Positions 1 through 64,000 of a DNA stretch of 64,000 nucleotides are shown one piece after another. Source of the DNA: Ricinus communis (lineage: Eukaryota; Streptophyta; Magnoliopsida; Malpighiales; Euphorbiaceae); NCBI RefSeq assembly GCF_019578655.1, contig NC_063262.1, forward strand, positions 18,607,582 through 18,671,581, in the 5' to 3' direction. Position numbers and translations under genes: made by a program. Position 1 is the first letter of the stretch. The number at the start of each line of letters is the position of its first letter. The notes below the pieces were generated by a model that saw only the letters and a list, made by a program, of their open reading frames with translations, made no database searches and had not been told where the DNA came from.

Positions 1-123
1 TGATGTAGTTTCTAGCTTGAATTCGTAGCACGTGCTTGCCTTTATAGTTGTCTCTTTTGGATGTTTTCTATTCTATATAAACTTATGCAAATCATAAGAC
101 TAGGATTTCTCTTATAGGCCCAT

Positions 124-600
124 CTAGATATCCATGATGCACTCTCCAAAAGAACAAGGTACTCTAGATTTCACGATCACCAGTGGTTTCATCGAAAGCT
201 GTGCAGGATAATCCCACAAAGATGAGAGTGTGGCTAACGAACCTGCCATCTGGGTCTCGTCTCTAAATAAGTGAATGAATGAACACTTAGAAAAATTATA
301 AGCTAAAGTCTCGAAATAATTAGCATATGGTTTCAACCTCTCTTCATTTACTTCCCGCTCTTTTATAGCTTATTGGATTACCAACATGGAGTTCCTGTAG
401 TCCATCATCTGCTTTACTCCTTCCATTATAGCCGCTTCGAACCCATATAAACATGCTTCATACTCTGTCATGTTATTTGTGACCTTGAAGTCCAACCTCT
501 TAGCCATCGATAGCATCTCACCTTCTAGTGCGATCAGACTACTCCTAACCATGCGCCTTTTACATCCATTGCTCCATCGAAGTACAACCTCCATTCTTGA
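124..600 (-). pseudogene. Tat-1 second (archaeal-type) RNase H remnant
   Basis: Two minus-strand pieces (370-594 and 124-336) carry the motifs FKVTNNMTEYEACLYGFEAA and FSKCSFIHLFRDETQMAGSLATLSS. These are typical of the additional RNase H domain of Tat elements, in which an N-x-x-A/T-E-Y-E-A motif carries an acidic residue. The domain would degrade the RNA strand or act as a connection domain during reverse transcription. The two pieces are in different frames, separated by stops around 340-370. Tat-2 has the same domain at 6805-7305. Confidence 0.85.
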
Positions 601-659
601 ATCTCGATTACTCCCAGATTCTCATTAGGAAACTCTAGATCCCAAGAATCGTCTCTCTT

Positions 660-1390
660 AATTGCATTTTATGCTAGGAATTTTACTACAACCTTCTCCT
701 TGACCACTTTCTTAGTAATGTACTTGATGTCGAACTCTGTTGGCAGTACCAGCCATTTAGCCAACTTGCCTGTAAGGGATGGAGCTTTGAACAAATGCTT
801 CAATGTGTCTATTCTTAGAATTACTTAAACTTTATAAGACTGGAAGTAGTGTCTTAGCTTTCTCGTAGCCCATATCATAGTCAAATAAGTCTGTTATATG
901 AGATTGTACTTTGACTCATAAGATAGTAATTTCTTATTAAGATAATATAGATCGCATGCTCAACATTATTGGGCCCACATTGCACTACTATTGCTCCTAT
1001 TGTTTTATTTTCTAAAGCTAAGTAAAAGATCAACGGCTCCTATGCTTTAGCAGTTTTAAGACTAGTGGCTTTATCAAGTATTCTTTAATCTTATCAAAGG
1101 CTTTCTCACATTGTTCATCCCACACAACGGATTGATGTTTCCTTAGAAGCTTAAATATAGAATCACAAACCATTATAAGCTTGGAGATGAACCAATTGAT
1201 GTATCGTAGATGTCTTAAGAACCCTATGAATTTTTTTTATCTTCGGTGTTGGGATCTCTTGAATTGCCCTAACTTTGTCCGGATCTATCTCTATCCCTTT
1301 TTGATTCGCAACATGCCCTAGCAACTTCCCTAATGTTATGCCAAACACACTCTTTTTAGGGTTCAATCTCATATTATACCATTTCACTCA
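660..1390 (-). pseudogene. Tat-1 RNase H and RT thumb/connection remnant
   Basis: Minus strand. The piece at 1163-1387 has NPKKSVFGITLGKLLGHVAN followed by IEIDPDKVRAIQEI, the conserved C-terminal part of Ty3/gypsy reverse transcriptase. To its left (about 660-1130) the translation is scattered over frames but parallels the Tat-2 RNase H at 7384-7749. Stops and shifts throughout make it a pseudogene. Confidence 0.8.
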
Positions 1391-1399
1391 TCCTAGAAA

Positions 1400-1844
1400 C
1401 CTATCTAAAGTCTGAAAATTCCTTTCCCTTATTTATGAATTAAGCATCTTTCCATTTAGGTACAGTCCAACCTCCTTATGCATCATATCATGAAACAAGA
1501 TAGTGGTTGCTCTTTGATAAGTTGCTCCAGCATTCTTCAACCCAAACAACATAACCTTACAGTAATCTATTCTCCATTATATGATGAATGTCGTCTTCAG
1601 ATTGTCCATGAATGCCATCATAATTTGATTGTATCTAGAGAACCCATTTATGAAAGAATACATTGGGACAAGCCTTGTTCAGGTCCTTGTAGTCCACACA
1701 CATTCTAACTTCTTTGTCCTTTGGGACAGAGATGATGTTCGCCAACCACTCAGGATAGTCGACTACATCAAAGAAGTTGGCTTTCACTTGCTTAGCAGCT
1801 TCTTCTCTGATCTTTTTAGTCCATTTCGACCTCAGCCTTCTCAT
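1400..1844 (-). pseudogene. Tat-1 reverse transcriptase fingers/palm remnant, active site destroyed
   Basis: Minus strand. The N-terminal piece (1635-1844) contains VVDYPEWLANIISVPKDKEV and MCVDYKDLNKACP, the RT fingers and first palm motif including a catalytic-region aspartate (VDY). After NKACP the usual residues leading to the second palm motif are missing, so there is an internal deletion. Near 1455-1475 the catalytic box that reads Y-I-D-D in Tat-2 reads Y-L-N-G here, so both metal-binding aspartates are lost. Confidence 0.85.
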
Positions 1845-2101
1845 CTTCTACTTGATAGGCTTGATGTGCGCGTAGGTCAGAATATGGTGTTCTACTATTT
1901 TTTTGTCTATTCCTGGCATATCGTTGTATGATCAAGCAAATACTGAATTTCTTTTTCTAATATTTTTTTTTAAATTCTCTCTTCTTTTCAAGATATCATG
2001 AGCAATAGAAATGTTCCTAGGATCTTCATTCATGCCTAAATTGAATGAGTCAATTTGTATAGAGTTAATGTCAAATATGCACATGTCATGATTATTAAAA
2101 T

Positions 2102-2930
2102 TCACATTACTATTAGAAGAACATCAGAAAAGTAAGTAAAATTAGAGTTTATATCATTGATCTTAGAAGCAAAAATGTCATCATCCTTATAAAATCCGAA
2201 CGTTATTACATCAGTTTTGTTATAAAAATTATCAATAATATTATCCTCAATTAATGCAGCTAAGCTCTGTGAGTGCCAGTCTTTAGATAGGCTAATGAGA
2301 TCTTCCAGCTTCAACTCTTTAGCCTTAGCAGTGAGCTTCTCTCGGACGTCCTTGATCCTCATCTCAACTATCCTACTAATAATCAAGCCCTTGAAGATTT
2401 CAAATCCAAGCACCTCATCCGATATAGTGATCGGCTCAAACTCACCAGAATAAGGCTTGTATTGCTTGACAAAGACCTCTTTCAGAGTCTGACCCTTTGG
2501 TTTGTCTTCATCTTCATCTTCATCTTCATCTTCATTATATCCTAAAACATGTTGAATCTTCTAATCCTTTGAAATTTGGGAGCTCTAAAACACCCTGTTG
2601 GTTCTTCTCCAGCCCCATTCCAAGAATGAAGTTCATCCTTTTGAATATACTAGCCATCTTAGGATCCATATAGTCCTCATAAAACACAGCAACCTGAAAC
2701 CCAACCGAGGCATCTAGTTCTTTGGCAGCCTCTTAGATAGTTGAAACAACCTTACCACCTTATGCATTGATCGTGACTATCTTTCCTTCATGAGGACATT
2801 TGACCTTCCGATGCAGAATAGAACACACCCCTCCTAAAGCACGAAACCATGGCCTATCTAATAACAGTGCAAAAGTTATTGGGATGTCCAGGATTGTAAA
2901 CTTGATCCAGGACTCTATAGGACCAGTTTT
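2102..2930 (-). pseudogene. Tat-1 protease-RT linker with G-patch-like motif
   Basis: Minus strand. Around 2560-2680 the reading is MDPKMASIFKRMNFILGMGL, then EKNQQG, a glycine-rich G-patch-like motif common between protease and RT in Tat elements. Further right (2790-2930) it reads SWIKFTILDIPITFALLLDR and then PWFRALGGV, the conserved segment downstream of the protease. A GAA/TCTTCA-type acidic run lies at 2505-2540. The frame is broken by several stops. Confidence 0.75.
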
Positions 2931-3483
2931 CAATAGGTGTCAACACCCGTTTTCTGAATCTATAGGGAATTATAAGAAATTCGATGATAAGAGTTATTGC
3001 ATCTCTCGAGTCTCAAGAGGATGAGAATGATTGAATCTCAATTAGGGTTGTGAATAAATTAAACTAAAAATTATTTTATGAAATCAATTTGGACTAAATT
3101 GATAGAAAAATAAATTTGAGTAGTGAAATTACAAATTTTGAAAGTTCAGTGACTAAAGTGTAAAATTTTTGAAAACTTCTCAAACCATGAGCTAACCTGT
3201 ATAGAGTCAATCGGATTTATGTAGAGCCAAGCCTCGAATTTGAAATGTGATATTGATTTGTGTAAGTTTTTATTTTAAAACATCAAAATTAATGAAAATA
3301 CATCTTCTAAAATATTTTATTGATAAATGTTCAAATTTTTAATGATTTTCATGATTTGTTCAGTATTTATCAATATTTTTCAATGAACACTCTTAATAAG
3401 TCTAAAAGTATTTTTTTTATGGATATTTATCAAAAATTAAGAACGTATATTAGAAAGCCTTTAGGGTTTTCTAAACCTTTCCC

Positions 3484-3491
3484 TATAAATA
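3484..3491 (+). promoter_or_regulatory. Candidate LTR TATA box
   Basis: TATAAATA lies about 545 bp inside the LTR, after a block conserved with the Tat-2 LTR (mirror copy at 14979-14986). This is the expected U3/R promoter. It is inferred from position and conservation between copies only. Confidence 0.6.
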
Positions 3492-4184
3492 GAATAGGAA
3501 GCACTAAGCTAGGGGGGTTAGCAATTCTCAGCAAAATGATAATAAGTTTCTAGGAAACAATATACACTCTCAAAAATCACAAACACAATAACAACCCTAA
3601 AACACCTAAATTGTCTGAGACTTGAGGATCTGCATAATACGATGACAATTTGAGGGTTCCAAAGCACTCGCATCATCATATTTCTTCCTTTTTTTATTTT
3701 CTTTTGAATATTATTTGTTATCTTTGTTATTAAGGACATGTTAGGAATAACATGGTTGTCTTTTATGATTGTTTTCCTATGTTAAATATGTTTAGAATTA
3801 TTTTGTTATATGATTCAGATGTTTTTTATGATACATGTTTCCTAGGTTTTGGAAGATTTAACTTTTGATTCTAGGGTTTTGAGTCTCATAACCATGTGTA
3901 TTTATCAACATGCTAGGTTGTGTTTCTTTCATAATGATCTGTGTGTATTGACATGTATCAATTAAGGTTGCATGAGTTTAACATCTTTTTAAAAATTACT
4001 ATATTAGGAAGTTTTTACTTACTGTAAGTTTATTTTGTGTCTTTTTGCCTTAAAGTTTAGTTATTTTATGTGCTATTTCATACATTGCATAAATATTAAT
4101 CATGTTTCATGTTTTTATGCATGTACATCAGAATTTTGAGGTTAGAGTTCCAAAAATTAACAAAATTGGCCTAGAACAGGAGCC

Positions 4185-4202
4185 TAGAGCCGATCGGCTC
4201 TA
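4185..4202. repeat. 18-bp perfect palindrome in Tat LTR
   Basis: TAGAGCCGATCGGCTCTA is its own reverse complement. Decayed versions of the same half-sites (GAGCC..GGCTC) recur in the other Tat family-1 LTR at about 15186-15250 and 14090-14160, so the motif belongs to this LTR family. A protein-binding or hairpin role is possible but unproven. Confidence 0.8.
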
Positions 4203-4902
4203 TGATGTCATCAGCCAGCTGTTCATCCCAAATTTGTTTTGTTTCACGAATTTCAAGCTATATTGCTGACTTTTTCCAAATTTGACCTAGTTTAGTCGTT
4301 TTTTAGGATTACTAGTTATAGGAAGGGTTGAAATAATTTAGATTTATTGCTTTATATTTTTATTTTATTTTGATGGATGAATGGCAAATACCTGTTGTAT
4401 GATTGTTAACTAAAATTGAACACCTAGATATAGGCTTTAAAACTTGGACTTTGGCATGTAAAGTATAGTCTATTAGGTTAACATATTGGTATCTTGGGCC
4501 TAAATTAAAAACCACTTAGACTTAGCAAGCTTTGCCATGTTCAAACTAATTAAATAAACACTTAGAATAGTATGATTGAATTAGGCCTTGGCATGTAATT
4601 AGTAGACCATTTAGGGTAAAACTTGGAAATCAAGAGCATAACTTATAATTGGGCTAGACTATATGGGCTTCTTTATACATAATTGAGTAGTTAACCTGAG
4701 CTAATAATACAAATGGAAATTAAACCTAACTAAAATGGGCTAGACTTAGGTGAACCTCACATGCTGAAGTGCTTGATGTATAGGATTATTATGTTGTATT
4801 TATAAAGAATAGCATATTAAATAATAAAATGAAAAATAAAGATATACAAATAAGAAAGTTAGCTTCCAGATCCATCTCTAGAGGTGACGATGCTTCAATA
4901 GG

Positions 4903-5580
4903 CATTCTGGATACACTTATTCGCTAGACTTGCTCTTGGTGGAGAATCAAGCATGTCACACTCATGGTGTATGGTGATTACGTACCCTTACCTAGACTAC
5001 GGGCATTCACTTTTTACACACCTTCGAGACTTTGCCGCTAGTATGGGCAGAAGCAACGAATCTTGGAATTCCCACCTTAATCCGAAAGCTTCTTTCTCAG
5101 ACGAGATTTCCTGGATAAGATCGAGAGAATTTGGCTCCACGGATACATAGAGCGAAACCTTGACTCGAGGGCAATTTGACCATTGATGAAAACTTAAAGC
5201 TTGGGTTCAACTTCAGATTTCCACTTCTATCGGTTTTGCCCAAATCAAGAGGACTCAAGAACTATCTGAACTATCTAGGGATACAAATGTGAAGAGAAGA
5301 AGAAGATAGATCTCATTTATCTTACTTAGAAATTTTGTTCTTTCTTTTAGCTAGTGCGTAAGATGATAAACAAACATATATATGTTTGATAACAATTCTA
5401 AACAATTTATTTATTTAGAAAAAGCCCATATGAGTATATTTTGATTTCTTAAGATATAACTTCGGATATCAACCAATCTTTTTAGATTTTCTTGCTGATT
5501 ATTTTCTCTCTTTTGCCCTAAATGTTGTCTGACCAGTCTTTTCAAGTTTTCCAATCAGCAGGCTATTTTTTTTATTATTT
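4903..5580. other. Unassigned segment between Tat-1/solo LTR and Tat-2 pol end
   Basis: About 4903-5340 is less AT-rich than its surroundings. It has a 65-codon plus frame (4953-5150) and a minus frame open for a similar distance, and I recognise neither. About 5340-5580 is AT-rich and could be the 3' untranslated part of the Tat-2 element. No minus-oriented LTR is visible here, so the 3' end of Tat-2 appears lost. Confidence 0.4.
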
Positions 5581-5589
5581 ATTTTTATG

Positions 5590-6700
5590 CATAGTATTTC
5601 TTGAGATGATCTAAGTTGATTGATTTAGTGAACTCATTCCTCTCCAAGTCTAAAATCTTAGCAGCACCTTTGGCAGGATCTTCTTTACCAAGTACGGGCC
5701 TTTCCAATTTGGCCTGAACTTCCCTTTCGGGTTGAATGCAGTAGGATTTGTATGCTTAATAATAGCTCACCAACTCTGATCTTTCTTGGCTTTATTTTTT
5801 TATTAAATGCCCTAGCTATCCTTTTTTGATACAATTGCATATGGTATAAAGCTTTTATTCTTTTCTCCTGAACCAGATCCAATTGCTGGTATCTTTGCTC
5901 AACCCATTAATACTCTGGTATTTCAGCTTCTAATACAACTCTCAAAGACTTTAACTCTAGCCCAACTGGTAAAACTGCTTCAGTCCCGTAAATCATAAAG
6001 TATGGTGTTTACCTAATTGATGTTCGCTTGGTTGTACGATATCCCCAAAGTGCAAAGGGAAGCCGAAACGACTAGTCCTTGTGATTTCACACAATCTTCA
6101 AGAGTATTTTCTTCAAGTTCTTGTTGGCTACCTCTACTACCACATTCGATTGAGGTCTATATGGAGAAGACCTGTGATGCTCAATCTTATATTCTGCTAG
6201 TAGGTCTATTGTCTCACCCATGAACTATACCCATTATCCATCACGACATAATGTAGGACCCCATATTTGTAGATCAGGTTCCTTTCTATAAATCTGGCCA
6301 TTTGCTTTGCCCCCACGATGGTGAATGACTCGGCTTTGATCCATATTGAGAAGTAGTCAATTGCTACAACTATGAACCTATGACCATTCAAGGGAGGTTT
6401 TATTTCACCAATGATGTCGATCTCCCAAGTTGCAAAGGGCCAAGGAGATGTTAAGTTGTGCAGCTCGGTCGGAGGTCTGCGACTCGGGCCATTGTACACC
6501 TGGCATTCACGGGATTTCCTCACTAGTGCTATACAATCCTTTTCCATTGTTAACCAATAATAACCTTACCGCATGATCTTTCAGGTTAAACTATGCCATT
6601 CATATGTGGCCCGCATACTCCTTTGTGCATTTCTTCTATCATTACTTGAGCTTCTATTTTAGTCATACATCGAAGTTATACACCTGACACCATTTTTTTA
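5590..6700 (-). pseudogene. Tat-2 integrase remnant
   Basis: Minus strand. The piece at 6206-6547 holds the core: WPFATWEIDIIGEIKPPLNG (first acidic residue), then FIVVAIDYFSIWIKAE, then a second acidic residue in VVMDNG. Upstream (6550-6680) is the zinc-binding region, where the C-x-x-C pair reads S-x-x-C (RKSRECQVY), so a zinc ligand is lost. The C-terminal piece at 5685-5882 has ARAFNKKIKPRKIRVGELLL, and the end of the protein (about 5590-5680) parallels known Tat integrase tails. Frames change between the pieces. Confidence 0.85.
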
Positions 6701-7330
6701 TACAAGACTCCCCCATGGCACGTAATTCTTAGCTTGAATCTGCAACGCGTATCTTTCCCTGGCAGTCGTTTCTTCTGGATATTCTTTATTTTCTATAAAC
6801 CTCTTCAGATCATAGACCATGGATTCTTTTTTGGTTCCATATGAACTTGCATTATCCGATCCCCTTGATAATAAGGCGCACCCAATTTCACAATCACCAA
6901 AGGTTTCATCGAAAGCTGTAAGGGATTGACCCACACAGATGACAGGGTAGCCAATGCATCTGCCATCTGATTCTCATCTCGAGACAAGTGTACAAAGAAA
7001 CATTTAGAGAAATTACACACTATAGTCTTGAGATAGTTGACATACGGCTTCAACATCTCTTCTTTTACCTTTCATTCCTCGAGGGCTTGTTAGATTACCA
7101 GCATGGAGTCCCTATAAACTATCAAGTGCTTAGCTCCTGCTACCACAGCCGCTTCTAATCCAAATAAATATGCTTCGTACTCTACCATGTTATTGGTCAC
7201 TTTAAAGTCCAATCTCTTGTCTATTGGCAGCATCTCTCCTTCTAGCGTGATTAGAACTACTCCTAAGCCCGCACCTATCGCGTTTACAACTCCATCAAAG
7301 TACATCTTCCACTCTTGGATCTCGATTACC
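6700..7330 (-). pseudogene. Tat-2 second (archaeal-type) RNase H remnant
   Basis: Minus strand. Pieces at 7090-7305 (YFDGVVNAIGAGLGVVLIT, FKVTNNMVEYEAYLFGLEAA) and 6805-7056 (NQMADALATLSSV) give the full additional RNase H domain. The D in YFDG, the E in VEYEA and the D in NQMADA are the expected acidic residues. A frameshift near 7060-7090 divides it. Confidence 0.85.
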
Positions 7331-7383
7331 CCTAGATTTTCATTAAGAAACTCCAGATTCCAAGAGTCTCATTCAATCACATT

Positions 7384-7857
7384 CTAAGCTAGGAACTCAG
7401 CTAGGGCCCTACCCTTAACCACCTTCTTAGTGATGTACTCAATGTCAAACTTTGTTAGGAGTACTAACCATCTAGCCAGCTTTTCTGTAAGGGATGGAGC
7501 TTCAAATAGCTTCTTCAAGGGGTCTATTTTTAAAATTGCATGCACCTTATAAGACTGAAAGTAGTGCCTCAACTTTCTTATAGCCCATATCATGGCTAAG
7601 CACGTCTCTTCCATGAGGTTATACTTCAATTCATAAGGCAACAACTTCTTATTAAGGTAATAGACCACATGCTCCACGTCTTTGGATCCACATTGTACTA
7701 CCATTGCTTTTATGGCTTCCTCCTCCAAGGCTAAGTATAAGATCAACAACTTGCCATCCTTTGGCGACTTGAGTACCAGGTGACTTCATCAGATATTCTT
7801 TGATTCTATCAAAGGCTTTCTAACACTGTTCATCCTACACAACAGGTTGATGCTTCC
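7384..7857 (-). pseudogene. Tat-2 first RNase H remnant
   Basis: Minus strand. The 121-codon stretch at 7384-7749 reads HVVYYLNKKLLPYELKYNLM, then EETCLAMIWAIRKLRHYF, a typical Ty3/gypsy RNase H C-terminal half. It ends with the tether sequence FDIEYITKKVVKGRALAEFL. The start of the domain lies in another frame at 7750-7857. Confidence 0.85.
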
Positions 7858-8620
7858 TCAAAAGCTTAAAGATAAGATCATAACCATTTTGAGCTTGGAA
7901 ATGAATATGCTGATATATTGCAAGCATCCCAGAAAACCTTTGACTTCTTTCTCTATTGTCGGCGCTAGCATCTCTTGAATGGCCTTGCCCTTGTCTGGAT
8001 CAATCTCTATACCTCGCTGATTCACTATGTGCCCTAACAACTTCTTTGATGTAACTCTGGATACACTCTTCTTTTGGTTGAGTCTCAGGTTATACCTTAC
8101 CACTCATCCTAAAACTTATCAAGAGCCTGAAAGTGCCCTTCCCTTATTTCAGACTTTACCATCATGTCATCAATATACATCTCCACCTCCTTGTGTATAA
8201 TGTATGAAACAAGGTAGTGGCCGCTCTCTGATAAGTCGCCCCGGCATTCTTTAGTTCAAAAGGCATAACCTTGTAGCAGTATGTCCCCTACTCGGTGATA
8301 AATAACATTTTCAGCTTGTCCACCACTGCCATCATGATCTGATTGTACTCGAAGAACCCATCCGTAAAAGAATACATTGCATTCGAGGTGACATTATTAA
8401 CTATTACATCTATATGAGGAAGAGGGAAGTCATCCTTAGGCATGCCTTATTCAAGTTCTTGTAATCCACACACATTCGGACCTTACCAACCTTCTTCGGA
8501 ATTGGGACAAATGATTGCCAACCATTCAGGATAATCAACTACATTAAGGAAATTGGCCTTAACCTGTTTGGCGACCTCTTCTTTATTTTGCTCTACCCAT
8601 TCTAGTCTTAGTCTCCTCGT
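7858..8620 (-). pseudogene. Tat-2 reverse transcriptase remnant with intact Y-I-D-D box
   Basis: Minus strand. Near 8470-8560 the VVDYPEWLA motif is recognisable. KDDFPLPHID follows near 8410-8440, the polymerase box MYIDDMMVKS lies at about 8155-8185, and NLRLNQKKSV with LLGHIVNQRGIEIDPDK at 7950-8103 marks the thumb. The catalytic D-D pair survives, unlike in Tat-1, but several stops interrupt the frame. Confidence 0.85.
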
Positions 8621-8623
8621 CTT

Positions 8624-9190
8624 CTATTTGACCGGCTTGATATGTGGATGAGTCGAGATATGGCGCTTTACTATTTTCTCGTATAGACCTGGCATGTCGT
8701 AATCGGACCAAGCAAATACTGTTTTTCTTTTTCCTATTATTCTCTCAAATTCTCTCATTTCTTCAGGAGTTATATCATGAGCTATCATAATATTCCATGG
8801 ATTTACATTTATGCGTAAATTAAATGAATCAATTTGTATGGAGTTGATGTCAAACATGCACATGTAATGATTATTAAAATGCACACTACCATCAGGAAAA
8901 ACATTACACAAGTAAGCAAAATTGTTCATATCAATGACCTTGGAAAGGAAATAAACATCGTCTTCATAAATGTCGACATTATTACATCATCATAGAAAAC
9001 ACTAACAATGTTATTTTCTATAAGAGCAGCTAGTTCCTATCGACTTATTTTCTCTGGCTAGGCAATGAACTCTTCTAGCTTCAGCTCTCCCATCTTGGTG
9101 ATGACCTTCTCTTGGACTTCCTTGAGATTCAACTCGACCATCTTCTCAATAATTAGGTTCTTGAAAATCTAGAACCCTGGTACCTTAGTC
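8624..9190 (-). pseudogene. Tat-2 pre-RT region
   Basis: Minus strand. The 8624-8929 stretch includes DITPEEMREFERIIGKRKTV followed by FAWSDYDMPGLYEKIVKRH, the conserved lead-in to Ty3/gypsy RT (W-x-x-x-D-M-P-G). The homologous place in Tat-1 is 2102-2413 (about 1900-2450). Upstream 8930-9190 is open only in pieces. Confidence 0.75.
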
Positions 9191-9194
9191 TCAG

Positions 9195-9710
9195 CTACAT
9201 TAACAGGTTGGGCTCCCTAAAGTAGGTTTTGTACTTCTGGATGTACACGTCTTTTAGAGTCTTACTCTTTGGTTTTCCCTCATCTTCCTCTTTAGAATAA
9301 CCCAATTCACACCGAGTCTTCTGACCTTTGAAGTCCGGCAGCTCCGTGATACCTTGTCGATTCTTTCCTAGCCCCATTCTAGGTATGAAGTTCATTTTCT
9401 TGAACATACTAACTACTTTAGGATCCATGTAATCCTCATAGAGAATAGCAACTTGGAATCCTATGGGGGTATCCAGCTCCTTGACAGCTTCCTGGATAGC
9501 CGAGACAACCTTACCACCTTTGGCGTTGATGGTGACGATCTCGCCTTCATGAGAGAACTTTACCTTCTGATGTACAATGGAAGGAACTCCTCCTAGGGCA
9601 TGGAACTATGGCCTTCCTAATAATAATGCAAAAGTTACTGGGATGTCCAGGACAGTGAACTCCATCCAGGATTCAATAGAAGTTCACCAGTACTAAAAAT
9701 ATTCCTTCGA
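9195..9710 (-). pseudogene. Tat-2 protease-RT linker with G-patch-like motif
   Basis: Minus strand. MDPKVVSMFKKMNFIPRMGL then GKNRQGITELPDFKGQK is a G-patch-like segment (G-L-G-K-x-x-Q-G). It lies immediately downstream of the protease-associated block FTVLDIPVTFALLLGRP (about 9620-9670), which is in the same order as in Tat-1. The function of the motif in these elements is not established. Confidence 0.75.
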
Positions 9711-9739
9711 CATTTCTTTTTGTCTCATCATAGGCCCTT

Positions 9740-10030
9740 TTAACTATATCTGATGGTCTTAAGGTCTTTCACAATCATCCCCAGCTTTGAGAGTATGGTC
9801 GACCCATCATCCACCATCACACATAGGGTTCTCCTTCCCTTGACTTTTATTGCTATGTAGAGGACCTTATTGTGGTCTCTTCCCTTAATTGGTAGGACTT
9901 CAACCAAGAAGGTGATCATCCAAGTGGTCTTGTCAGTCACTATTTTAATCATTTCCTTGGGGTGGCTGTTGTGCTAATGCTTATACCAGACAAGGCCTGA
10001 ATCAAAGCCTTTTTATGGTCCAATGAATGC
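9740..10030 (-). pseudogene. Tat-2 aspartic protease remnant
   Basis: Minus strand. The 70-codon piece contains KVLYIAIKVKGRRTLCVMVD followed by DGSTILSKLGM, matching the D-x-G-S-x active-site loop of Tat retropepsins. It sits between gag and the G-patch linker as expected. The protease would cleave the gag-pol polyprotein, but stops on both sides leave it isolated. Confidence 0.75.
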
Positions 10031-10398
10031 ATCAGTAGTTCCTAAACATCGGTTGTTTTATTTTCTTTCTTCTACCGCACTAGCAACATGGCATCCCTGT
10101 CTTCAGGTGCTTGCTTATCTTGCTTCAGCTCTTATACTCCGGCTTCTTTAACCTTACCTGCTGGCTTGGTTTCTTTATCAAAGTCGTTGTCTGCCTAGAT
10201 GTACTTGGCCTTGGCATTTTGAACTTCACACTCATCCCCAAAGATATGCCAGATGTCGATAGCCATGATCGAATTCTTTTTCCCTTCTTTCCAAACCTCT
10301 AGAAGACAAAGTTCACAAGCGGCTTAATCATCGTCTGACCCCCTAACCACTTGGCACTATATTCTTAATTTAAATTGGGAGGCTCTTTACTTCAACTA

Positions 10399-10572
<174 letters not shown>

Positions 10573-10699
10573 TCATTTATTTACAATGGAATGGTATACA
10601 AAGTCAACAAATCTCAATTAATACAAATAGGATTTATGGCTACGCCGAAGGAGGCCTCGAATATCAGACCTCGAAGTAAATTTGCCCCAGGACTACCCT

Positions 10700-12369
10700 A
10701 ACAAGTCTTCACACTCATACCGAGGAAGTTGCTCAACTTCTCATTCTCCATAGTCAATTAAGTCTTGGATCTCATGCCTAAGACGGTTGCACTGGTACGT
10801 CACATGCTCGAAAGCTTAGTGATACTCACAATACTAACCATTATGAGGCTTAGGATTGTCCTTTGGAGATTGGGGCTTAAGCTTCCTACTCCATTTTAAG
10901 TTACAGAACACGATAAATAGTGGTTCCCCCAGCTCGGTGAAGGTTCTTTATGAGCTATCTGGTTTGGCTTCTAGCTCAAGTTAGTGTATGTCTACACAAG
11001 ATTTCATGATCTCCTCTTTGCTAAAATTAGAGTTGACCATGGACACTTGGTTTGGGGGCGTGTGTTGCTATAGTTTGGTAAAGGGTTACTTCTAGTGCTG
11101 GGTTGGTCAGGATCAGTGAGTTTTCCAACATCGATAAGGTCTTGGATTTCATGCTTCAACCATATGCAATTATCAGTATGGTGTCTAGGTGCTTGGTGGA
11201 ATTTACAATAGGTGTTGGGTTTATATCCGAGTGTGTTAGGGTTTGGTGGATTCTTAAGGGTAGTAGGTTGGAGCATTGCCATTTTGTATCAATCTCTTAA
11301 AGATCTTAGAGAGAGGTTATTTGAAGTTGGAGAACTTCCTCGGTTGTTGCACAGCATTCTTGCTCCCTCCAGCTTGGTAATTTGCCTTTCCACCGGTTCT
11401 CATAGTTTTTCTTTTATCATTCTCGATATCCTCTATCCTCGACTTGCAGCCCATCATCGTACAAGTCCATAAAGGTTTTCGGCTTTATCATCTGCAATCT
11501 TTCAACCTATCCTAGAATAACATTTCGGACCACCATACGAACTTGGTCCTTTTCAGAGGGCTTGTTCTTCATTAGTCTAGCCTTATTCCTCCATCTGGTC
11601 AAGAAATCAGAGGACTCATTCGGCTTCTGCTTGGTGGACTCGAGATCCCTAATCGATATTTCCAAATGAGTGTTGTAATCATATTGTTTGATAAAAGAAT
11701 TACATAAATTAAGCCATTCAGCTTTGGCAAATTTTTCTAGACCGTGGTATCAGTTGACAGCGGGTACTTCAAGAGACAACACGAATAGCTTGACAATTTT
11801 AGTCCTACTCAACTGAGTAGTTCCCATGATCGTTACATACTGCTTCAAATGAACTTTCAGATTACTAGTCCCATTAAACTTATTCGTCTCGGGCATTCTA
11901 AACTTTATAGGTTGCTTGTCTTCTCCTGTCAAAACCAATTCTTCGAAATCATAGATAGGGTCCAAACCTTTGATTTCTAGCATACCCTGCATATTCTCAA
12001 GCCTGGTGCTCATGCCACTCATAGCTTCATTGGTGGCAAGGGTAGTCTCCCACTTAGCCTGGTCTAACATAAATTCATCAAAGTTCTAAAAATTATGGGG
12101 CACTCCTTTTTTAGCTAGGTCTTTAGCATTAACATTGGCCGCAACAATAGTAGCAACTGCAGTGGCAGTAATGGTCTCAATGGCAATTACAGTCGGGTCA
12201 ACAGCAACAAGGAGATTAGCTAGCGCAATAAGAACAGCAGGTGGGGCTTGGTTTCCAGCTATCCCAGCATGAGTTGCTGGAGGTCTTCCCGAATCACACC
12301 CCTCAAATCATCGATGATAGCATCCTTGAGGATCTCAACATCTTGCTCATTAACTCTCTCATTGGCCAT
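10700..12369 (-). pseudogene. Tat-2 gag remnant with two zinc-finger-like motifs
   Basis: Minus strand. A plausible start codon is 12369-12367 (MANERVNEQDVEILKDAIID). Capsid-region homology is at 11750-12070 (YDFEELVLTGEDKQPIKFRM). Two copies of a C-x2-H...H-x4-C motif follow: YCKFHQAPRHHTDNCIWLKH with EIQDLID near 11150-11220, and a decayed repeat YCEYH..HVTYQCNRLRHEIQ with DLIDYGE near 10750-10850. Gag packages the element RNA. Many stops and shifts are present. Confidence 0.8.
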
Positions 12370-13349
12370 TTCGTATGTAACTTCGGTAGCTTAGCATCTT
12401 GGTCTTTCAAGATGTTCTAACACAGCTCTGATTCTCGGAGAAATAGGCACTCTTTTCAATCTCCTACTATCTTGCCTCTTCCAAACCATAAGAGAATCTT
12501 TATGGCTAAAAAACAAGGGTTAGTATGATGCATGAAATGCATGATGCACGTGCGATGCATAAAGATAAAAGAAAAGAAGGGGGGTTAGCATACATAATAA
12601 TATACAATTCGTCCTTCCAACCATATTACTCCCGCACACGGTTCATGGTGAGTCTTCTTTCCTAGAATTTTGGTTCTAGGCTTTCTATCAATAGGGTATA
12701 GTAGGCCCGATGCGCATACCATAAGCTCTCAAAGTAGATTTAAAACAAACAAGACAATTTTTCTTAGTATAAGTATGAAAGCCTGCATATTTTGGGCCTA
12801 GGGCCTGATTCCACATTTTTGGGCTAAGACCTTTCAATATTTGGGCTTAAGTACTTATAAAGAGAAACATCTCAAACAGTAAGCAATAGGGTTCCTAAGG
12901 GAGATTACTACGGTCATTATTATGGGCTGAGTCTTAGGTAAGGATAAAAGGCTCCCATAAGTAAAAAGTGTTCTCCCTTAGCTCGTCTCCCCACTTAAGG
13001 TTCCATGCAACGAAAGAAATTCACTCATCACTTGTAAGTGATGGTTAGTCAGTGTCGCAATTTCAAAGTTCGAGTGGAACCTAAGAACCACTAACTGACA
13101 CCATAGGGACTGTAGGGACCAAAGTGCACAATATGTGAAAATGGTATAGTGATGCAAGAATAATCTGTTAAATAACAAAATTAAAGACAACCATACACTG
13201 GAATCAGCTTCTCTTATCCCTAGTGGAGTTACCACTATGGGCGGTAGTTTCGGGCGTACACCCAATTGTCTTTATAGACTGCGGCACTGTAAGGTTTTTC
13301 AGCCTAATCAGGAACACGCTAACTAGTCATTGAGAATAGCACAGAGATA
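12370..13349 (-). other. Tat-2 5' leader (untranslated)
   Basis: About 980 bp lie between the primer site and the gag start, with no convincing coding potential on either strand apart from chance frames. The part at 13200-13340 matches the leader fragment at 25500-25625 (plus strand), which confirms the two sequences as one Tat family. Confidence 0.65.
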
Positions 13350-13359
13350 GGAGTCGCCA
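13342..13359 (-). other. Tat-2 candidate primer-binding site
   Basis: On the minus strand the sequence is TGGCGACTCCTATCTCTG. Starting with TGG, as complement of a tRNA CCA end, fits a primer site, and the same TGGCGACTCC core lies at 25493 next to another copy of this LTR. From general knowledge, Ogre-type elements use a tRNA-Arg primer with a similar core, but that assignment is not tested here. Confidence 0.65.
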
Positions 13360-15270
13360 CCCGGGTAATCACTGGGACACTTTTACTAATGAGTGGTGTT
13401 TCTCGAATTCCATAAAGAAGCTTACGCCACAAATCTAGAGATGGATCCAGAAACCAATTTCCTTATTTGTGTATATTAGTCTTTAATTTTATTGTTTAAT
13501 AAGTCATTCTCTATAAACATAACAGTACATACACAAGCATACCAAATAATATATATAATTTACCTAGATCTAGCCCATTGAAGTTGTATATCTAGCTTAC
13601 TAATTAATTTTGTACATAGCCTACTTGGTCTAACCCAATTACAAGTTATGCCTTTCCAAGCATTTAATCCTAGATGGATTACATATTATGATAAGCCCCA
13701 TTTTGTATGAACCTAATTCTAATATAACCCAATCATAACTAAAACATGGTAAGACCCACTAAATCTACTTTAATTTTAAAACTTAAGCCTGATTAATGTT
13801 GATTAGCCTATTGGACTATAGTTTTCATGTTGGGTCCAATTTTTAACCTAAAGTCTATATGTCTATTTTCTAATTCGGCAATCATATTACAATTATTTAT
13901 TATACATTAAATCATGAAACAAACAAAAATAAAGAACAGAAAGATAAATCTAGCTATTATTATTCAGCCTATAACTAAAGTTGCAAAGAAAAGCCATAAA
14001 ACCTAACTACAGTACACAAAACTAATTAAAGTACATCAAAAATTTGCAAAACACAAAAAATAGGGCAAAGATGTGTAGAATTTATCAGCTCTAGACATAG
14101 ACCTGATCGGATCAATGCAGAGCTAATGGACTTTGCATTGAGCCAGTCAGCTTTGGGGTATCCATATTTGTTCCTTTAATTTTTTGTGTAATCCTCATGT
14201 CACAAAGCCGATTTTAATATACACAAAGAGTAAAAAATGGATAGAATATGAAAGAAATAAAATAAAAATAGCAAATAACAATCGATTGAGCTAGAGACCC
14301 TAAAAGTTATACAAACTCTAAAAAAACAAAAACACGGTAAACAAAGATGGTAGATTAATCATATAATCCTAATAAATGATTTGATTACAAAATCATAATG
14401 AAAATAAAAATATAATCATATAATCATATGCATGTGATTAATCAAATTCAAAATCCTATTGTTGGCATATTATCATATTCAAAACTCTAATGTTCTTATT
14501 ATCAAATTCCAAAACCCAATAAATCAGTAACATGTAGATTCATAGAAAACCCTAATCTAATCACATTAATCATAAAAATAAAATAATAAAAGTTACACTA
14601 ATCATGTCTCTAAGAAAAAATATAAAAATAAAACCAGTTTAAAGCAATATTGATGATGATGGATGCATGTTTGGAAATCCTCAGGTTGTCACCGTAGTTG
14701 ATCGTTCTATGACTCTCAGGAGATAAAGAAGTGGTTGAGTCGAAGATTGGTTAAAGATCTAGTGCTAGATGTGGTATTGGAGAAGCTTCTGTCGACTTCA
14801 AAAAAAAAGTTTCCAAAATCAATTCTTTCTTAGTGCCCTTCTTTGTTAGTGACCTAAACCCTTAGTGATGAACCTCATTTTTCTTTTCTTTTTTTCTCAA
14901 ATCGATATTAGCTTCTGTAACTTTTCTCTCTGGTTGTTCTCTAGTTTCTTATTAGCCCTAACCCTAGGTATCTCTTTCTATTTATAAAGGTAAGGTTTTA
15001 AAGGAAACCCTAAAGGAACATATAATCTTAGAATTTTTAAAAAATAAATTAATAAATATAATCCCTTAAGATTTGAATAAATATCATTAAATATTCATGA
15101 TTATCGTCAATTACCTTCTATAATCTGTATCTGGACATAAATGCGTCAAGAAGAAATGATGTCAAAGAAGAAAACTCTAATCAGCACTGTGTAGAGCCGG
15201 TCGGCTCTGCACAAAGCTAATTGGCTCTATGATGAGCCGATCAGCTCTATGACATTCCTGGAATTTAAAT
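13360..15270 (-). repeat. Tat-2 5' LTR (5'-truncated)
   Basis: Minus orientation. It shares with 2938-4897 the promoter block, the long AT-rich U5-like section, and the GATCCATCTCTAGA end block (13435-13450). The TATA box is at 14979-14986 on the minus strand. Only about 285 bp remain upstream of it, against about 545 bp in the other copy, and the TGTCAACACC terminus is absent, so the start is lost near the MULE junction. No gene is seen inside. Confidence 0.8.
15186..15250. repeat. Cluster of decayed GAGCC..GGCTC palindromes
   Basis: Three neighbouring half-palindromes (AGAGCCGGTCGGCTCT, AAGCTAATTGGCTCT and GAGCCGATCAGCTCT) lie in the U3 of the Tat-2 LTR. They correspond to the perfect palindrome at 4185-4202, and a further weak copy is at 14090-14160. 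They may be family-specific binding sites. Confidence 0.65.
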
Positions 15271-15409
15271 TTATGAATTGTAGATTGTGCGTTTTGTTTT
15301 TCTAATCATTAGTTCTGTTTTTAAATAGTAACATATACCTAAAATATATCAAACATATACCAATGATATATGTAGTATATACTATATGTAAATTAATATT
15401 ATGAATTAA

Positions 15410-16635
15410 TTAAGAGTTTGTAAATCTAACCTTCATTTTCAATGATTCTATATAATTATGTTTGAGTGTTTCTTCTGCTCTCTTTGCCAACCTTGTGAAA
15501 GTCGACTTTGCTAAATCTCTATTTGTATGGCTCGATTCTTGAATTAAAGCACATAGGTACTCTAATAAAGTTGTTATTGGTAGACCTCTTGCTCCTTTGT
15601 TTTTTGCATTCATTGATTCGGCTATATTTGTCGTCAAAACTGTATGTTTATTATTGATGTTGTGTGCTGTTGTCCGGACATTTTCTAGATAAGGTCTTAG
15701 ATGCTTGTCTACCTTGTCTATCTCGGATATATGATATTCAAATCTCTCTATTATGTATGTCTTTGCTATTGTGAAGAAAGACTTCTTGAAAAATTCTTTG
15801 TACTTCTCTTAAAGTTTGTCTTGAGATTGTTGTACAAATGAAATATGAATCTCACATGATTGATTTCCGGATAGAGTTTTTGTGTTGCTATTTTAATGCT
15901 TTCATGTCTATCCAATACAATACATATATCATTTCTCACTCCAAATGTATCCTTTAATTTTTTAAAAACCACTCTCAAGATGTATAATTTTCAGAATTTA
16001 CTATGTAAAACACTATAGAAATATTTTACCATTTGCGTCTTGTGTGCTTGCTGAGAAAAGCGTTCCTCCATAGGCTGATTTGAGGAAAGTTCCATCTACT
16101 ATTATTATTAGTATACAAAAAGTCCATCCTTTTATTGAAGCTTGAAGTGCCATGACTATATATAGGAATGTGAGATCTTCTTTCATTTGTAGCTCCACAA
16201 TTGAACCGGGATTTGATTTTTATATCATGTATAAATAGCTTGGCAACATCCCAAAAGATTCTTCCCGTTTTCTTCTTATTTTTTCTAATGCTTTTCCTTT
16301 GATCTCTAGGTTTTGAGTTTACAGATATACCGTAATCATCTTTCATGTTCCTTATTATATCCAAAGGAGTAGACACTATTTTGATGCTGAGATATTTATT
16401 TTTCTGCAATTTTTTATGATTGATGTAGTTGCTTGCTTTTGATCGCTATGTATTTCTTCCAATGGACATATATGTATTTGTTGAGCTTTTGAATCACAAA
16501 CATTATTGTTTTTATTTTTATTTTTTGAAGCTCTTAGTTTCCAATTGCAATTATCATTCAAGCGTTGTAAAAGAATATTATTTTTGGCAAGATTTTTGCA
16601 CATTATACTGGAAGTGGTTGTTGAGAGCATAGAAG
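15410..16635 (-). pseudogene. Mutator-like (MULE) transposase remnant
   Basis: Minus strand, right to left. A DNA-binding-domain piece with CNWKLRASKNKNKNN is at 16376-16630. The MULE core start reads IIVDGTFLKSAYGGTLFSAS then TQDANGKIFL (16013-16110), where the D of DGTF is the first catalytic acid. Then come YPEINHVRFIFHLYNNLKTN (15780-15900) and a C-terminal part TTNIAESMNAKNKGARGLPI (15410-15637). The pieces lie in different frames with stops between. Terminal inverted repeats were not found. The element would have been cut-and-paste, and this copy is dead. Confidence 0.88.
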
Positions 16636-16789
16636 TTGATTATTGTTTGGAAAGTGAGTTTGTCTCTGTATGTCCAACCTTTTTTTTTATTTTTGAATGC
16701 CTTATATTTGTTATCACATCTACTTCTTAACTCTTGCTTTTTCTTCGTCTTCTTCTGCTACTTTCTTGCTCTATATGGATGATTTACGC

Positions 16790-17982
16790 ATATTAGATAT
16801 TTGTCGGAGTTGATTCCTTGATTAGCACGTAATTCGAGGCCTTCGCACGGGCAATTGCACGGCCATGCACATTTGCACGGCCTCCCTTACCCGTTGCACG
16901 GGCCGTGCATATTGGCACGGGCTGTTGCACTGGCCATGGCACGGGCTAGGACACTTCTGCCTATAAGTAGGCACACGTAAAATGAGATAGGGTTCCGCTT
17001 CTGATTTCTAGACTTCTCTATGCGCGCGACCCCTCACTTCTACACCTCTGTTCTAGATATTTTGAGAGACCAACATCATTTCAGAGGATTGATTTGGGAG
17101 ATTCAAGCAAAGATTGAAGGTTCTAGACGATTGACCAAGACATCCGAGATCCATACTTGAGGCTGGTTTCAAAATTTGCACTTGCAACATTTCCACTCCG
17201 ATTCGAAAGAAGAGGGGTTACATGTTCCAATTCCTTTTCTGTTATTTATTTTCCTTTGTATTTGTTTCTTTCATTATGAGTAGCTAGGGCTGCAGAACCC
17301 ATTGGGGTTCACCTTTGTTGATGGATTGTGTTTAATTGTTAGATTTTTATTTGCCATTCTTGTAATCTTCTTACTGTTTAGTAATAAAGTTTGATTCAGT
17401 TAATTTGAGACGTTGAATTAATTTTCTTTTGGGTTGTTTCTTGACATTGAGAAATGCTTGTTACAACTGGAAATTAAATAGTAAGAACTAGTAGTTAACA
17501 CTTAGAGATAAGGTTAATTCACTCGCCGGATTAAGAACTAACAACTCTTAATAGATCTAAATCATGCTTAATGCTAATCTGTAATAATCTGATAGGAAGA
17601 GATTCCATTAGGTTAGTGCAGGTTTAGGAATTTGGTGAGCTTGAGAGAGGAGCCGAGTTCTATTCAGGATTTAGGCACGGGTAGCAAGATTGGTAGTTTA
17701 TAAAATCAACCTTAGAATTCCATCACTTAGGTCCCCTTCGAGTTTGCTTCTTTGTTACGGTTGTCTTTCGATTGTCAGTTGTTGTTGTTCCTTTATTTGC
17801 ATTCATAAGCATTAGTTAATTAATTTAGACTTCTCACACCTTATTTCAGACTAGATAACATAGCGAACAGTAGTAACTTTAGGTTCACTCGATCTCCAGG
17901 GATACGACCTTGATACTCACTAGTGCTAGACCGCATCGATAGGTTCACTGTCTTAAGTGTAGGTTGCATCAGTAGCCCATCA
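16790..17982 (+). repeat. Athila-type LTR (type B), 5'-truncated
   Basis: Plus orientation. It ends GTAGCCCATCA at 17982 and matches the reverse complement of the LTR at 39449-40904 over the last kilobase (markers: a GTAGGTTGCAT block before the end and a GATCTCCAGGGATACGACCTT block). A promoter-like CCTATAAGTAGG lies at about 16961-16972, preceded by a CACGG/CCGTG-rich array (16855-16950). The expected LTR start is missing. No primer site follows, so this is a solo or truncated LTR next to the MULE remnant. Confidence 0.75.
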
Positions 17983-19736
17983 CAAGCCATCAGGTGGTAT
18001 ATTCTACTACCGTCTCATCCCGAGTCAACATGCAATCACAATAGCCATAATGCAGAAAATAAAACATATATAAATAGTAATTAAATAAATACTTAAAATA
18101 TTAATCCTTTAATTAGAGCTATTACGTAAAATCTTAGCATGACACACGTAAATAGATATATGACTTTAACTCACTGTTCTGACAACCTCCTAGCTCTGCT
18201 CCGATGTCTCGGGTGGAGTGAGCCGAACTGACGGATTTATCTAATCATGAAAACAATTCGATCAATAAATATAAAACCCTTGGCAATTAACCCTTAGCCT
18301 AGACTCCTAGAATTGCTGCTTAAGAATCTCGACTCGGAAGAATTCTATTGAAATTTGGCAAAACCTCTCCTAATTTACGGATATCTAACAGCTCCAGGAC
18401 CTGCCAGAAAACATTCCAAATATACAGTGATTAATTAACGGGAGTCGGGCCACCAAAATTGCAATAATTTTCTCGACTCCGCAACACAACACAAAACACG
18501 ATTATTGGTAGGCGGTCCGATAAATAATTATTTTAACTAACAATCCTCACAATATTTTTCTAATGCTCAACACAATTAAATAAATACATAATTTCTTGAT
18601 CACTCAGTCGACTCACCTCCAGCCACCGGAGTCCGATCGACGATTCGAGCACGCCTACAGACTCGAGACAATGCGCTCACAATGATTCCAGCTTTTGATC
18701 CTCTGATCCGACCCCCGAACATATAGAGATATTTATGGACGATCTCAGTCGTCGATTTTCAAATAGAGTCCGATCGTCACGAAACCGGTGCCATTGGAAA
18801 GATTGAGCTGAGGAGAGTCCGGATATGCCCTATGATCATCCATCCCCCGCCGGGACTCGCTAGAAAAGTCCAAAATTTTGGCTACCCCTAATTTTTTCAC
18901 CTCGCCGAATCTTGCAATCTCGGTAGTCTCAAGGGGTAGCGATGGTTGGAAAATGAAGTCCAGAAGTTGCTGATCATTTCGAGCCTAAGAACGCCGCAAA
19001 TGGTTGCCGGAAACTCCATGATTGGCGGCAAGAAGAAATATGTCGTTTCTAGCCATTTCCGCCACCTGCCAATGCTTCCGACTCTGACCATAGCGTCATT
19101 AAGCTCGTCGATGACAATGACACCCTCGACCACCATGCATGGCTTTTCCGCATGGACGAGCCTCTGCGCCATCATTGTGCCAACTCCTCCTCCTCCTCCT
19201 CTTCTTCTTCTTCTTCTTCTTCTCTTTCCTTTGTTTTCTTTCCTTCCTTATTGACTTTTGGTCCCTGAACTTTTCTTCTTTACCAGTTAGTCCCTCAACT
19301 TTTTAATTTCTAACAACTTCGCCTTGTAAAATTTCTGATTAACCCCTCAAATTTTCTTTAGCTTTTCAATTAAGCCCCTAACTATTTAATTTGGGTCAAA
19401 TTACAACTATTAAAAATATAAAATTACTTATTCACCCTTGCTTTAAATGTAAAATTACTAAAATACCCTTACTGACACATTTAATTACAAATTTTCGTTT
19501 AAAACCCCAAATTAAAGCAATTATATTTTTAATCCTTATTTCAAAATTAATTGTTAATTTAATCCTAACACTTAATTAACTTAATTAATCAATTTACTAA
19601 CTATTTCCCAATTAAATCAACACCATTAACTAATTAAAATTCATCATTCCTAAATAAATTCTTTTATAAAAATATTATTTATTAATTCTTTCATAACTCT
19701 CAAATATAGAATTTCATTCATATATTCGTATCGGGG
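17983..19736 (-). repeat. Chromovirus (Tekay-like) LTR remnant
   Basis: On the minus strand the sequence has the character of Tekay/Del-type LTRs: phrases such as GAGGGACTAACTGGTAAAG and TTCAGGGACCAAAAGTCAAT, then a GC-rich section (18600-19200), then an AT-rich tail. The frames at 18897-19254 fall within this LTR and I do not regard them as genes. The family assignment rests on general resemblance, so it is moderate. Confidence 0.5.
19184..19225. repeat. Pyrimidine microsatellite (CTC)n/(CTT)n
   Basis: About six CTC repeats merge into about eight CTT repeats on the plus strand, within the chromovirus-like LTR. It is a simple repeat. Confidence 0.95.
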
Positions 19737-19741
19737 GAAAA
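19737..19741. repeat. Target-site duplication GAAAA, left copy
   Basis: GAAAA directly precedes the first LTR (TGATATGAATC) of the twin non-autonomous element. The matching copy is at 25025-25029, after the fourth LTR. The short A-rich sequence and its resemblance to the element's own polypurine tract end (GGGGGAA) call for some caution. Confidence 0.7.
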
Positions 19742-20563
19742 TGATATGAATCAAGGCTGCCATGAGATTCCATTGCGAAGGCATGCATCAAGAAGTCCAA
19801 AATGGAAATGCAACTCATGCATGAAAACAAGAGTCCAATCTTATAATTAAGCATTCAGTCCATTTTGAAGAATAAAAGCCATTTGGCCATGATTAGGCTT
19901 TTGGGCTTAATTCATATTTATATGGGGTTCTTATCTTTTGAGGTTTTAGCATAAGTAATTGTTTTAGTTTATCTTTATTTAATTATGAATTATTTTATTA
20001 GGTGTGAGTTATATGTATTGTGTGTGGAGTTACAAAATGGATGCACATGATTAGTTGTCATTTGGGAGTTACAAAATGAGCGCCATCAATGTAAAAACAA
20101 CCACTTTTAATGAGTTTTAAGGGGAATCAAAGGGAAAAACGAGGGAAAGCTCAAAAGACATCTATTTAGGTTTCTTTGTCTTATTTTGGCTATAAATATC
20201 AAAGCCAAATTCATTTGTAAAATATAGAATTTTGAATGATAATCTTTGTTTGCTCTTTGTGAGTGTTTTTGCTTAAGTTCTTGCATGAACTTTGAACTCA
20301 TCAAACTATTTTTAGTTTGTGGCATTCTCTAACCAAAATCTTATGTTTGATTCTTAACTTATCAAATCATACATGGTTTGTGGCGTTTGGAGTTGAATTC
20401 AAGTGCTAATTTTATTGTTGGAACTAGTTTTTCCTAACTTCACTTGAGGAGATCCTTGGGTTTTGGAATCATCTTGATTGGAGGGTGTTTTCTTACATTC
20501 CATATGTATAATAACTCATTGGTTATTGGGGTGTATGGTTGCTAAGATGATAATTTCCTATCA
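19742..20563 (+). repeat. LTR 1 of twin element
   Basis: It begins TGATATGAATCAAGG and ends TTTCCTATCA. Three more copies (21561-22382, 22386-23207, 24206-25024) match it closely along the whole length. A GGCTATAAATATCAAAG promoter-like block lies at about 20190-20206. Confidence 0.95.
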
Positions 20564-20565
20564 TT

Positions 20566-20577
20566 TGATATCAGAGC
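20566..20577 (+). other. Primer-binding site, copy 1 (one mismatch)
   Basis: TGATATCAGAGC differs by one transition from TGGTATCAGAGC, the common plant primer site complementary to the 3' end of initiator tRNA-Met. The intact version is in copy 2 at 23210-23221. It is separated from the LTR end by TT. Confidence 0.85.
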
Positions 20578-20872
20578 TTGCTTCAAGTTGAGGTTTGCTT
20601 ATCTTTGTGTCTTGTGTGTTATTAAAGTTTCTCATCTTCTTTACTCTTTTTTTGTGTCCAATTCTTCTTGTTTCAATTTTGTCCTTCTAAGTACTCTTTG
20701 TTTTAAAGTTTACACCTTTGTGTTCATTAAATAAATTTTTGTTGTCCCTTCTTGTTAATCTCTTTATGTTATTTTTTTTTTCTTCAAATTCTGTATCATA
20801 TTTTTTGTTCTTACCTTCAAAGTCTTTGTGGTTCTTTATTTTCATCTTTATTTCACCTTAGACATAAAAAAA

Positions 20873-21537
20873 ATGTTTCATGAAGCTGAGTTCATTAGAC
20901 AATGTCGAAATCTTCGTTATCAATCTTATGATAAGATGTGGGGTCAAAGAAATGATCGTTATGAAGACTGTAGACAAAATTTTCATTCTTCTAAATCTAA
21001 ACCTAAGAGGTTAGATAGACAACCAAGTCAAGTTTTTGTTGATGAATTGTCCAAGGAGAACAAATCTTTAAGAATCAGTGTTGAAGCATTTAAGCATGAG
21101 CTTGAAGAGTTTAAGATGTTGACTAATAGCTTTCTTAAGCATCTCAAAGATAAAGCCGATTTTAAGCAATCATTAAAGAATAACATCAATGATGTAAGGA
21201 GGTAAATTGCTCTACTGAAGTCAATGTAGATTTTGAAGACTTGATAATTGGAGATGGCAAGAAAGACAATGACTTGCTACCTTTGGATGAATTCAATAAT
21301 GAAGAGTTTGTCGTTGATGGAGAGGTAATGGTTCAGTTAGTGAAGAATGAAAAAGTTTTACTTGATAAAACTGAGACTTTTGAGCATGTTAAATTTATTG
21401 GTACTAAAAATATTTTTTGTTCTAAAGTTCCTCTAATCACTATTGTGAAGGAATTGCAGGTTGATGATAGTATTTCATTACCATTTGAGATTATATATTT
21501 ATTTTCTTCGCAATATTTGGGCAAAATTCGAGGATGA
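20873..21537 (+). pseudogene. Unidentified ORF of the non-autonomous element, copy 1 (one frameshift)
   Basis: The start at 20873 is chosen because MFHEAEF follows an A-run in both copies. The frame runs MFHEAEFIRQCRNLRYQSYD...SKENKSLRISVEAFKHELEE...FLKHLKDKADFKQ and stops at 21203 after DVRR. In copy 2 the same place reads DVKEVNCSTE and continues, so copy 1 has a small frameshift near 21195. Reading resumes at 21241 (DGKKDNDLLPLDEFNNEEFV) and ends ...LGKIRG at 21537. The undamaged frame would be roughly 220 residues, charged, with a coiled-coil-like middle. I do not recognise the family. Confidence 0.6.
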
Positions 21538-21548
21538 ATTTTATTTCA

Positions 21549-21560
21549 AGAAAGGGGGAA
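21549..21560 (+). other. Polypurine tract, copy 1
   Basis: AGAAAGGGGGAA lies directly before LTR 2, the expected place for plus-strand priming. The identical tract is at 24194-24205 in copy 2. Confidence 0.8.
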
Positions 21561-22382
21561 TGATATGAATCAAGGCTACCATGAGATTCCATTGCGAAGG
21601 CATGCATCAAAAAGTCCAAAATGGAAATGCAACTCATGCATGAAAACAAGAGTCCAATCTTATAATGAAGCATTCAGTCCATTTTGAAGAATAAAAGCCA
21701 TTTGGCCATGATTAGGCTTTTGGGCTTAATTCATATTTATATGGGTTCTTATCTTTTCGGGTTTTAGCTTAAGTAATTATTTTAGTTTATCTTTATTTAA
21801 TTAAGGATTATTTTATTAGGTGTTAGTTATATGTATTGTGTGTGGAGTTACAAAATGGATGCACATGATTAGTTGTCATTTGGGAGTTATAAAATGAGTG
21901 CTATCAATGTAAAAACAGCCACTTTTAATGAGTTTGAAGGGGAATCAAAAGGAAAAACGTGGGAAAGCTCAAAAGACATCCCATTTAGGTTTCTTTTTCT
22001 TATTTTGGCTATAAATATCAAAGCCAAATTCATTTGTAAAATATAGAATTTTGAATGATAATCTTTGTTTGCTCTTTGTGAGTGTTTTTGCTTAAGTTCT
22101 TGCATGAACTTTGAACTTATCAAACTATTTTTAGTTTGTGGCATTCTCTAACCAAAATCTTGTGTTTGATTCTTAACTTATCAAATCATACTTGGTTTGT
22201 GGCGTTTGGAGTTGAATTCAAGTGCTAGTTTTATTGTTGGAACTAGTTTTTCCTAACTTCACTTGAGGAGATCCTTGGGTTTTGGAATCATCTTGATTGG
22301 AGGGTGTTTTCTTGCATTCCATATGTATCATAACTCATTAGTTATTAGGGTGTATGGTTGTTAAGATGATGATTTCCTATCA
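21561..22382 (+). repeat. LTR 2 of twin element
   Basis: This is the 3' LTR of copy 1, 822 bp, TGATATG...CCTATCA. It is separated from LTR 3 by TAA only. Confidence 0.95.
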
Positions 22383-22385
22383 TAA
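22383..22385. other. LTR-LTR junction (TAA)
   Basis: The sequence across the junction is CCTATCA-TAA-TGATATG. The element's own edges are CA-TT before the primer site and AA-TG after the polypurine tract, so blunt joining of unprocessed cDNA ends predicts CA-TTAA-TG. One base fewer is seen. Confidence 0.9.
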
Positions 22386-23207
22386 TGATATGAATCAAGG
22401 CTGCCATGAGATTCCATTATGAAGGCATGAATCAAAAAGTCTAAAATTGAAATGCAACTCATGCATGAAAACAATAGTCTAATTTTATAATGAAGCATTC
22501 CGTCCATTTTGAAGAATAGAAGCCATTTGGCCATGATTATGCTTTTGGGCTTAATTCATATTTATATGGGTTCTTATCTTTTGGAGTTTTAGCTTAAGTA
22601 ATTGTTTTAGTTTATCTTTATTTAATTAAGAATTATTTTTTTAGGTGTGAGTTATATGTATTATGTGTGGAGTTACAAAATGGATGCACATGATTAGTTG
22701 TCATTTGGGAGTTACAAATTGAGTGTCATCAATGTAAAAATAGGCACTTTTAATGAGTTTTAAGGGGAATCAAAGGGAAAAACTTCGGAAAGCTCAAAAG
22801 ACATCCCATTTAGGTTTCTTTGTCTTGTTTTGGCTATAAATATCAAAGCCAAATTCATTTGTAAAATATAGAATTATGAATGATAATTTTTGTTTGCTTT
22901 TTGTGACTGTTTTTGCTTAAGTTCTTGCATGAACTTTGAACTTATCAAACTATTTTTAGTTTGTGGCGTTCTCTAACCAAAATCTTGTGTTTGATTCTTA
23001 ACTTATCAAATCATACTTGGTTTATGGCATTTGGAGTTGGATTCAAGTGCTAGTTTCATTGTTGGAACTAGTTTTCCCTAACTTCACTTGAGGAGATCCT
23101 TGGGTTTTGGAATCATCTTGATTGGAGGGTTTTTTCTTGCATTCCATATGCATCATAACTCATTAGTTATTGGGGTGTATGGTTGCTAAGATGATGATTT
23201 CCTAACA
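22386..23207 (+). repeat. LTR 3 of twin element
   Basis: This is the 5' LTR of copy 2, 822 bp. It ends CCTAACA where the others have CCTATCA or CCTACCA. Confidence 0.95.
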
Positions 23208-23209
23208 TT

Positions 23210-23221
23210 TGGTATCAGAGC
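23210..23221 (+). other. Primer-binding site, copy 2
   Basis: TGGTATCAGAGC is the standard plant initiator tRNA-Met primer complement, two bases after the LTR end. Confidence 0.9.
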
Positions 23222-23517
23222 TTGCTTTCAGATGAGGTTTGCTTATCTTTGTGTTTTGTGTGTTATTAAAGTTTCTCATCTTCTTTACTCTTTTTTTATG
23301 CCGAATTCTTCTTGTTTCAATTTTGTCCTTCTAAGTACTCTTTGTTTTAAGGTTTACATCTTTGTGTTCATTAAATAAATTTTTGTTGTCCCTTCTTGTT
23401 AATCTCTTTATGTTGTTTTTTTTCTTCAAATTCCGTATCATATTTTTTGTTCTTTCCTTCAAACGTCTTTGTGGTTCTTTATTTTCATCTTTATTTCACC
23501 TTAGACATAAAAAGAAA

Positions 23518-24081
23518 ATGTTTCATGAAGCTGAGTTCATTAGAAAATGTCGAAATCTTCGTTATCAATCTTTTGATAAGATGTGGGGTCAAAGAAATGA
23601 TCGTTATGAAGGCTGTAGATAAAATTTTTATTCTTCTAAATCTAAACCTAAGAGGTTAGATAGACAACCAAGTCAAGTTTTTATTGATGAATTGTCCAAG
23701 GAGAACAAATCTTTAAGAATCGGTCTTGAAGCATTTAAGCATGAGCTTGAAGAGTTTAAGATGTTGACTAATAGCTTTCTTAAGCATCTTAAAGATAAAG
23801 CCGAATTTAAGCAATCATTAAAGACTAATATTGATGATGTAAAGGAGGTAAATTGTTCTACTGAAGTCAATGTAGATTTTGAAGACTTGATAATTGGAGA
23901 TGGCAAGAAAGACAATGACTTGCTACCTTTGGATGAATTCAATAATGAAGAGTTTGTCGCTGATGGAGAGGCAATGGTTCAGTTAGTGAAGAATGAAAGA
24001 GTTTTGCTTGATAAAACTGAGACTTTTGAGCATGTTGATTTTATTGGACTAAAAATATTTTTTGTTCTAAAGTTCCTCTAA
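23518..24081 (+). pseudogene. Unidentified ORF of the non-autonomous element, copy 2 (stop plus frameshift)
   Basis: It begins MFHEAEFIRKCRNLRYQSFD. A CAA-to-TAA change relative to copy 1 creates a stop after YEGCR (23620). The frame continues as SKENKSLRIGLEAFKHELEE...DVKEVNCSTEVNVDFEDLII until a one-base loss near 24048 (FIGLK against FIGTKN in copy 1) ends it at 24081. The lesions differ from those in copy 1, so both copies descend from a source with a longer intact frame. The product is unknown. Confidence 0.6.
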
Positions 24082-24205
24082 TCACTATTGTGAAGGAATT
24101 GCAGGTTGATGATAGCATTCCATTACCGTTTGAGATTATATGTTTATTTTGTTTGCAATATTTGGGCAAAATTCGAGGATGAGTTTTATTTCAAGAAAGG
24201 GGGAA

Positions 24206-25024
24206 TGATATGAATCAAGGCTGCCATGAGATTCCATTGCGAAGGCATGCATCAAAAAGTCTAAAATGGATGCAACTCATGCATGAAAGCAAGACTCCAA
24301 TCTTATAATGAAGCATTTAGTCCATTTTGAAGAATAAAAGCCATTTGGTCATGATTAGGCTTTTGGGCTTAATTCATATTTTTATGGGTTCTTATCTTTT
24401 AGGATTTTAGCTTAAGTAATTGTTTTAGTTTATCTTTATTTAATTAAGGATTATTTTATTAGGTGTGAGTTATATGTATTGTGTGTGGAGTTACAAAATG
24501 GATGCACATGATTAGTTGTTATTTGGGAGTTACAAAATGAGTGCCATCAATGTAAAAATAGCCACTTTTAATGAGTTTTAAGGGGAATCAAAGGAAAAAA
24601 CGTGGGAAAGCTCAAAAGACATCCATTTAGGTTTCTTTGTCTTGTTTTGGCTATAAATATCAAAGCCAAATTCATTTGTAAAATATAGACTTATGAATGA
24701 TAATATTTGTTTGCTCTTTATGAGTGTTTTTGCTTAAGTTCTTGCATGAACTTTGAACTTATCAAACTATTTTTAGTTTGTGGCGTTCTCTAACCAAAAT
24801 CTTGTGTTTGATTCTTAACTTATCAAATCATACTTGGTTTGTGGCATTTGGAGTTGGATTCAAGTACTAGTTTCATTGTTGGAACTAGCTTTTCCTAACT
24901 TTACTTGAGGAGATCCTTGGGTTTGGGAATCATCTTGATTGGAGGGTGTTTTCTTGCATTCCATATATATCATAACTCATTAGTTATTGAGGCGTATGGT
25001 TGCTAAGATGATGATTTCCTACCA
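24206..25024 (+). repeat. LTR 4 of twin element
   Basis: This is the 3' LTR of copy 2, 819 bp, TGATATG...CCTACCA, followed by GAAAA (25025-25029), the right target duplication. Confidence 0.95.
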
Positions 25025-25029
25025 GAAAA

Positions 25030-25189
25030 TTAAGTGACTAAAAATATAACTTATTTTTCAAGGAATTTACTTCATTACTTTCTTGAAAATTAAACTAATT
25101 AGATATAGAAAAATAACTCTCTTATTTTTATCTAGCATTGAAATTCTATTTTAAATCATCATAATTAAACTAATGAAAAAATAAAGTAA
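25030..25189. other. AT-rich segment, nothing recognised
   Basis: About 160 bp of AT-rich DNA continue the pre-insertion sequence from 19736. No coding or LTR signal is assigned. Confidence 0.5.
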
Positions 25190-25492
25190 TATTATTAAGC
25201 CAGATTATATGGGCTTCATACATAACTAAATAGTATAAATAGGCTAACAAAATAAATAGAAATTGGGCCTAACTATAATGAGCTAGACTTAGGTGGACCT
25301 CACATGTTATAATGATTATTTATAGACATATAATTATTGTGTTAAAATAGCCCGTTAAATAATTAAATTAAAAATAAGGATACACAAATAAGGAAGTTAC
25401 CTTCTAGATCCATCTCTAGATGTAGCAAAGCTTTCTTATGGAATTAAGAAATGTCACTCAATTAGTAAAAGCGTCTCGGAGAATTACTTGGG
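25190..25492 (+). repeat. Tat family-1 LTR 3' fragment
   Basis: It matches 4660-4880 and, on the opposite strand, 13360-13700 (markers: GGGCTAGACTTAGG-like blocks and GATCCATCTCTAGA at 25410-25423). It runs into a primer site at 25493. The upstream part of the LTR is missing. Confidence 0.75.
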
Positions 25493-25625
25493 TGGCGACT
25501 CCCTATCTCCATACTAGTCTCCATAACTAGTTAGCATGTTCCCTATTAGATTAAAAATTGTTGTAGTGTTGTAATTGCTAGAAACACTTTAGTGCACGCT
25601 CGAAAGTACCACCTACAATAGCCAC
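25493..25625 (+). other. Primer-binding site (25493-25502) and short leader fragment
   Basis: TGGCGACTCC starts at 25493, as in Tat-2. The following ~120 bp (ACTAGTTAGCATGTTCC and onward) parallel the Tat-2 leader at 13200-13340. Similarity stops near 25625, and pol sequence of a different Tat family begins almost at once, so gag and most of protease are absent. Confidence 0.6.
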
Positions 25626-25639
25626 AAGCATCAACTATT

Positions 25640-26342
25640 TGAAGTTAAAGACTCCGACCTCTAAAATGGTTATTACTGTGCTTGGAAATTAAATAAGGGT
25701 AAGGGAATGCTATCTTATTGTGCTCAAAGGGACATGCCAAGCACTTCTTGTAGAGACATTAATGCACCCGCCTTAGAAAGTCCAGTGAAAGTAGAGCCAA
25801 TAGGAGAGTTAAGAAAGTTCACTTTAGGTGGAGACCTAGAGAAAATAGTGCAGGTCGATACCAAGTTGTCTGATCAAGTAATACAGAATGTAGAGCAAGT
25901 GCTAATAGAGAAAAAGCATATATTTGCTTGCTTGCCATAAGATATAGTTGGTGTTGATCTAAGCATAATCTCCCACCAATTGAGTGTCAATCTAGGCTTT
26001 AAGCTAATCCAGCAAACGAAGAGAAGCTTTGCTCTTGAAAGATATATCGCCATCACTAAAGATGTCAACAAGTTATTGAATTCTAGGTTTATCAAACCAG
26101 TTATGTATCCTGATCGGGTAGCAAATGGGGATTGGGTTAAGAAACCAAATGGGAGGTGGATGATGTGTGTAGATTTTACAGATATGAATAATGCTTGCCC
26201 AAAAGATAGTTATCCTCTTTCTCATATTAACCAACTAATGGATCCAATAAGTGGCTATGAGGTATATATGCAACCCAAGGATACCATTAGATCAAGATGT
26301 TTAAATCAAATAAGGAGAAGACCTCTTTTGTCACTGATGTAG
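25640..26342 (+). pseudogene. Tat-3 pre-RT and RT fingers/palm remnant
   Basis: Plus strand. A block resembling R-E-C-Y near 25700 follows where the protease would end. Then comes VEPIGELRKFTLGGDLEKIV with QNVEQVLIEKKHIFACLP (25780-25940), and RT: KKPNGRWMMCVDFTDMNNAC then PKDSYPLSHINQLMD (26135-26245). After SGYEV (26262) about ten residues of the second palm motif are missing, and reading moves to MQPKD and EKTSFVTDVGTFCY in another frame (26268-26360). It is non-functional. Confidence 0.85.
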
Positions 26343-26389
26343 GCACCTTCTGCTACATAGTAAAGCCCATTGATCAATACTATGTTCAA

Positions 26390-27130
26390 ATACCAGATCA
26401 ATAAAACTGGGGAGGTATATGTAGATGACATGATCATCAAGTCAGCTAGGGTCGAGGATCATGCTAGAGATCTAAGAGAAGCATTCAACATCCTAAAGAA
26501 TTACTAGCTTATGTTAAACCTTGACAATTGCGTTTTTAGTCTCAAGGATAGGAAAGTCTTAGGATTCATGATCTCGCATAAAGGGATAAAGGCTTACCTT
26601 GAGAAATTTAAAGCAATTATAGAGATGGGACCACCAAGTAGCATTAATGAAGTGTAGAAGTTGAATGGTAGGGTAATTGTTCTTGGTTAGTTCATCCCTT
26701 GCTCGGCCAGAAGATATCTGTCATTCTTCAAAATTTTGAAGAATGTTAAGAACTTTGAATGGAAAGAAGAATTTCATAAAGCCTTCGAAGAGAAGAAAGG
26801 TTCCTAAGTTTGCCACCCCTACTCAGCAGACCATTAAGTGAGGAGAATTTATAATTATATCTTGCGACGAAAAAGGAAACCATCGCATCTATCCTTATCA
26901 GGAAAGATGATAGAGATCAGAAGCCCATCTACTATACAAGTAAAGTATTGAAAGAGGTAGAAACTAGATATCCTATGATAGAAAAGTTGGCTTTAGTTAT
27001 CATCACTACTATTACTAAGCTCAGGCAGTATTTTCAAGAACATACGATTATAGTTAGAAGAAATAAGCTATTGAGAAAGGTATTGCAGAAGCCAAAAATA
27101 TCTAGGCGACTTGTCCATTAGTCAGTCTAT
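26390..27130 (+). pseudogene. Tat-3 RT catalytic region and first RNase H remnant
   Basis: Plus strand. GEVYVDDMIIKSARVEDHAR (26411-26470) contains an intact Y-V-D-D polymerase box. The thumb NLDNCVFSLKDRKVLGFMIS lies at 26515-26580. RNase H follows around 26860-27110 (KPIYYTSKVLKEVETRYPMI, then EKLALVIITTITKLRQYF). Stops interrupt at several places. Confidence 0.85.
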
Positions 27131-27139
27131 ATAGGAGTT

Positions 27140-27750
27140 TTTGATGTTATATATGAACCCAAAAAAGCTATAAAAGTGCAAGTGTTGGTTGATTTCATGA
27201 TAGAGATGAACATGCCTGAAAGTAGAGAAAAGATTGATGAAGCTCTTATCAAGTGGACTTTGCACATTGACGAAGCATCCAATATCGAAAGGGTAGGAGC
27301 AGAGATACTCCTTAAAGGAACGAACAACGTCTGACTCAGATGCTCGAACATAATTAAGTCCAAAGCTACTAATAATGTTGTTGAGTATGAAGCATTACTC
27401 GCTGGTTTAAAAATGGCGCTAACGTCTGAGCTGAGCATTATAAGTGATGCATAGTTGGTAGTTAATCAGATAATAGGAATTTTTGAAGTTAAAGATCCTA
27501 ATCTCACTAAGTATGTAAGTCGGGCAAAAGCTATATTAAAAAGAATTGAGGACAGTAGGGGCCAGTGGAGCATCATCCAAACTAAAATGTACAACAATTT
27601 GCTAGATAAGATTTTCCTTTTCTTAAACAAAGTCCAGGGATGAGAACAAAAAGGTAGGTTCCTAGCTAAGCTTGCCTTACAAGGTGAGCCGAGTAATAAT
27701 GTCTCGTTCTATATAGTTAAGGAGTCCATCATAGTGAAAGAAGAGGTACT
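27140..27750 (+). pseudogene. Tat-3 second RNase H remnant, left duplicate
   Basis: Plus strand. KWTLHIDEASNIERVGAEIL (27250-27310), then KATNNVVEYEALLAGLKMAL (27360-27420) and VVNQIIGIFEVKDPNLTKYV (27455-27520), the archaeal-type RNase H of Tat elements. It stops abruptly at an inserted Athila LTR (27751). The stretch 27434-27750 is repeated with differences at 31269-31555. Confidence 0.85.
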
Positions 27751-28982
27751 TGTTGATAGGTTAATTTTATGTATATGTAATTAAGGTATTTTAGTAATTT
27801 ATTAATATATTTTATATACATAACATGTAAAAATATGTGCTTTTTATCTCACTTTAGTCTTCTTGTCTAATTTCAGGTGATAATAGCCGAAAAGGGAGAA
27901 TATGAGCCAAAAAATACATGAATGGACTTTAATTGGACTGCGGCAGTAAAAGACTTGGAATAGAGACATGTGGATTACCAAAATTGCAGGCCTAGTTGAA
28001 TTTATCAAGGCCTACGAAGAAGGAATTAATTAGTTATGATGTAATTAAGAATAATTATCTTTTAAGTTGTTTATTTTATTTAGGACAATTAAGAGGATAA
28101 CTATAATGATGTTATGATGAGAGAATAATTCTAAGAAAGGAATCTCTACAAGAAGTAGAGATCAATTAAACAAGAGAGGGGATCAATTTATTCTTCTCTC
28201 TACTAATTCTCTATAGTTCATCTTGTACAATTTTCAGTTAGTTTGTGCATTGTTCTTTCAAGTATCAGATAAGATTTTCAAGACGTGGAGAATGAGGATC
28301 AATTCTCTTCATTCTTTGAAGAATTTCTGGATTTTGAAGGAGTTTTAATTTTCTGTTTTATATATCTTATGTCTTTTTATTTAATTACAATGATCATTGG
28401 ATAAATATATCAGTCTAAGTTCCATAAGTGTTTAGTTTGACTTTTTATTTATATATGATCTTATATATTATGAGTTTAATGAATGATTTCACCTCCATAC
28501 ATGCATTAATTTCATCTATTATTATTGGTTGACCATCATATCAACTTAATAATAATATTTGTTATGAAAACCTTTAGGTTAAAAGTATTAGAAATATCAT
28601 CTTTAGTTTAATCTATGTTGGTATAAGAAATCTAGGTTGCATTATTAGTTTGAGTGACTTGAAGAATATGTACATCACCATCTTATTCATTAGGTTTGGA
28701 TTTAAGAAAAATAAAGAGATTACTAAGTATAAGCTATACTAAATGCTATTTTATTATATAGTTTACATTAATCATTCTAGTTGCATGTTTATTTTCTAGT
28801 TATTTAATTTCTTTCATAAATCTCTCAAAATATTGGCTTAGAGAATATAAATTTATTTTAAATATTTTCTATAATAGTTATAATATATGCTCTATAATTC
28901 CTTGTAAGATCAACCTCTTGGTGGACTTTCCAGTACTATCATTTGGTTCGTATACTTGCGAGTACTAAGTTTGAGACATCAA
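27751..28982 (+). repeat. Athila-type LTR
   Basis: It starts TGTTGATAGGTTAATTTTAT where Tat homology stops (after GAGGTACT), and ends ...GAGACATCA just before an Athila-like primer site. It is about 1.23 kb with no coding content. No second copy is in the window. Confidence 0.65.
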
Positions 28983-28987
28983 GTTTT

Positions 28988-29004
28988 TGGAGCTGTTGCT
29001 GGGA
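28988..29004 (+). other. Degenerate Athila primer-binding site
   Basis: TGGAGCTGTTGCTGGGA resembles TGGCGCCGTTGCCGGGG, found intact next to the Athila LTRs at 50344 and 39442 (minus strand). That form fits a tRNA-Asp primer typical of Athila elements. The differences here are mainly C/G-to-A/T changes. Confidence 0.75.
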
Positions 29005-29137
29005 AATTATGTCAATATTATATTGATTAATTATCATTTTATTTCTTTTATTTTTATGTGTTGCATGTTTATGTGTTTTTGTTTTACTTTTAATTCTTTT
29101 AAGTTTTTTAAATCTGAAAATTTTCATTTGGTTTTGT

Positions 29138-30545
29138 ATGTCTAGCAGAAAAATAAGATCAGGTGATTCATCAACTCAAAATCTCTACAACTTGAGATCA
29201 GCTGTTAAAAAGGTAGAAGGAGACCAAGAAGTGGAGGGTGAATTTATACCTCCAAGAGAATAAGAATTTGAAGAAAAGCTAGAACAAGAATTTGAAGGAG
29301 AAGTTGAAATAATGGCTAATGACCAAAGAGAAGTTGTAGCTCAAAGGCAAATGCTATGAAGGATTATGCTTGTCCCATAATTGGTAACACTACTTCATAC
29401 ATTATTCTAGGTGATGCATCTAGAAATTATGAACTTAAGAACATTCATTTTAATATGCTTCATTCATTCTATGATATGCCTAGTGAAGATGCATTAACAT
29501 TTATTAGGGAATTTTATGCTATAGTTTATATATTCCCATTATTTGGACTAAATAAAGACCAATTAAGGATGAGATGTTTTCCTTACTCATTAAAAGAGAA
29601 AGCAAAGGCTTGGTTAATGACCTTGTCTCCTAATTCTTTGAGAACTTGGGATGAAGTTTATAAAAAATTTATGGGTAAATTTTTACTCACATCAAAAAAC
29701 CAAAGAATTAAGGGCTGAAATTTCTAGCTTTTATCAAAAGGATATACTAAATTCTTTCATGAAGCATGGGATCACTTTAAATCACTTTTACTACAATACC
29801 CATACCATATATACCCACTTCTTGTGACCAACCAATCATTTTATGACGGTCTCACACAATAATATCAATGTATAGTTGATAATGCAGCTATATGTTAGAA
29901 AAAACTGCTGATGAGGTTTATGATATCTTTGAGATGTTAGGAGCCAATTCACAACAAAAGATTGTAAGAACAAAAAAGTAGAAGTGAATGAAATTTTGTC
30001 TAATAATGAGATGGCTATGCAAATAGTTGAATTAACGAAACAAGTTAGGATACTTGCTTCAACTAAAAATGTACAAAGCAATGAGGTATATGATATATAT
30101 GGTGTTTATGGTCATGTGTTAATGTTTACTTATCTTATGAGACTTATGCAAGAAATAATTATGAACATGTTAATTTGATAGAATCTTATCAGCCTAGGAA
30201 ACCTGGGAATAATCCATACTCCAACACTTACAATCTAGGATGAAGGAACCATCCAAATTTTTCTTAGAGAAATAATGATCAAAACTCACCACAAATACTG
30301 AGGAACCAAAACTAACCCCAGTATCAGAATCAAGAGCCTCAATACCCAAGGAATCAAAACTCTCCATTCTCTAATCAAGGATAAGCCCCTCAAAGAAAAT
30401 CAAGTTTAGAGGAAACACTCCAATCTTTTATGACAGCTGCCCATGATATAATGGAGAGGAATGAACAGAAAACTAATTCCATAAAAGCTTTAATGAAGCG
30501 CTTGGAATAGCAAATGCAATTCTCCAACAACAATTACCACCTAAG
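29138..30545 (+). pseudogene. Athila gag remnant
   Basis: A start ATG at 29138 gives MSSRKIRSGDSSTQNLYNLR. A stop and a shift near 29355 lead into the capsid-like core: ASRNYELKNIHFNMLHSFYD then LRMRCFPYSLKEKAKAWLMT and LSPNSLRTWDEVYKKFMGKF (29410-29690). The C-terminal nucleic-acid-binding region, rich in N and P (PRKPGNNPYSNTYNLG), is at 30195-30245. Frames change repeatedly. Gag would form the particle around the element RNA. Confidence 0.85.
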
Positions 30546-30932
30546 ATGAAAGACCATGGGAGCTTTACCGTCAATATTACAATGGGAGATAAGAAAGTTG
30601 CTAAAGCCATATTGGATTTAGAAGCAAGCATCAACTTGATGCTATATTTAATATATACACAACCTGGCTTAGGAGAACTGAAGCCAAATACCATGTCTCT
30701 ACAACTGGCTGATAGGTCGATTAAGTACCCAAGAGGCATAGTGAAAGATTTGTTGATTCAGGTAGGAAAACTGATAATCCTTACTAACTTTGTGGTTCTT
30801 AACATGGAAAATACATCAGCAAAGGATAAAGAGCAAACAATACTCCTTGGTAGACCTTTTATAGCAACTACCAAGACAGTTATTGACGTGCACAATGGGA
30901 AGCTGACTATGACAGCCTTTGGAGGACTGTAG
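30546..30932 (+). pseudogene. Athila aspartic protease remnant, active-site loop altered
   Basis: The 128-codon stretch has AKAILDLEASINLMLYLIYT, TMSLQLADRSIKYPRGIVKD, TILLGRPFIATTKTVIDVHN. The order and spacing match Athila retropepsins. The active-site D-L-G-A-S reads D-L-E-A-S, where glycine to glutamate should disable the loop. It ends at a stop shortly before the linker. Confidence 0.85.
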
Positions 30933-30994
30933 AATTTAATTCTCTAACTCTATCTTCTAGCACTTCAATTGATGAATGTGCATATGTTGATTGT

Positions 30995-31262
30995 ATGGAT
31001 TATTTTATTTATGAAACATATTTACAGGATAAGGATGATAAGTTAGAAGTTGTATTAATATTGGAAAAATTTGAAGAAAACTTATATGAAGAAGTCTTAG
31101 ACTTACATGATGAGTTAGATGAAGCTATTCCAGTATCACTTGATGAAAGCACTATTGAACCTTTAGATTCCCCCATTGGAATAGAATTAGAAATTATTAA
31201 TGAACCACCTAAACTTTAGCTTAAGGAGTTGCCTAACACACTCAAATATGTCTTCTTGAGAG
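30995..31262 (+). pseudogene. Athila protease-RT linker fragment
   Basis: An acidic stretch (FEENLYEEVLDLHDELDEA) leads to LKELPNTLKYVFLRE after a stop, the conserved lead-in to Athila RT. Homology ends at about 31262-31268, where Tat RNase H sequence starts. Confidence 0.75.
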
Positions 31263-31268
31263 AGCATC

Positions 31269-31560
31269 TAAGCATTACAAGTGATTCATAGTTGGTAGTT
31301 AATTAGATAATGGGAGTTTTTGAAGTTAAAGATCGTGATCTCGCTGAGTATGTAAGTTAGGAAAAAGCTATATTAAAAGGAATTAAGGATAATAAGGGAC
31401 AGTGGAGCACCATCCAAGTCCCATGGGATGAGAACAAAGAGGCAGGTTGCCTAGCTAAGCTCGCCTCACAAAGGGAACCAAGTAGTAATGTCCCTTTCTA
31501 TATAGTTAAGGAGCCCAGCATAGTGAAAGAAGAGGTACTTTTCATTAAAGAGTAGATCCT
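31269..31560 (+). repeat. Tat second RNase H segment, right duplicate
   Basis: It parallels 27434-27750 (AGCATTA..AGTGAT.CATAG through GTGAAAGAAGAGGTACTT). The two copies have many substitutions, and the left one carries an additional ~50 bp (27583-27640). The right copy continues into the integrase region without interruption. Confidence 0.85.
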
Positions 31561-32830
31561 TAGATGTTTGAGATCATTCAGTATCTTGAAGAAGGAAAAT
31601 TACCAGGGGACAAGAATGTTGCAACTAAGATAGTAAAAACCTCGGTCATGACTCTTTCTAGGAGGGTATCTTATGCCAAAAGTCTCTATCCTATCCTTAG
31701 TCTAAGTGCATCAAGAGAAAGCAGAGTATGTCCTTAGAGAAATCCATGAAGGGATTTATTGTGTCCATGAAGCAGTGAGCACCATAGCAAGAAAAGCCAT
31801 CCTCTAAGGATATTTCTAGTCGACCATGTATAAGGATGCTAAGAAGCTCGTACAGACTTGTGCAAAATGTCAAAAGCATTAAAATGTATCTCATCTACCT
31901 GCTACACTTTAGTGTCTAATCATTAGTCCATAGCTTTTTACAACTTGGAGCATGGACATCATCAGGCCTTTATTGCCTGTAGTAGGTAGAAGAAATTCCT
32001 CTTTGTAGCCATTGACCACTTCAGAAAGTGGGTTAAAGTGGAAGTCGTGGCGACCATCATAAAAAAGAGAATAACTGATTTCTTTTGGAAAGAAATAATG
32101 TGTAGATATGGCATTCCACACATCATTGTAACTGATAATGGAAAGCAATTTGATAATAAAAACTTCAAAGGATTTTGTACTTGTCTGAATATCAACCTAA
32201 GGTTTACCTCTATTGCTCATCCTCAGTCTAATGGACTAACAGAGGTCACAAACTGGACAATTCTCCAAGAGCTTAAAAGAAGGCTGGATGAAAGAAAAGG
32301 CAGATGAATTAATGAGCTTCATAGTATTCTTTAGGCATACAAAACAACACTAAGAACAATAATTGGTGAAACACCTTTTAGATTGGCTTATAGGGCATAA
32401 GAATTAATACTAATTGAGATGGGAATTTCGACCTTACAAATACAATATTTTGATGAAAAGATAAATGAGGATTACATGAGGTTATGCCTAGATCATCTTG
32501 TAGAACAAAGAGTTCAAGCCAACATAAGAAATAAGGCTACAAACATAGAATGGCTAAATACCATGATCAGAAAATCCAACCTAGGTCATTCTCGGAAGGT
32601 GAGTTAATAATGAGAAGAGCCGGCATTAGCAAAGGAGGAGTTGGTGTTAGAGAATTGTGGCCTAACTGGGAAGGTCCTCAAAGTACTCAAATGAGGTGCA
32701 TATAGAATAGTCGACATGTCGGGGAGAGAGCTTCCTCGTTTATGGAATGTCTAAGTACTTGAAAAAAATACTATGAATAGACACTCGAGCAAAGCCCACA
32801 TAAAGGCACGTTAAGGTGTAAATTGTTATT
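31561..32830 (+). pseudogene. Tat-3 integrase remnant
   Basis: Plus strand. Zinc-binding domain at 31700-31880 (EKAEYVLREIHEGI, VHEAVSTIARKAI, then LVQTCAKCQK with the C-x-x-C pair). The core starts at SMDIIRPL (about 31950; first acid), then IVTDNGKQFDNKNFKGF (32129; second acid) and PQSNGLTEVTNWTILQELKR (third acid). The C-terminal part follows at 32420-32820 (NTMIRKSNLGHSRKV). Shifts near 31900-32000 and several stops are present. Confidence 0.88.
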
Positions 32831-32880
32831 TTTCTTATTTCCTTACTTTTACTTCATTAAATAAAAGTATCTCATTCAAA

Positions 32881-33064
32881 GCACATTATCAGTGTATTCT
32901 CTTAAAGATGTCAATCTAGGCATACTGAGCTCATCTTAGAGCACTTAGCGCATTATTAGTGCATTCTATTAAAGACGCTAATCTAGGGGCACCGAGCTCA
33001 ACGTATATCACTTTACCACATTCAATGCATAGTTCTAATGACACCAATTTAGGCGCACCGAGCT
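32881..33064 (+). repeat. Three degenerate tandem repeats downstream of Tat-3 integrase
   Basis: Units of about 53 bp at 32881-32933, 32949-33001 and 33015-33064 share TCTTAAAGA.G..AATCTAGG and CACCGAGCTC-like ends, with a period of about 67 bp. Tandem repeats in the 3' untranslated region are common in Tat elements. Confidence 0.75.
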
Positions 33065-33311
33065 CTATATAGTCAGCATATTGAGTTACTATACTTAGGC
33101 ATAAAGAAAGTGCAAAGAAAAGAATAAGGTATGCAGATCATCCAATTTTAATTATTATCGAGTTATTATACTTAGTAATATTTTACACAAAAAAAAGAAG
33201 AAAAAAAAGTTTCAACACTTAGAACAAATAATAAAGTTGAGAAAGCAATTGAAGAAGATCAAATTGAAGAAAAAGATATTTCATTAGTAGAAGAAAAAAG
33301 TTACAAGCTTT
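33065..33311. other. Tat-3 3' untranslated stretch
   Basis: AT-rich, with an A-run at 33191-33210. No gene is recognised on the plus strand. A short hairpin CAAGCTT-TTT-AAGCTTG (33304-33320) overlaps the end of the antisense ORF. Confidence 0.5.
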
Positions 33312-33438
33312 TTAAGCTTGGGACACACTATTAATTATTTCATGAGCTTCAATGAGGTCGACCTCTACATTTAGATCATCTTTTGAAGGAGGTTTTACAT
33401 TAGCACTCTTGGGTTGGCCACCCACCACCTTAGTTAGT
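33312..33438 (-). pseudogene. Tat-3 antisense ORF, C-terminal part
   Basis: Minus strand. LTKVVGGQPKSANVKPPSKD then VEVDLIEAHEIINSVSQA, stop at 33314-33312. It is cut off from its upstream part (52078 onward) by the chromovirus-like LTR. An antisense ORF between integrase and 3' LTR is known in several Tat families, and I infer this is one. Confidence 0.6.
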
Positions 33439-35388
33439 TCGCCACCTATCATGCCGTTACATGCTAACCAGACGTACATTAGGTCAATACAGCGTCAGAC
33501 TATATACTACATGTAGATAGGTCAATATACAGATTGTTAATAATCAAGACATAAGGTTATTAACATATATACATATGATTATACTTAAACATCATTTAAC
33601 AAGTATTCAAAACATCTTCTTATGCCTTGCAAGGCACACTTCCATATACATCACATAACTGCATAAAAAATACATCAAGAGGAGACTCCACTGGTAACCG
33701 CCCAACTCGGCCAACTGACCAGGCGCTAAAAGCTAGACTTGGATACAACCAACGGATGCACTACTATTTACAAACCTGAAAGAAAAATTTTGGAGAGGGT
33801 GAGCCTCCAAATTAAGAATAAATAATCAACATAATCTATATCACATACCCTTAATACAATTTCCACCCAATCACATAACTTACCATGATTCATAGTTTAA
33901 GCATAAATTCATACCATTCTACTCAATTCATTGCAACCATCATAGAAAAAAATACAATTCAACAATTATGGTTAGTTCTCATGGCTTGTGGATCCCCTTT
34001 AATGTGCTGCTCCGCCTCATCCTCACATTACATGCTTTTATAGCCTTTCTAGGCTTTAGCCTCCTAAGGCTTTATATCTATATATTTTTTTTTCATAGGG
34101 GAATCCACCATTCACATGCACATATATACTTAACATCACAATTCAATCATTTCCATCTCATTCATTCAAACATAACACAATATTAAGCAAACAAAACCAT
34201 TCGCGGAACATTTGATTAAATATATGAATATAGCAAATATTAACTATTTACTTGCTCAAAATACACTTATTCCTTCAGCATAGAAGAACCTCCTTTCTCC
34301 ACAACTTCCTTTCCAGGCCTTTGAGTTCCTGTTAACACATTCATCAATTCACATTTCATGCATATTCCAAATATTCATGTAAATGCTAGTTCTAACGCAT
34401 TACAAGATCATCCCCTCTCTAATTCATAGGTCTAACTCTTCCTCTAAGACTCTTAATTACTGTTTTAATATCATATAAACATGTTCCATCTAGCTATATA
34501 CCAATTTAACTCAAATTAACATCAAATAAATTGCATAAAACTAATCTCCAACATTTCTGTTTTCTAGACAGAATTTAGTACCAGAGTATATTTATTGCTG
34601 GAAAAAATTGGCTTAATATAAAAATCTCGTATTAAATAGAAATATACTTTTATGTGTCTAGTTTCATCTCCAAGAAGCATTACTTAATTCCGACTTCTAT
34701 AGATTTAATTATTCCCAAATTACTGAGCAAGGGTCATACAGCTAGCTGTACCCGAGCAACAATCTATTTGCTCAATTTAAGCAACCAAAATGGCGAAAAT
34801 AGCAAAATCACAAAACTAAAACGTCACATAGGACTCTTCAAAATTTCCATAGACACCAATTAAGCTTAATTTGGACTTATATAACGCATGTTATGCCTAA
34901 AATACAAGAACATCAAGGTTGCTGGAATTTTGACAGTTTTCTATCTTGACATACTTAAACCTAAACCAAGCTTAATCTCTATGCAATCATTCAATACTCT
35001 ACTAATTCATTATAATCAAACCTTTAATTAATCAAAGAAAGCATCAATTGAAGTTTTCTCAATTTATGATCAAGAGCCTAATGACAAATTAATAATACTC
35101 AAGTAACAACTCACCAATTTCAGCTTTTGGGTTGCTAATATGCTTAAATCCTTTAGCTTTAGCTTGGCTCCTTCAGTAGCTGGTAAAATCCTATCTTAAT
35201 CTTAAAAGTTTTTCTAGGTATTTCACTCCTCTCTCTTGTTCGAAATTTTGAGTTTCTGGCCATGTACGAATTTTAGAGAAATGAAGAGGTAAAATGAGCT
35301 TCCTCATGGTTCCAATTTCCAAGATTCATCTCTCAATGCCACCACCTACTTAAACTAGTTTTATCATCCTAAATTAATTCTTACTAAC
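33439..35388 (-). repeat. Chromovirus-like LTR, 3' part (left piece of a split LTR)
   Basis: It reads coherently on the minus strand with 51798-52077: removing the Athila composite and one CTAAC restores a single sequence beginning TGTAACGCC at 52077. Candidate flanking repeats ACTAA (minus 52083-52079 and 33438-33434) would mark its own insertion in the antisense ORF, though one extra A makes this imprecise. No credible gene lies inside; the plus frames here are chance. Confidence 0.6.
35384..35388. repeat. Target-site duplication CTAAC, left copy
   Basis: CTAAC immediately precedes TGATGTGTGC (LTR start) and is repeated at 51793-51797, after the right LTR end CACATCA. Confidence 0.9.
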
Positions 35389-36733
35389 TGATGTGTGCTA
35401 CTTGTGTTAGCTACAGTCTAAGGCAGTGTATCTATCGATGCAGTCTAGCACTAATAGCGAGTATTAAGGTCGTATTCCTCGGGAAAGTGAAAGCCCAGAG
35501 TTACTCCTTTGTTCTTTATTATATTAACCTAAAATGAATGATGAATACTTTCTAAACTAACTAATAGCTACAATCTAAGTTCTAAGGGAGATGCAAGAGT
35601 AATTAATAACTAAAATAACTAAGGCAAGAGAGCAAACCCAAAGGGAACCTAAACTAGTTGGCAATCAAACAAAAGATAAAGGACTGTTGAATCTAATTAT
35701 GCTACCCGTGGACGAATTCTTAACCGAATTCGGTTTCTCTCTCGAGATAACCGAATTCCTAAATCTAATAACCTAAAGTTGGAATCTCTTTCTAACGATT
35801 GATTCTTAAATTAGCATTAAGCTTTAATCCGCCTCTATTAAACTTTGTTAATTCTTAATTCGACTAGTTAATTATCCTTATCTCTAAGCGGTTATTAACC
35901 AGTTCTTGCTATTCAAAATTCCAAATGCCAAATGGACTTCTCAATCACACAAAGCAATCTAAACACACAATTCACAACGTCTCATGAATAATGATTATCT
36001 TATTAATACTGAAAGCAAGAAGAATACAAAACTAACCCAAACAATCCAACAATATAATATCAAGCCAACATAGTAAAGAAATCCCAATGGATTTAATCAA
36101 TCTAGCTAATCATGTTCATTATCAAAAATACAAGAATTCAATTACAACAATAAGCAAAGGTAGAGAAAACCCGATTACACCCTTGGATGAGAGTAACAGC
36201 CCCAAATCCTTTTGCTCTAATTGAATCGATTCTCGTTCCTCTTGCTCGATTTGAAAATCAATCAACGAACCTCGACCAATCCTCGATCTTTGAAGGGAAT
36301 CCGATTGAAACCTTGATCCAAGTCTCATTTTCCCTTAGTTTCAGCTCAAAAAACCTTTAAGGAGAGAAAATTTAGGGTTTGGGACATTCTCCCCCGCTTT
36401 CTTTTCTTTCTTCCTCTCTTCTTTCTTTTAACTAATTCCCCCTGTAGGCACGGCCATGTTCCTGGCCGTGTTGGGAACACGGTTTGGTGTTCCTGGCTGT
36501 GTTACTCTCTGTGGCCATGCTCCATAAGATCTTCTTCTTCTTTGATGTTTGACACGGCCGTGTTGGTGCCCGTGTTAGGAACACGGCCAGTGTTGAAACC
36601 AACACGGCCATGTTCAGCTTCCTCATGCTCGTACTTAGCTTGTTTCGGCAGCTTTGACGTCCAATTCACATCCAAATGTCTATAAATTCAATCTTAAAAA
36701 CTCCATTTAGATTTGTGTATTTTACGCACATCA
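35389..36733 (-). repeat. Athila LTR A' (3' LTR)
   Basis: 1345 bp against 1442 bp in the right copy. Most of the gap is an 89-bp deletion relative to 51631-51719, bounded by CCAATT repeats. The U3 (36450-36610) has an array of CACGGCC/GGCCGTG motifs. The minus frames in this LTR (36122-36328, 36432-36626) also exist in the right LTR, are short, and are not taken as genes. Confidence 0.95.
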
Positions 36734-36750
36734 AATAACCCCACACTTAG
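36734..36750 (-). other. Polypurine tract before LTR A'
   Basis: On the minus strand AAGTGTGGGGTTATT directly precedes the LTR start TGATGTGCG. A matching AAGTATGGGGTAATT precedes LTR B at 40905-40919. An unexplained third copy, AAGTGTGGGGTTGGTGA, is at 37990-38006. Confidence 0.7.
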
Positions 36751-38218
36751 CTCATTGCTTGTCCTCAAGCAATCAAAAGTAAATAAGGAAAATAAACCAC
36801 TAAGGAACAACACTTAAACTGACAAACAAGCTAGAGAGCTCCTACAAATATCCTTAACAAGCGTAAATCAAACAAAAAGAAACGAAGCAATCAATTCAAG
36901 TATCGCAACCAAGATGTCAATAATTCATAAAATACTGTCTTAACAAAATTATTCAGAACCAACTCCTCATCAGATTCACTCTAAGTCACTCAAAGTGTTT
37001 AAAGGGTAGTGTTTAATCGCTCAATGCATCAACTACTGCCTTACTTACTATATGCTTGCTCTTAAATCCTACTTTTACCACTCATGGAGAGTCAACAACC
37101 ATGTCAAGAGGTCTTTATAAGGGTTGTAATGGGGATTAGGTAGGGGTAGGTAAATTTGGTCAGAGTTGAACCTTTGGTGTTCTGCAATGAAATACATGAC
37201 ATGCACACAAGTCACAATGATCACAAGGGGTAAACAATTGACAGTAGTCTAAGGTGGGAAATAGGAATCAAGTCAAAATGTTTAGCTCACTTACTTTCTT
37301 TCTTTTCATCACCTTTCCCTCTTATTCTTCTATTTCTTTTCTTTTCTTCTTCTTTTTTTTCATAAGGGAAGAACATTCACATAATAGAGTGAATTACTTT
37401 TAGATTGAAGAAAGCTGCTATAAGATTCCAACGCTATTTCCAAGACAAAAATTCTCAATAAAAATAACTCATATGCAAAATCATAACCCAAAGCAGAATA
37501 AAACTAAGTGGTAATGGAATATGATAAAAACAATTATAAAAGAAGGCTATTTGGCTAGAATGAAAAACCTAAGTGCCTCTATCATACCAAAGTGTTAAAC
37601 TCTCCTTGTGGCCCTCATAAGCATTACCCAGCAAGTTCTAAAAGTAAAGATAGTAATTGGCACTCTCAACAAGAAATAAATACGAGCATATAAAGTGTAT
37701 GCTTACAATTTAGACTCAATTTCTCACAAGTGTGCTTTTGAGTAGGTTCCAAACAAAAATTATCAAAATAGAATTAAATAAACCAGAGCAACTTAGTGCA
37801 AAACTCAAACTAATTATCTTACATTCTTCCACAAGACTCAACACTATCAGTTTTACCCGATCACATGGACATAAATAGGATTTCTAAAAGCAAGTCAATA
37901 GTAAAAGCATCGAAACAAAGTGAAAGATTTTCAAAATTTTACAAAAAATTGCACAAAGATTAAACAAATAATTAAGATGGGATAAATATCACCAACCCCA
38001 CACTTGAAGGACACACTGTCCTCAGTGTACAAAATATAAGAAATGAAAAAGGGAAAAGAACTAATACTGCCCTGACTATGGCTCCAGATTGAAAAGAGGT
38101 GCATCAGCAGGTGTATCAAGGCGTTGGCTAGTCTGTGGTAGAGGAGTGCCTGCAAATAAGAAAATAAAGAATCAAATCGAAACTGAAATAAAAGTTAAAT
38201 AAAATATGAAAACTAAAA
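36751..38218 (-). other. 3' untranslated region of the short Athila body
   Basis: AT-rich, without a convincing frame. Parts (about 36734-37200) match 40905-41350 (for example GTTGTAATGGGG.TTA.GGTAGGG), so both are 3' untranslated regions of related elements. A pyrimidine-rich run is at 37300-37360. Confidence 0.6.
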
Positions 38219-38830
38219 CTAAAAAAATGATTCAAAACAAAAGGTTAAAATATTAGAGATTAAAGATACAAATTGGGGTGCCTCCCAAAAGCGCTTCTTT
38301 TTGATGTGATGAGTCTTCTTAGCTGGACTCATGGTGAAAAGCAAACGGGCGTGATCGACGACCATCCATCCTTCTTCCAAGCAAATGGCTTCAAGTATCC
38401 GCTTAGAGGGATAATCGTCAATGTCCTCTTCCCGACTATCAAGCAAGCTGCTAGTATGATGGGCAAGACTTGCTCCTCGTATAATTGCACGTAGTCATGA
38501 TGCTCTAAGGGCTCTTCCAATTTGAAAGCTAAAGTTTCACCAATTGGAAGGATTGACGGTTGGGTAATTTCTTTAGGAACGTCAATGGTTTCCTCTAGTC
38601 CTTGTCTTGATTCACTTACTAGAAGAAACTCGAGCTCCTTCAAGACTTCTTCATTGGATAACTCGTGCTCATCTTCCATCATCGAAGGGACTTGTGGAAA
38701 ATCCACCAAAAATTCCTCTAACTGCAACTCAACATCATCAATTGTGTATTCATGTTGATAGTCTTTTAGAAGGATCATATTTGCCTCTTCCTTTTTTGGT
38801 TCCATCTCCATGTTCAAAGAGTCATCCTAC
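38219..38830 (-). pseudogene. Unidentified acidic ORF in short Athila body (frameshifted)
   Basis: Minus strand. From MNMEMEPKKEEANMILLKDY (38817) the frame is rich in E and L (EVLKELEFLLVSESRQGLEE). Near 38420-38440 a second frame takes over with biased, protein-like sequence (DYPSKRILEAICLEEGWMVV, then SPAKKTHHIKKKRFWEAPQF), ending about 38250. A one-base shift most likely split one frame. It lies where pol would be but has no RT or integrase motif. I know no function. Confidence 0.45.
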
Positions 38831-39425
38831 ACAAAAGCATCATCGTCAAACATAGTAGATAAACCGGAAAATTCTCACTGAGCATAAGTGTGGCTCAAGT
38901 GTTCCTCGGATTCAGTAGCGTTTGATGGAGTTCCCAATTGCTCTTCAACTAGTAACTTAAAGATTAAGCCTACTTAATGCTCTATATTCTTAATCGAGGC
39001 TTGTTGACCTTCAAGTATCCTGTCTATTTGTTGGAATCTATCCTCAAGACTTGTAAAGAACCTCATCATTAGCTCCTCTGACACTAAATCTTCATCTTGA
39101 GTTGAAGGTGCAAAGTTAGGCTGCTGATGTGGTTGCTAAGATCTTGGTGGTTCTTGATTGTCTAAGCTCCATCCAAAGGGTGAATGAGTGCTCCACTCTT
39201 GATTGTAGGTGCTTCCATACGAGTCATTTGGCCAATTGCCTATATAATTCACCTATTCACAGTTATAAGAACAAGGAGTAAAATCACTGTACAATGGACA
39301 ATCATTACTCAAATGTAAACCACAAAAAAATTCATAAAAAACTTGAGATGAAAGGATAGGAGTGGAGAGTTGATCGGTAGCCCTACAAAACGATTCCATT
39401 CGAGCTTCTAAAGATGAACGGGTAT
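38831..39425 (-). pseudogene. Short Athila body: leader and gag C-terminal fragment
   Basis: Minus strand. After the primer site, the translation in pieces gives NYNCEQVNYIGNWPNDSYGS, TYNQEWSTHSPFGWSLDNQE and a coiled-coil-like LEDRFQQIDRILEGQQASIK. This resembles the C-terminal part of Athila gag in the long body (48800-49200). Capsid and protease are missing, so this body is a deletion derivative or non-autonomous form. Confidence 0.55.
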
Positions 39426-39442
39426 CCCCGGCAACGGCGCCA
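39426..39442 (-). other. Athila primer-binding site next to LTR B
   Basis: On the minus strand the sequence is TGGCGCCGTTGCCGGGG, identical to the one at 50328-50344, following LTR B after a few A/T bases. It fits a tRNA-Asp type primer known from Athila elements. Confidence 0.88.
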
Positions 39443-39448
39443 AAAACT

Positions 39449-40904
39449 TGATGGGCTAATTATGCAACCTACACCTAAGGCAGTGAACCTACTGATGCAG
39501 CCTAGCACTAGTGAGTATCAAGGTCGTATCCCTGGAGATCGAGTGAACCTAGAGTTACTACTGTTGCTATGTTATCTAGTCTGAAATAGTGTGCGAAAGT
39601 TCTAACATTACCAGCTAATGGTTATGAGTGCAAATAAGTAAATGAAGGACAACGAACAATCAAAGAAAACAATTGCAAAGAGAGAAACAAACCCGAAAGG
39701 GGGCCTAAGTGATGGAATTCTAAAAATGGATTTTATGGATTGCCAATCTTGCTTACCCGTGCCTAAATCCTAAATTGAACCCGGTTCCTCTCTCGAGCTT
39801 ACCGAGTTCCTAAACCTGCACTAACCTAATGGAATCTCTTCCTATCGGATTACTACAGATTAGCATTAAGCATGATTTAAAACTATTAAGAGTTATTAAT
39901 TTTGAATCCGGCGAGTAAATCAACCTTATCTCTAAGTGTTAATTGCCAGTTCTTACTATTCAATGTCCAGTTGTAACAAGCATTTCTTAATGTCAAGAAA
40001 CAACCCACAAACAATTAATTCAACGTCTCAAATTAACTGAATCAAACTCTTATTACTAAATAGCAAGAAGATTGCAAGAATGACAATTACAAATCTAACA
40101 ATTAAGCATAATCCATCAACAAAGGTGAACCCCAATGGGTTCAAAAGATCTAGCTACTCATGTTCATGGTTAAAGCAATTAAGGAACAAAATAAGGAAAA
40201 GAAAATTAAAGGCATGTACACCCTTCTCTTTCAAGCTGAATGAGAAACCCTAAATTTGCAAATTCAAAATCTCAAACCCTAGTTGCCTCTAGAATGCTCC
40301 CAAAGTTTGTCTTGATCTTCAATTCGATGTTGGAACAAGTGAAATCCCTCCTTCAATTGATGAATTTGATCTCTCAAGGTCTACAATTGAGGTATAGGAA
40401 ACAATTAATTAAGTGCGTGTCTTGGAATTGAGTCCAAAATTCATGTCCTTTCCAAAAGAATTCAAAATTGCCTATATAGTTGATTCAGCATGGCCGGAGT
40501 CCGGTACATGATGATCCAGCAGGTGAGTCGAGTGATCTTGAATCTGTGGAGTCTATTGTGCTGACTCCTTCCAAGCCATGCCAAAGCCGATGCTGATCCA
40601 CCACAGGCCGTGGTGGCTTTGGAAGCCGTGCTAAAATGGCACAATTGGGGATAGCTTCTTGGCAATTCAGCACGGCCGAAGTCCAAGCCGTGCTCAACCC
40701 TCGGGGTGCTAGTCCTCGCCCAATTTGATGGATTTTGGTCCGTAATCACACGTATTTCCCTCGATTATTGATGGTGTCCTTCGAAAATGACCTGAAATGA
40801 GAACGAAAATAAAAGACAGGTGATTCTAGCATAAAATGGGATAATCATGCATAAAAATGTAAACAATCAGGCATGAAAACATGTGTAGTATGATGCTTAT
40901 CAAA
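39449..40904 (-). repeat. Athila LTR B (internal LTR)
   Basis: Minus orientation, TGATAAGCATC...TAGCCCATCA, 1456 bp. It is flanked by a polypurine tract on its U3 side (40905) and a primer site on its U5 side (39442), so it serves as 3' LTR for the long body and 5' LTR for the short one. It is clearly diverged from LTR A but close to 16790-17982. A CACGG/CCGTG array is at 40500-40700. Frames here (40240-40749) are not considered genes. Confidence 0.9.
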
Positions 40905-40922
40905 TTACCCCATACTTAAACT

Positions 40923-42480
40923 TTTGCTTGTCCTCAAGCAATCAACAACTCACTCCTCAAACAGATATCAAATAGCTCAATCAAATGCATTGCAGGAAGT
41001 TAGCTCAAAACAAATTTCAAAACTCCGTAATGATTTTTCCCAAAATCCCCAAATGACTAAATCCTTAAGAGAGAGAACAAGCTTAATAAAGTTGCTAAAG
41101 TTAAAATGATAAACCATCTAAATTGAGAAATTGAGAACCAAGCCTCACAAGATGTCACTCAAAACACACAAGTGTATATAGGTGAAAGAAGATTGTCAAG
41201 CTCTCAATGCAAAAGTACAGAAAAGTGCTTACCATAGGCTTGCTTATAGATCCAATCTCCACTACTACAAAATAATCAATAATCATGATCAAAGGGTCTT
41301 GAGCCAGGTTGTAATGGGGTTAAGGTAGGGTACGGATAAATATGGAAAGTAGGCTACAAGTTGCTGGAAATTAAGCAGGTAATGCAAGAAAGTAACGAAG
41401 GATCAAGTGCTGTACCAAAATGAACACTAACTTGCTCTAAAAATAAGATGATGCTCGAAATGAACTAAATTAATACTCTCTTTTTTTTCAATTTATATAC
41501 TATGTATATATATTACAACTGACTTATGTAGAAATTGTTGAGACACATAAATTAAGGTGAATGTCCAATTTGTTTTTGCAATTTATATTGAAAGGAGCAT
41601 CTATGAAAAATCTAGCAACTTAGAGAAATATATGAATGCAGATTGATCCAGAATGAAATGCAGCATAAACTTACATAATTTCCAATAATAATGGTAGAAA
41701 GAATGGTAAAATGAATAGAAGTGATAAAATGAGTGTCACTGTTATTATTATCACGAAAGGAAAGGCTAAGGCTCAAAATTGGTTCACTAAGGGAAAAATA
41801 GGGTTAGGCTTTTGGCCAAATTATGTAAATTCTAAGTGCCCAAATCATCTCACAATTATCGACAATTCATGTAATCTCAAAAAACATCGTAAAGCAAGTT
41901 CTAGAAGCAGAGATTACTACATAATGAAACAAAGGAGCATAAATAGTGATGCACCAATTGGCTCAAAATCTCACCACTTGAGTGGGTTAAAATTGCATAA
42001 TTCTCGAACCACCAAGTTTATGACCAATCGATAATAAGCAACAATATTAACAGTGTTCTATATCTAAGATAAAGTAAAATGGAAGAATTAAGGAAAAATA
42101 CTAGTTTTACCTGGCTGGATTGTAATTAAGAGATTCATTCATTGCCTTCTTCCAACAAGGTTCGATAAAAGCTATAAGGGAATCCATTCAAAGGAGAAAA
42201 AGTCATTAACTATTTAATTGAAACAAAACTCAAGATAGGCACAACGGTAGTTACTGCATTTAGTATAACCGCGATGTTAAAAATTAAAATCGAGTAAGCA
42301 TATGATTCACACATCATGGTTATTGAAGATCATGCTGATTTTTTTATTTTTTTTAATTAGAAAGGCATAGTGTTCTACTTAACATAAAAAGACAAATGCA
42401 AGGAAATAACATAAAATTAAGCATACTTACAAGCAGAAAGTAAAGGAGATAATAGCTGAAGAAAATAAAAAAGGAAAGAG
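40923..42480 (-). other. 3' untranslated region of the long Athila body
   Basis: About 1.5 kb AT-rich. Its part near LTR B matches 36751-37200. The plus frames at 40924-41109 and 41711-42034 have no recognised content. A T-run is at 42341-42355. Confidence 0.6.
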
Positions 42481-42499
42481 AAAATATCACACAAAAAAT

Positions 42500-44000
42500 T
42501 TTCTCGCTAGGAGTCTCGATGGTGTATCCTCACCGGTTGGATCTGCTTTGGAAGATGGGGGGCGGAAATTTACTTTGAGGAAGGGGGTGGTGGTGGATCG
42601 GGGTCCGTGAAGCATGTTGCCGGATCGAACTCCATATCATCAGCCCGATTTTGTGCTCTAGTCTCGCCATCTTTAAATCTACTTTCTCTACCTGAGTGCT
42701 TGTTTGGGTGGCACCTTTTCTAATCCACTCATGAGCTGTTGAAGCATACTATTCAAACCCGTATGTTGTGCCTTCTGTCTCTCGAAACCGCACAAACTTA
42801 GTATCTTTGTTGTCGTTGTTGTAGATCGCGAGGACTCAATCTGACGATCGAGACCTTTACCCTCATGCGGAATGAGAGGATGAGGCTCCAGGATGAGGGC
42901 ATAAACACTCTAGGCCGGGTTAGGAATCCTAACATCCGGATGTTGGGTTCCTTTGGCCGTGCCTCTAGCCTCCCCCGACTATTGTGCTCACAAGCCTATA
43001 TTCTATACCATGTGGATGTCTAGTGGCCGTGATCAGCATGTTGATCATCCGTCCGATCCCTAGTGGTGTCATGTCACCAATATTTGAAAGCTCCAAGAGA
43101 TAGTTGTCCAATACATCCGGTCTCTTAGCTAACCTAGTCACATACGGACCGATACAACAATGCATCTTCTTTTGGGCGTCTACTATAAATGAGCGGACTT
43201 GGCGAGCCAATAAATATCCCAAGTCTAGCTTCTTCCCGATGTTGCATAGCCCGGAGAATAAAGACATCGATGCTATTCTTGCAAACGCCCCTCGACTTGT
43301 AATGGTGTAAGCTAGTAGGGTGTGAAGGTAGTAGAGATGGTCGGTGGGCTAAGCATGTAGACACCTTGGGTAGTATGTTTCCAACCTCATTACCAATGAG
43401 TCCCACATGGTGTCATATGAAATTGGGTGGATGTAGAGACATCCTTAATACTCCTCCCTCGAGATTTCTTGTTCGATCTATAATCCCAAATGCATGCCAA
43501 ATTATGGGACCGACATCGAGAACTCCCTTCCTCCAAGCCCTGAAATAAATTGCATCGGTGATGCAGTTTATGCATTGCTTTGTAGGAAGAAGGTGCTTTG
43601 AGGAACTCGATCGTAAGCTCCGCGGTAGAGTTGGCTCATGATGTCGAAGAATCTCGCATACTGGGGGAGTAGTCTCGAGCGCGCATCTTGAGCCAATCCC
43701 ACTCTCTCTAGGGATGTGAAGTCTATGCAGCGGCATGCGCAGTCACTTGCTTCCATCTCATGACTTGGAATCTACTTTCATTGTCGCATTAGGGAATGTC
43801 CACAATGGATGACGGCCGGTGTGGATGGGTTCACAGCAGTGCTTTCCGAGGTCGGACTATTTCTTTGTTGTGGTGGAGGTGGAAGTGCTAGTCGTGCTGG
43901 TTCTAGTGTTGTGGAGGAAGACGTTCCTTAACCACGCGATTGCTTGCTGGTAGCGATGCGTTTCAGTTGCTTTCTACGAGATTTATCGCGGTCCATCATA
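42500..44000 (-). pseudogene. Athila env-like (third ORF) remnant
   Basis: Minus strand, downstream of pol. A start at about 43998 gives MDRDKSRRKQLKRIATSKQS then a stop. CIDFTSLERVGLAQDARSRL is at 43640-43740, and GKKLDLGYLLARQVRSFIVD, then GPYVTRLAKRPDVLDNYLLE at 43050-43230. Position and sequence type fit the extra ORF of Athila elements, historically called env-like; no membrane segment is evident here. It is spread over all three frames with many stops. Its role is unproven even in intact elements. Confidence 0.7.
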
Positions 44001-44099
44001 TCACTTGAGTTCGCTGAGGAAAGTGAGAAGGGTGAGATAAAGGTATAAGAACAACACCTTTGAGCTAAAAAAAATAAAAGGGAAGCAAAATTTTTGGAG

Positions 44100-44480
44100 G
44101 GCTCCCCTTCTTATAGGCACGGGGTCAGCACGGGTGAGGGTAGGGTCGTGCTGACCAGCACGGCTAGGACTCAGCCCGTGCTGAGCCTTCAGCCTTCTTG
44201 TGAGCACCTTGGCACGAGCAGTGGCATGGCTGTGCTCATGACCACGGCCTACGGTTGTATCCCGTGATGCCTTCAGAAGCCGTGACCATTTATTCTTTAT
44301 CTTTCAACACGGGCTTGACTCTGGCCGTGGTGAGGAGCACAGCCTGGGGTTGTAGCCCGTGATGGCCACGGATACTGTGACCAATTATTCTTTATCTTTC
44401 AACACGGGCTTGACTCCGACCGTGGTGAGGAGCACGGCCTGGGGTTATAGCCCGTGATGGCCACGGAAACCGTGGTGAAA
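44100..44480. repeat. GC-rich tandem and inverted CACGG/CCGTG array
   Basis: Two tandem units of 95 bp (44284-44378 and 44379-44473) begin GACCATTTATTC / GACCAATTATTC and share the ATCTTTCAACACGGGCTTGA block. Upstream (44100-44283) are further scattered CACGG and CCGTG motifs. The content resembles the U3 arrays of the Athila LTRs here, although this lies between pol and the env-like region. Confidence 0.85.
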
Positions 44481-44792
44481 CGGGGTGTTTTTGGGCTTTC
44501 CTTTGCCATCTCGAGTCGCCTTACTCCCTACCTGTATTTGACACATATACACACGTAATTAGATCATAAAATAAGTAAATATGGTCAAACGGAAGAGTCT
44601 GTCCTCACCAATTACACAAGTCCGAATAAAATTAAAAACCCTAATTATTGTTAAGCAACTATAATAAAGTCAAAGGAAAATAATGAAACAATCACAACTA
44701 ATCAAAAACATGAAAGTATAATCCAAGTCGAATGTACAGAAGTGCTTATTTATTTATTTATTTTGCAGAGTCTTAAGCTTGACTCATTCGGA
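44481..44792. other. Spacer between array and pol end
   Basis: About 300 bp, AT-rich with a TTTA run at 44747-44760. No coding signal is seen. Confidence 0.5.
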
Positions 44793-46384
44793 TCACCCTT
44801 CCTGTGCATACAAAGCCAGGTCAACTCGTTGCTCACTATCCAACGAGTTACAATGGTATCGCTTTAGCCGATGGCCGTTCACTTTGAAGTCTCCCTTCTC
44901 TGGATGATGCAACTCTACCACTCCATATGGAAAGACTTGTCTGATCTGAAATGGTCCAGACCAACGACTCTGCAGCTTTTCGGGAAACAGATGAAGGCCA
45001 GAGTTGTAAAGCAACACTCGATCCCCAACATGAAACTCCTTAGGCTCACGAATCCTTTGATTATGCCATTTCTTAGTCCTTGCTTTGTAAGTTGAGGAGT
45101 TTTCGTACGCCTGCTGGCGCCACTTATCTAGCTCACTCACCGCTGCTCCTTCCTGCGAATCAATATCAAAGTTACAAGTTCTAAGGGCCCAAAGTGCCCT
45201 ATGCTCTAACTTAACAGTGCAAATGACATGACTTTCCATAAACAAGGCGATAGGGCGTAAAACCTATAGATGTCCTAAAAAGCGGTCCTAAATGCCCATA
45301 ATGCATCATCTAACTTAAGAGTCCAGTCCTTCCTACCGGTACTCTCTCTAAAATACGTTTAATACCCTTATTAGTTACCTCAACCGCCCACCTTGCTAGT
45401 CCTGGGGTGATAGGGAGTAGAGAACCGATGAGTAACTCCGTACTGCTTAAGTACTTTCTCTAATTGGGTGTTGCAAAAATGTATTCCTCTATTACTAATA
45501 AGCACCCTAGGTATGCCAAACCTAGCAAACAATCGCTTAAGGAACCTGTAGACAACCCTGGCATCATCAATCTGACGACTGCTTCGTGCCCACTTAGAGA
45601 AATATTCAACAGTAACCATAATGTACTTATTACCATATGAAGAGGGAAAGGGTCCCATGAAGTCGATGCCTAAAACATCAAAAATCTCAACGACTTGCAC
45701 ACCAGTTTGGGGCATCTCATTACGAGAAGAGATATTACCTACGCGCTGGCAAGCGTCACAAACCTGAACAAATTTCCGTGCGTCTTGGAAGAGCGTAGGC
45801 CAATAGAATCCTGCCTCTAGCACCTTCCTCGTTGTATGGTTTGCTGCTTGATGACCTCCAATGGGTCCCTCATGGCAGTGCTTCAATATTTGGAGAGTCT
45901 CTTCGCCATATACACAAAGGCGAATCACCTGATCTGCACATACTTTAAACAAAAAGGGATCTTCCCAAATGTAGTATTTCAAATCGACGAAGAATTTCTT
46001 CTTTTGTTGATAAGTCATACCCTTTGGTAGAACCCTAGCAACCAAATAGTTAGCGTAATCTGAAAACCAGGGAGTATCAGTGTATACCTGAGTGACATAT
46101 AAATGCTCTTCTGGAAATCGATCGTCTGTGGCCGTCTCATTAAGTGCATCCAAGTGAGGTTTTTCCAATCTCGATAAATGGTCTGCTGCCAGATTCTCTG
46201 CACCCTTCTTATCCTTGATCTCGACATCAAATTCCTGTAATAAAAGAATCCACCGAATCAATCTCGGTTTCGCATCATTTTTCAGGAATAAGTACCTCAA
46301 CGCCGAATGGTCCGTGAAGACGATGGTTTTGGAGAGAACGAGGTATGATCTAAACTTGTCGAAGGCGTAAACAATAGCCAACAA
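44793..46384 (-). pseudogene. Athila RNase H end and integrase remnant
   Basis: Minus strand. The long frame 45380-46384 starts in RNase H ([32 protein letters not shown]). The integrase zinc domain follows ([29 protein letters not shown]), then the core with [19 protein letters not shown]. The second catalytic acid is replaced: [10 protein letters not shown], where an aspartate is expected in place of N. The frame shifts before the third acid (near 45385). The C-terminal domain is at 44793-45245 (FHVGDRVLLYNSGLHLFPEK). Confidence 0.9.
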
Positions 46385-47668
46385 CTCCTTCTCTGTGGTG
46401 GTGTAGTGTTCCTAGGCTCCTGTCAAAGTCTTGCTAGCGTAGTAAATGGGTTGGAACTTCTTTTCAATCCTCTGTCCAAGCACAGCTCCAACTGCATAAT
46501 CACTAGCATCGCACATCGGTTCAAAGCGTGTTCAATTAGGAGAAACCATGATTGGGGCTGTAGTCAGAAGTTTCTTAAGTAACTCAAAAGTTGTCAAGCA
46601 TGCATCATCAAAAATAAAAGGTACATCTTTAACTAACAATTAAGTGAGAGGCCTAGCAATCTTAGAAAAATCTCTAATAAATCTCCTATAAAACCCTACA
46701 TGGCCCAAAAACTCCTATGAAATTTATGCATGAACTAGGAGGTAGCTTAGATATTACTTCTACCTTAGCTTTATCCACCTCCATCCCAGCCTGAGAGATC
46801 TTATGCCCTAAAACAATCCCCTCTCTCACCATGAAATGGCATTTTTCCCAGTTTAGTACCAAGTTAGCCTCAATACACCTAGCTAACATGCGCTCAAGGT
46901 TTGCCAAACAAAGAGAGAAAGAATTACTAAAAACAGAGAAGTCATCCATAAATACCTCCATAGACTCCTCAATCATGTCCTCAAAAATAGCCATCATGCA
47001 CTGCTGAAATGTAGCCGGTGCATTGCACAGTCTGAATGGCATCCGTCTATAAGCGAACGTCCCATAAGGGCAGGTGAAGGTAGTCTTCTCTTGGTCCTCA
47101 AGTGCAACAGGAATCTGAAAGTAACCTGAAAAGCCATCAAGAAAACAATAAAATAATAAAACATATGACTTGCTAAACGTTCAATCATCTGATCAATGAA
47201 AGGAAGAGGGAAATGATCCTTCCGAGTTGCATCATTAAGCCTACGGTAATCAATGCAAATAAGGAAGCCTATTACCGTCCGAGTCGGGATCAACTCAGCC
47301 TTCTCATTCCTTACCACTATCATGCCTCCTTTCTTGGGTACAACCTGCACAGGACTCACCCACGAATTGTCAGAAATGGGATATATCAAACCTGCATCAA
47401 GAAGTTTAATTACCTCCTTCTTTACCACTTCTTTCATGTTCGGATTGAGTCGTCTTTGGGGTTGAACAACCAGCCTGAAACTGTCCTCCAATGAAATCTT
47501 ATGAGAGCAGAAACTTTGATTTATGCCCGGGATATCAGCTATCTTGAAAGCAAAGGCCTTCTTGTACTTCCTTAAAACTTCCAATAGCATGGCTTGTTCT
47601 TCAGGAGTTAGATCGGCTGCTATGATTACTGGTAAGCGCTTCTCTTCATCTAGGAAGGCATAAACCAA
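46385..47668 (-). pseudogene. Athila reverse transcriptase and RNase H start remnant
   Basis: Minus strand. Lead-in MLLEVLRKYKKAFAFKIADI PG and fingers VSPVQVVPKKGGMIVVRNEK, then DYRRLNDATRKDHFPLPFID. A frameshift occurs near 47140. Palm with MPFRLCNAPATFQQCMMAIF and catalytic box VFMDDFSVF (about 46940), thumb KCHFMVREGIVLGHKIS. Another shift is near 46730, and RNase H begins about 46500 in a third frame with stops. F-M-D-D is intact, but the protein cannot be made. Confidence 0.9.
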
Positions 47669-47699
47669 GTGGCTCGGTAACTCCTTCAGTTCTAAGACT

Positions 47700-48420
47700 G
47701 GTGGGTCCTCGAATGAAGTCTTTACCTTCTACACCCTAGACTTGTCAAGAAAAAGATAGGGATCAGTTGACAAGCTCGGCTTAAAAGCCAATAAAACAGC
47801 GAGTTGCTCCAACACTTGCTCGTTGGACAACTCCTCCTCATTCTTAGCTAATGCTACCTGCAAAGGGTCAGAACATAAAATTTCTTGCAAATGGGACTCA
47901 ACCATATCATCAATCACATCAATAGAATATACAGTATTATCATAGTCTAGTGACTGTCTCATAAAAGTGGCTAGGTCAAAGGTAATGGTCTCATCATTAA
48001 CTCTAAGCTTAAGCTTTCCATCGCTTACATCGATAACAGCCCTCGATGTAGCTAGGAAAGGCCTACCCAGGATAAGACGCACAGTGCTCTCACCCTCCAT
48101 ATCCATTACCACAAAATCCACAGGAAAGATAAATTTATCTACCTTTACAAGTACATCTTCAACAATACCTCTAGGAATTTTAACAGTCCTATCTGCTAAC
48201 TAAACACTCATCCTAGTAGGCTTAGGTTCATGCAACCCTAATTTGGCAAATAAACTAGTGGGCATTAAGTTAATACTAGTTCCTAAATCAGCCAATGCAC
48301 CACTAATTGATAAATCACCAATCATACAAGGGATAGTAAAACTCCCTGGATCTCGTCGCTTGAGTGGCAGTTTATTTTAGAGAATAGCTGAACACTCCTC
48401 ATTAAGCACTACCTAACCAA
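47700..48420 (-). pseudogene. Athila aspartic protease remnant with intact active-site loop
   Basis: Minus strand. ADLGTSINLMPTSLFAKLGL (about 48240-48300) holds the D-L-G-T-S active site. Then LADRTVKIPRGIVEDVLVKV, and from 48121 MDFVVMDMEGESTVRLILGR then PFLATSRAVIDVSDGKLKLR. The order matches Athila proteases; compare the Athila fragment at 30546, where the loop glycine is lost. A stop near 48200 interrupts it. Confidence 0.88.
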
Positions 48421-48429
48421 GATCCTCCA

Positions 48430-50181
48430 ACTTCCTCTTGTTGCTCAAAATCTCCTTTAAAAACTTGGCGTACTTCAGCATCTGCAAAATTGCCTCAACA
48501 AAAGGTAAGTTAATTTTCAACTACTTAAATAAGTTAAGAAACTTACTATATTGCTTGTCCACCTTATCATGCCTCAACCTTGCAGGATATGGAACCGAGG
48601 GCTGATGCTCCCGTACAGGGCTCTTTTGCATGTCTTCTTTCTTTTTCTCATTCTCTACCACCTCAAGGTCTGGTCCTTCCTTAGCTGGCTCAACCTGCAC
48701 AATTGTATTATCCTTATCAGCTAAAGGCGAAGAACCAGTCAATTTCTTACCTGAACGTAAGGTGATAGCCTTGCAATGCTCCCCTCGTGTTTGACTCGAA
48801 GTGCTGTGGAGGAGCGATCCGAAGGTCTAAGCATCTTAGAAATTTGGCCAATTTGAGTCTCCAAGTTCTGAATCAAGGCCTGCTGATTCCTAAGTGCACT
48901 ATCAGTCTGCTAGAGTCTCGTTTCCGTAGATGTCACAAACTTCATCATAAGCTCCTCTAAATTTGACTTCTTTTCTTGTGGAGGAGGAGCTTGTGCGTGC
49001 CCAATCGGTTATTGCTTTGTGGTCGTTGATGAAGTCTTTGAAAACTGGCCGGACCACGGGCATTATTGTTCCTCCAACTAAAATTGGGATGATTGCGCCA
49101 TCCAGGGTTGTATGTATTCTTTGTAAGGGTTATTCTGCTGCCTTGGGGCATTCCCATATAATCAACTGTTCAACATCGGAAGACATAGCGAATTAGATGG
49201 AAAAGTAGTAGAGGATGAAGCAAACATACCTCCGTAGTACGCCTACATCGTAATGCGGGTCATCATAAAACTCGCAGCCAATGTTCACTGCATGAACCGG
49301 CATCTGGAGGTAGTCGATCTTCTTGGCTAGAAGCTCCACTTGAGCTGCCAAGGCTACTGTAGAGTTCACTTGGTTGACCACTCCCTGTCTTTCTAGTCAG
49401 CTCCTAGAGAATTGCCACTGATAGTTGTTCATGGCCATTTCTCTATCAAGTTCGAGGCCCAGGGCGTCGTTTAGCGCCCCACCTGCTGCAGCATCCACCA
49501 TCTGCCTCATTGCAAGGTTCAACCCGCTGTAGAAGGTCTAAACCTGCATCCATACTGGCAATCCGTGATGTGGGCAGCATCTCAAAAGATCTTTAAATCT
49601 CTCCCATGCATCGTACATGCTTTCATCATCAAACTGCAGAAAAGAAGATATGTCATTTCTAAGTTTAGCAGTTTTAGCGGGAGGAAAATGCTTATATAAA
49701 TATTTTTAGCCAACGCCCTCCAGGTAGTAATTGTTTGTTGTGGAAGGGATTGCAACCATCTCTTAGTTTTGTCCCTCAAGGAAAATGGAAACAATCTCAG
49801 CCGAATGGCGTCATCGGTTGTCCCGTTTATCTTAAATGTGTAACAAATCTCTAAAAAATTAGAGATATGTGCATTAGGATCCTCGCTGGGTAATCCTCCA
49901 AACTGCACGCTCTACTGGATCATCTGGATCATATTGGCTTTTATTTCAAAATTGTTGGCCGCTACAGCAGGTCTTACTATACTAGTTTTCATCCCATCCA
50001 ATGATGGTCGAGTAAACTCGTACATCGTCCTCTGATCCTCATCGGCCTGGGGATTGAGGTTCTCCATCGCGTCAGTTCCTTGAACTGAATCAGACTCCGT
50101 CCTGCCTCAAACGTCCGAATAATCGAGAGAGCTCCGGTCGATAAAGGGTGATATGGGATCAGGGTTAGAGCTCCTAGTCAT
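48430..50181 (-). pseudogene. Athila gag remnant
   Basis: Minus strand. A plausible start at 50181-50179 gives MTRSSNPDPISPFIDRSSLD. The core at 49582-49908 reads [20 protein letters not shown], then [20 protein letters not shown] and [14 protein letters not shown]. The C-terminal N/P-rich part (YNPGWRNHPNFSWRNNNARG) is at 49050-49140, and QISKMLRPSDRSST near 48800. Stops at several sites and frame changes are present. Confidence 0.88.
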
Positions 50182-50327
50182 ATACTACCTGAAACCGATA
50201 ACCAAACAACCACCAATCAATCAAAAATAATATAACAATAAATAATAAAAAAATAAAGAATAAATGAATAAACAAATAATGACTAAATTAACACAAAAAT
50301 ATTTCACTCTAGTTCACCGTTATTATT

Positions 50328-50344
50328 CCCCGGCAACGGCGCCA
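50328..50344 (-). other. Athila primer-binding site next to LTR A
   Basis: On the minus strand the sequence is TGGCGCCGTTGCCGGGG, six bases inside the 5' LTR end. It is the canonical Athila form. Confidence 0.92.
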
Positions 50345-50350
50345 AAAACT

Positions 50351-51792
50351 TGATGTGTGCTACTTGTGTTAGCTACAGTCTAAGGCAGTGTACCTATCGA
50401 TGCAGTCTAGCATTAATGGTGAGTATTAAGGTCGTATTCCTCGGGAAAGTGAAAGCCCAAAGTTACTCCTTTGTTCTTTGTTATATTAACCTAAAATGAA
50501 TGATGAATACTTTCTAAACTAACTAATAGCTACAATCTAAGTTCTAAGGGAGATGCAAGAGTAATTAATAACTAAAATAACTAAGGCGAGAGAGCAAACC
50601 CACAGGGAACCTAAACTAGTTGGCAATCAAACAAAAGATAAAGGACTGTTGAATCTAATTATGCTACCCGTGGATGAATTCTTAACCGAATTTGATTTCT
50701 CTCTCAAGATAACCGAATTCCTAAATCTAATAACCTAAAGTTGGAATCTCTTCCTAACGATTGATTCTTAAATTAGCATTAAGCTTTAATCCGCCTCTAT
50801 TAAGCTTTGTTAATTCTTAATTCGGCTAGTTAATTATTCTTATCTCAAAGCGATTATTAACCAGTTCTTGCTATTCAAAATTTCAAATGCCAAATGGACT
50901 TCTCAATCACACAAAGCAATCTAAACACACAATTCACAACGTCTCATGAATAATGATAATCTTATTAATACTGAAAGCAAGAAGAATACAAAACTAACCC
51001 AAACAATCCAACAATATAATATCAAGCCAATATAGTAAAGAAATCCTAATGGATTTAATCAATCTAGCTAATCATGTTCATTATCAAAATACACAAGAAT
51101 TCAATTACAACAATAAGCAAAGGTAGAGAAAACCCGATTACATCCTTGGATAAGAGTAAATAGCCCCAAATCCTTTTGCTCCAATTGAATCGATTCATGT
51201 TCCTCTTGCTCGATTTGAAAATCAATCAACGAACCTCGCCCAATCTTCGATCTTTGAAGGGAGTCCGATTGAAACCTTGATCCAAGTCTCCTTTTCCCTT
51301 GGTTTCAGCTCAAAAAACCTTTAGGGAGAGAAAATTTAGGGTTTGGGACGTTCTCCCCCGCTCTCTTTTCTTTCTTCCTCTCTTCTTTCTTTTAACTAAT
51401 TCCCCCTGTCACCGCCAACACGACTGTGTTCCTGGCCGTGTTGGGAACACGGTTTGGTGTTCCTGGCCGTGTTACTCTCTGTGGCCGTGCTCCATAAGAT
51501 CTTCTTCTTCTTTGATGTTTGACACGGCCGTGTTAGTGCCCATGTTGGGAACACGGCTAGTGTTGAAACCAACACGGCCATGTTCAGCTTCCTCATGCTC
51601 GTACTTAGCTTGTTTCGGCAGCTTTGATGTCCAATTATGCTCTAATTCTTCCCTTTATCATCCTTTAACTTCTTTTAGACCTAATGCACACAAACAGATG
51701 CATAGGGTGAGTGTTGGGACCAATTCACATCCAAATGTCTATAAAATCAATCTTAAAAACCCCATTTAGATGTGTGTATTTTACGCACATCA
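50351..51792 (-). repeat. Athila LTR A (5' LTR)
   Basis: 1442 bp, minus orientation, TGATGTGCG...GCACACATCA, pairing with 35389-36733. Its U3 (51410-51600) has the CACGGCC/GGCCGTG array. The plus 156-codon frame at 51299-51769 falls inside this LTR, is not open in the sister LTR, and is rejected as a gene. CTAAC follows at 51793-51797. Confidence 0.95.
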
Positions 51793-51797
51793 CTAAC

Positions 51798-52077
51798 CAT
51801 ACATAGGTACTAACTTTTAATTGTATCTTTTTAAGTCCAATCTATTTATCCAACCTTCAACAATTGGTTCAATTAAGTCTTAAGGTTTAATACACATAAC
51901 CTAAGTACTTAATCAACTTATCTAAATTAATAATCTAATATCATGCTTCTTATTCTCTACTTATAATTAATATATATCTATCCTTATAAAATAAAAATAT
52001 TATTAATATATCATCATATGCCCAATGATTAAATGTAAATGCACATAACATATATGATTAGAAAATGCAGGCGTTAC
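51798..52077 (-). repeat. Chromovirus-like LTR, 5' part (right piece of a split LTR)
   Basis: On the minus strand it starts TGTAACGCCTGCATTTTC at 52077 and flows into 35388 once the Athila composite is removed. TGTAACGCC-type starts are usual for Tekay-like LTRs. It interrupts the antisense ORF after ATQETK. Confidence 0.65.
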
Positions 52078-53055
52078 ATTTAGTCTCTTGAGTAGCCTTC
52101 TCCCGAGCTTTATTCCCAATCTCCTCAATATCTAGCTCTTTAAAAAAGCTCATATCAGCATTAGAGAACTTATTTCCCACAACTTCCTTTACTACCTCCT
52201 CATAATTGTTTAGGAGAAAAGATAGCTCTAAGATAAAAGCCTTCATTCTTGGATTCCAATGTCTTGATGATGAAGGTATGATCGATAAGCTTCAAGGTCA
52301 AGGAAACATACTCCAGCTTCATATCAACAACCCTTTAGTTAGATGTCTTCTTCTCCAATACAACTTTGCTAAGCTAAGTAACTGCATTCACGGCTTAAAG
52401 CTGAGCTACTTGAAGATTGCACTCCAAATTTTTCTCTTTAGTAAAGAAGTCTTCAGCTTGTTTTTGAAGCACAAAACAAAAGTCTTAGCATGAGTCTGAT
52501 TATGTGAAGCTTCCTTGCTCAGCTGCCTTTCATAATATTTTCGGGCATTGCCTAGAGTCAGCCTACAAAATGAGAAACGATCAACTTAAAGAAAAATTTG
52601 AATAAAATAAATAAGTATAGTTAAGAAGATCAATGTACATAAAGAATAAGGAACATCTAACGAGCATGAAGGTCGCTAGGATGGACATTCTCTAGCTTCC
52701 TCAAATCGTAGGGGAAGTTGATAAAAAACTAGCAAGCTCCTTAGCTAAGGAAAGTGTTTGTAAGGTAGTAGTCTCTATACTTATTTTCAAGATATGGCCA
52801 AGGATCTAGGTCTTGGTAGAAGAATGAGCCACTTCAAACTCAACACAATCATCCTCGTTAATAAGATGAGGACGTTTCCTAATAGAAGAATTCAAGGATG
52901 ACGTTAGCATGTAGACCTCTTAGTAGGGCATTTGGTGGAAGACTAGATGAAGTTATTACTAGCTAACCTTAATTGTCTTTTGAGGTTCCATCCTCGGTGG
53001 CAGATTTTGGATGAGTAGAAGAAGAGGTAACTGATTTCTTGCCTTTAACAAGCTA
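52078..53055 (-). pseudogene. Tat-3 antisense ORF, middle part
   Basis: Minus strand. RLTLGNARKYYERQLSKEAS (52500-52570) and ELSFLLNNYEEVVKEVVGNK then FFKELDIEEIGNKAREKATQ (52078-52246) are charged, coiled-coil-like sequence. It ends at the LTR at 52077 and is resumed at 33438. On the right it meets the rDNA fragment. Stops and shifts are present. It is inferred to be the extra antisense ORF found in some Tat lineages. Confidence 0.6.
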
Positions 53056-53832
53056 AGCTCTCACTCAAACCTTTCTCAGAAGATCAAGGTCGGTTGCTGG
53101 TGCAACCTACAAGGGGATCCCACCAGTTAGCTTCCTTGAACCTTATGAGTTTACTCGCCTATTGACTTGCACACATGTTAGACTCCTTAGTCCGTGTTTC
53201 AAGACGACCGAATAGAGAGCTCGCAGGTGCCGAGGCATGTTGTGATGGCGCTCGCTATAGTCCGCAATCACTGTGATGGAGTCTCTACAGGAGTGTCAAA
53301 AGCCTATACTTGGTCCGCCCTTGCGATCTGCGTTGATTCGCCCCCTAAGCCGATCGATGAACTAGCTTTTGGCCATTCCACATACGATCGAGGTGCATCG
53401 CCGACCTCCATCTGCTTCCTTCCTAAAAATTTCAAGCACTTTCTGACTCTCCTTTTAAAGTTATTTTCATCTTTCCCTTAAAGTAGTTTTTGCTACGGTT
53501 TCTCACTCGTATTTAGCCTTATTGGGAATTTACTACCTGATTTGGGCTACATTTCAAATAATTTAACTCGTAGACAACGCCTAACGGTTCGACAAGGTTC
53601 AAGCACAACTAGGCTCTCACCCTCTCTAGCGCCCCCTTTCAATGGGCTTAGACCCAGTCCACCATTGAGGAAGCTTCTCCATACTACAATCTAAATACTG
53701 AAGGGGCTCGATTCTCAAGCTAGGCTATTCCCGGTTCGCTCGTTATTACTAAAGGAATCCTAGTAAGTTTCTTTTTCTTCACTTATTGATATGCTTAAAC
53801 TCAATGCGCAATCCCACCTGACCTAGGGTCAC
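53056..53832 (-). pseudogene. 25S rRNA 5' portion, degenerate nuclear rDNA fragment
   Basis: The plus strand reads as the complement of the plant 25S rRNA 5' end. Examples are GTCCGTGTTTCAAGACG (53190-53206), TTTCAAGCACTTTCTGACTC, CCCGTTTAGCC-like CGTATTTAGCCTT, ATTCTCAAGC and TTATTGATATGCTTAAACTC (53784-53803), in the correct order and spacing over ~780 bp. Very many C/G positions have become T/A, the pattern of methylation-driven decay, so this is an old pseudogene. It lies inside the antisense ORF. Confidence 0.93.
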
Positions 53833-54043
53833 AGTTGTAGCATACCCTTAGGGTAGTATTGGGGTTTTAAGAGTTCCCTCCTAGCAGACGAACGGGCACG
53901 ATAGTGTTAGGGAGTCTTAAAACCACCAATTTTTATGGCAATAGTTGACATGGAGTTAATTTTTAGGCTACTCGCATGGACAAGATGCATGAGAGGCTAG
54001 AATCCACCCCTCTCGATATAGCGAAAGGGTGGGGACAACAATT
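53833..54043 (-). pseudogene. ITS2 remnant
   Basis: About 211 bp separate the 25S 5' end from the 5.8S 3' end, a normal ITS2 length for angiosperms. The conserved GGCCTAAAAAT-type block appears, decayed, as TAGCCTAAAAATTAACTCC on the minus strand near 53955-53975. Confidence 0.85.
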
Positions 54044-54119
54044 GCGTGGCACCCAAGAAGGCGTGCCCTCAGTCGAAAGGCTTTGGCACAGCTTGCATTT
54101 AAAAACTCGATGATTCACA
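54044..54119 (-). pseudogene. 5.8S rRNA 3' half remnant
   Basis: On the minus strand TGTGAATCATCGAGTTTTTA, then AATGCAAGCTGTGCC and GAGGGCACGCCTTCTTGGGT, matches the 3' half of plant 5.8S rRNA. The fragment ends sharply after 76 bp at 54119, where non-rDNA sequence begins. Confidence 0.92.
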
Positions 54120-54850
54120 TAAATCTAGTATACCTGATGTGCTAGCGCCTAGCTCAACTTCTTGTTCGGGAACTTGAAGCTCGTCTAAAAATTGAGAAAT
54201 TAGAGGAGACACAAGAAGAGGAACCCCTTTCTTCCTTACACTCATAAAAGTTCACCTTTTTAGAATCCTCACGTGACTTTGGTCTGTTTTTTAAGAGGGG
54301 GGACATGCCACCTCCTTAGGAGTTAGAAAATTCAAAAGGATGGGTGACTAAGAAAAAATGATCGTGCCAGTTATGAATAAAAGAAATAAGTCCAAAAAAG
54401 AATACTCAGACACTCGAGCAATAAGATAGAAATGGAAAAGGAAATAAGGAGAAGGTACGATCTTAATTTCTTATGCAATTGTCTAAATGGCACTAATATA
54501 TGAATAAAATTAGGGTGAAGCTGAGCAATCACAACATTCATATACTAAATGATAGATTTTATAAGCGGATCTAGAGAATGACGAAGACTAGCTTAAGATG
54601 AACTTTGAAAGGGAGAATATGTCCAGCGTTAGAGGTTCTATTACCTATATCTATATTGGACAAGAGAAAGGTATGTCAGGTTCGTCTTTGAAGGATATAG
54701 GTGATGATCATTTTAATGATCAACCTCATCTCCCTTTAAAGAAGACTCGAGGTTATGTACTTCTTCAAGATGAGAAGCACGTTCCTCCTCATCTATATAC
54801 TCAATGGGGGTGTTTGAGAAATGGACAAGGATGAATCCATGGTTAAACAA
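54120..54850 (-). pseudogene. Tat-3 antisense ORF, N-terminal part
   Basis: Minus strand. A start codon near 54840 gives MDSSLSISQTPPLSI then a stop. Another frame continues IEYIDEEERASHLEEVHNLE. Near 54460-54540 MNVVIAQLHPNFIHILVPFR recalls the QLHPN motif of the putative gypsy-type transposon domain found in antisense ORFs of Tat elements. It is heavily broken. The plus frame at 54598-54834 lies opposite and is not supported. Confidence 0.55.
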
Positions 54851-55340
54851 GAAAAGAAGAAAAGGCAAAATAGAAAAAACTAGAAGAATAAAAGTAAGAG
54901 ATACTTACTGATAAGTCTACGAGAGAAAAGGAGAAAACTTGGTAATATTCAAATAGGAAGAGAAAGGACAGGAGAAGGGAAAGCAAGAACGTAATAGAAG
55001 AAAGGGTAGAAAATGTTTGGTAAGAAACAAAGGACAAATTTATAGAAGACTTTCTATACCAAAAAAGTCTCTAAGGGTTAGAGGAAGAATATTATAGAAC
55101 ATGAGGATAGAATCATAATTAGGGCGCGACATATGATACATAAGGAGGGATGTCAAACATCTCACCTAGCAAAAGTTTGCAATTCAAATTGTGCAACCGA
55201 GCATACCTCTTGCTCATGATTAGATGAGGCTTGAATGAACATCCTTTGATCCTAGCAATTGAGAAGCATGAAGCTTATTATATGGTTGGATTAATCGAGT
55301 ACAAGCAAATACATTATACTGAGCATAAATAATCTCAAGC
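54851..55340. other. Tat-3 3' untranslated stretch, right part
   Basis: Purine-rich on the plus strand around 54840-55030, then AT-rich. No gene is recognised. Confidence 0.5.
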
Positions 55341-55354
55341 AAGAGGGGGACTAA
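55341..55354 (+). other. Tat-3 polypurine tract
   Basis: AAGAGGGGGACTAA lies directly before an LTR-like start TGATAACCGAG. It is in the plus orientation, matching the pol genes at 25640-32830. Confidence 0.75.
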
Positions 55355-55930
55355 TGATAACCGAGCATTATGTATCAATTTATCATATCTGAGAAAGGTG
55401 GGATTGACTAAGTCTATATTTGAGTATAATAAGCAATCTTGGAGTTCACATAGTCATCAGACTCTAGTCAAAGAGTCCAACCCAACCTATATCATACGGC
55501 CAAGAAGACTAATTCTAGTAGGATTAGGGTACCTTAGGCTCATGTAGTCCTACTCTTATAGGATTAAGAGACCTTCAGTTTCTATAACATATCAAGTACA
55601 TGCTACTTGACACACTCAATATACTTTAAACCATCCTCATATAGTTACTGACTTAATCATCAGAATGAGTAGCCGAATAACCCCGTCTGGTGCTTTCTAA
55701 CTATGGTTAGGTACTTCAGAGATTGGATCAGACCAGAAGATCTTGTTGATAACTTACTTCTTTAGTCAAGTTATCATTACTTTCACTCATTCTATGCATA
55801 CACGAATTTGTACAAGGAAGCATACTAGTACAGATATTTACCTTTCTCAAGCATTAGTAACTAATATGTCTTCCTAAATCCCTTATAGGTACTGACATCT
55901 CTGAACCTATTACTATTAAGAAAGCTAAAT
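55355..55930 (+). repeat. Tat-3 candidate 3' LTR
   Basis: It starts TGATAACCGAGCATTATG. The block ACTTAATCATCAGAATGAGTAGCCG...CCCCGTCTGGTGCTTTC (55641-55700) is of the type found near the 3' end of Tat LTRs. The right end is not defined; similarity to known types fades between 55800 and 55930. It differs from the family-1 LTR at 25190, so the two ends of Tat-3 come from different Tat families. Confidence 0.6.
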
Positions 55931-57480
55931 AAAAGTAGTAGGTGATGGTATTGTGGGTGTAGTGGAGGTTGGTAGAGGCAATGATGGCCTCGATATTAGT
56001 ATAGAAGAAGATGGAGAAAGTGAAAATGTGTGTATGTAGGATGGTAAGATAATAGGAGGTAGGGACGACGAGGTAATAGGGGGTAGGGATGATGGAGGAG
56101 GCCGTCCTTGACGCTTCTTACATGAGCGTCTGTTTGAATTATTTTATTTTTTAAAATATTAAACATCATATATTATTTAAAAAGAATATCAAAGTCCTAA
56201 GATAAATAATTACACTGAATGGGTTTATGCGGGTAACGCACGTACGAATATTTTTTTATGCCTAGCTAGCCTTATTAAATTAATTTAAATTTAAAAATCT
56301 TATTCTTAAGATTATTAAAGATTGAATTAATATGTATTAATTTGTAAAATATTGTTATTATTTTTTAAAAGATATTCTTTTATCTTTAAAAATAATTAAG
56401 TCATTTATTTTTATTTGCTAAATTACAATTGTAATTTAGTATTTCTTTTTATCCCTAAAAATAATAAATTCATTTGTAGTTATATATTAATAATAATTTT
56501 ATTAAAATTATTATTATTTTTTTAAATATATTCCTTACTATTAAAATTCTATCGAAATTTGGACAGAGTTTTCCCTGTAATATGACAACTCCACGTAAAA
56601 TTGTTACAGTTTCTAATTAAAAAAATATGCACATAATCAATCGGATACGAATACGTGCACAACACATCAAATATACTTATAAATCACTAATTTTCACTAA
56701 TTTAAATTTTCCACATCTACTTTTATCAATTATTTATTCATAGAAAAAGTAAATTATCAAAAACTACCTAATTTTGCTAAATAGAATAATTTATTCAATA
56801 ACAAAAAAAGTAAAAAATGTTATATTTAGTATTTATATCCAAAATACACATAAAATAATATAAATAATTAAATAATTAATTATTATACTACTTTCTAATC
56901 TCCATACGCGTCTTCTAACAAATAAAATTTGAAAAAAAAAAATGAATATAAATGAAATTTAAAAAATGAATAATATGAAAATATTGAACAAATTGAACAA
57001 AAAAATAAAAATAACCCTAAAAATACTAAATTAACAAAAAATATTAAAGATGAATTAAACAGACCTGAAAAATTATAATAAGAAAAAAATTTAAAAATAA
57101 TTAATACTAAACCAAAATAATAGAATATAAAAATAAATTAATAACATAAATTTTAAAGGAAATTAAGACAAATAAATTTAATAGAAATTAAAAAACCAAA
57201 CCTGAATTTAAAAAATAATAATAATAGAAATGAAAAAATTATAACTAAACTTTTAATTTTATATTAACAAAAATTTTCAAAAAGATAAAAGAATAATAGA
57301 ATATAAAAATATATTAAATAACAAAAATTTAACAAAATAAATATAAATAAACAATTATAAAACATATAAATTACTAAATAAAAATAAACAAATTATTAAA
57401 ATAATTTAATTAAAAAAGAATATAAACTTATCGGCGATAGAGAGAACTGGCTAGGAGTATAGGGTGGAGGAGACAATTAA
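55931..57480. other. Low-complexity AT-rich DNA
   Basis: 55931-56110 is G-rich on the plus strand, with GGTAGGGA..A.GA-type near repeats. 56110-57480 is extremely AT-rich with long A and T runs. I see no gene, LTR or inverted repeat pair. Confidence 0.6.
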
Positions 57481-57584
57481 GGGTTTATATTCCTAGAAAA
57501 TATTAAACTGCAAATTTATTAATAAATAAACCTTACTTAAAACTGCTGGTAGACATTTATATCGGTGGCAGTAGGATGGAGGAC

Positions 57585-57705
57585 CAATGAAATGAGGTAG
57601 AAAGAGAGGGAGAGAAGGGTTGTGAGAGTGAAGGAGTGAGAAGGGGGAGAAGAAAGGGAGGGAAAAGATAGGGAGAGCTAGAAAAGGGGGGAAGGAAGGA
57701 AACTG
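57585..57705 (+). repeat. Purine-rich (GA) tract
   Basis: About 120 bp almost purely A and G on the plus strand (AGAAAGAGAGGGAGAGAAGG and similar). The 73-codon minus frame here is low-complexity and rejected. Confidence 0.8.
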
Positions 57706-57719
57706 CAGCAACATAAGGC

Positions 57720-58222
57720 CTAAAATTTAGCGACAGACTATTTTAGATCTATAAAGTGAACCCATTTCATTAAACGCACAGCATTGCTAACAACTTTTCA
57801 TTTTATGTAACATGCAAAAATGATAGCGTATTCAATAAATCAATTTAGCAATGGCAAAGCACCATTGCTAAGAAATTTCTATTAGTGACAGTACAATAGT
57901 CATCGCTAAATATCTCATTTATTGACACAGTTAGGCATTGCTAATTGTAATTCTTAAGCGCTAAAAACTTGAGCCACATTACCGCAATAATATAACGACG
58001 ACTTATAGTGTCGTCGCTATGTTGTTGCTATCTCGTCATTAATATTAGCGCCAAAATTTCATGTTTCAATTAGTAAGGATTCGAAGTCTATCACTAGCTA
58101 GCTCATCGTACTTTTTTCAACCTCAAATCCAGTGGTGAGCCATTATTATTCTATCACCTTTTAGCGAAGGCAATTGTCTATCGCTATCTAGCATCTTTAA
58201 ATGTATTTTTTCTTATAGCGTC
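57720..58222. repeat. CACTA-like terminal region with short inverted repeats
   Basis: Multiple short inverted motifs occur: CGACGACTTATAGTGTCGTCG (57995-58015), AGCAATGG...CCATTGCT (57847-57871), and single TAGCGA/TCGCTA and TTGCTAA boxes. The segment ends ATTTTTTCTTATAGCG, close to the reverse complement of a CACTA-superfamily terminus (CACTACAAGAAAA). I found no transposase and no opposite terminus. Confidence 0.45.
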
Positions 58223-58239
58223 ACTCTAATTATCTAGTT

Positions 58240-58830
58240 TGGATTTTGATGAAATTTTTAGCCTTATTCTTAAGCCAACAATGCTTCAGCTTATACTTCC
58301 TATTTCTATAACTCTATCATGGCCAACACAATAACTTGATGTCAAAAACACTTTCCTCCATGGCCAACTTAAAGAAACTATTTACATGGCACAATTATTA
58401 GGGTTTGTTGACCCATAACATCTATTTTATTTTTGTAGACTTGATTGATCCACTTATGTCATTCGATAAGCACCACGAGCATCGTTTGATAAATTCACTT
58501 TTCATCTTATCTCAATGGGATTTCTTTATAGTAGAGTTGATTCAACGTTATTTATGCTTCAAGTTTTTCAAGGAGCTGCACTTTTACTACTTTATATTGA
58601 CAATATCGTCCTAATGATAAGTGATGAGTATTTATTGTAGGACATTATTAACAATCTCAGTAAGGCATTTGAAGATTTGGGCTCTCTCCGTTATTTTCTT
58701 GGTATTTATGTTACCCAATTTAAAGGAAGTATTCTCTAATGTCAACTTGACAAATTTACATATGAAGGATTGGGATTTATGGAGTTTTTTCTCTTTTGTC
58801 CTAGTGTATAGAATCCTTTGAAGAAACATT
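58240..58830 (+). pseudogene. Ty1/copia reverse transcriptase fragment
   Basis: Plus strand, several frames. LDVKNTFLHGQLKETIYMAQ (58335-58395), APRASFDKFTFHLISMGFLY (58470-58530), LLLLYIDNIVLMISDEYLL (58580-58635) and NNLSKAFEDLGSLRYFLGIY (58650-58710) follow copia RT order. The catalytic Y-V-D-D box reads Y-I-D-N, so the second aspartate is lost. It lies in the opposite orientation to the copia gag-integrase at 59580-61240. Confidence 0.85.
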
Positions 58831-58880
58831 TTTGCCCCATATAAATAATGTTGAGTGCTAGGACTGTTTGCTCCACAGAA

Positions 58881-59570
58881 TTATTGAAGAATTATATGCC
58901 TTTTAGGTTGGCATCCAATTGGAGGAGATGTCCTAACTAGTCCTAGATTTACATCTTTTGAATGAGGAAGTTGATATTGATTCTTGTTTTGCCTTTGAGG
59001 AGTATAAATCATAATAAGGGAATCCCTTCCCTTAAGCTCTTCAATCAGATGTCCAATAGGTTTGATAACTGAACCTTCCTCAGTCCTTTGTGAATTTGGT
59101 AATGGAAGACGATGATGTGTCTTGACAAATACAATTGAGGAATTCATTTGATGGAATAGTGAATAGCAGATCATCATAATATCTTTTATACAACCATTTA
59201 AAATCTTCATCTAAAAACCCTATATGTTCTCCTATTGCCTTGAGTACTTCCTCACTCTATTTCCTTAAAGCTTTTAATATTTCAAAATAAGTATTAGGGT
59301 TAGTAGCCGTAAGCAATGAAAGAAAATTATTATCTGGATTTGCAGTATTTGGTCCTTTTGAAATTTGTTGAACCTCCTTGCCTTGAGGGCGATGATTTTG
59401 AGGAATTAGGATCATCTCTCTTCTCTATTTAATTTCTTCCATAAGCTGAGGAATGTTAATATTTTGACCTGTTGTTCCAGGCGCATCCTCTGCATCTTGA
59501 GATTTGATAATATTTTATAATATATTCTAGTTCTTAGAGCCACAATTTAGGAATTCTTCACTAAAAAATT
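58881..59570 (-). other. Unidentified minus-strand reading segment
   Basis: Minus strand. A protein-like stretch with few stops includes NNFLSLLTATNPNTYFEILK, EEVLKAIGEHIGFLDEDFKW and LYKRYYDDLLFTIPSNEFL (59130-59370), followed in another frame by the 58881-59210 piece (GSVIKPIGHLIEELKGRDSL). I do not recognise it. It is downstream of the copia integrase, where RT would be expected, but shows no RT motif. It could be a captured gene piece or another retroelement's gag. Confidence 0.35.
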
Positions 59571-59579
59571 GAAAGTATG

Positions 59580-60069
59580 TAATGAACAATGTATGATGTC
59601 CCAATGAGAGTGTCTAAAAATATACTACTTGTAGTATTTTCTGCCTTTTCACATATGCTGCTTTACTTAGTGTGCTAGAGACAAATTTGCCTCAAATGAT
59701 TGTATGCCCGATATTTTGACTTCTAATATAAAAAATCATATGCGTAAGAAAAGGACATAGATTACTTTGGATTTGTTGCTAGGCTAATGCAGTTTCACTA
59801 AATTAAAAGCATAGCAAATTAATAAGACGAAAGTTTGAGCTTATATGAACAAAGACAACACATCCAAAAACACATGGTTCTAGGTTTGGCATTGCAGGGA
59901 CAATGATAAGATCATGAAGCTTTTGGAAAGGAGTCTGAAATTCAATGACCCTAGATGGTGTGCGGTTTATCAAGTAAGCAGCAGATTTTAACGCTTCTCC
60001 CAAATAATTCAAAAACACATTCATACCAAAAAGAGATGCACGAACAACTTCTAAAAGTTGTCTATTCAT
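59580..60069 (-). pseudogene. Copia integrase C-terminal part
   Basis: Minus strand, continuous in frame with the upstream integrase apart from one stop. A TGA at 60072-60070 replaces an arginine codon normally found after the AE of the D-D-E motif. NRQLLEVVRASLFGMNVFLN and YLINRTPSRVIEFQTPFQKL are typical. Reading decays below 59800. Confidence 0.85.
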
Positions 60070-61014
60070 TCATTCAGCTAACCCATTTTGTTGAGGTGTA
60101 TAAACATTAGAAGTTTGATGTCGAATCCTATTATTTGTCAAGAACTTCAACATGTCATTACTAGTAAATTCTCCTCCATTATCATATTGATATACCTGTA
60201 TTTTTCTTTGAAATTGAGTCAAAACCATATGATAAAAAGTTCTAAGAACTTCAAAGACTTCATTTTTATAGGTAATTAGGGATACACACAGCATATGAGT
60301 ACATTCATCAATAAAGGTCACAAAGTAATGAGCTTCAAATAATGAAGGAATATGTGTAAGACCCCATACATCTGAGTGAATAATGCTGAATGGTGCTGAA
60401 ATTTTATCAAAACTTGGTGCGTAAGTAATACGATGACTTTTGACAAGATCACAAATATCACACTGAAACTCTGAAACAGTATAATTCGAAAAAAGAGATG
60501 AATTTAATTTCTGAAGATACCTAAAAGAGAGATGACCCAATTGTTGATGCCAAAGCCACACATTAGCTTTGGCTTTTTCAATTCCTTCAACTTTATTTAC
60601 CTGATGAATTCTCTGCTTTCCACTATTAGTCAGGTCCAAATAGTAGAGTTTGCCTTTTCTAACACCATAACTAAGAACCTGTCGAGTCACTATGTCCTGA
60701 AAAATGTAAAATTGAGGCCAGAACGTCACAGAACATGTAAGTGCAACAGTGATTCTACTGACAAACAAGATATTATACTCAAGAGCAGGAACAACAAGGA
60801 TAGATTTTAAAGACATGGATTCAGATATATCAGTAGAACCTTCTCCAATTCCAGGAGAGGAACCACCATTTGTTGTGTATATAGAGGTTTGGGTTGAAGG
60901 AGTAAAGGATGACAATATGCTAGAGTCATTTACCATGTGATCTGATGCACCAGTATTAATTAACCAAGTTCTATTCAAAAATTTTACTGATAAAATACTA
61001 CCTTTAGTTTTCAT
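60070..61014 (-). pseudogene. Copia protease and integrase core, protease active site mutated
   Basis: A 314-codon open stretch. RTWLINTGASDHM is the protease active site, with N in place of the catalytic D of D-T-G-A. Then the pre-integrase zinc motif LWHQQLGHLSFRYLQKL...CDICDLVKSHR and the core: FSIIHSDVWG (first acid), VYQYDNGGEFTSNDML (second acid), YTPQQNGLAE (third acid). All three integrase acids survive. It is the longest intact copia piece in the window. Confidence 0.92.
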
Positions 61015-61245
61015 ACCTGACTGGATAACATTTACTGAAGGAGAGTTTTTAGTCGCATCCTTCTTCGCAGTTATGTTCTTCTTTGGTCTCCTTGTAAAAT
61101 CTCACCATTCTGGATACCCAATGACTTCATAACACTTCTGTTTTGTGTGTCCCTTTTCTCCACATTGAGTACATTCAAGATCAAGGCGGAGAGGTCGAGT
61201 ATCTCTATGAGAATTCTAGGAACCGCCTCCAAAAAGGACAAAGAC
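61015..61245 (-). pseudogene. Copia gag zinc-knuckle fragment
   Basis: Minus strand, in frame with the protease but for stops (PEW then TGA near 61108; another near 61215). CTQCGEKGHTKQKCYEVIGY is a C-x2-C-x4-H-x4-C knuckle. The rest of gag and the 5' LTR are missing; the sequence breaks into unrelated DNA near 61245. Confidence 0.88.
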
Positions 61246-61269
61246 AATTTAACATCAAAGTTATGGTGC

Positions 61270-63265
61270 TCCGAATGTGCTTATTAAAACGACGAAAATC
61301 ATGAATTAAAAAAACTAATTTTAATTGATACAAAGGTAAGTTTACTTTTAAGTATATTACTTTGCTTTATCTTTATGTTTTAATTTTAAAATTTTACTAA
61401 TATAATTAGTAATTTTTTAGGGAACTAAAACAGGTGCTACCATATGGGGCAATTCATTTGAAAAGTTTGAAAGTTCTTTTCAAATAAGAAAGACTTATGT
61501 CACTCGTAATAGTTTTGTAAAAAAGATTAATTCTTAATCTTTTAGAATTTGAGTTGAAATTTAATCTAAATACAATTGTTATAGAACATGCAGTAAAGAT
61601 ATCTCCACATATCTTATCTTATCTTATCAATTGTTATAGAACATTGCTGTAAATACAATTGTTATAGAATATGCAGTAAAGATATCTCCATTTTAAAAAA
61701 GCTGTTAAGCAGAAAAGCGAAAAAGATAGTGCACACAAAAGTTATTTAGTAAGTTGTAGGTTATATAATCTAAATTTATTTTTTTAGTTTAGTATTTAAA
61801 TTAAATTATTAAATATTTTTATTTTTTTGTATTTTTTTAGCTACTGTGGTTCATGTCAAATTTGCTTTCGCTACAAGTAATAGATGTTATAAAAGAAATT
61901 TGACTATTATAACTGCAAAGTAATTATTTATTTTCTTTGTTTCATATTTTATTTTTTCTATTTTTTCTATTTAATTATTTTAATAATACATTTTTAATTA
62001 CTTTTATTGATTAAAATTGATAATAAAAATATAGGTTGGAAAGGCAATTAGTTTTATGGGATGATCTAGCAAAAAACGAAGGTGCAATTATTGAAGATTT
62101 AGCTAGAGATAATGAGGAGAAACCAATTGTTGCTTTGTGTAATGTTAGATCTTCATTTTATGAAAGTAATTTTGCTTTAAAACAAATTTCATTGAAAGCA
62201 CATCAATCATACATATATGCATATATGTATACCATTTAAATATTATTATCATTTTTTTATTTTATACGTATTATAGGTGATCTTCAATTGTCCACAAATT
62301 ATGCATCTACACTTCAAATTAATCCAAAGATGATTGAAATAGATGAGCTACGAGATTTATAAAAAAATTGTTATAAACTGCTACTTTGTTCCAATTTAAT
62401 ATATTTATAGTGATATTATTTATTATATTTATATTATTTTTTAGGTACAATTATAATATGTTGGGGCAGGATGAATTTGGTCTATTATCAAATTCAAGAA
62501 ATATTAAAAAAGCACCACAAGTGCGTTTGAAAAAAGCAAAGGAAAATGCCTTCGAAGTAAATAATGTAAATTTTCTTTTATAAAATTTTGATTTTTATAA
62601 GAAAATATATAATAGCCTTTATTTATTATTAAATATATTTTTAATTTTGTAGGGACTTCAATGTTATTTTAAAGCAAAAATATCGAAAATTGATAATAAG
62701 CTTTTGGTTGGTACGAGTCTTGCAAAAAATCAACGCTAAAGTTTACCCTACTGGTAATAGATAATAAGCAGTAAATGTAAGAATCAAGATGCGAAATTTG
62801 TTGATAGGTATGATTACCATAATAAGTGTTATTTTTTTTTATAAGTTTTATAGTTTTTTCTAATGTTTAATTATTTTAAAATATAAGATAGGTACATTTT
62901 ATAATTCGAAATATTTAGTGAAAAAAATATTATTTGGATGCCGCGCTGAAGAATATAAAAAATCTATAGAGGTATGTTAAAATTTTATTAATAGATATAT
63001 AATTTAATATATTATTGAATTTATTATAATATTTATCTTGCTTTTTTAATAGAAAAAAGATAAAAAGTGAATTTTATAAGAAATTGATAAGTATGCAAGA
63101 TGATAGAAAAGAGTTCTATTTTCTTGTGAGATTGAGAAAAGAAGATAAATACAAAGAATTTATCAAGAATTTTATTGCAGAGGAAGTTCAAGAAATAACA
63201 AAAATTAATATATTAGATATTAATAATGATGAAGACGAAGAAAAAAAAAAAGAAATAGAATAGAA
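61270..63265 (+). pseudogene. Replication protein A large-subunit-like gene remnant, multi-exon
   Basis: Plus strand, exons joined by GT..AG sites (donor after 61337; acceptors before 61421, 62035, 62277, 62445, 62653, 62892, 63053). Key pieces: TKTGATIWGNSFEKFESSFQ; RQLVLWDDLAKNEGAIIEDL; EEKPIVALCNVRSSFYESNF; QLSTNYASTLQINPKM; FKAKISKIDNK; NQDAKFVDRYDY; SEFYKKLISMQDDRKEFYFL with VRLRKEDKYKEFIKNFI. These are OB-fold segments of the plant RPA1/RPA70-like family, which binds single-stranded DNA. The zinc-ribbon cysteines are partly lost and a frameshift lies in the exon at 62653, so it is a pseudogene. Such genes are often carried by Helitrons, but no Helitron end or Rep/helicase was seen. Confidence 0.75.
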
Positions 63266-64000
63266 TAGAAGAATGAAGAAGGAGATAAAAACGGCCATCA
63301 AAGTCCAAGACCAAGGAAGAGAAGATCAAGATTGAAAACAAATTGATAAATTTGATATTTCTATATTCATTCCGAATATTAAAAAAAATGTTGTAGTCTG
63401 GATATAATTAATAATTTTAGTTGAATCGAACGATTCAATCAACTCCTTTTTGTCCAACTGGATGATGTCTCATTGCATACAAAAGTTTTTGAATCGAGGG
63501 CCCATACCAAACAATATTGTAACCGTTGAAAAAGCTTGAAATTTTGCACTCTGCGCAAGACTATGACAATGTTAACAAATATGAAACACCCAAAAGAGAA
63601 AGGATAATCATTTTACACAGTTCTATGACTACAAAAATTTAAAACTAAGAACTTTAACTTATTTATGTTAATAGAGTCTAAAGAATGTTATTGTTTTAAC
63701 TTAATTATTTTTATAATAAGACATAAGAAATATTACTTTTTTAATGTAATTTATAGTCTAAATAATTACTTTATAAATATAATTTATAATCTATTAGAAT
63801 TCTGATAAATTAAAAATTTATATTTAAAGCTTAACTCAAATGGCAAAAGTATTTACTATTGAAAGTAAAAGATATTGAATTTAAATTATTTTCTTTGTAT
63901 TAGGTGAATAATATATTTCAATGTTTGGAGACAAAAATGAATTCAAATAAAACAAATAAGAGAAATAAACAAATTTAGCATTATATTTTTTGACTTGTTA
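63266..64000. other. AT-rich right end, nothing recognised
   Basis: No coding, LTR or RNA signal on either strand beyond short chance frames. Confidence 0.6.

Follow-up and report, generated by a model that had tools for sequence, protein, structure and literature searches.

Two LTR retrotransposon copies fused LTR to LTR within a single target duplication in Ricinus communis: probable insertion of end-joined cDNA

Joining of a U5 end to a U3 end is known from two-LTR circles, in the accounts available for carrot Alex1/Alex3 eccDNA (PMC9324142) and for a spumavirus (PMC1180852). Small indels at the carrot joints are read there as a mark of end joining (PMC9324142), and 36 of 40 spumavirus clones had a palindromic joint of blunt, untrimmed ends (PMC1180852). 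Chromosomal tandems are also described. The template-switching complexes of Triticeae, rice and maize (PMC1950507) have two internal regions within one 5-bp duplication, from which a single integration was inferred, with like outer LTRs and a shared central LTR. Tandem LTR-RTs of rice and other plants (PMC11899658) and TA-TRIMs (PMC4717578, PMC4528315) likewise consist of tandem copies, some of them in one duplication; in the described cases neighbouring copies share their central LTR, and these sources debate whether the arrays were inserted as a unit or arose by recombination. PMC11899658, which leaves the origin of plant tandem elements open, counts five four-LTR Wukong elements whose joints are undescribed where the count is given.

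The locus reported here (C7:18627318-18632610 of the assembly) lies in a 64-kb window of Ricinus communis DNA, the whole stretch analysed, and combines features of these systems in a different way. It has a U5-to-U3 joint like that of the carrot and spumavirus junctions, which are extrachromosomal circles, but the joint is chromosomal and sits between two complete copies within one target duplication. It shares two internal regions, a single 5-bp duplication and the appearance of a single integration with the template-switching complexes; in contrast to theirs, its LTRs number four and pair by copy, and its joint is of the untrimmed type. It also differs from the described tandem LTR-RTs and TA-TRIMs, having two complete central LTRs split by TAA. 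The original prediction had placed the parts in the order LTR-body-LTR-TAA-LTR-body-LTR, with four LTRs of about 820 bp. The details checked agree with it, and the LTRs measure 819-822 bp (Table 1).

Table 1. Features of the window dimer (positions in the window)
Feature	Position	Strand
Target duplication GAAAA, left copy; GGGG just before	19737..19741	
LTR1, 822 bp, TGATATG...CCTATCA	19742..20563	+
Internal region A: TT, primer binding site TGATATCAGAGC, degraded ORF, polypurine tract AAGAAAGGGGG, AA	20564..21560	+
LTR2, 822 bp; partner LTR1 (29/821 differences)	21561..22382	+
Joint TAA at the LTR2/LTR3 boundary; predicted untrimmed TTAA minus one base	22383..22385	
LTR3, 822 bp, end CCTAACA	22386..23207	+
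Internal region B: TT, primer binding site TGGTATCAGAGC, degraded ORF, polypurine tract, AA	23208..24205	+
LTR4, 819 bp, 3' end CCTACCA; partner LTR3 (45/819 differences)	24206..25024	+
Target duplication GAAAA, right copy	25025..25029	

The copies have the structure of a non-autonomous LTR retrotransposon, with TG...CA LTRs, a primer binding site and a polypurine tract. They show no gag-pol coding: neither of the two body ORFs of the dimer matched Pfam at E 0.001, and one protein homology search with the ORF of body A gave no hits. The 5-bp target duplication is found here as GAAAA and also at six of six isolated solo LTRs of the family. Each copy is about 2.64 kb, which is too long for a TRIM under the limit of 1,500 bp cited in PMC4717578. 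A tRNA scan and a viral-contig pattern search led nowhere. We propose that both copies are members of the same small family of non-autonomous plant LTR retrotransposons and came from two of its RNAs that differed slightly.

GAAAA was re-located directly outside the first and last LTR, as had been claimed, and the middle contains TAA alone, with no duplication between the inner LTRs. Outer duplication, trimmed outer ends and nothing inside form the signature of a single integrase insertion. The chance of a 5-bp match between two places in the window is 0.0017-0.0018, and on this figure we reject a chance match of the flanks. The left flank, GGGGGAAAA, looks like the polypurine tract GGGGGAA, a resemblance absent from the original prediction. 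Retention of polypurine-tract bases at the left end is less likely, and we treat the resemblance as an oddity, since AA would have to have been inserted and the 5-bp match on the right would have to be due to chance. The empty site GGGGGAAAATTAAGTGAC has no match with three or fewer mismatches inside the 64-kb window.

The untrimmed bases can be read directly from the elements. The 5' LTR is followed by CA-TT-TGGTATCAGAGC (copy A reads TGATATC there) and each 3' LTR is preceded by AAGAAAGGGGGAA-TG; the bases TT and AA therefore make CA-TTAA-TG the right prediction for a joint of untrimmed ends, as originally proposed. The sequence confirms that the actual joint, CA-TAA-TG, is one base short of it. 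This TAA is the centre of an interrupted palindrome, TATCAT-A-ATGATA.

How the four LTRs pair bears directly on the origin of the dimer. Eight of nine informative substitution sites group LTR1 with LTR2 and LTR3 with LTR4 (12|34), one groups 13|24 and none 14|23, and with an AU test applied to the four LTRs both alternative trees are excluded at 0.05 (p 0.016 and 0.018). Three states are private, at sites 57 and 655 (LTR3+LTR4) and 672 (LTR1+LTR2) in LTR2 numbering; they are absent from the 36, 45 and 45 other sampled LTRs, respectively, that have a letter there. In a wide tree that took in 39 of 51 sampled LTRs, support (SH-aLRT/bootstrap) was 83.8/95 for LTR3+LTR4 and 88.3/44 for LTR1+LTR2, and the four window LTRs as one group had a bootstrap of 36. 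The signal is uneven along the LTR: seven of the eight pairing sites lie at alignment positions 357-673, positions 1-356 alone leave the tree without resolution, and between 57 and 356 there is one site for 12|34 and one contrary to it. One indel column groups 14|23.

Pairing by copy implies that reverse transcription was complete in each copy before joining, and is evidence against the published template-switch model, against a dimeric RNA and against tandem duplication. If reverse transcription had started from a dimeric RNA or had switched template on the way, as Sabot and Schulman model it and as was proposed for plant complex insertions within one 5-bp duplication (PMC1950507), the outer LTRs should be alike, coming from one reverse transcription, and a single central LTR should be shared. 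The window has two central LTRs and not a single site joining LTR1 to LTR4, against eight for 12|34, and we regard this origin as extremely unlikely. Tandem duplication predicts 13|24, the grouping with one site against eight. Tandem elements are explained by recombination between copies in the cases treated in PMC4528315 and PMC4558846, and unequal crossing-over would leave one shared central LTR where the window has two in full; the earlier rejection of that route holds.

The LTRs of the two copies have diverged unequally (29/821 for LTR1-LTR2 versus 45/819 for LTR3-LTR4; p 0.06-0.08), which leans weakly towards unequal ages of the copies. Without LTR positions 1-160, a cut picked post hoc, the counts are 26 versus 31. 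Ten of the 24 changes found only in LTR3 cluster at LTR positions 34-155; because scan p values for this cluster are 0.06, 0.19 and 0.25 for windows of 130, 160 and 200, we do not claim a conversion tract.

An exact-pattern search across the genome, with matches checked by their flanks, recovered the joint at four other loci. The five LTR-LTR joints of the family are TAA in the window, intact TTAA at C2 and C4, and TTTAA and TTGA elsewhere. All are within one edit of TTAA, for which the chance is about 3e-6 with random spacers of the same lengths. At the joint at C4:18271448 the two LTRs are not mutual nearest relatives, with a small margin for one of them (54/814 differ). A further joint, on C9, links the 3' LTR of a Ty3/gypsy element to the 5' LTR of the window family, and thus joins two different cDNAs. 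The last ~450-540 bp of this gypsy LTR, including the CA end, are common to the window family (87-96% in the last 450), and its U3 aligns at only 44-52%. A pattern with a 4-base spacer, searched inside the window, gave five matches with 2-3 mismatches versus a chance mean of 3.1, and led nowhere. As a control, we took six loci that have a single LTR without any body match: each is flanked by a 5-bp duplication, and neither TT nor AA remains at the LTR ends, so that LTR ends are normally trimmed on integration; one of the six ends in TA instead of CA.

These comparisons also bear on the possibility that a second element inserted into the duplication beside the first, the inner GAAAA having decayed to TAA. 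PMC11899658 cites work in which tandem transposon insertions are reportedly common in Drosophila, and the unequal LTR divergences would suit two events. Such an insertion would, however, require the exact base, the same orientation, and a substitution plus a 2-bp loss within 5 bp. It would also have to account for five joints that centre on TTAA when the six solo-LTR duplications are six different 5-mers, and for a dimer at C4 with ACTTG outside and TTAA inside. We consider it very unlikely, and it is strongly disfavoured. An assembly artefact would not be expected to produce a matching outer duplication, nor would its joint be expected to turn up again at four further loci; artefact, unequal crossing-over and tandem duplication are, taken together, just as improbable.

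We consider it likely that the window pair arose from two linear cDNAs that were end-joined with the loss of one base and then integrated once. Host end joining would have linked the U5 end of one full-length linear cDNA to the U3 end of another, the two copied from slightly different RNAs of one family, while these ends were still untrimmed. One base would have been lost at that step rather than later (CATT + AATG to CATAATG). Integrase would then have cut the two outer ends back to TG and CA and inserted the pair once, with duplication of GAAAA. A variant with the same sequence outcome is that one end of each cDNA was integrated at one target and the free ends were joined later. The original claim that untrimmed cDNA was end-joined before chromosomal entry is supported by the pairing of LTRs by copy and by the further joints.

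A second complete dimer lies on C4. Its joint is TTAA within a single outer 5-bp duplication, ACTTG, and this C4 composite also has trimmed ends and no duplication inside. Its LTRs pair differently (14|23 = 15, 12|34 = 2 and 13|24 = 0 sites; AU p <0.001 for the other trees). This 1+4/2+3 pairing is expected if a two-LTR circle recombined, by a crossover in the body, with another copy. Integrase-independent recombination of cDNA at resident copies, as outlined in PMC12786077, could give tandem copies and would account for the C4 dimer, given a two-LTR circle as donor; by our own reasoning, a linear cDNA or one-LTR circle would leave a shared central LTR. The C4 case might also reflect a dimer that already existed and transposed whole, since its outer LTRs pair. 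An inverted piece in the composite has 3/104 differences to LTR1 and 5, 4 and 5 of 142 to LTR2, LTR3 and LTR4, counts too close to assign it to either the LTR1/LTR4 or the LTR2/LTR3 lineage; its sole pair-separating site, 79, agrees with LTR1/LTR4. A comparison of the C4 bodies, quarter by quarter, with 13 others gave a mixed picture that does not place the crossover.

Recombination of a two-LTR circle into a resident copy was left out of the original prediction, and it gives the same layout and joint. For the window, it would mean that a circle, closed by end joining of the same kind, underwent homologous recombination with an element already at GAAAA. The single outer duplication is equally expected, the C4 dimer has exactly the pairing that such an event would give if the crossover fell within the body, and the unequal divergence (29 versus 45) leans to two ages. 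The window LTRs, however, pair 12|34 from LTR position 57 to 672, in disagreement with a body crossover. Read literally, this would confine the crossover to the extremities of an LTR, either the first 56 bp or the last 150 bp, or ~206 of ~1,820 homologous positions (~11%). A circle is therefore disfavoured for the window dimer and, in our judgement, unlikely, and joined linear cDNAs are the reading that we prefer.

Two-LTR junctions are often taken as dead-end products. We lean, with some reserve, towards the view that in Ricinus communis cDNA joined end to end repeatedly serves as substrate for entry into the chromosome, leaving inter-LTR TTAA scars from linear dimers (also of the putative autonomous gypsy partner with the small element), dimers with inverted end fragments, and two-LTR circles. 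The LTR pairing at the scar would then tell the route, 1+2/3+4 for joined linear cDNAs and 1+4/2+3 for a circle, and this pattern offers a simple test separating linear-dimer insertion, circle recombination and template switching. Reads across two-LTR junctions have been used as a mark of mobilised extrachromosomal copies, as in the carrot work (PMC9324142), and genomic reads serve to control for inserted LTR-LTR junctions in the protocol of PMC10959353. If true, a chromosomal record of such joints would be a warning that LTR-LTR reads need not be extrachromosomal. Moreover, it would suggest that end-joined cDNA can still insert, in events that could be dated through the divergence of their LTRs.

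At 19737-25029 of the window (C7:18607582-18671581; genome 315.5 Mb, 140 contigs), re-examination gave the same layout as the original prediction: a non-autonomous LTR retrotransposon of 2.64 kb, present twice head to tail in the order LTR1, body A, LTR2, TAA, LTR3, body B, LTR4. GAAAA flanks the pair immediately on both outer sides, and the LTR2-LTR3 joint contains no target duplication, TAA alone. In both copies TT and a primer site, presumably of the initiator-Met type, stand 3' of the 5' LTR, and AAGAAAGGGGGAA adjoins the 3' LTR on its upstream side. The body ORF is disrupted at different points, by a frame change before 21205 in A (20564-21560) and a stop near 23620 in B (23208-24205); a Pfam search of these ORFs gave no match. 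The left flank, GGGGGAAAA at 19733-19741, resembles the element's own polypurine tract GGGGGAA, probably by coincidence. Elsewhere in the window, an ORF on the minus strand (45383-46384) that encodes RNase H and integrase domains lies between direct repeats of 1.28 kb (35389-36666 and 50351-51636, 95.4% alike), and together these are probably one large LTR element of ~16 kb. The LTR-element domains and the plant snoRNA matches in the window point to plant DNA.

As a rule, the integrase of this small family cuts the LTR ends back to TG and CA and duplicates 5 bp. Our control set was the six loci that hold a single LTR and lack any match to the body among 30 sampled loci (40 of 1036 candidates scored, 48 matches listed, 30 turned into loci; chosen by similarity to LTR2, so that proportions give no genome rate). 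All six have trimmed LTR ends and carry 5-bp duplications (GATCA, AATGC, CAAAG, TGCAC, ACTTG and CATCT), and the LTR within CATCT ends TA. Given such trimming, TT and AAGAAAGGGGGAA at the inner LTR edges lead us to expect CA-TTAA-TG at an untrimmed joint, as originally predicted, and TTAA is intact at C2:17817150 and C4:13836407.

These joints came from a whole-genome search for an exact pattern (8 letters of LTR end, 0-12 of any kind, 9 letters of LTR start). Because the reversed control gave 11 matches (2 forward, 9 reverse) against 7 for the pattern itself, the flanks of all seven were inspected. Five are LTR-LTR joints, four of them besides the window's; the matches on C3 and C10 have no LTR match in the surrounding sequence. 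Diverged LTR ends escape an exact pattern, and the count is therefore at least five. Every spacer lies within one edit of TTAA (chance ~3e-6 with random spacers of equal lengths).

LTR-LTR joints in the genome and RNA matches in the window
Feature	Position	Strand	Detail
LTR-LTR joint	C2:17817150		spacer TTAA
LTR-LTR joint	C4:13836407		spacer TTAA
LTR-LTR joint	C4:18271448		spacer TTTAA
LTR-LTR joint	C9:19316208	-	spacer TTGA
LTR-LTR joint	window		spacer TAA
Plant snoR71 match	29705-29814	-	42.6 bits
Plant snoR71 match	49560-49666	+	76.1 bits
Nuclear large-subunit rRNA fragment	53192-53808	-	Rfam RF02543, 223 bits, model 24-664 of 3401

The C9 joint links two different cDNAs: the 851-bp 3' LTR of an element carrying an integrase ORF of the Ty3/gypsy type (PF00665, 28.4 bits, under the curated cut-off of 32.6; E 2.2e-45 to Ty3 Gag-Pol chain 7q5b) and a truncated small-family 5' LTR. 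The last ~450-540 bp common to both LTRs suggest that the gypsy-type element may be the autonomous partner of the small family. C4:18271448 is an LTR pair without body matches (54/814 positions differ), its flanks ACGCG and ACACA agreeing at 3/5 bases. The C2 locus is rearranged, with a post-joint LTR almost identical to a truncated LTR upstream (0.4% difference over 556) and an inverted piece next after it. By hand count, the 30 loci hold 12 3' LTRs (L002 being a 5' LTR, and L012 and L028 having an identical flank): what comes next is a head-to-tail LTR in two cases, including the window's own, a primer site (shared LTR) in one, an inverted piece in one and other sequence in eight. A single copy on C5 (L034 4349-6987; C5:17930848-17933486, minus strand) has CAGGTGCT-TAA before its 5' LTR and CAGGTGCT directly after its 3' LTR, an 8-bp repeat, and is possibly an insertion that retained untrimmed bases at the U3 end. 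Inverted LTR-LTR joins at L039 2975-4422, L036 4060-5321 and L033 3357-3545 have 2, 4 and 0 bases common at their break points, a pattern that the joining of broken ends would be expected to leave; by eye, those at L039 and L036 have no matching outer duplication.

A second complete LTR-body-LTR-TTAA-LTR-body-LTR is formed on C4 by L040 and L035. Its last LTR abuts, with one base common, a piece of 142 bp from the U3 end of a further LTR in inverted orientation, and ACTTG duplications enclose the entire composite; overall differences of this piece to the dimer LTRs assign it to no lineage. Fifteen sites pair LTR1 with LTR4 and LTR2 with LTR3 (14|23), two support 12|34 and none 13|24 (AU test, alternatives p < 0.001). 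Divergences within these pairs are 24/778 and 25/819, and the tree places LTR1+LTR4 (71.3/89) and LTR2+LTR3 (81.9/97) in separate clades. This pattern fits a two-LTR circle that would have recombined into another copy's body, before or soon after integration; possibly, an older dimer instead transposed as a unit.

Alignment of the four window LTRs gives eight two-and-two substitution sites for 12|34, one for 13|24 and none for 14|23, and the 12|34 tree is the only one that the AU test retains. One indel column groups LTR1 with LTR4. Seven of the eight sites fall within alignment positions 357-673; positions 1-356 and 674-823, each taken alone, leave the tree undecided. The LTR3+4 states at sites 57 and 655, and the LTR1+2 state at 672, are absent from all other sampled LTRs. 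LTR1 and LTR2 differ at 29/821 positions, LTR3 and LTR4 at 45/819 (an age difference that is not significant, p 0.06-0.08), and the bodies at 41/994. In our reading, the cDNAs would derive from two RNAs ~1% different, each cDNA being completed separately before joining.

Shared-LTR tandems, two-LTR circles and template-switch complexes are described in the open-access literature, as far as it was covered; there we found no description of chromosomal LTR-TTAA-LTR dimers inside one duplication. The window features are probably explained by two linear cDNAs that would have been joined end to end ahead of chromosomal entry, with one base lost, the joined pair then integrating once at this site. 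A two-LTR circle recombined by homology into a resident copy is an unlikely source of the window pair, as its crossover would be confined to ~11% of the homologous length. Both routes have in common that untrimmed cDNA ends are joined, a step that very likely occurred here; the 12|34 pairing and the TTAA-type joints at other loci support its original prediction.
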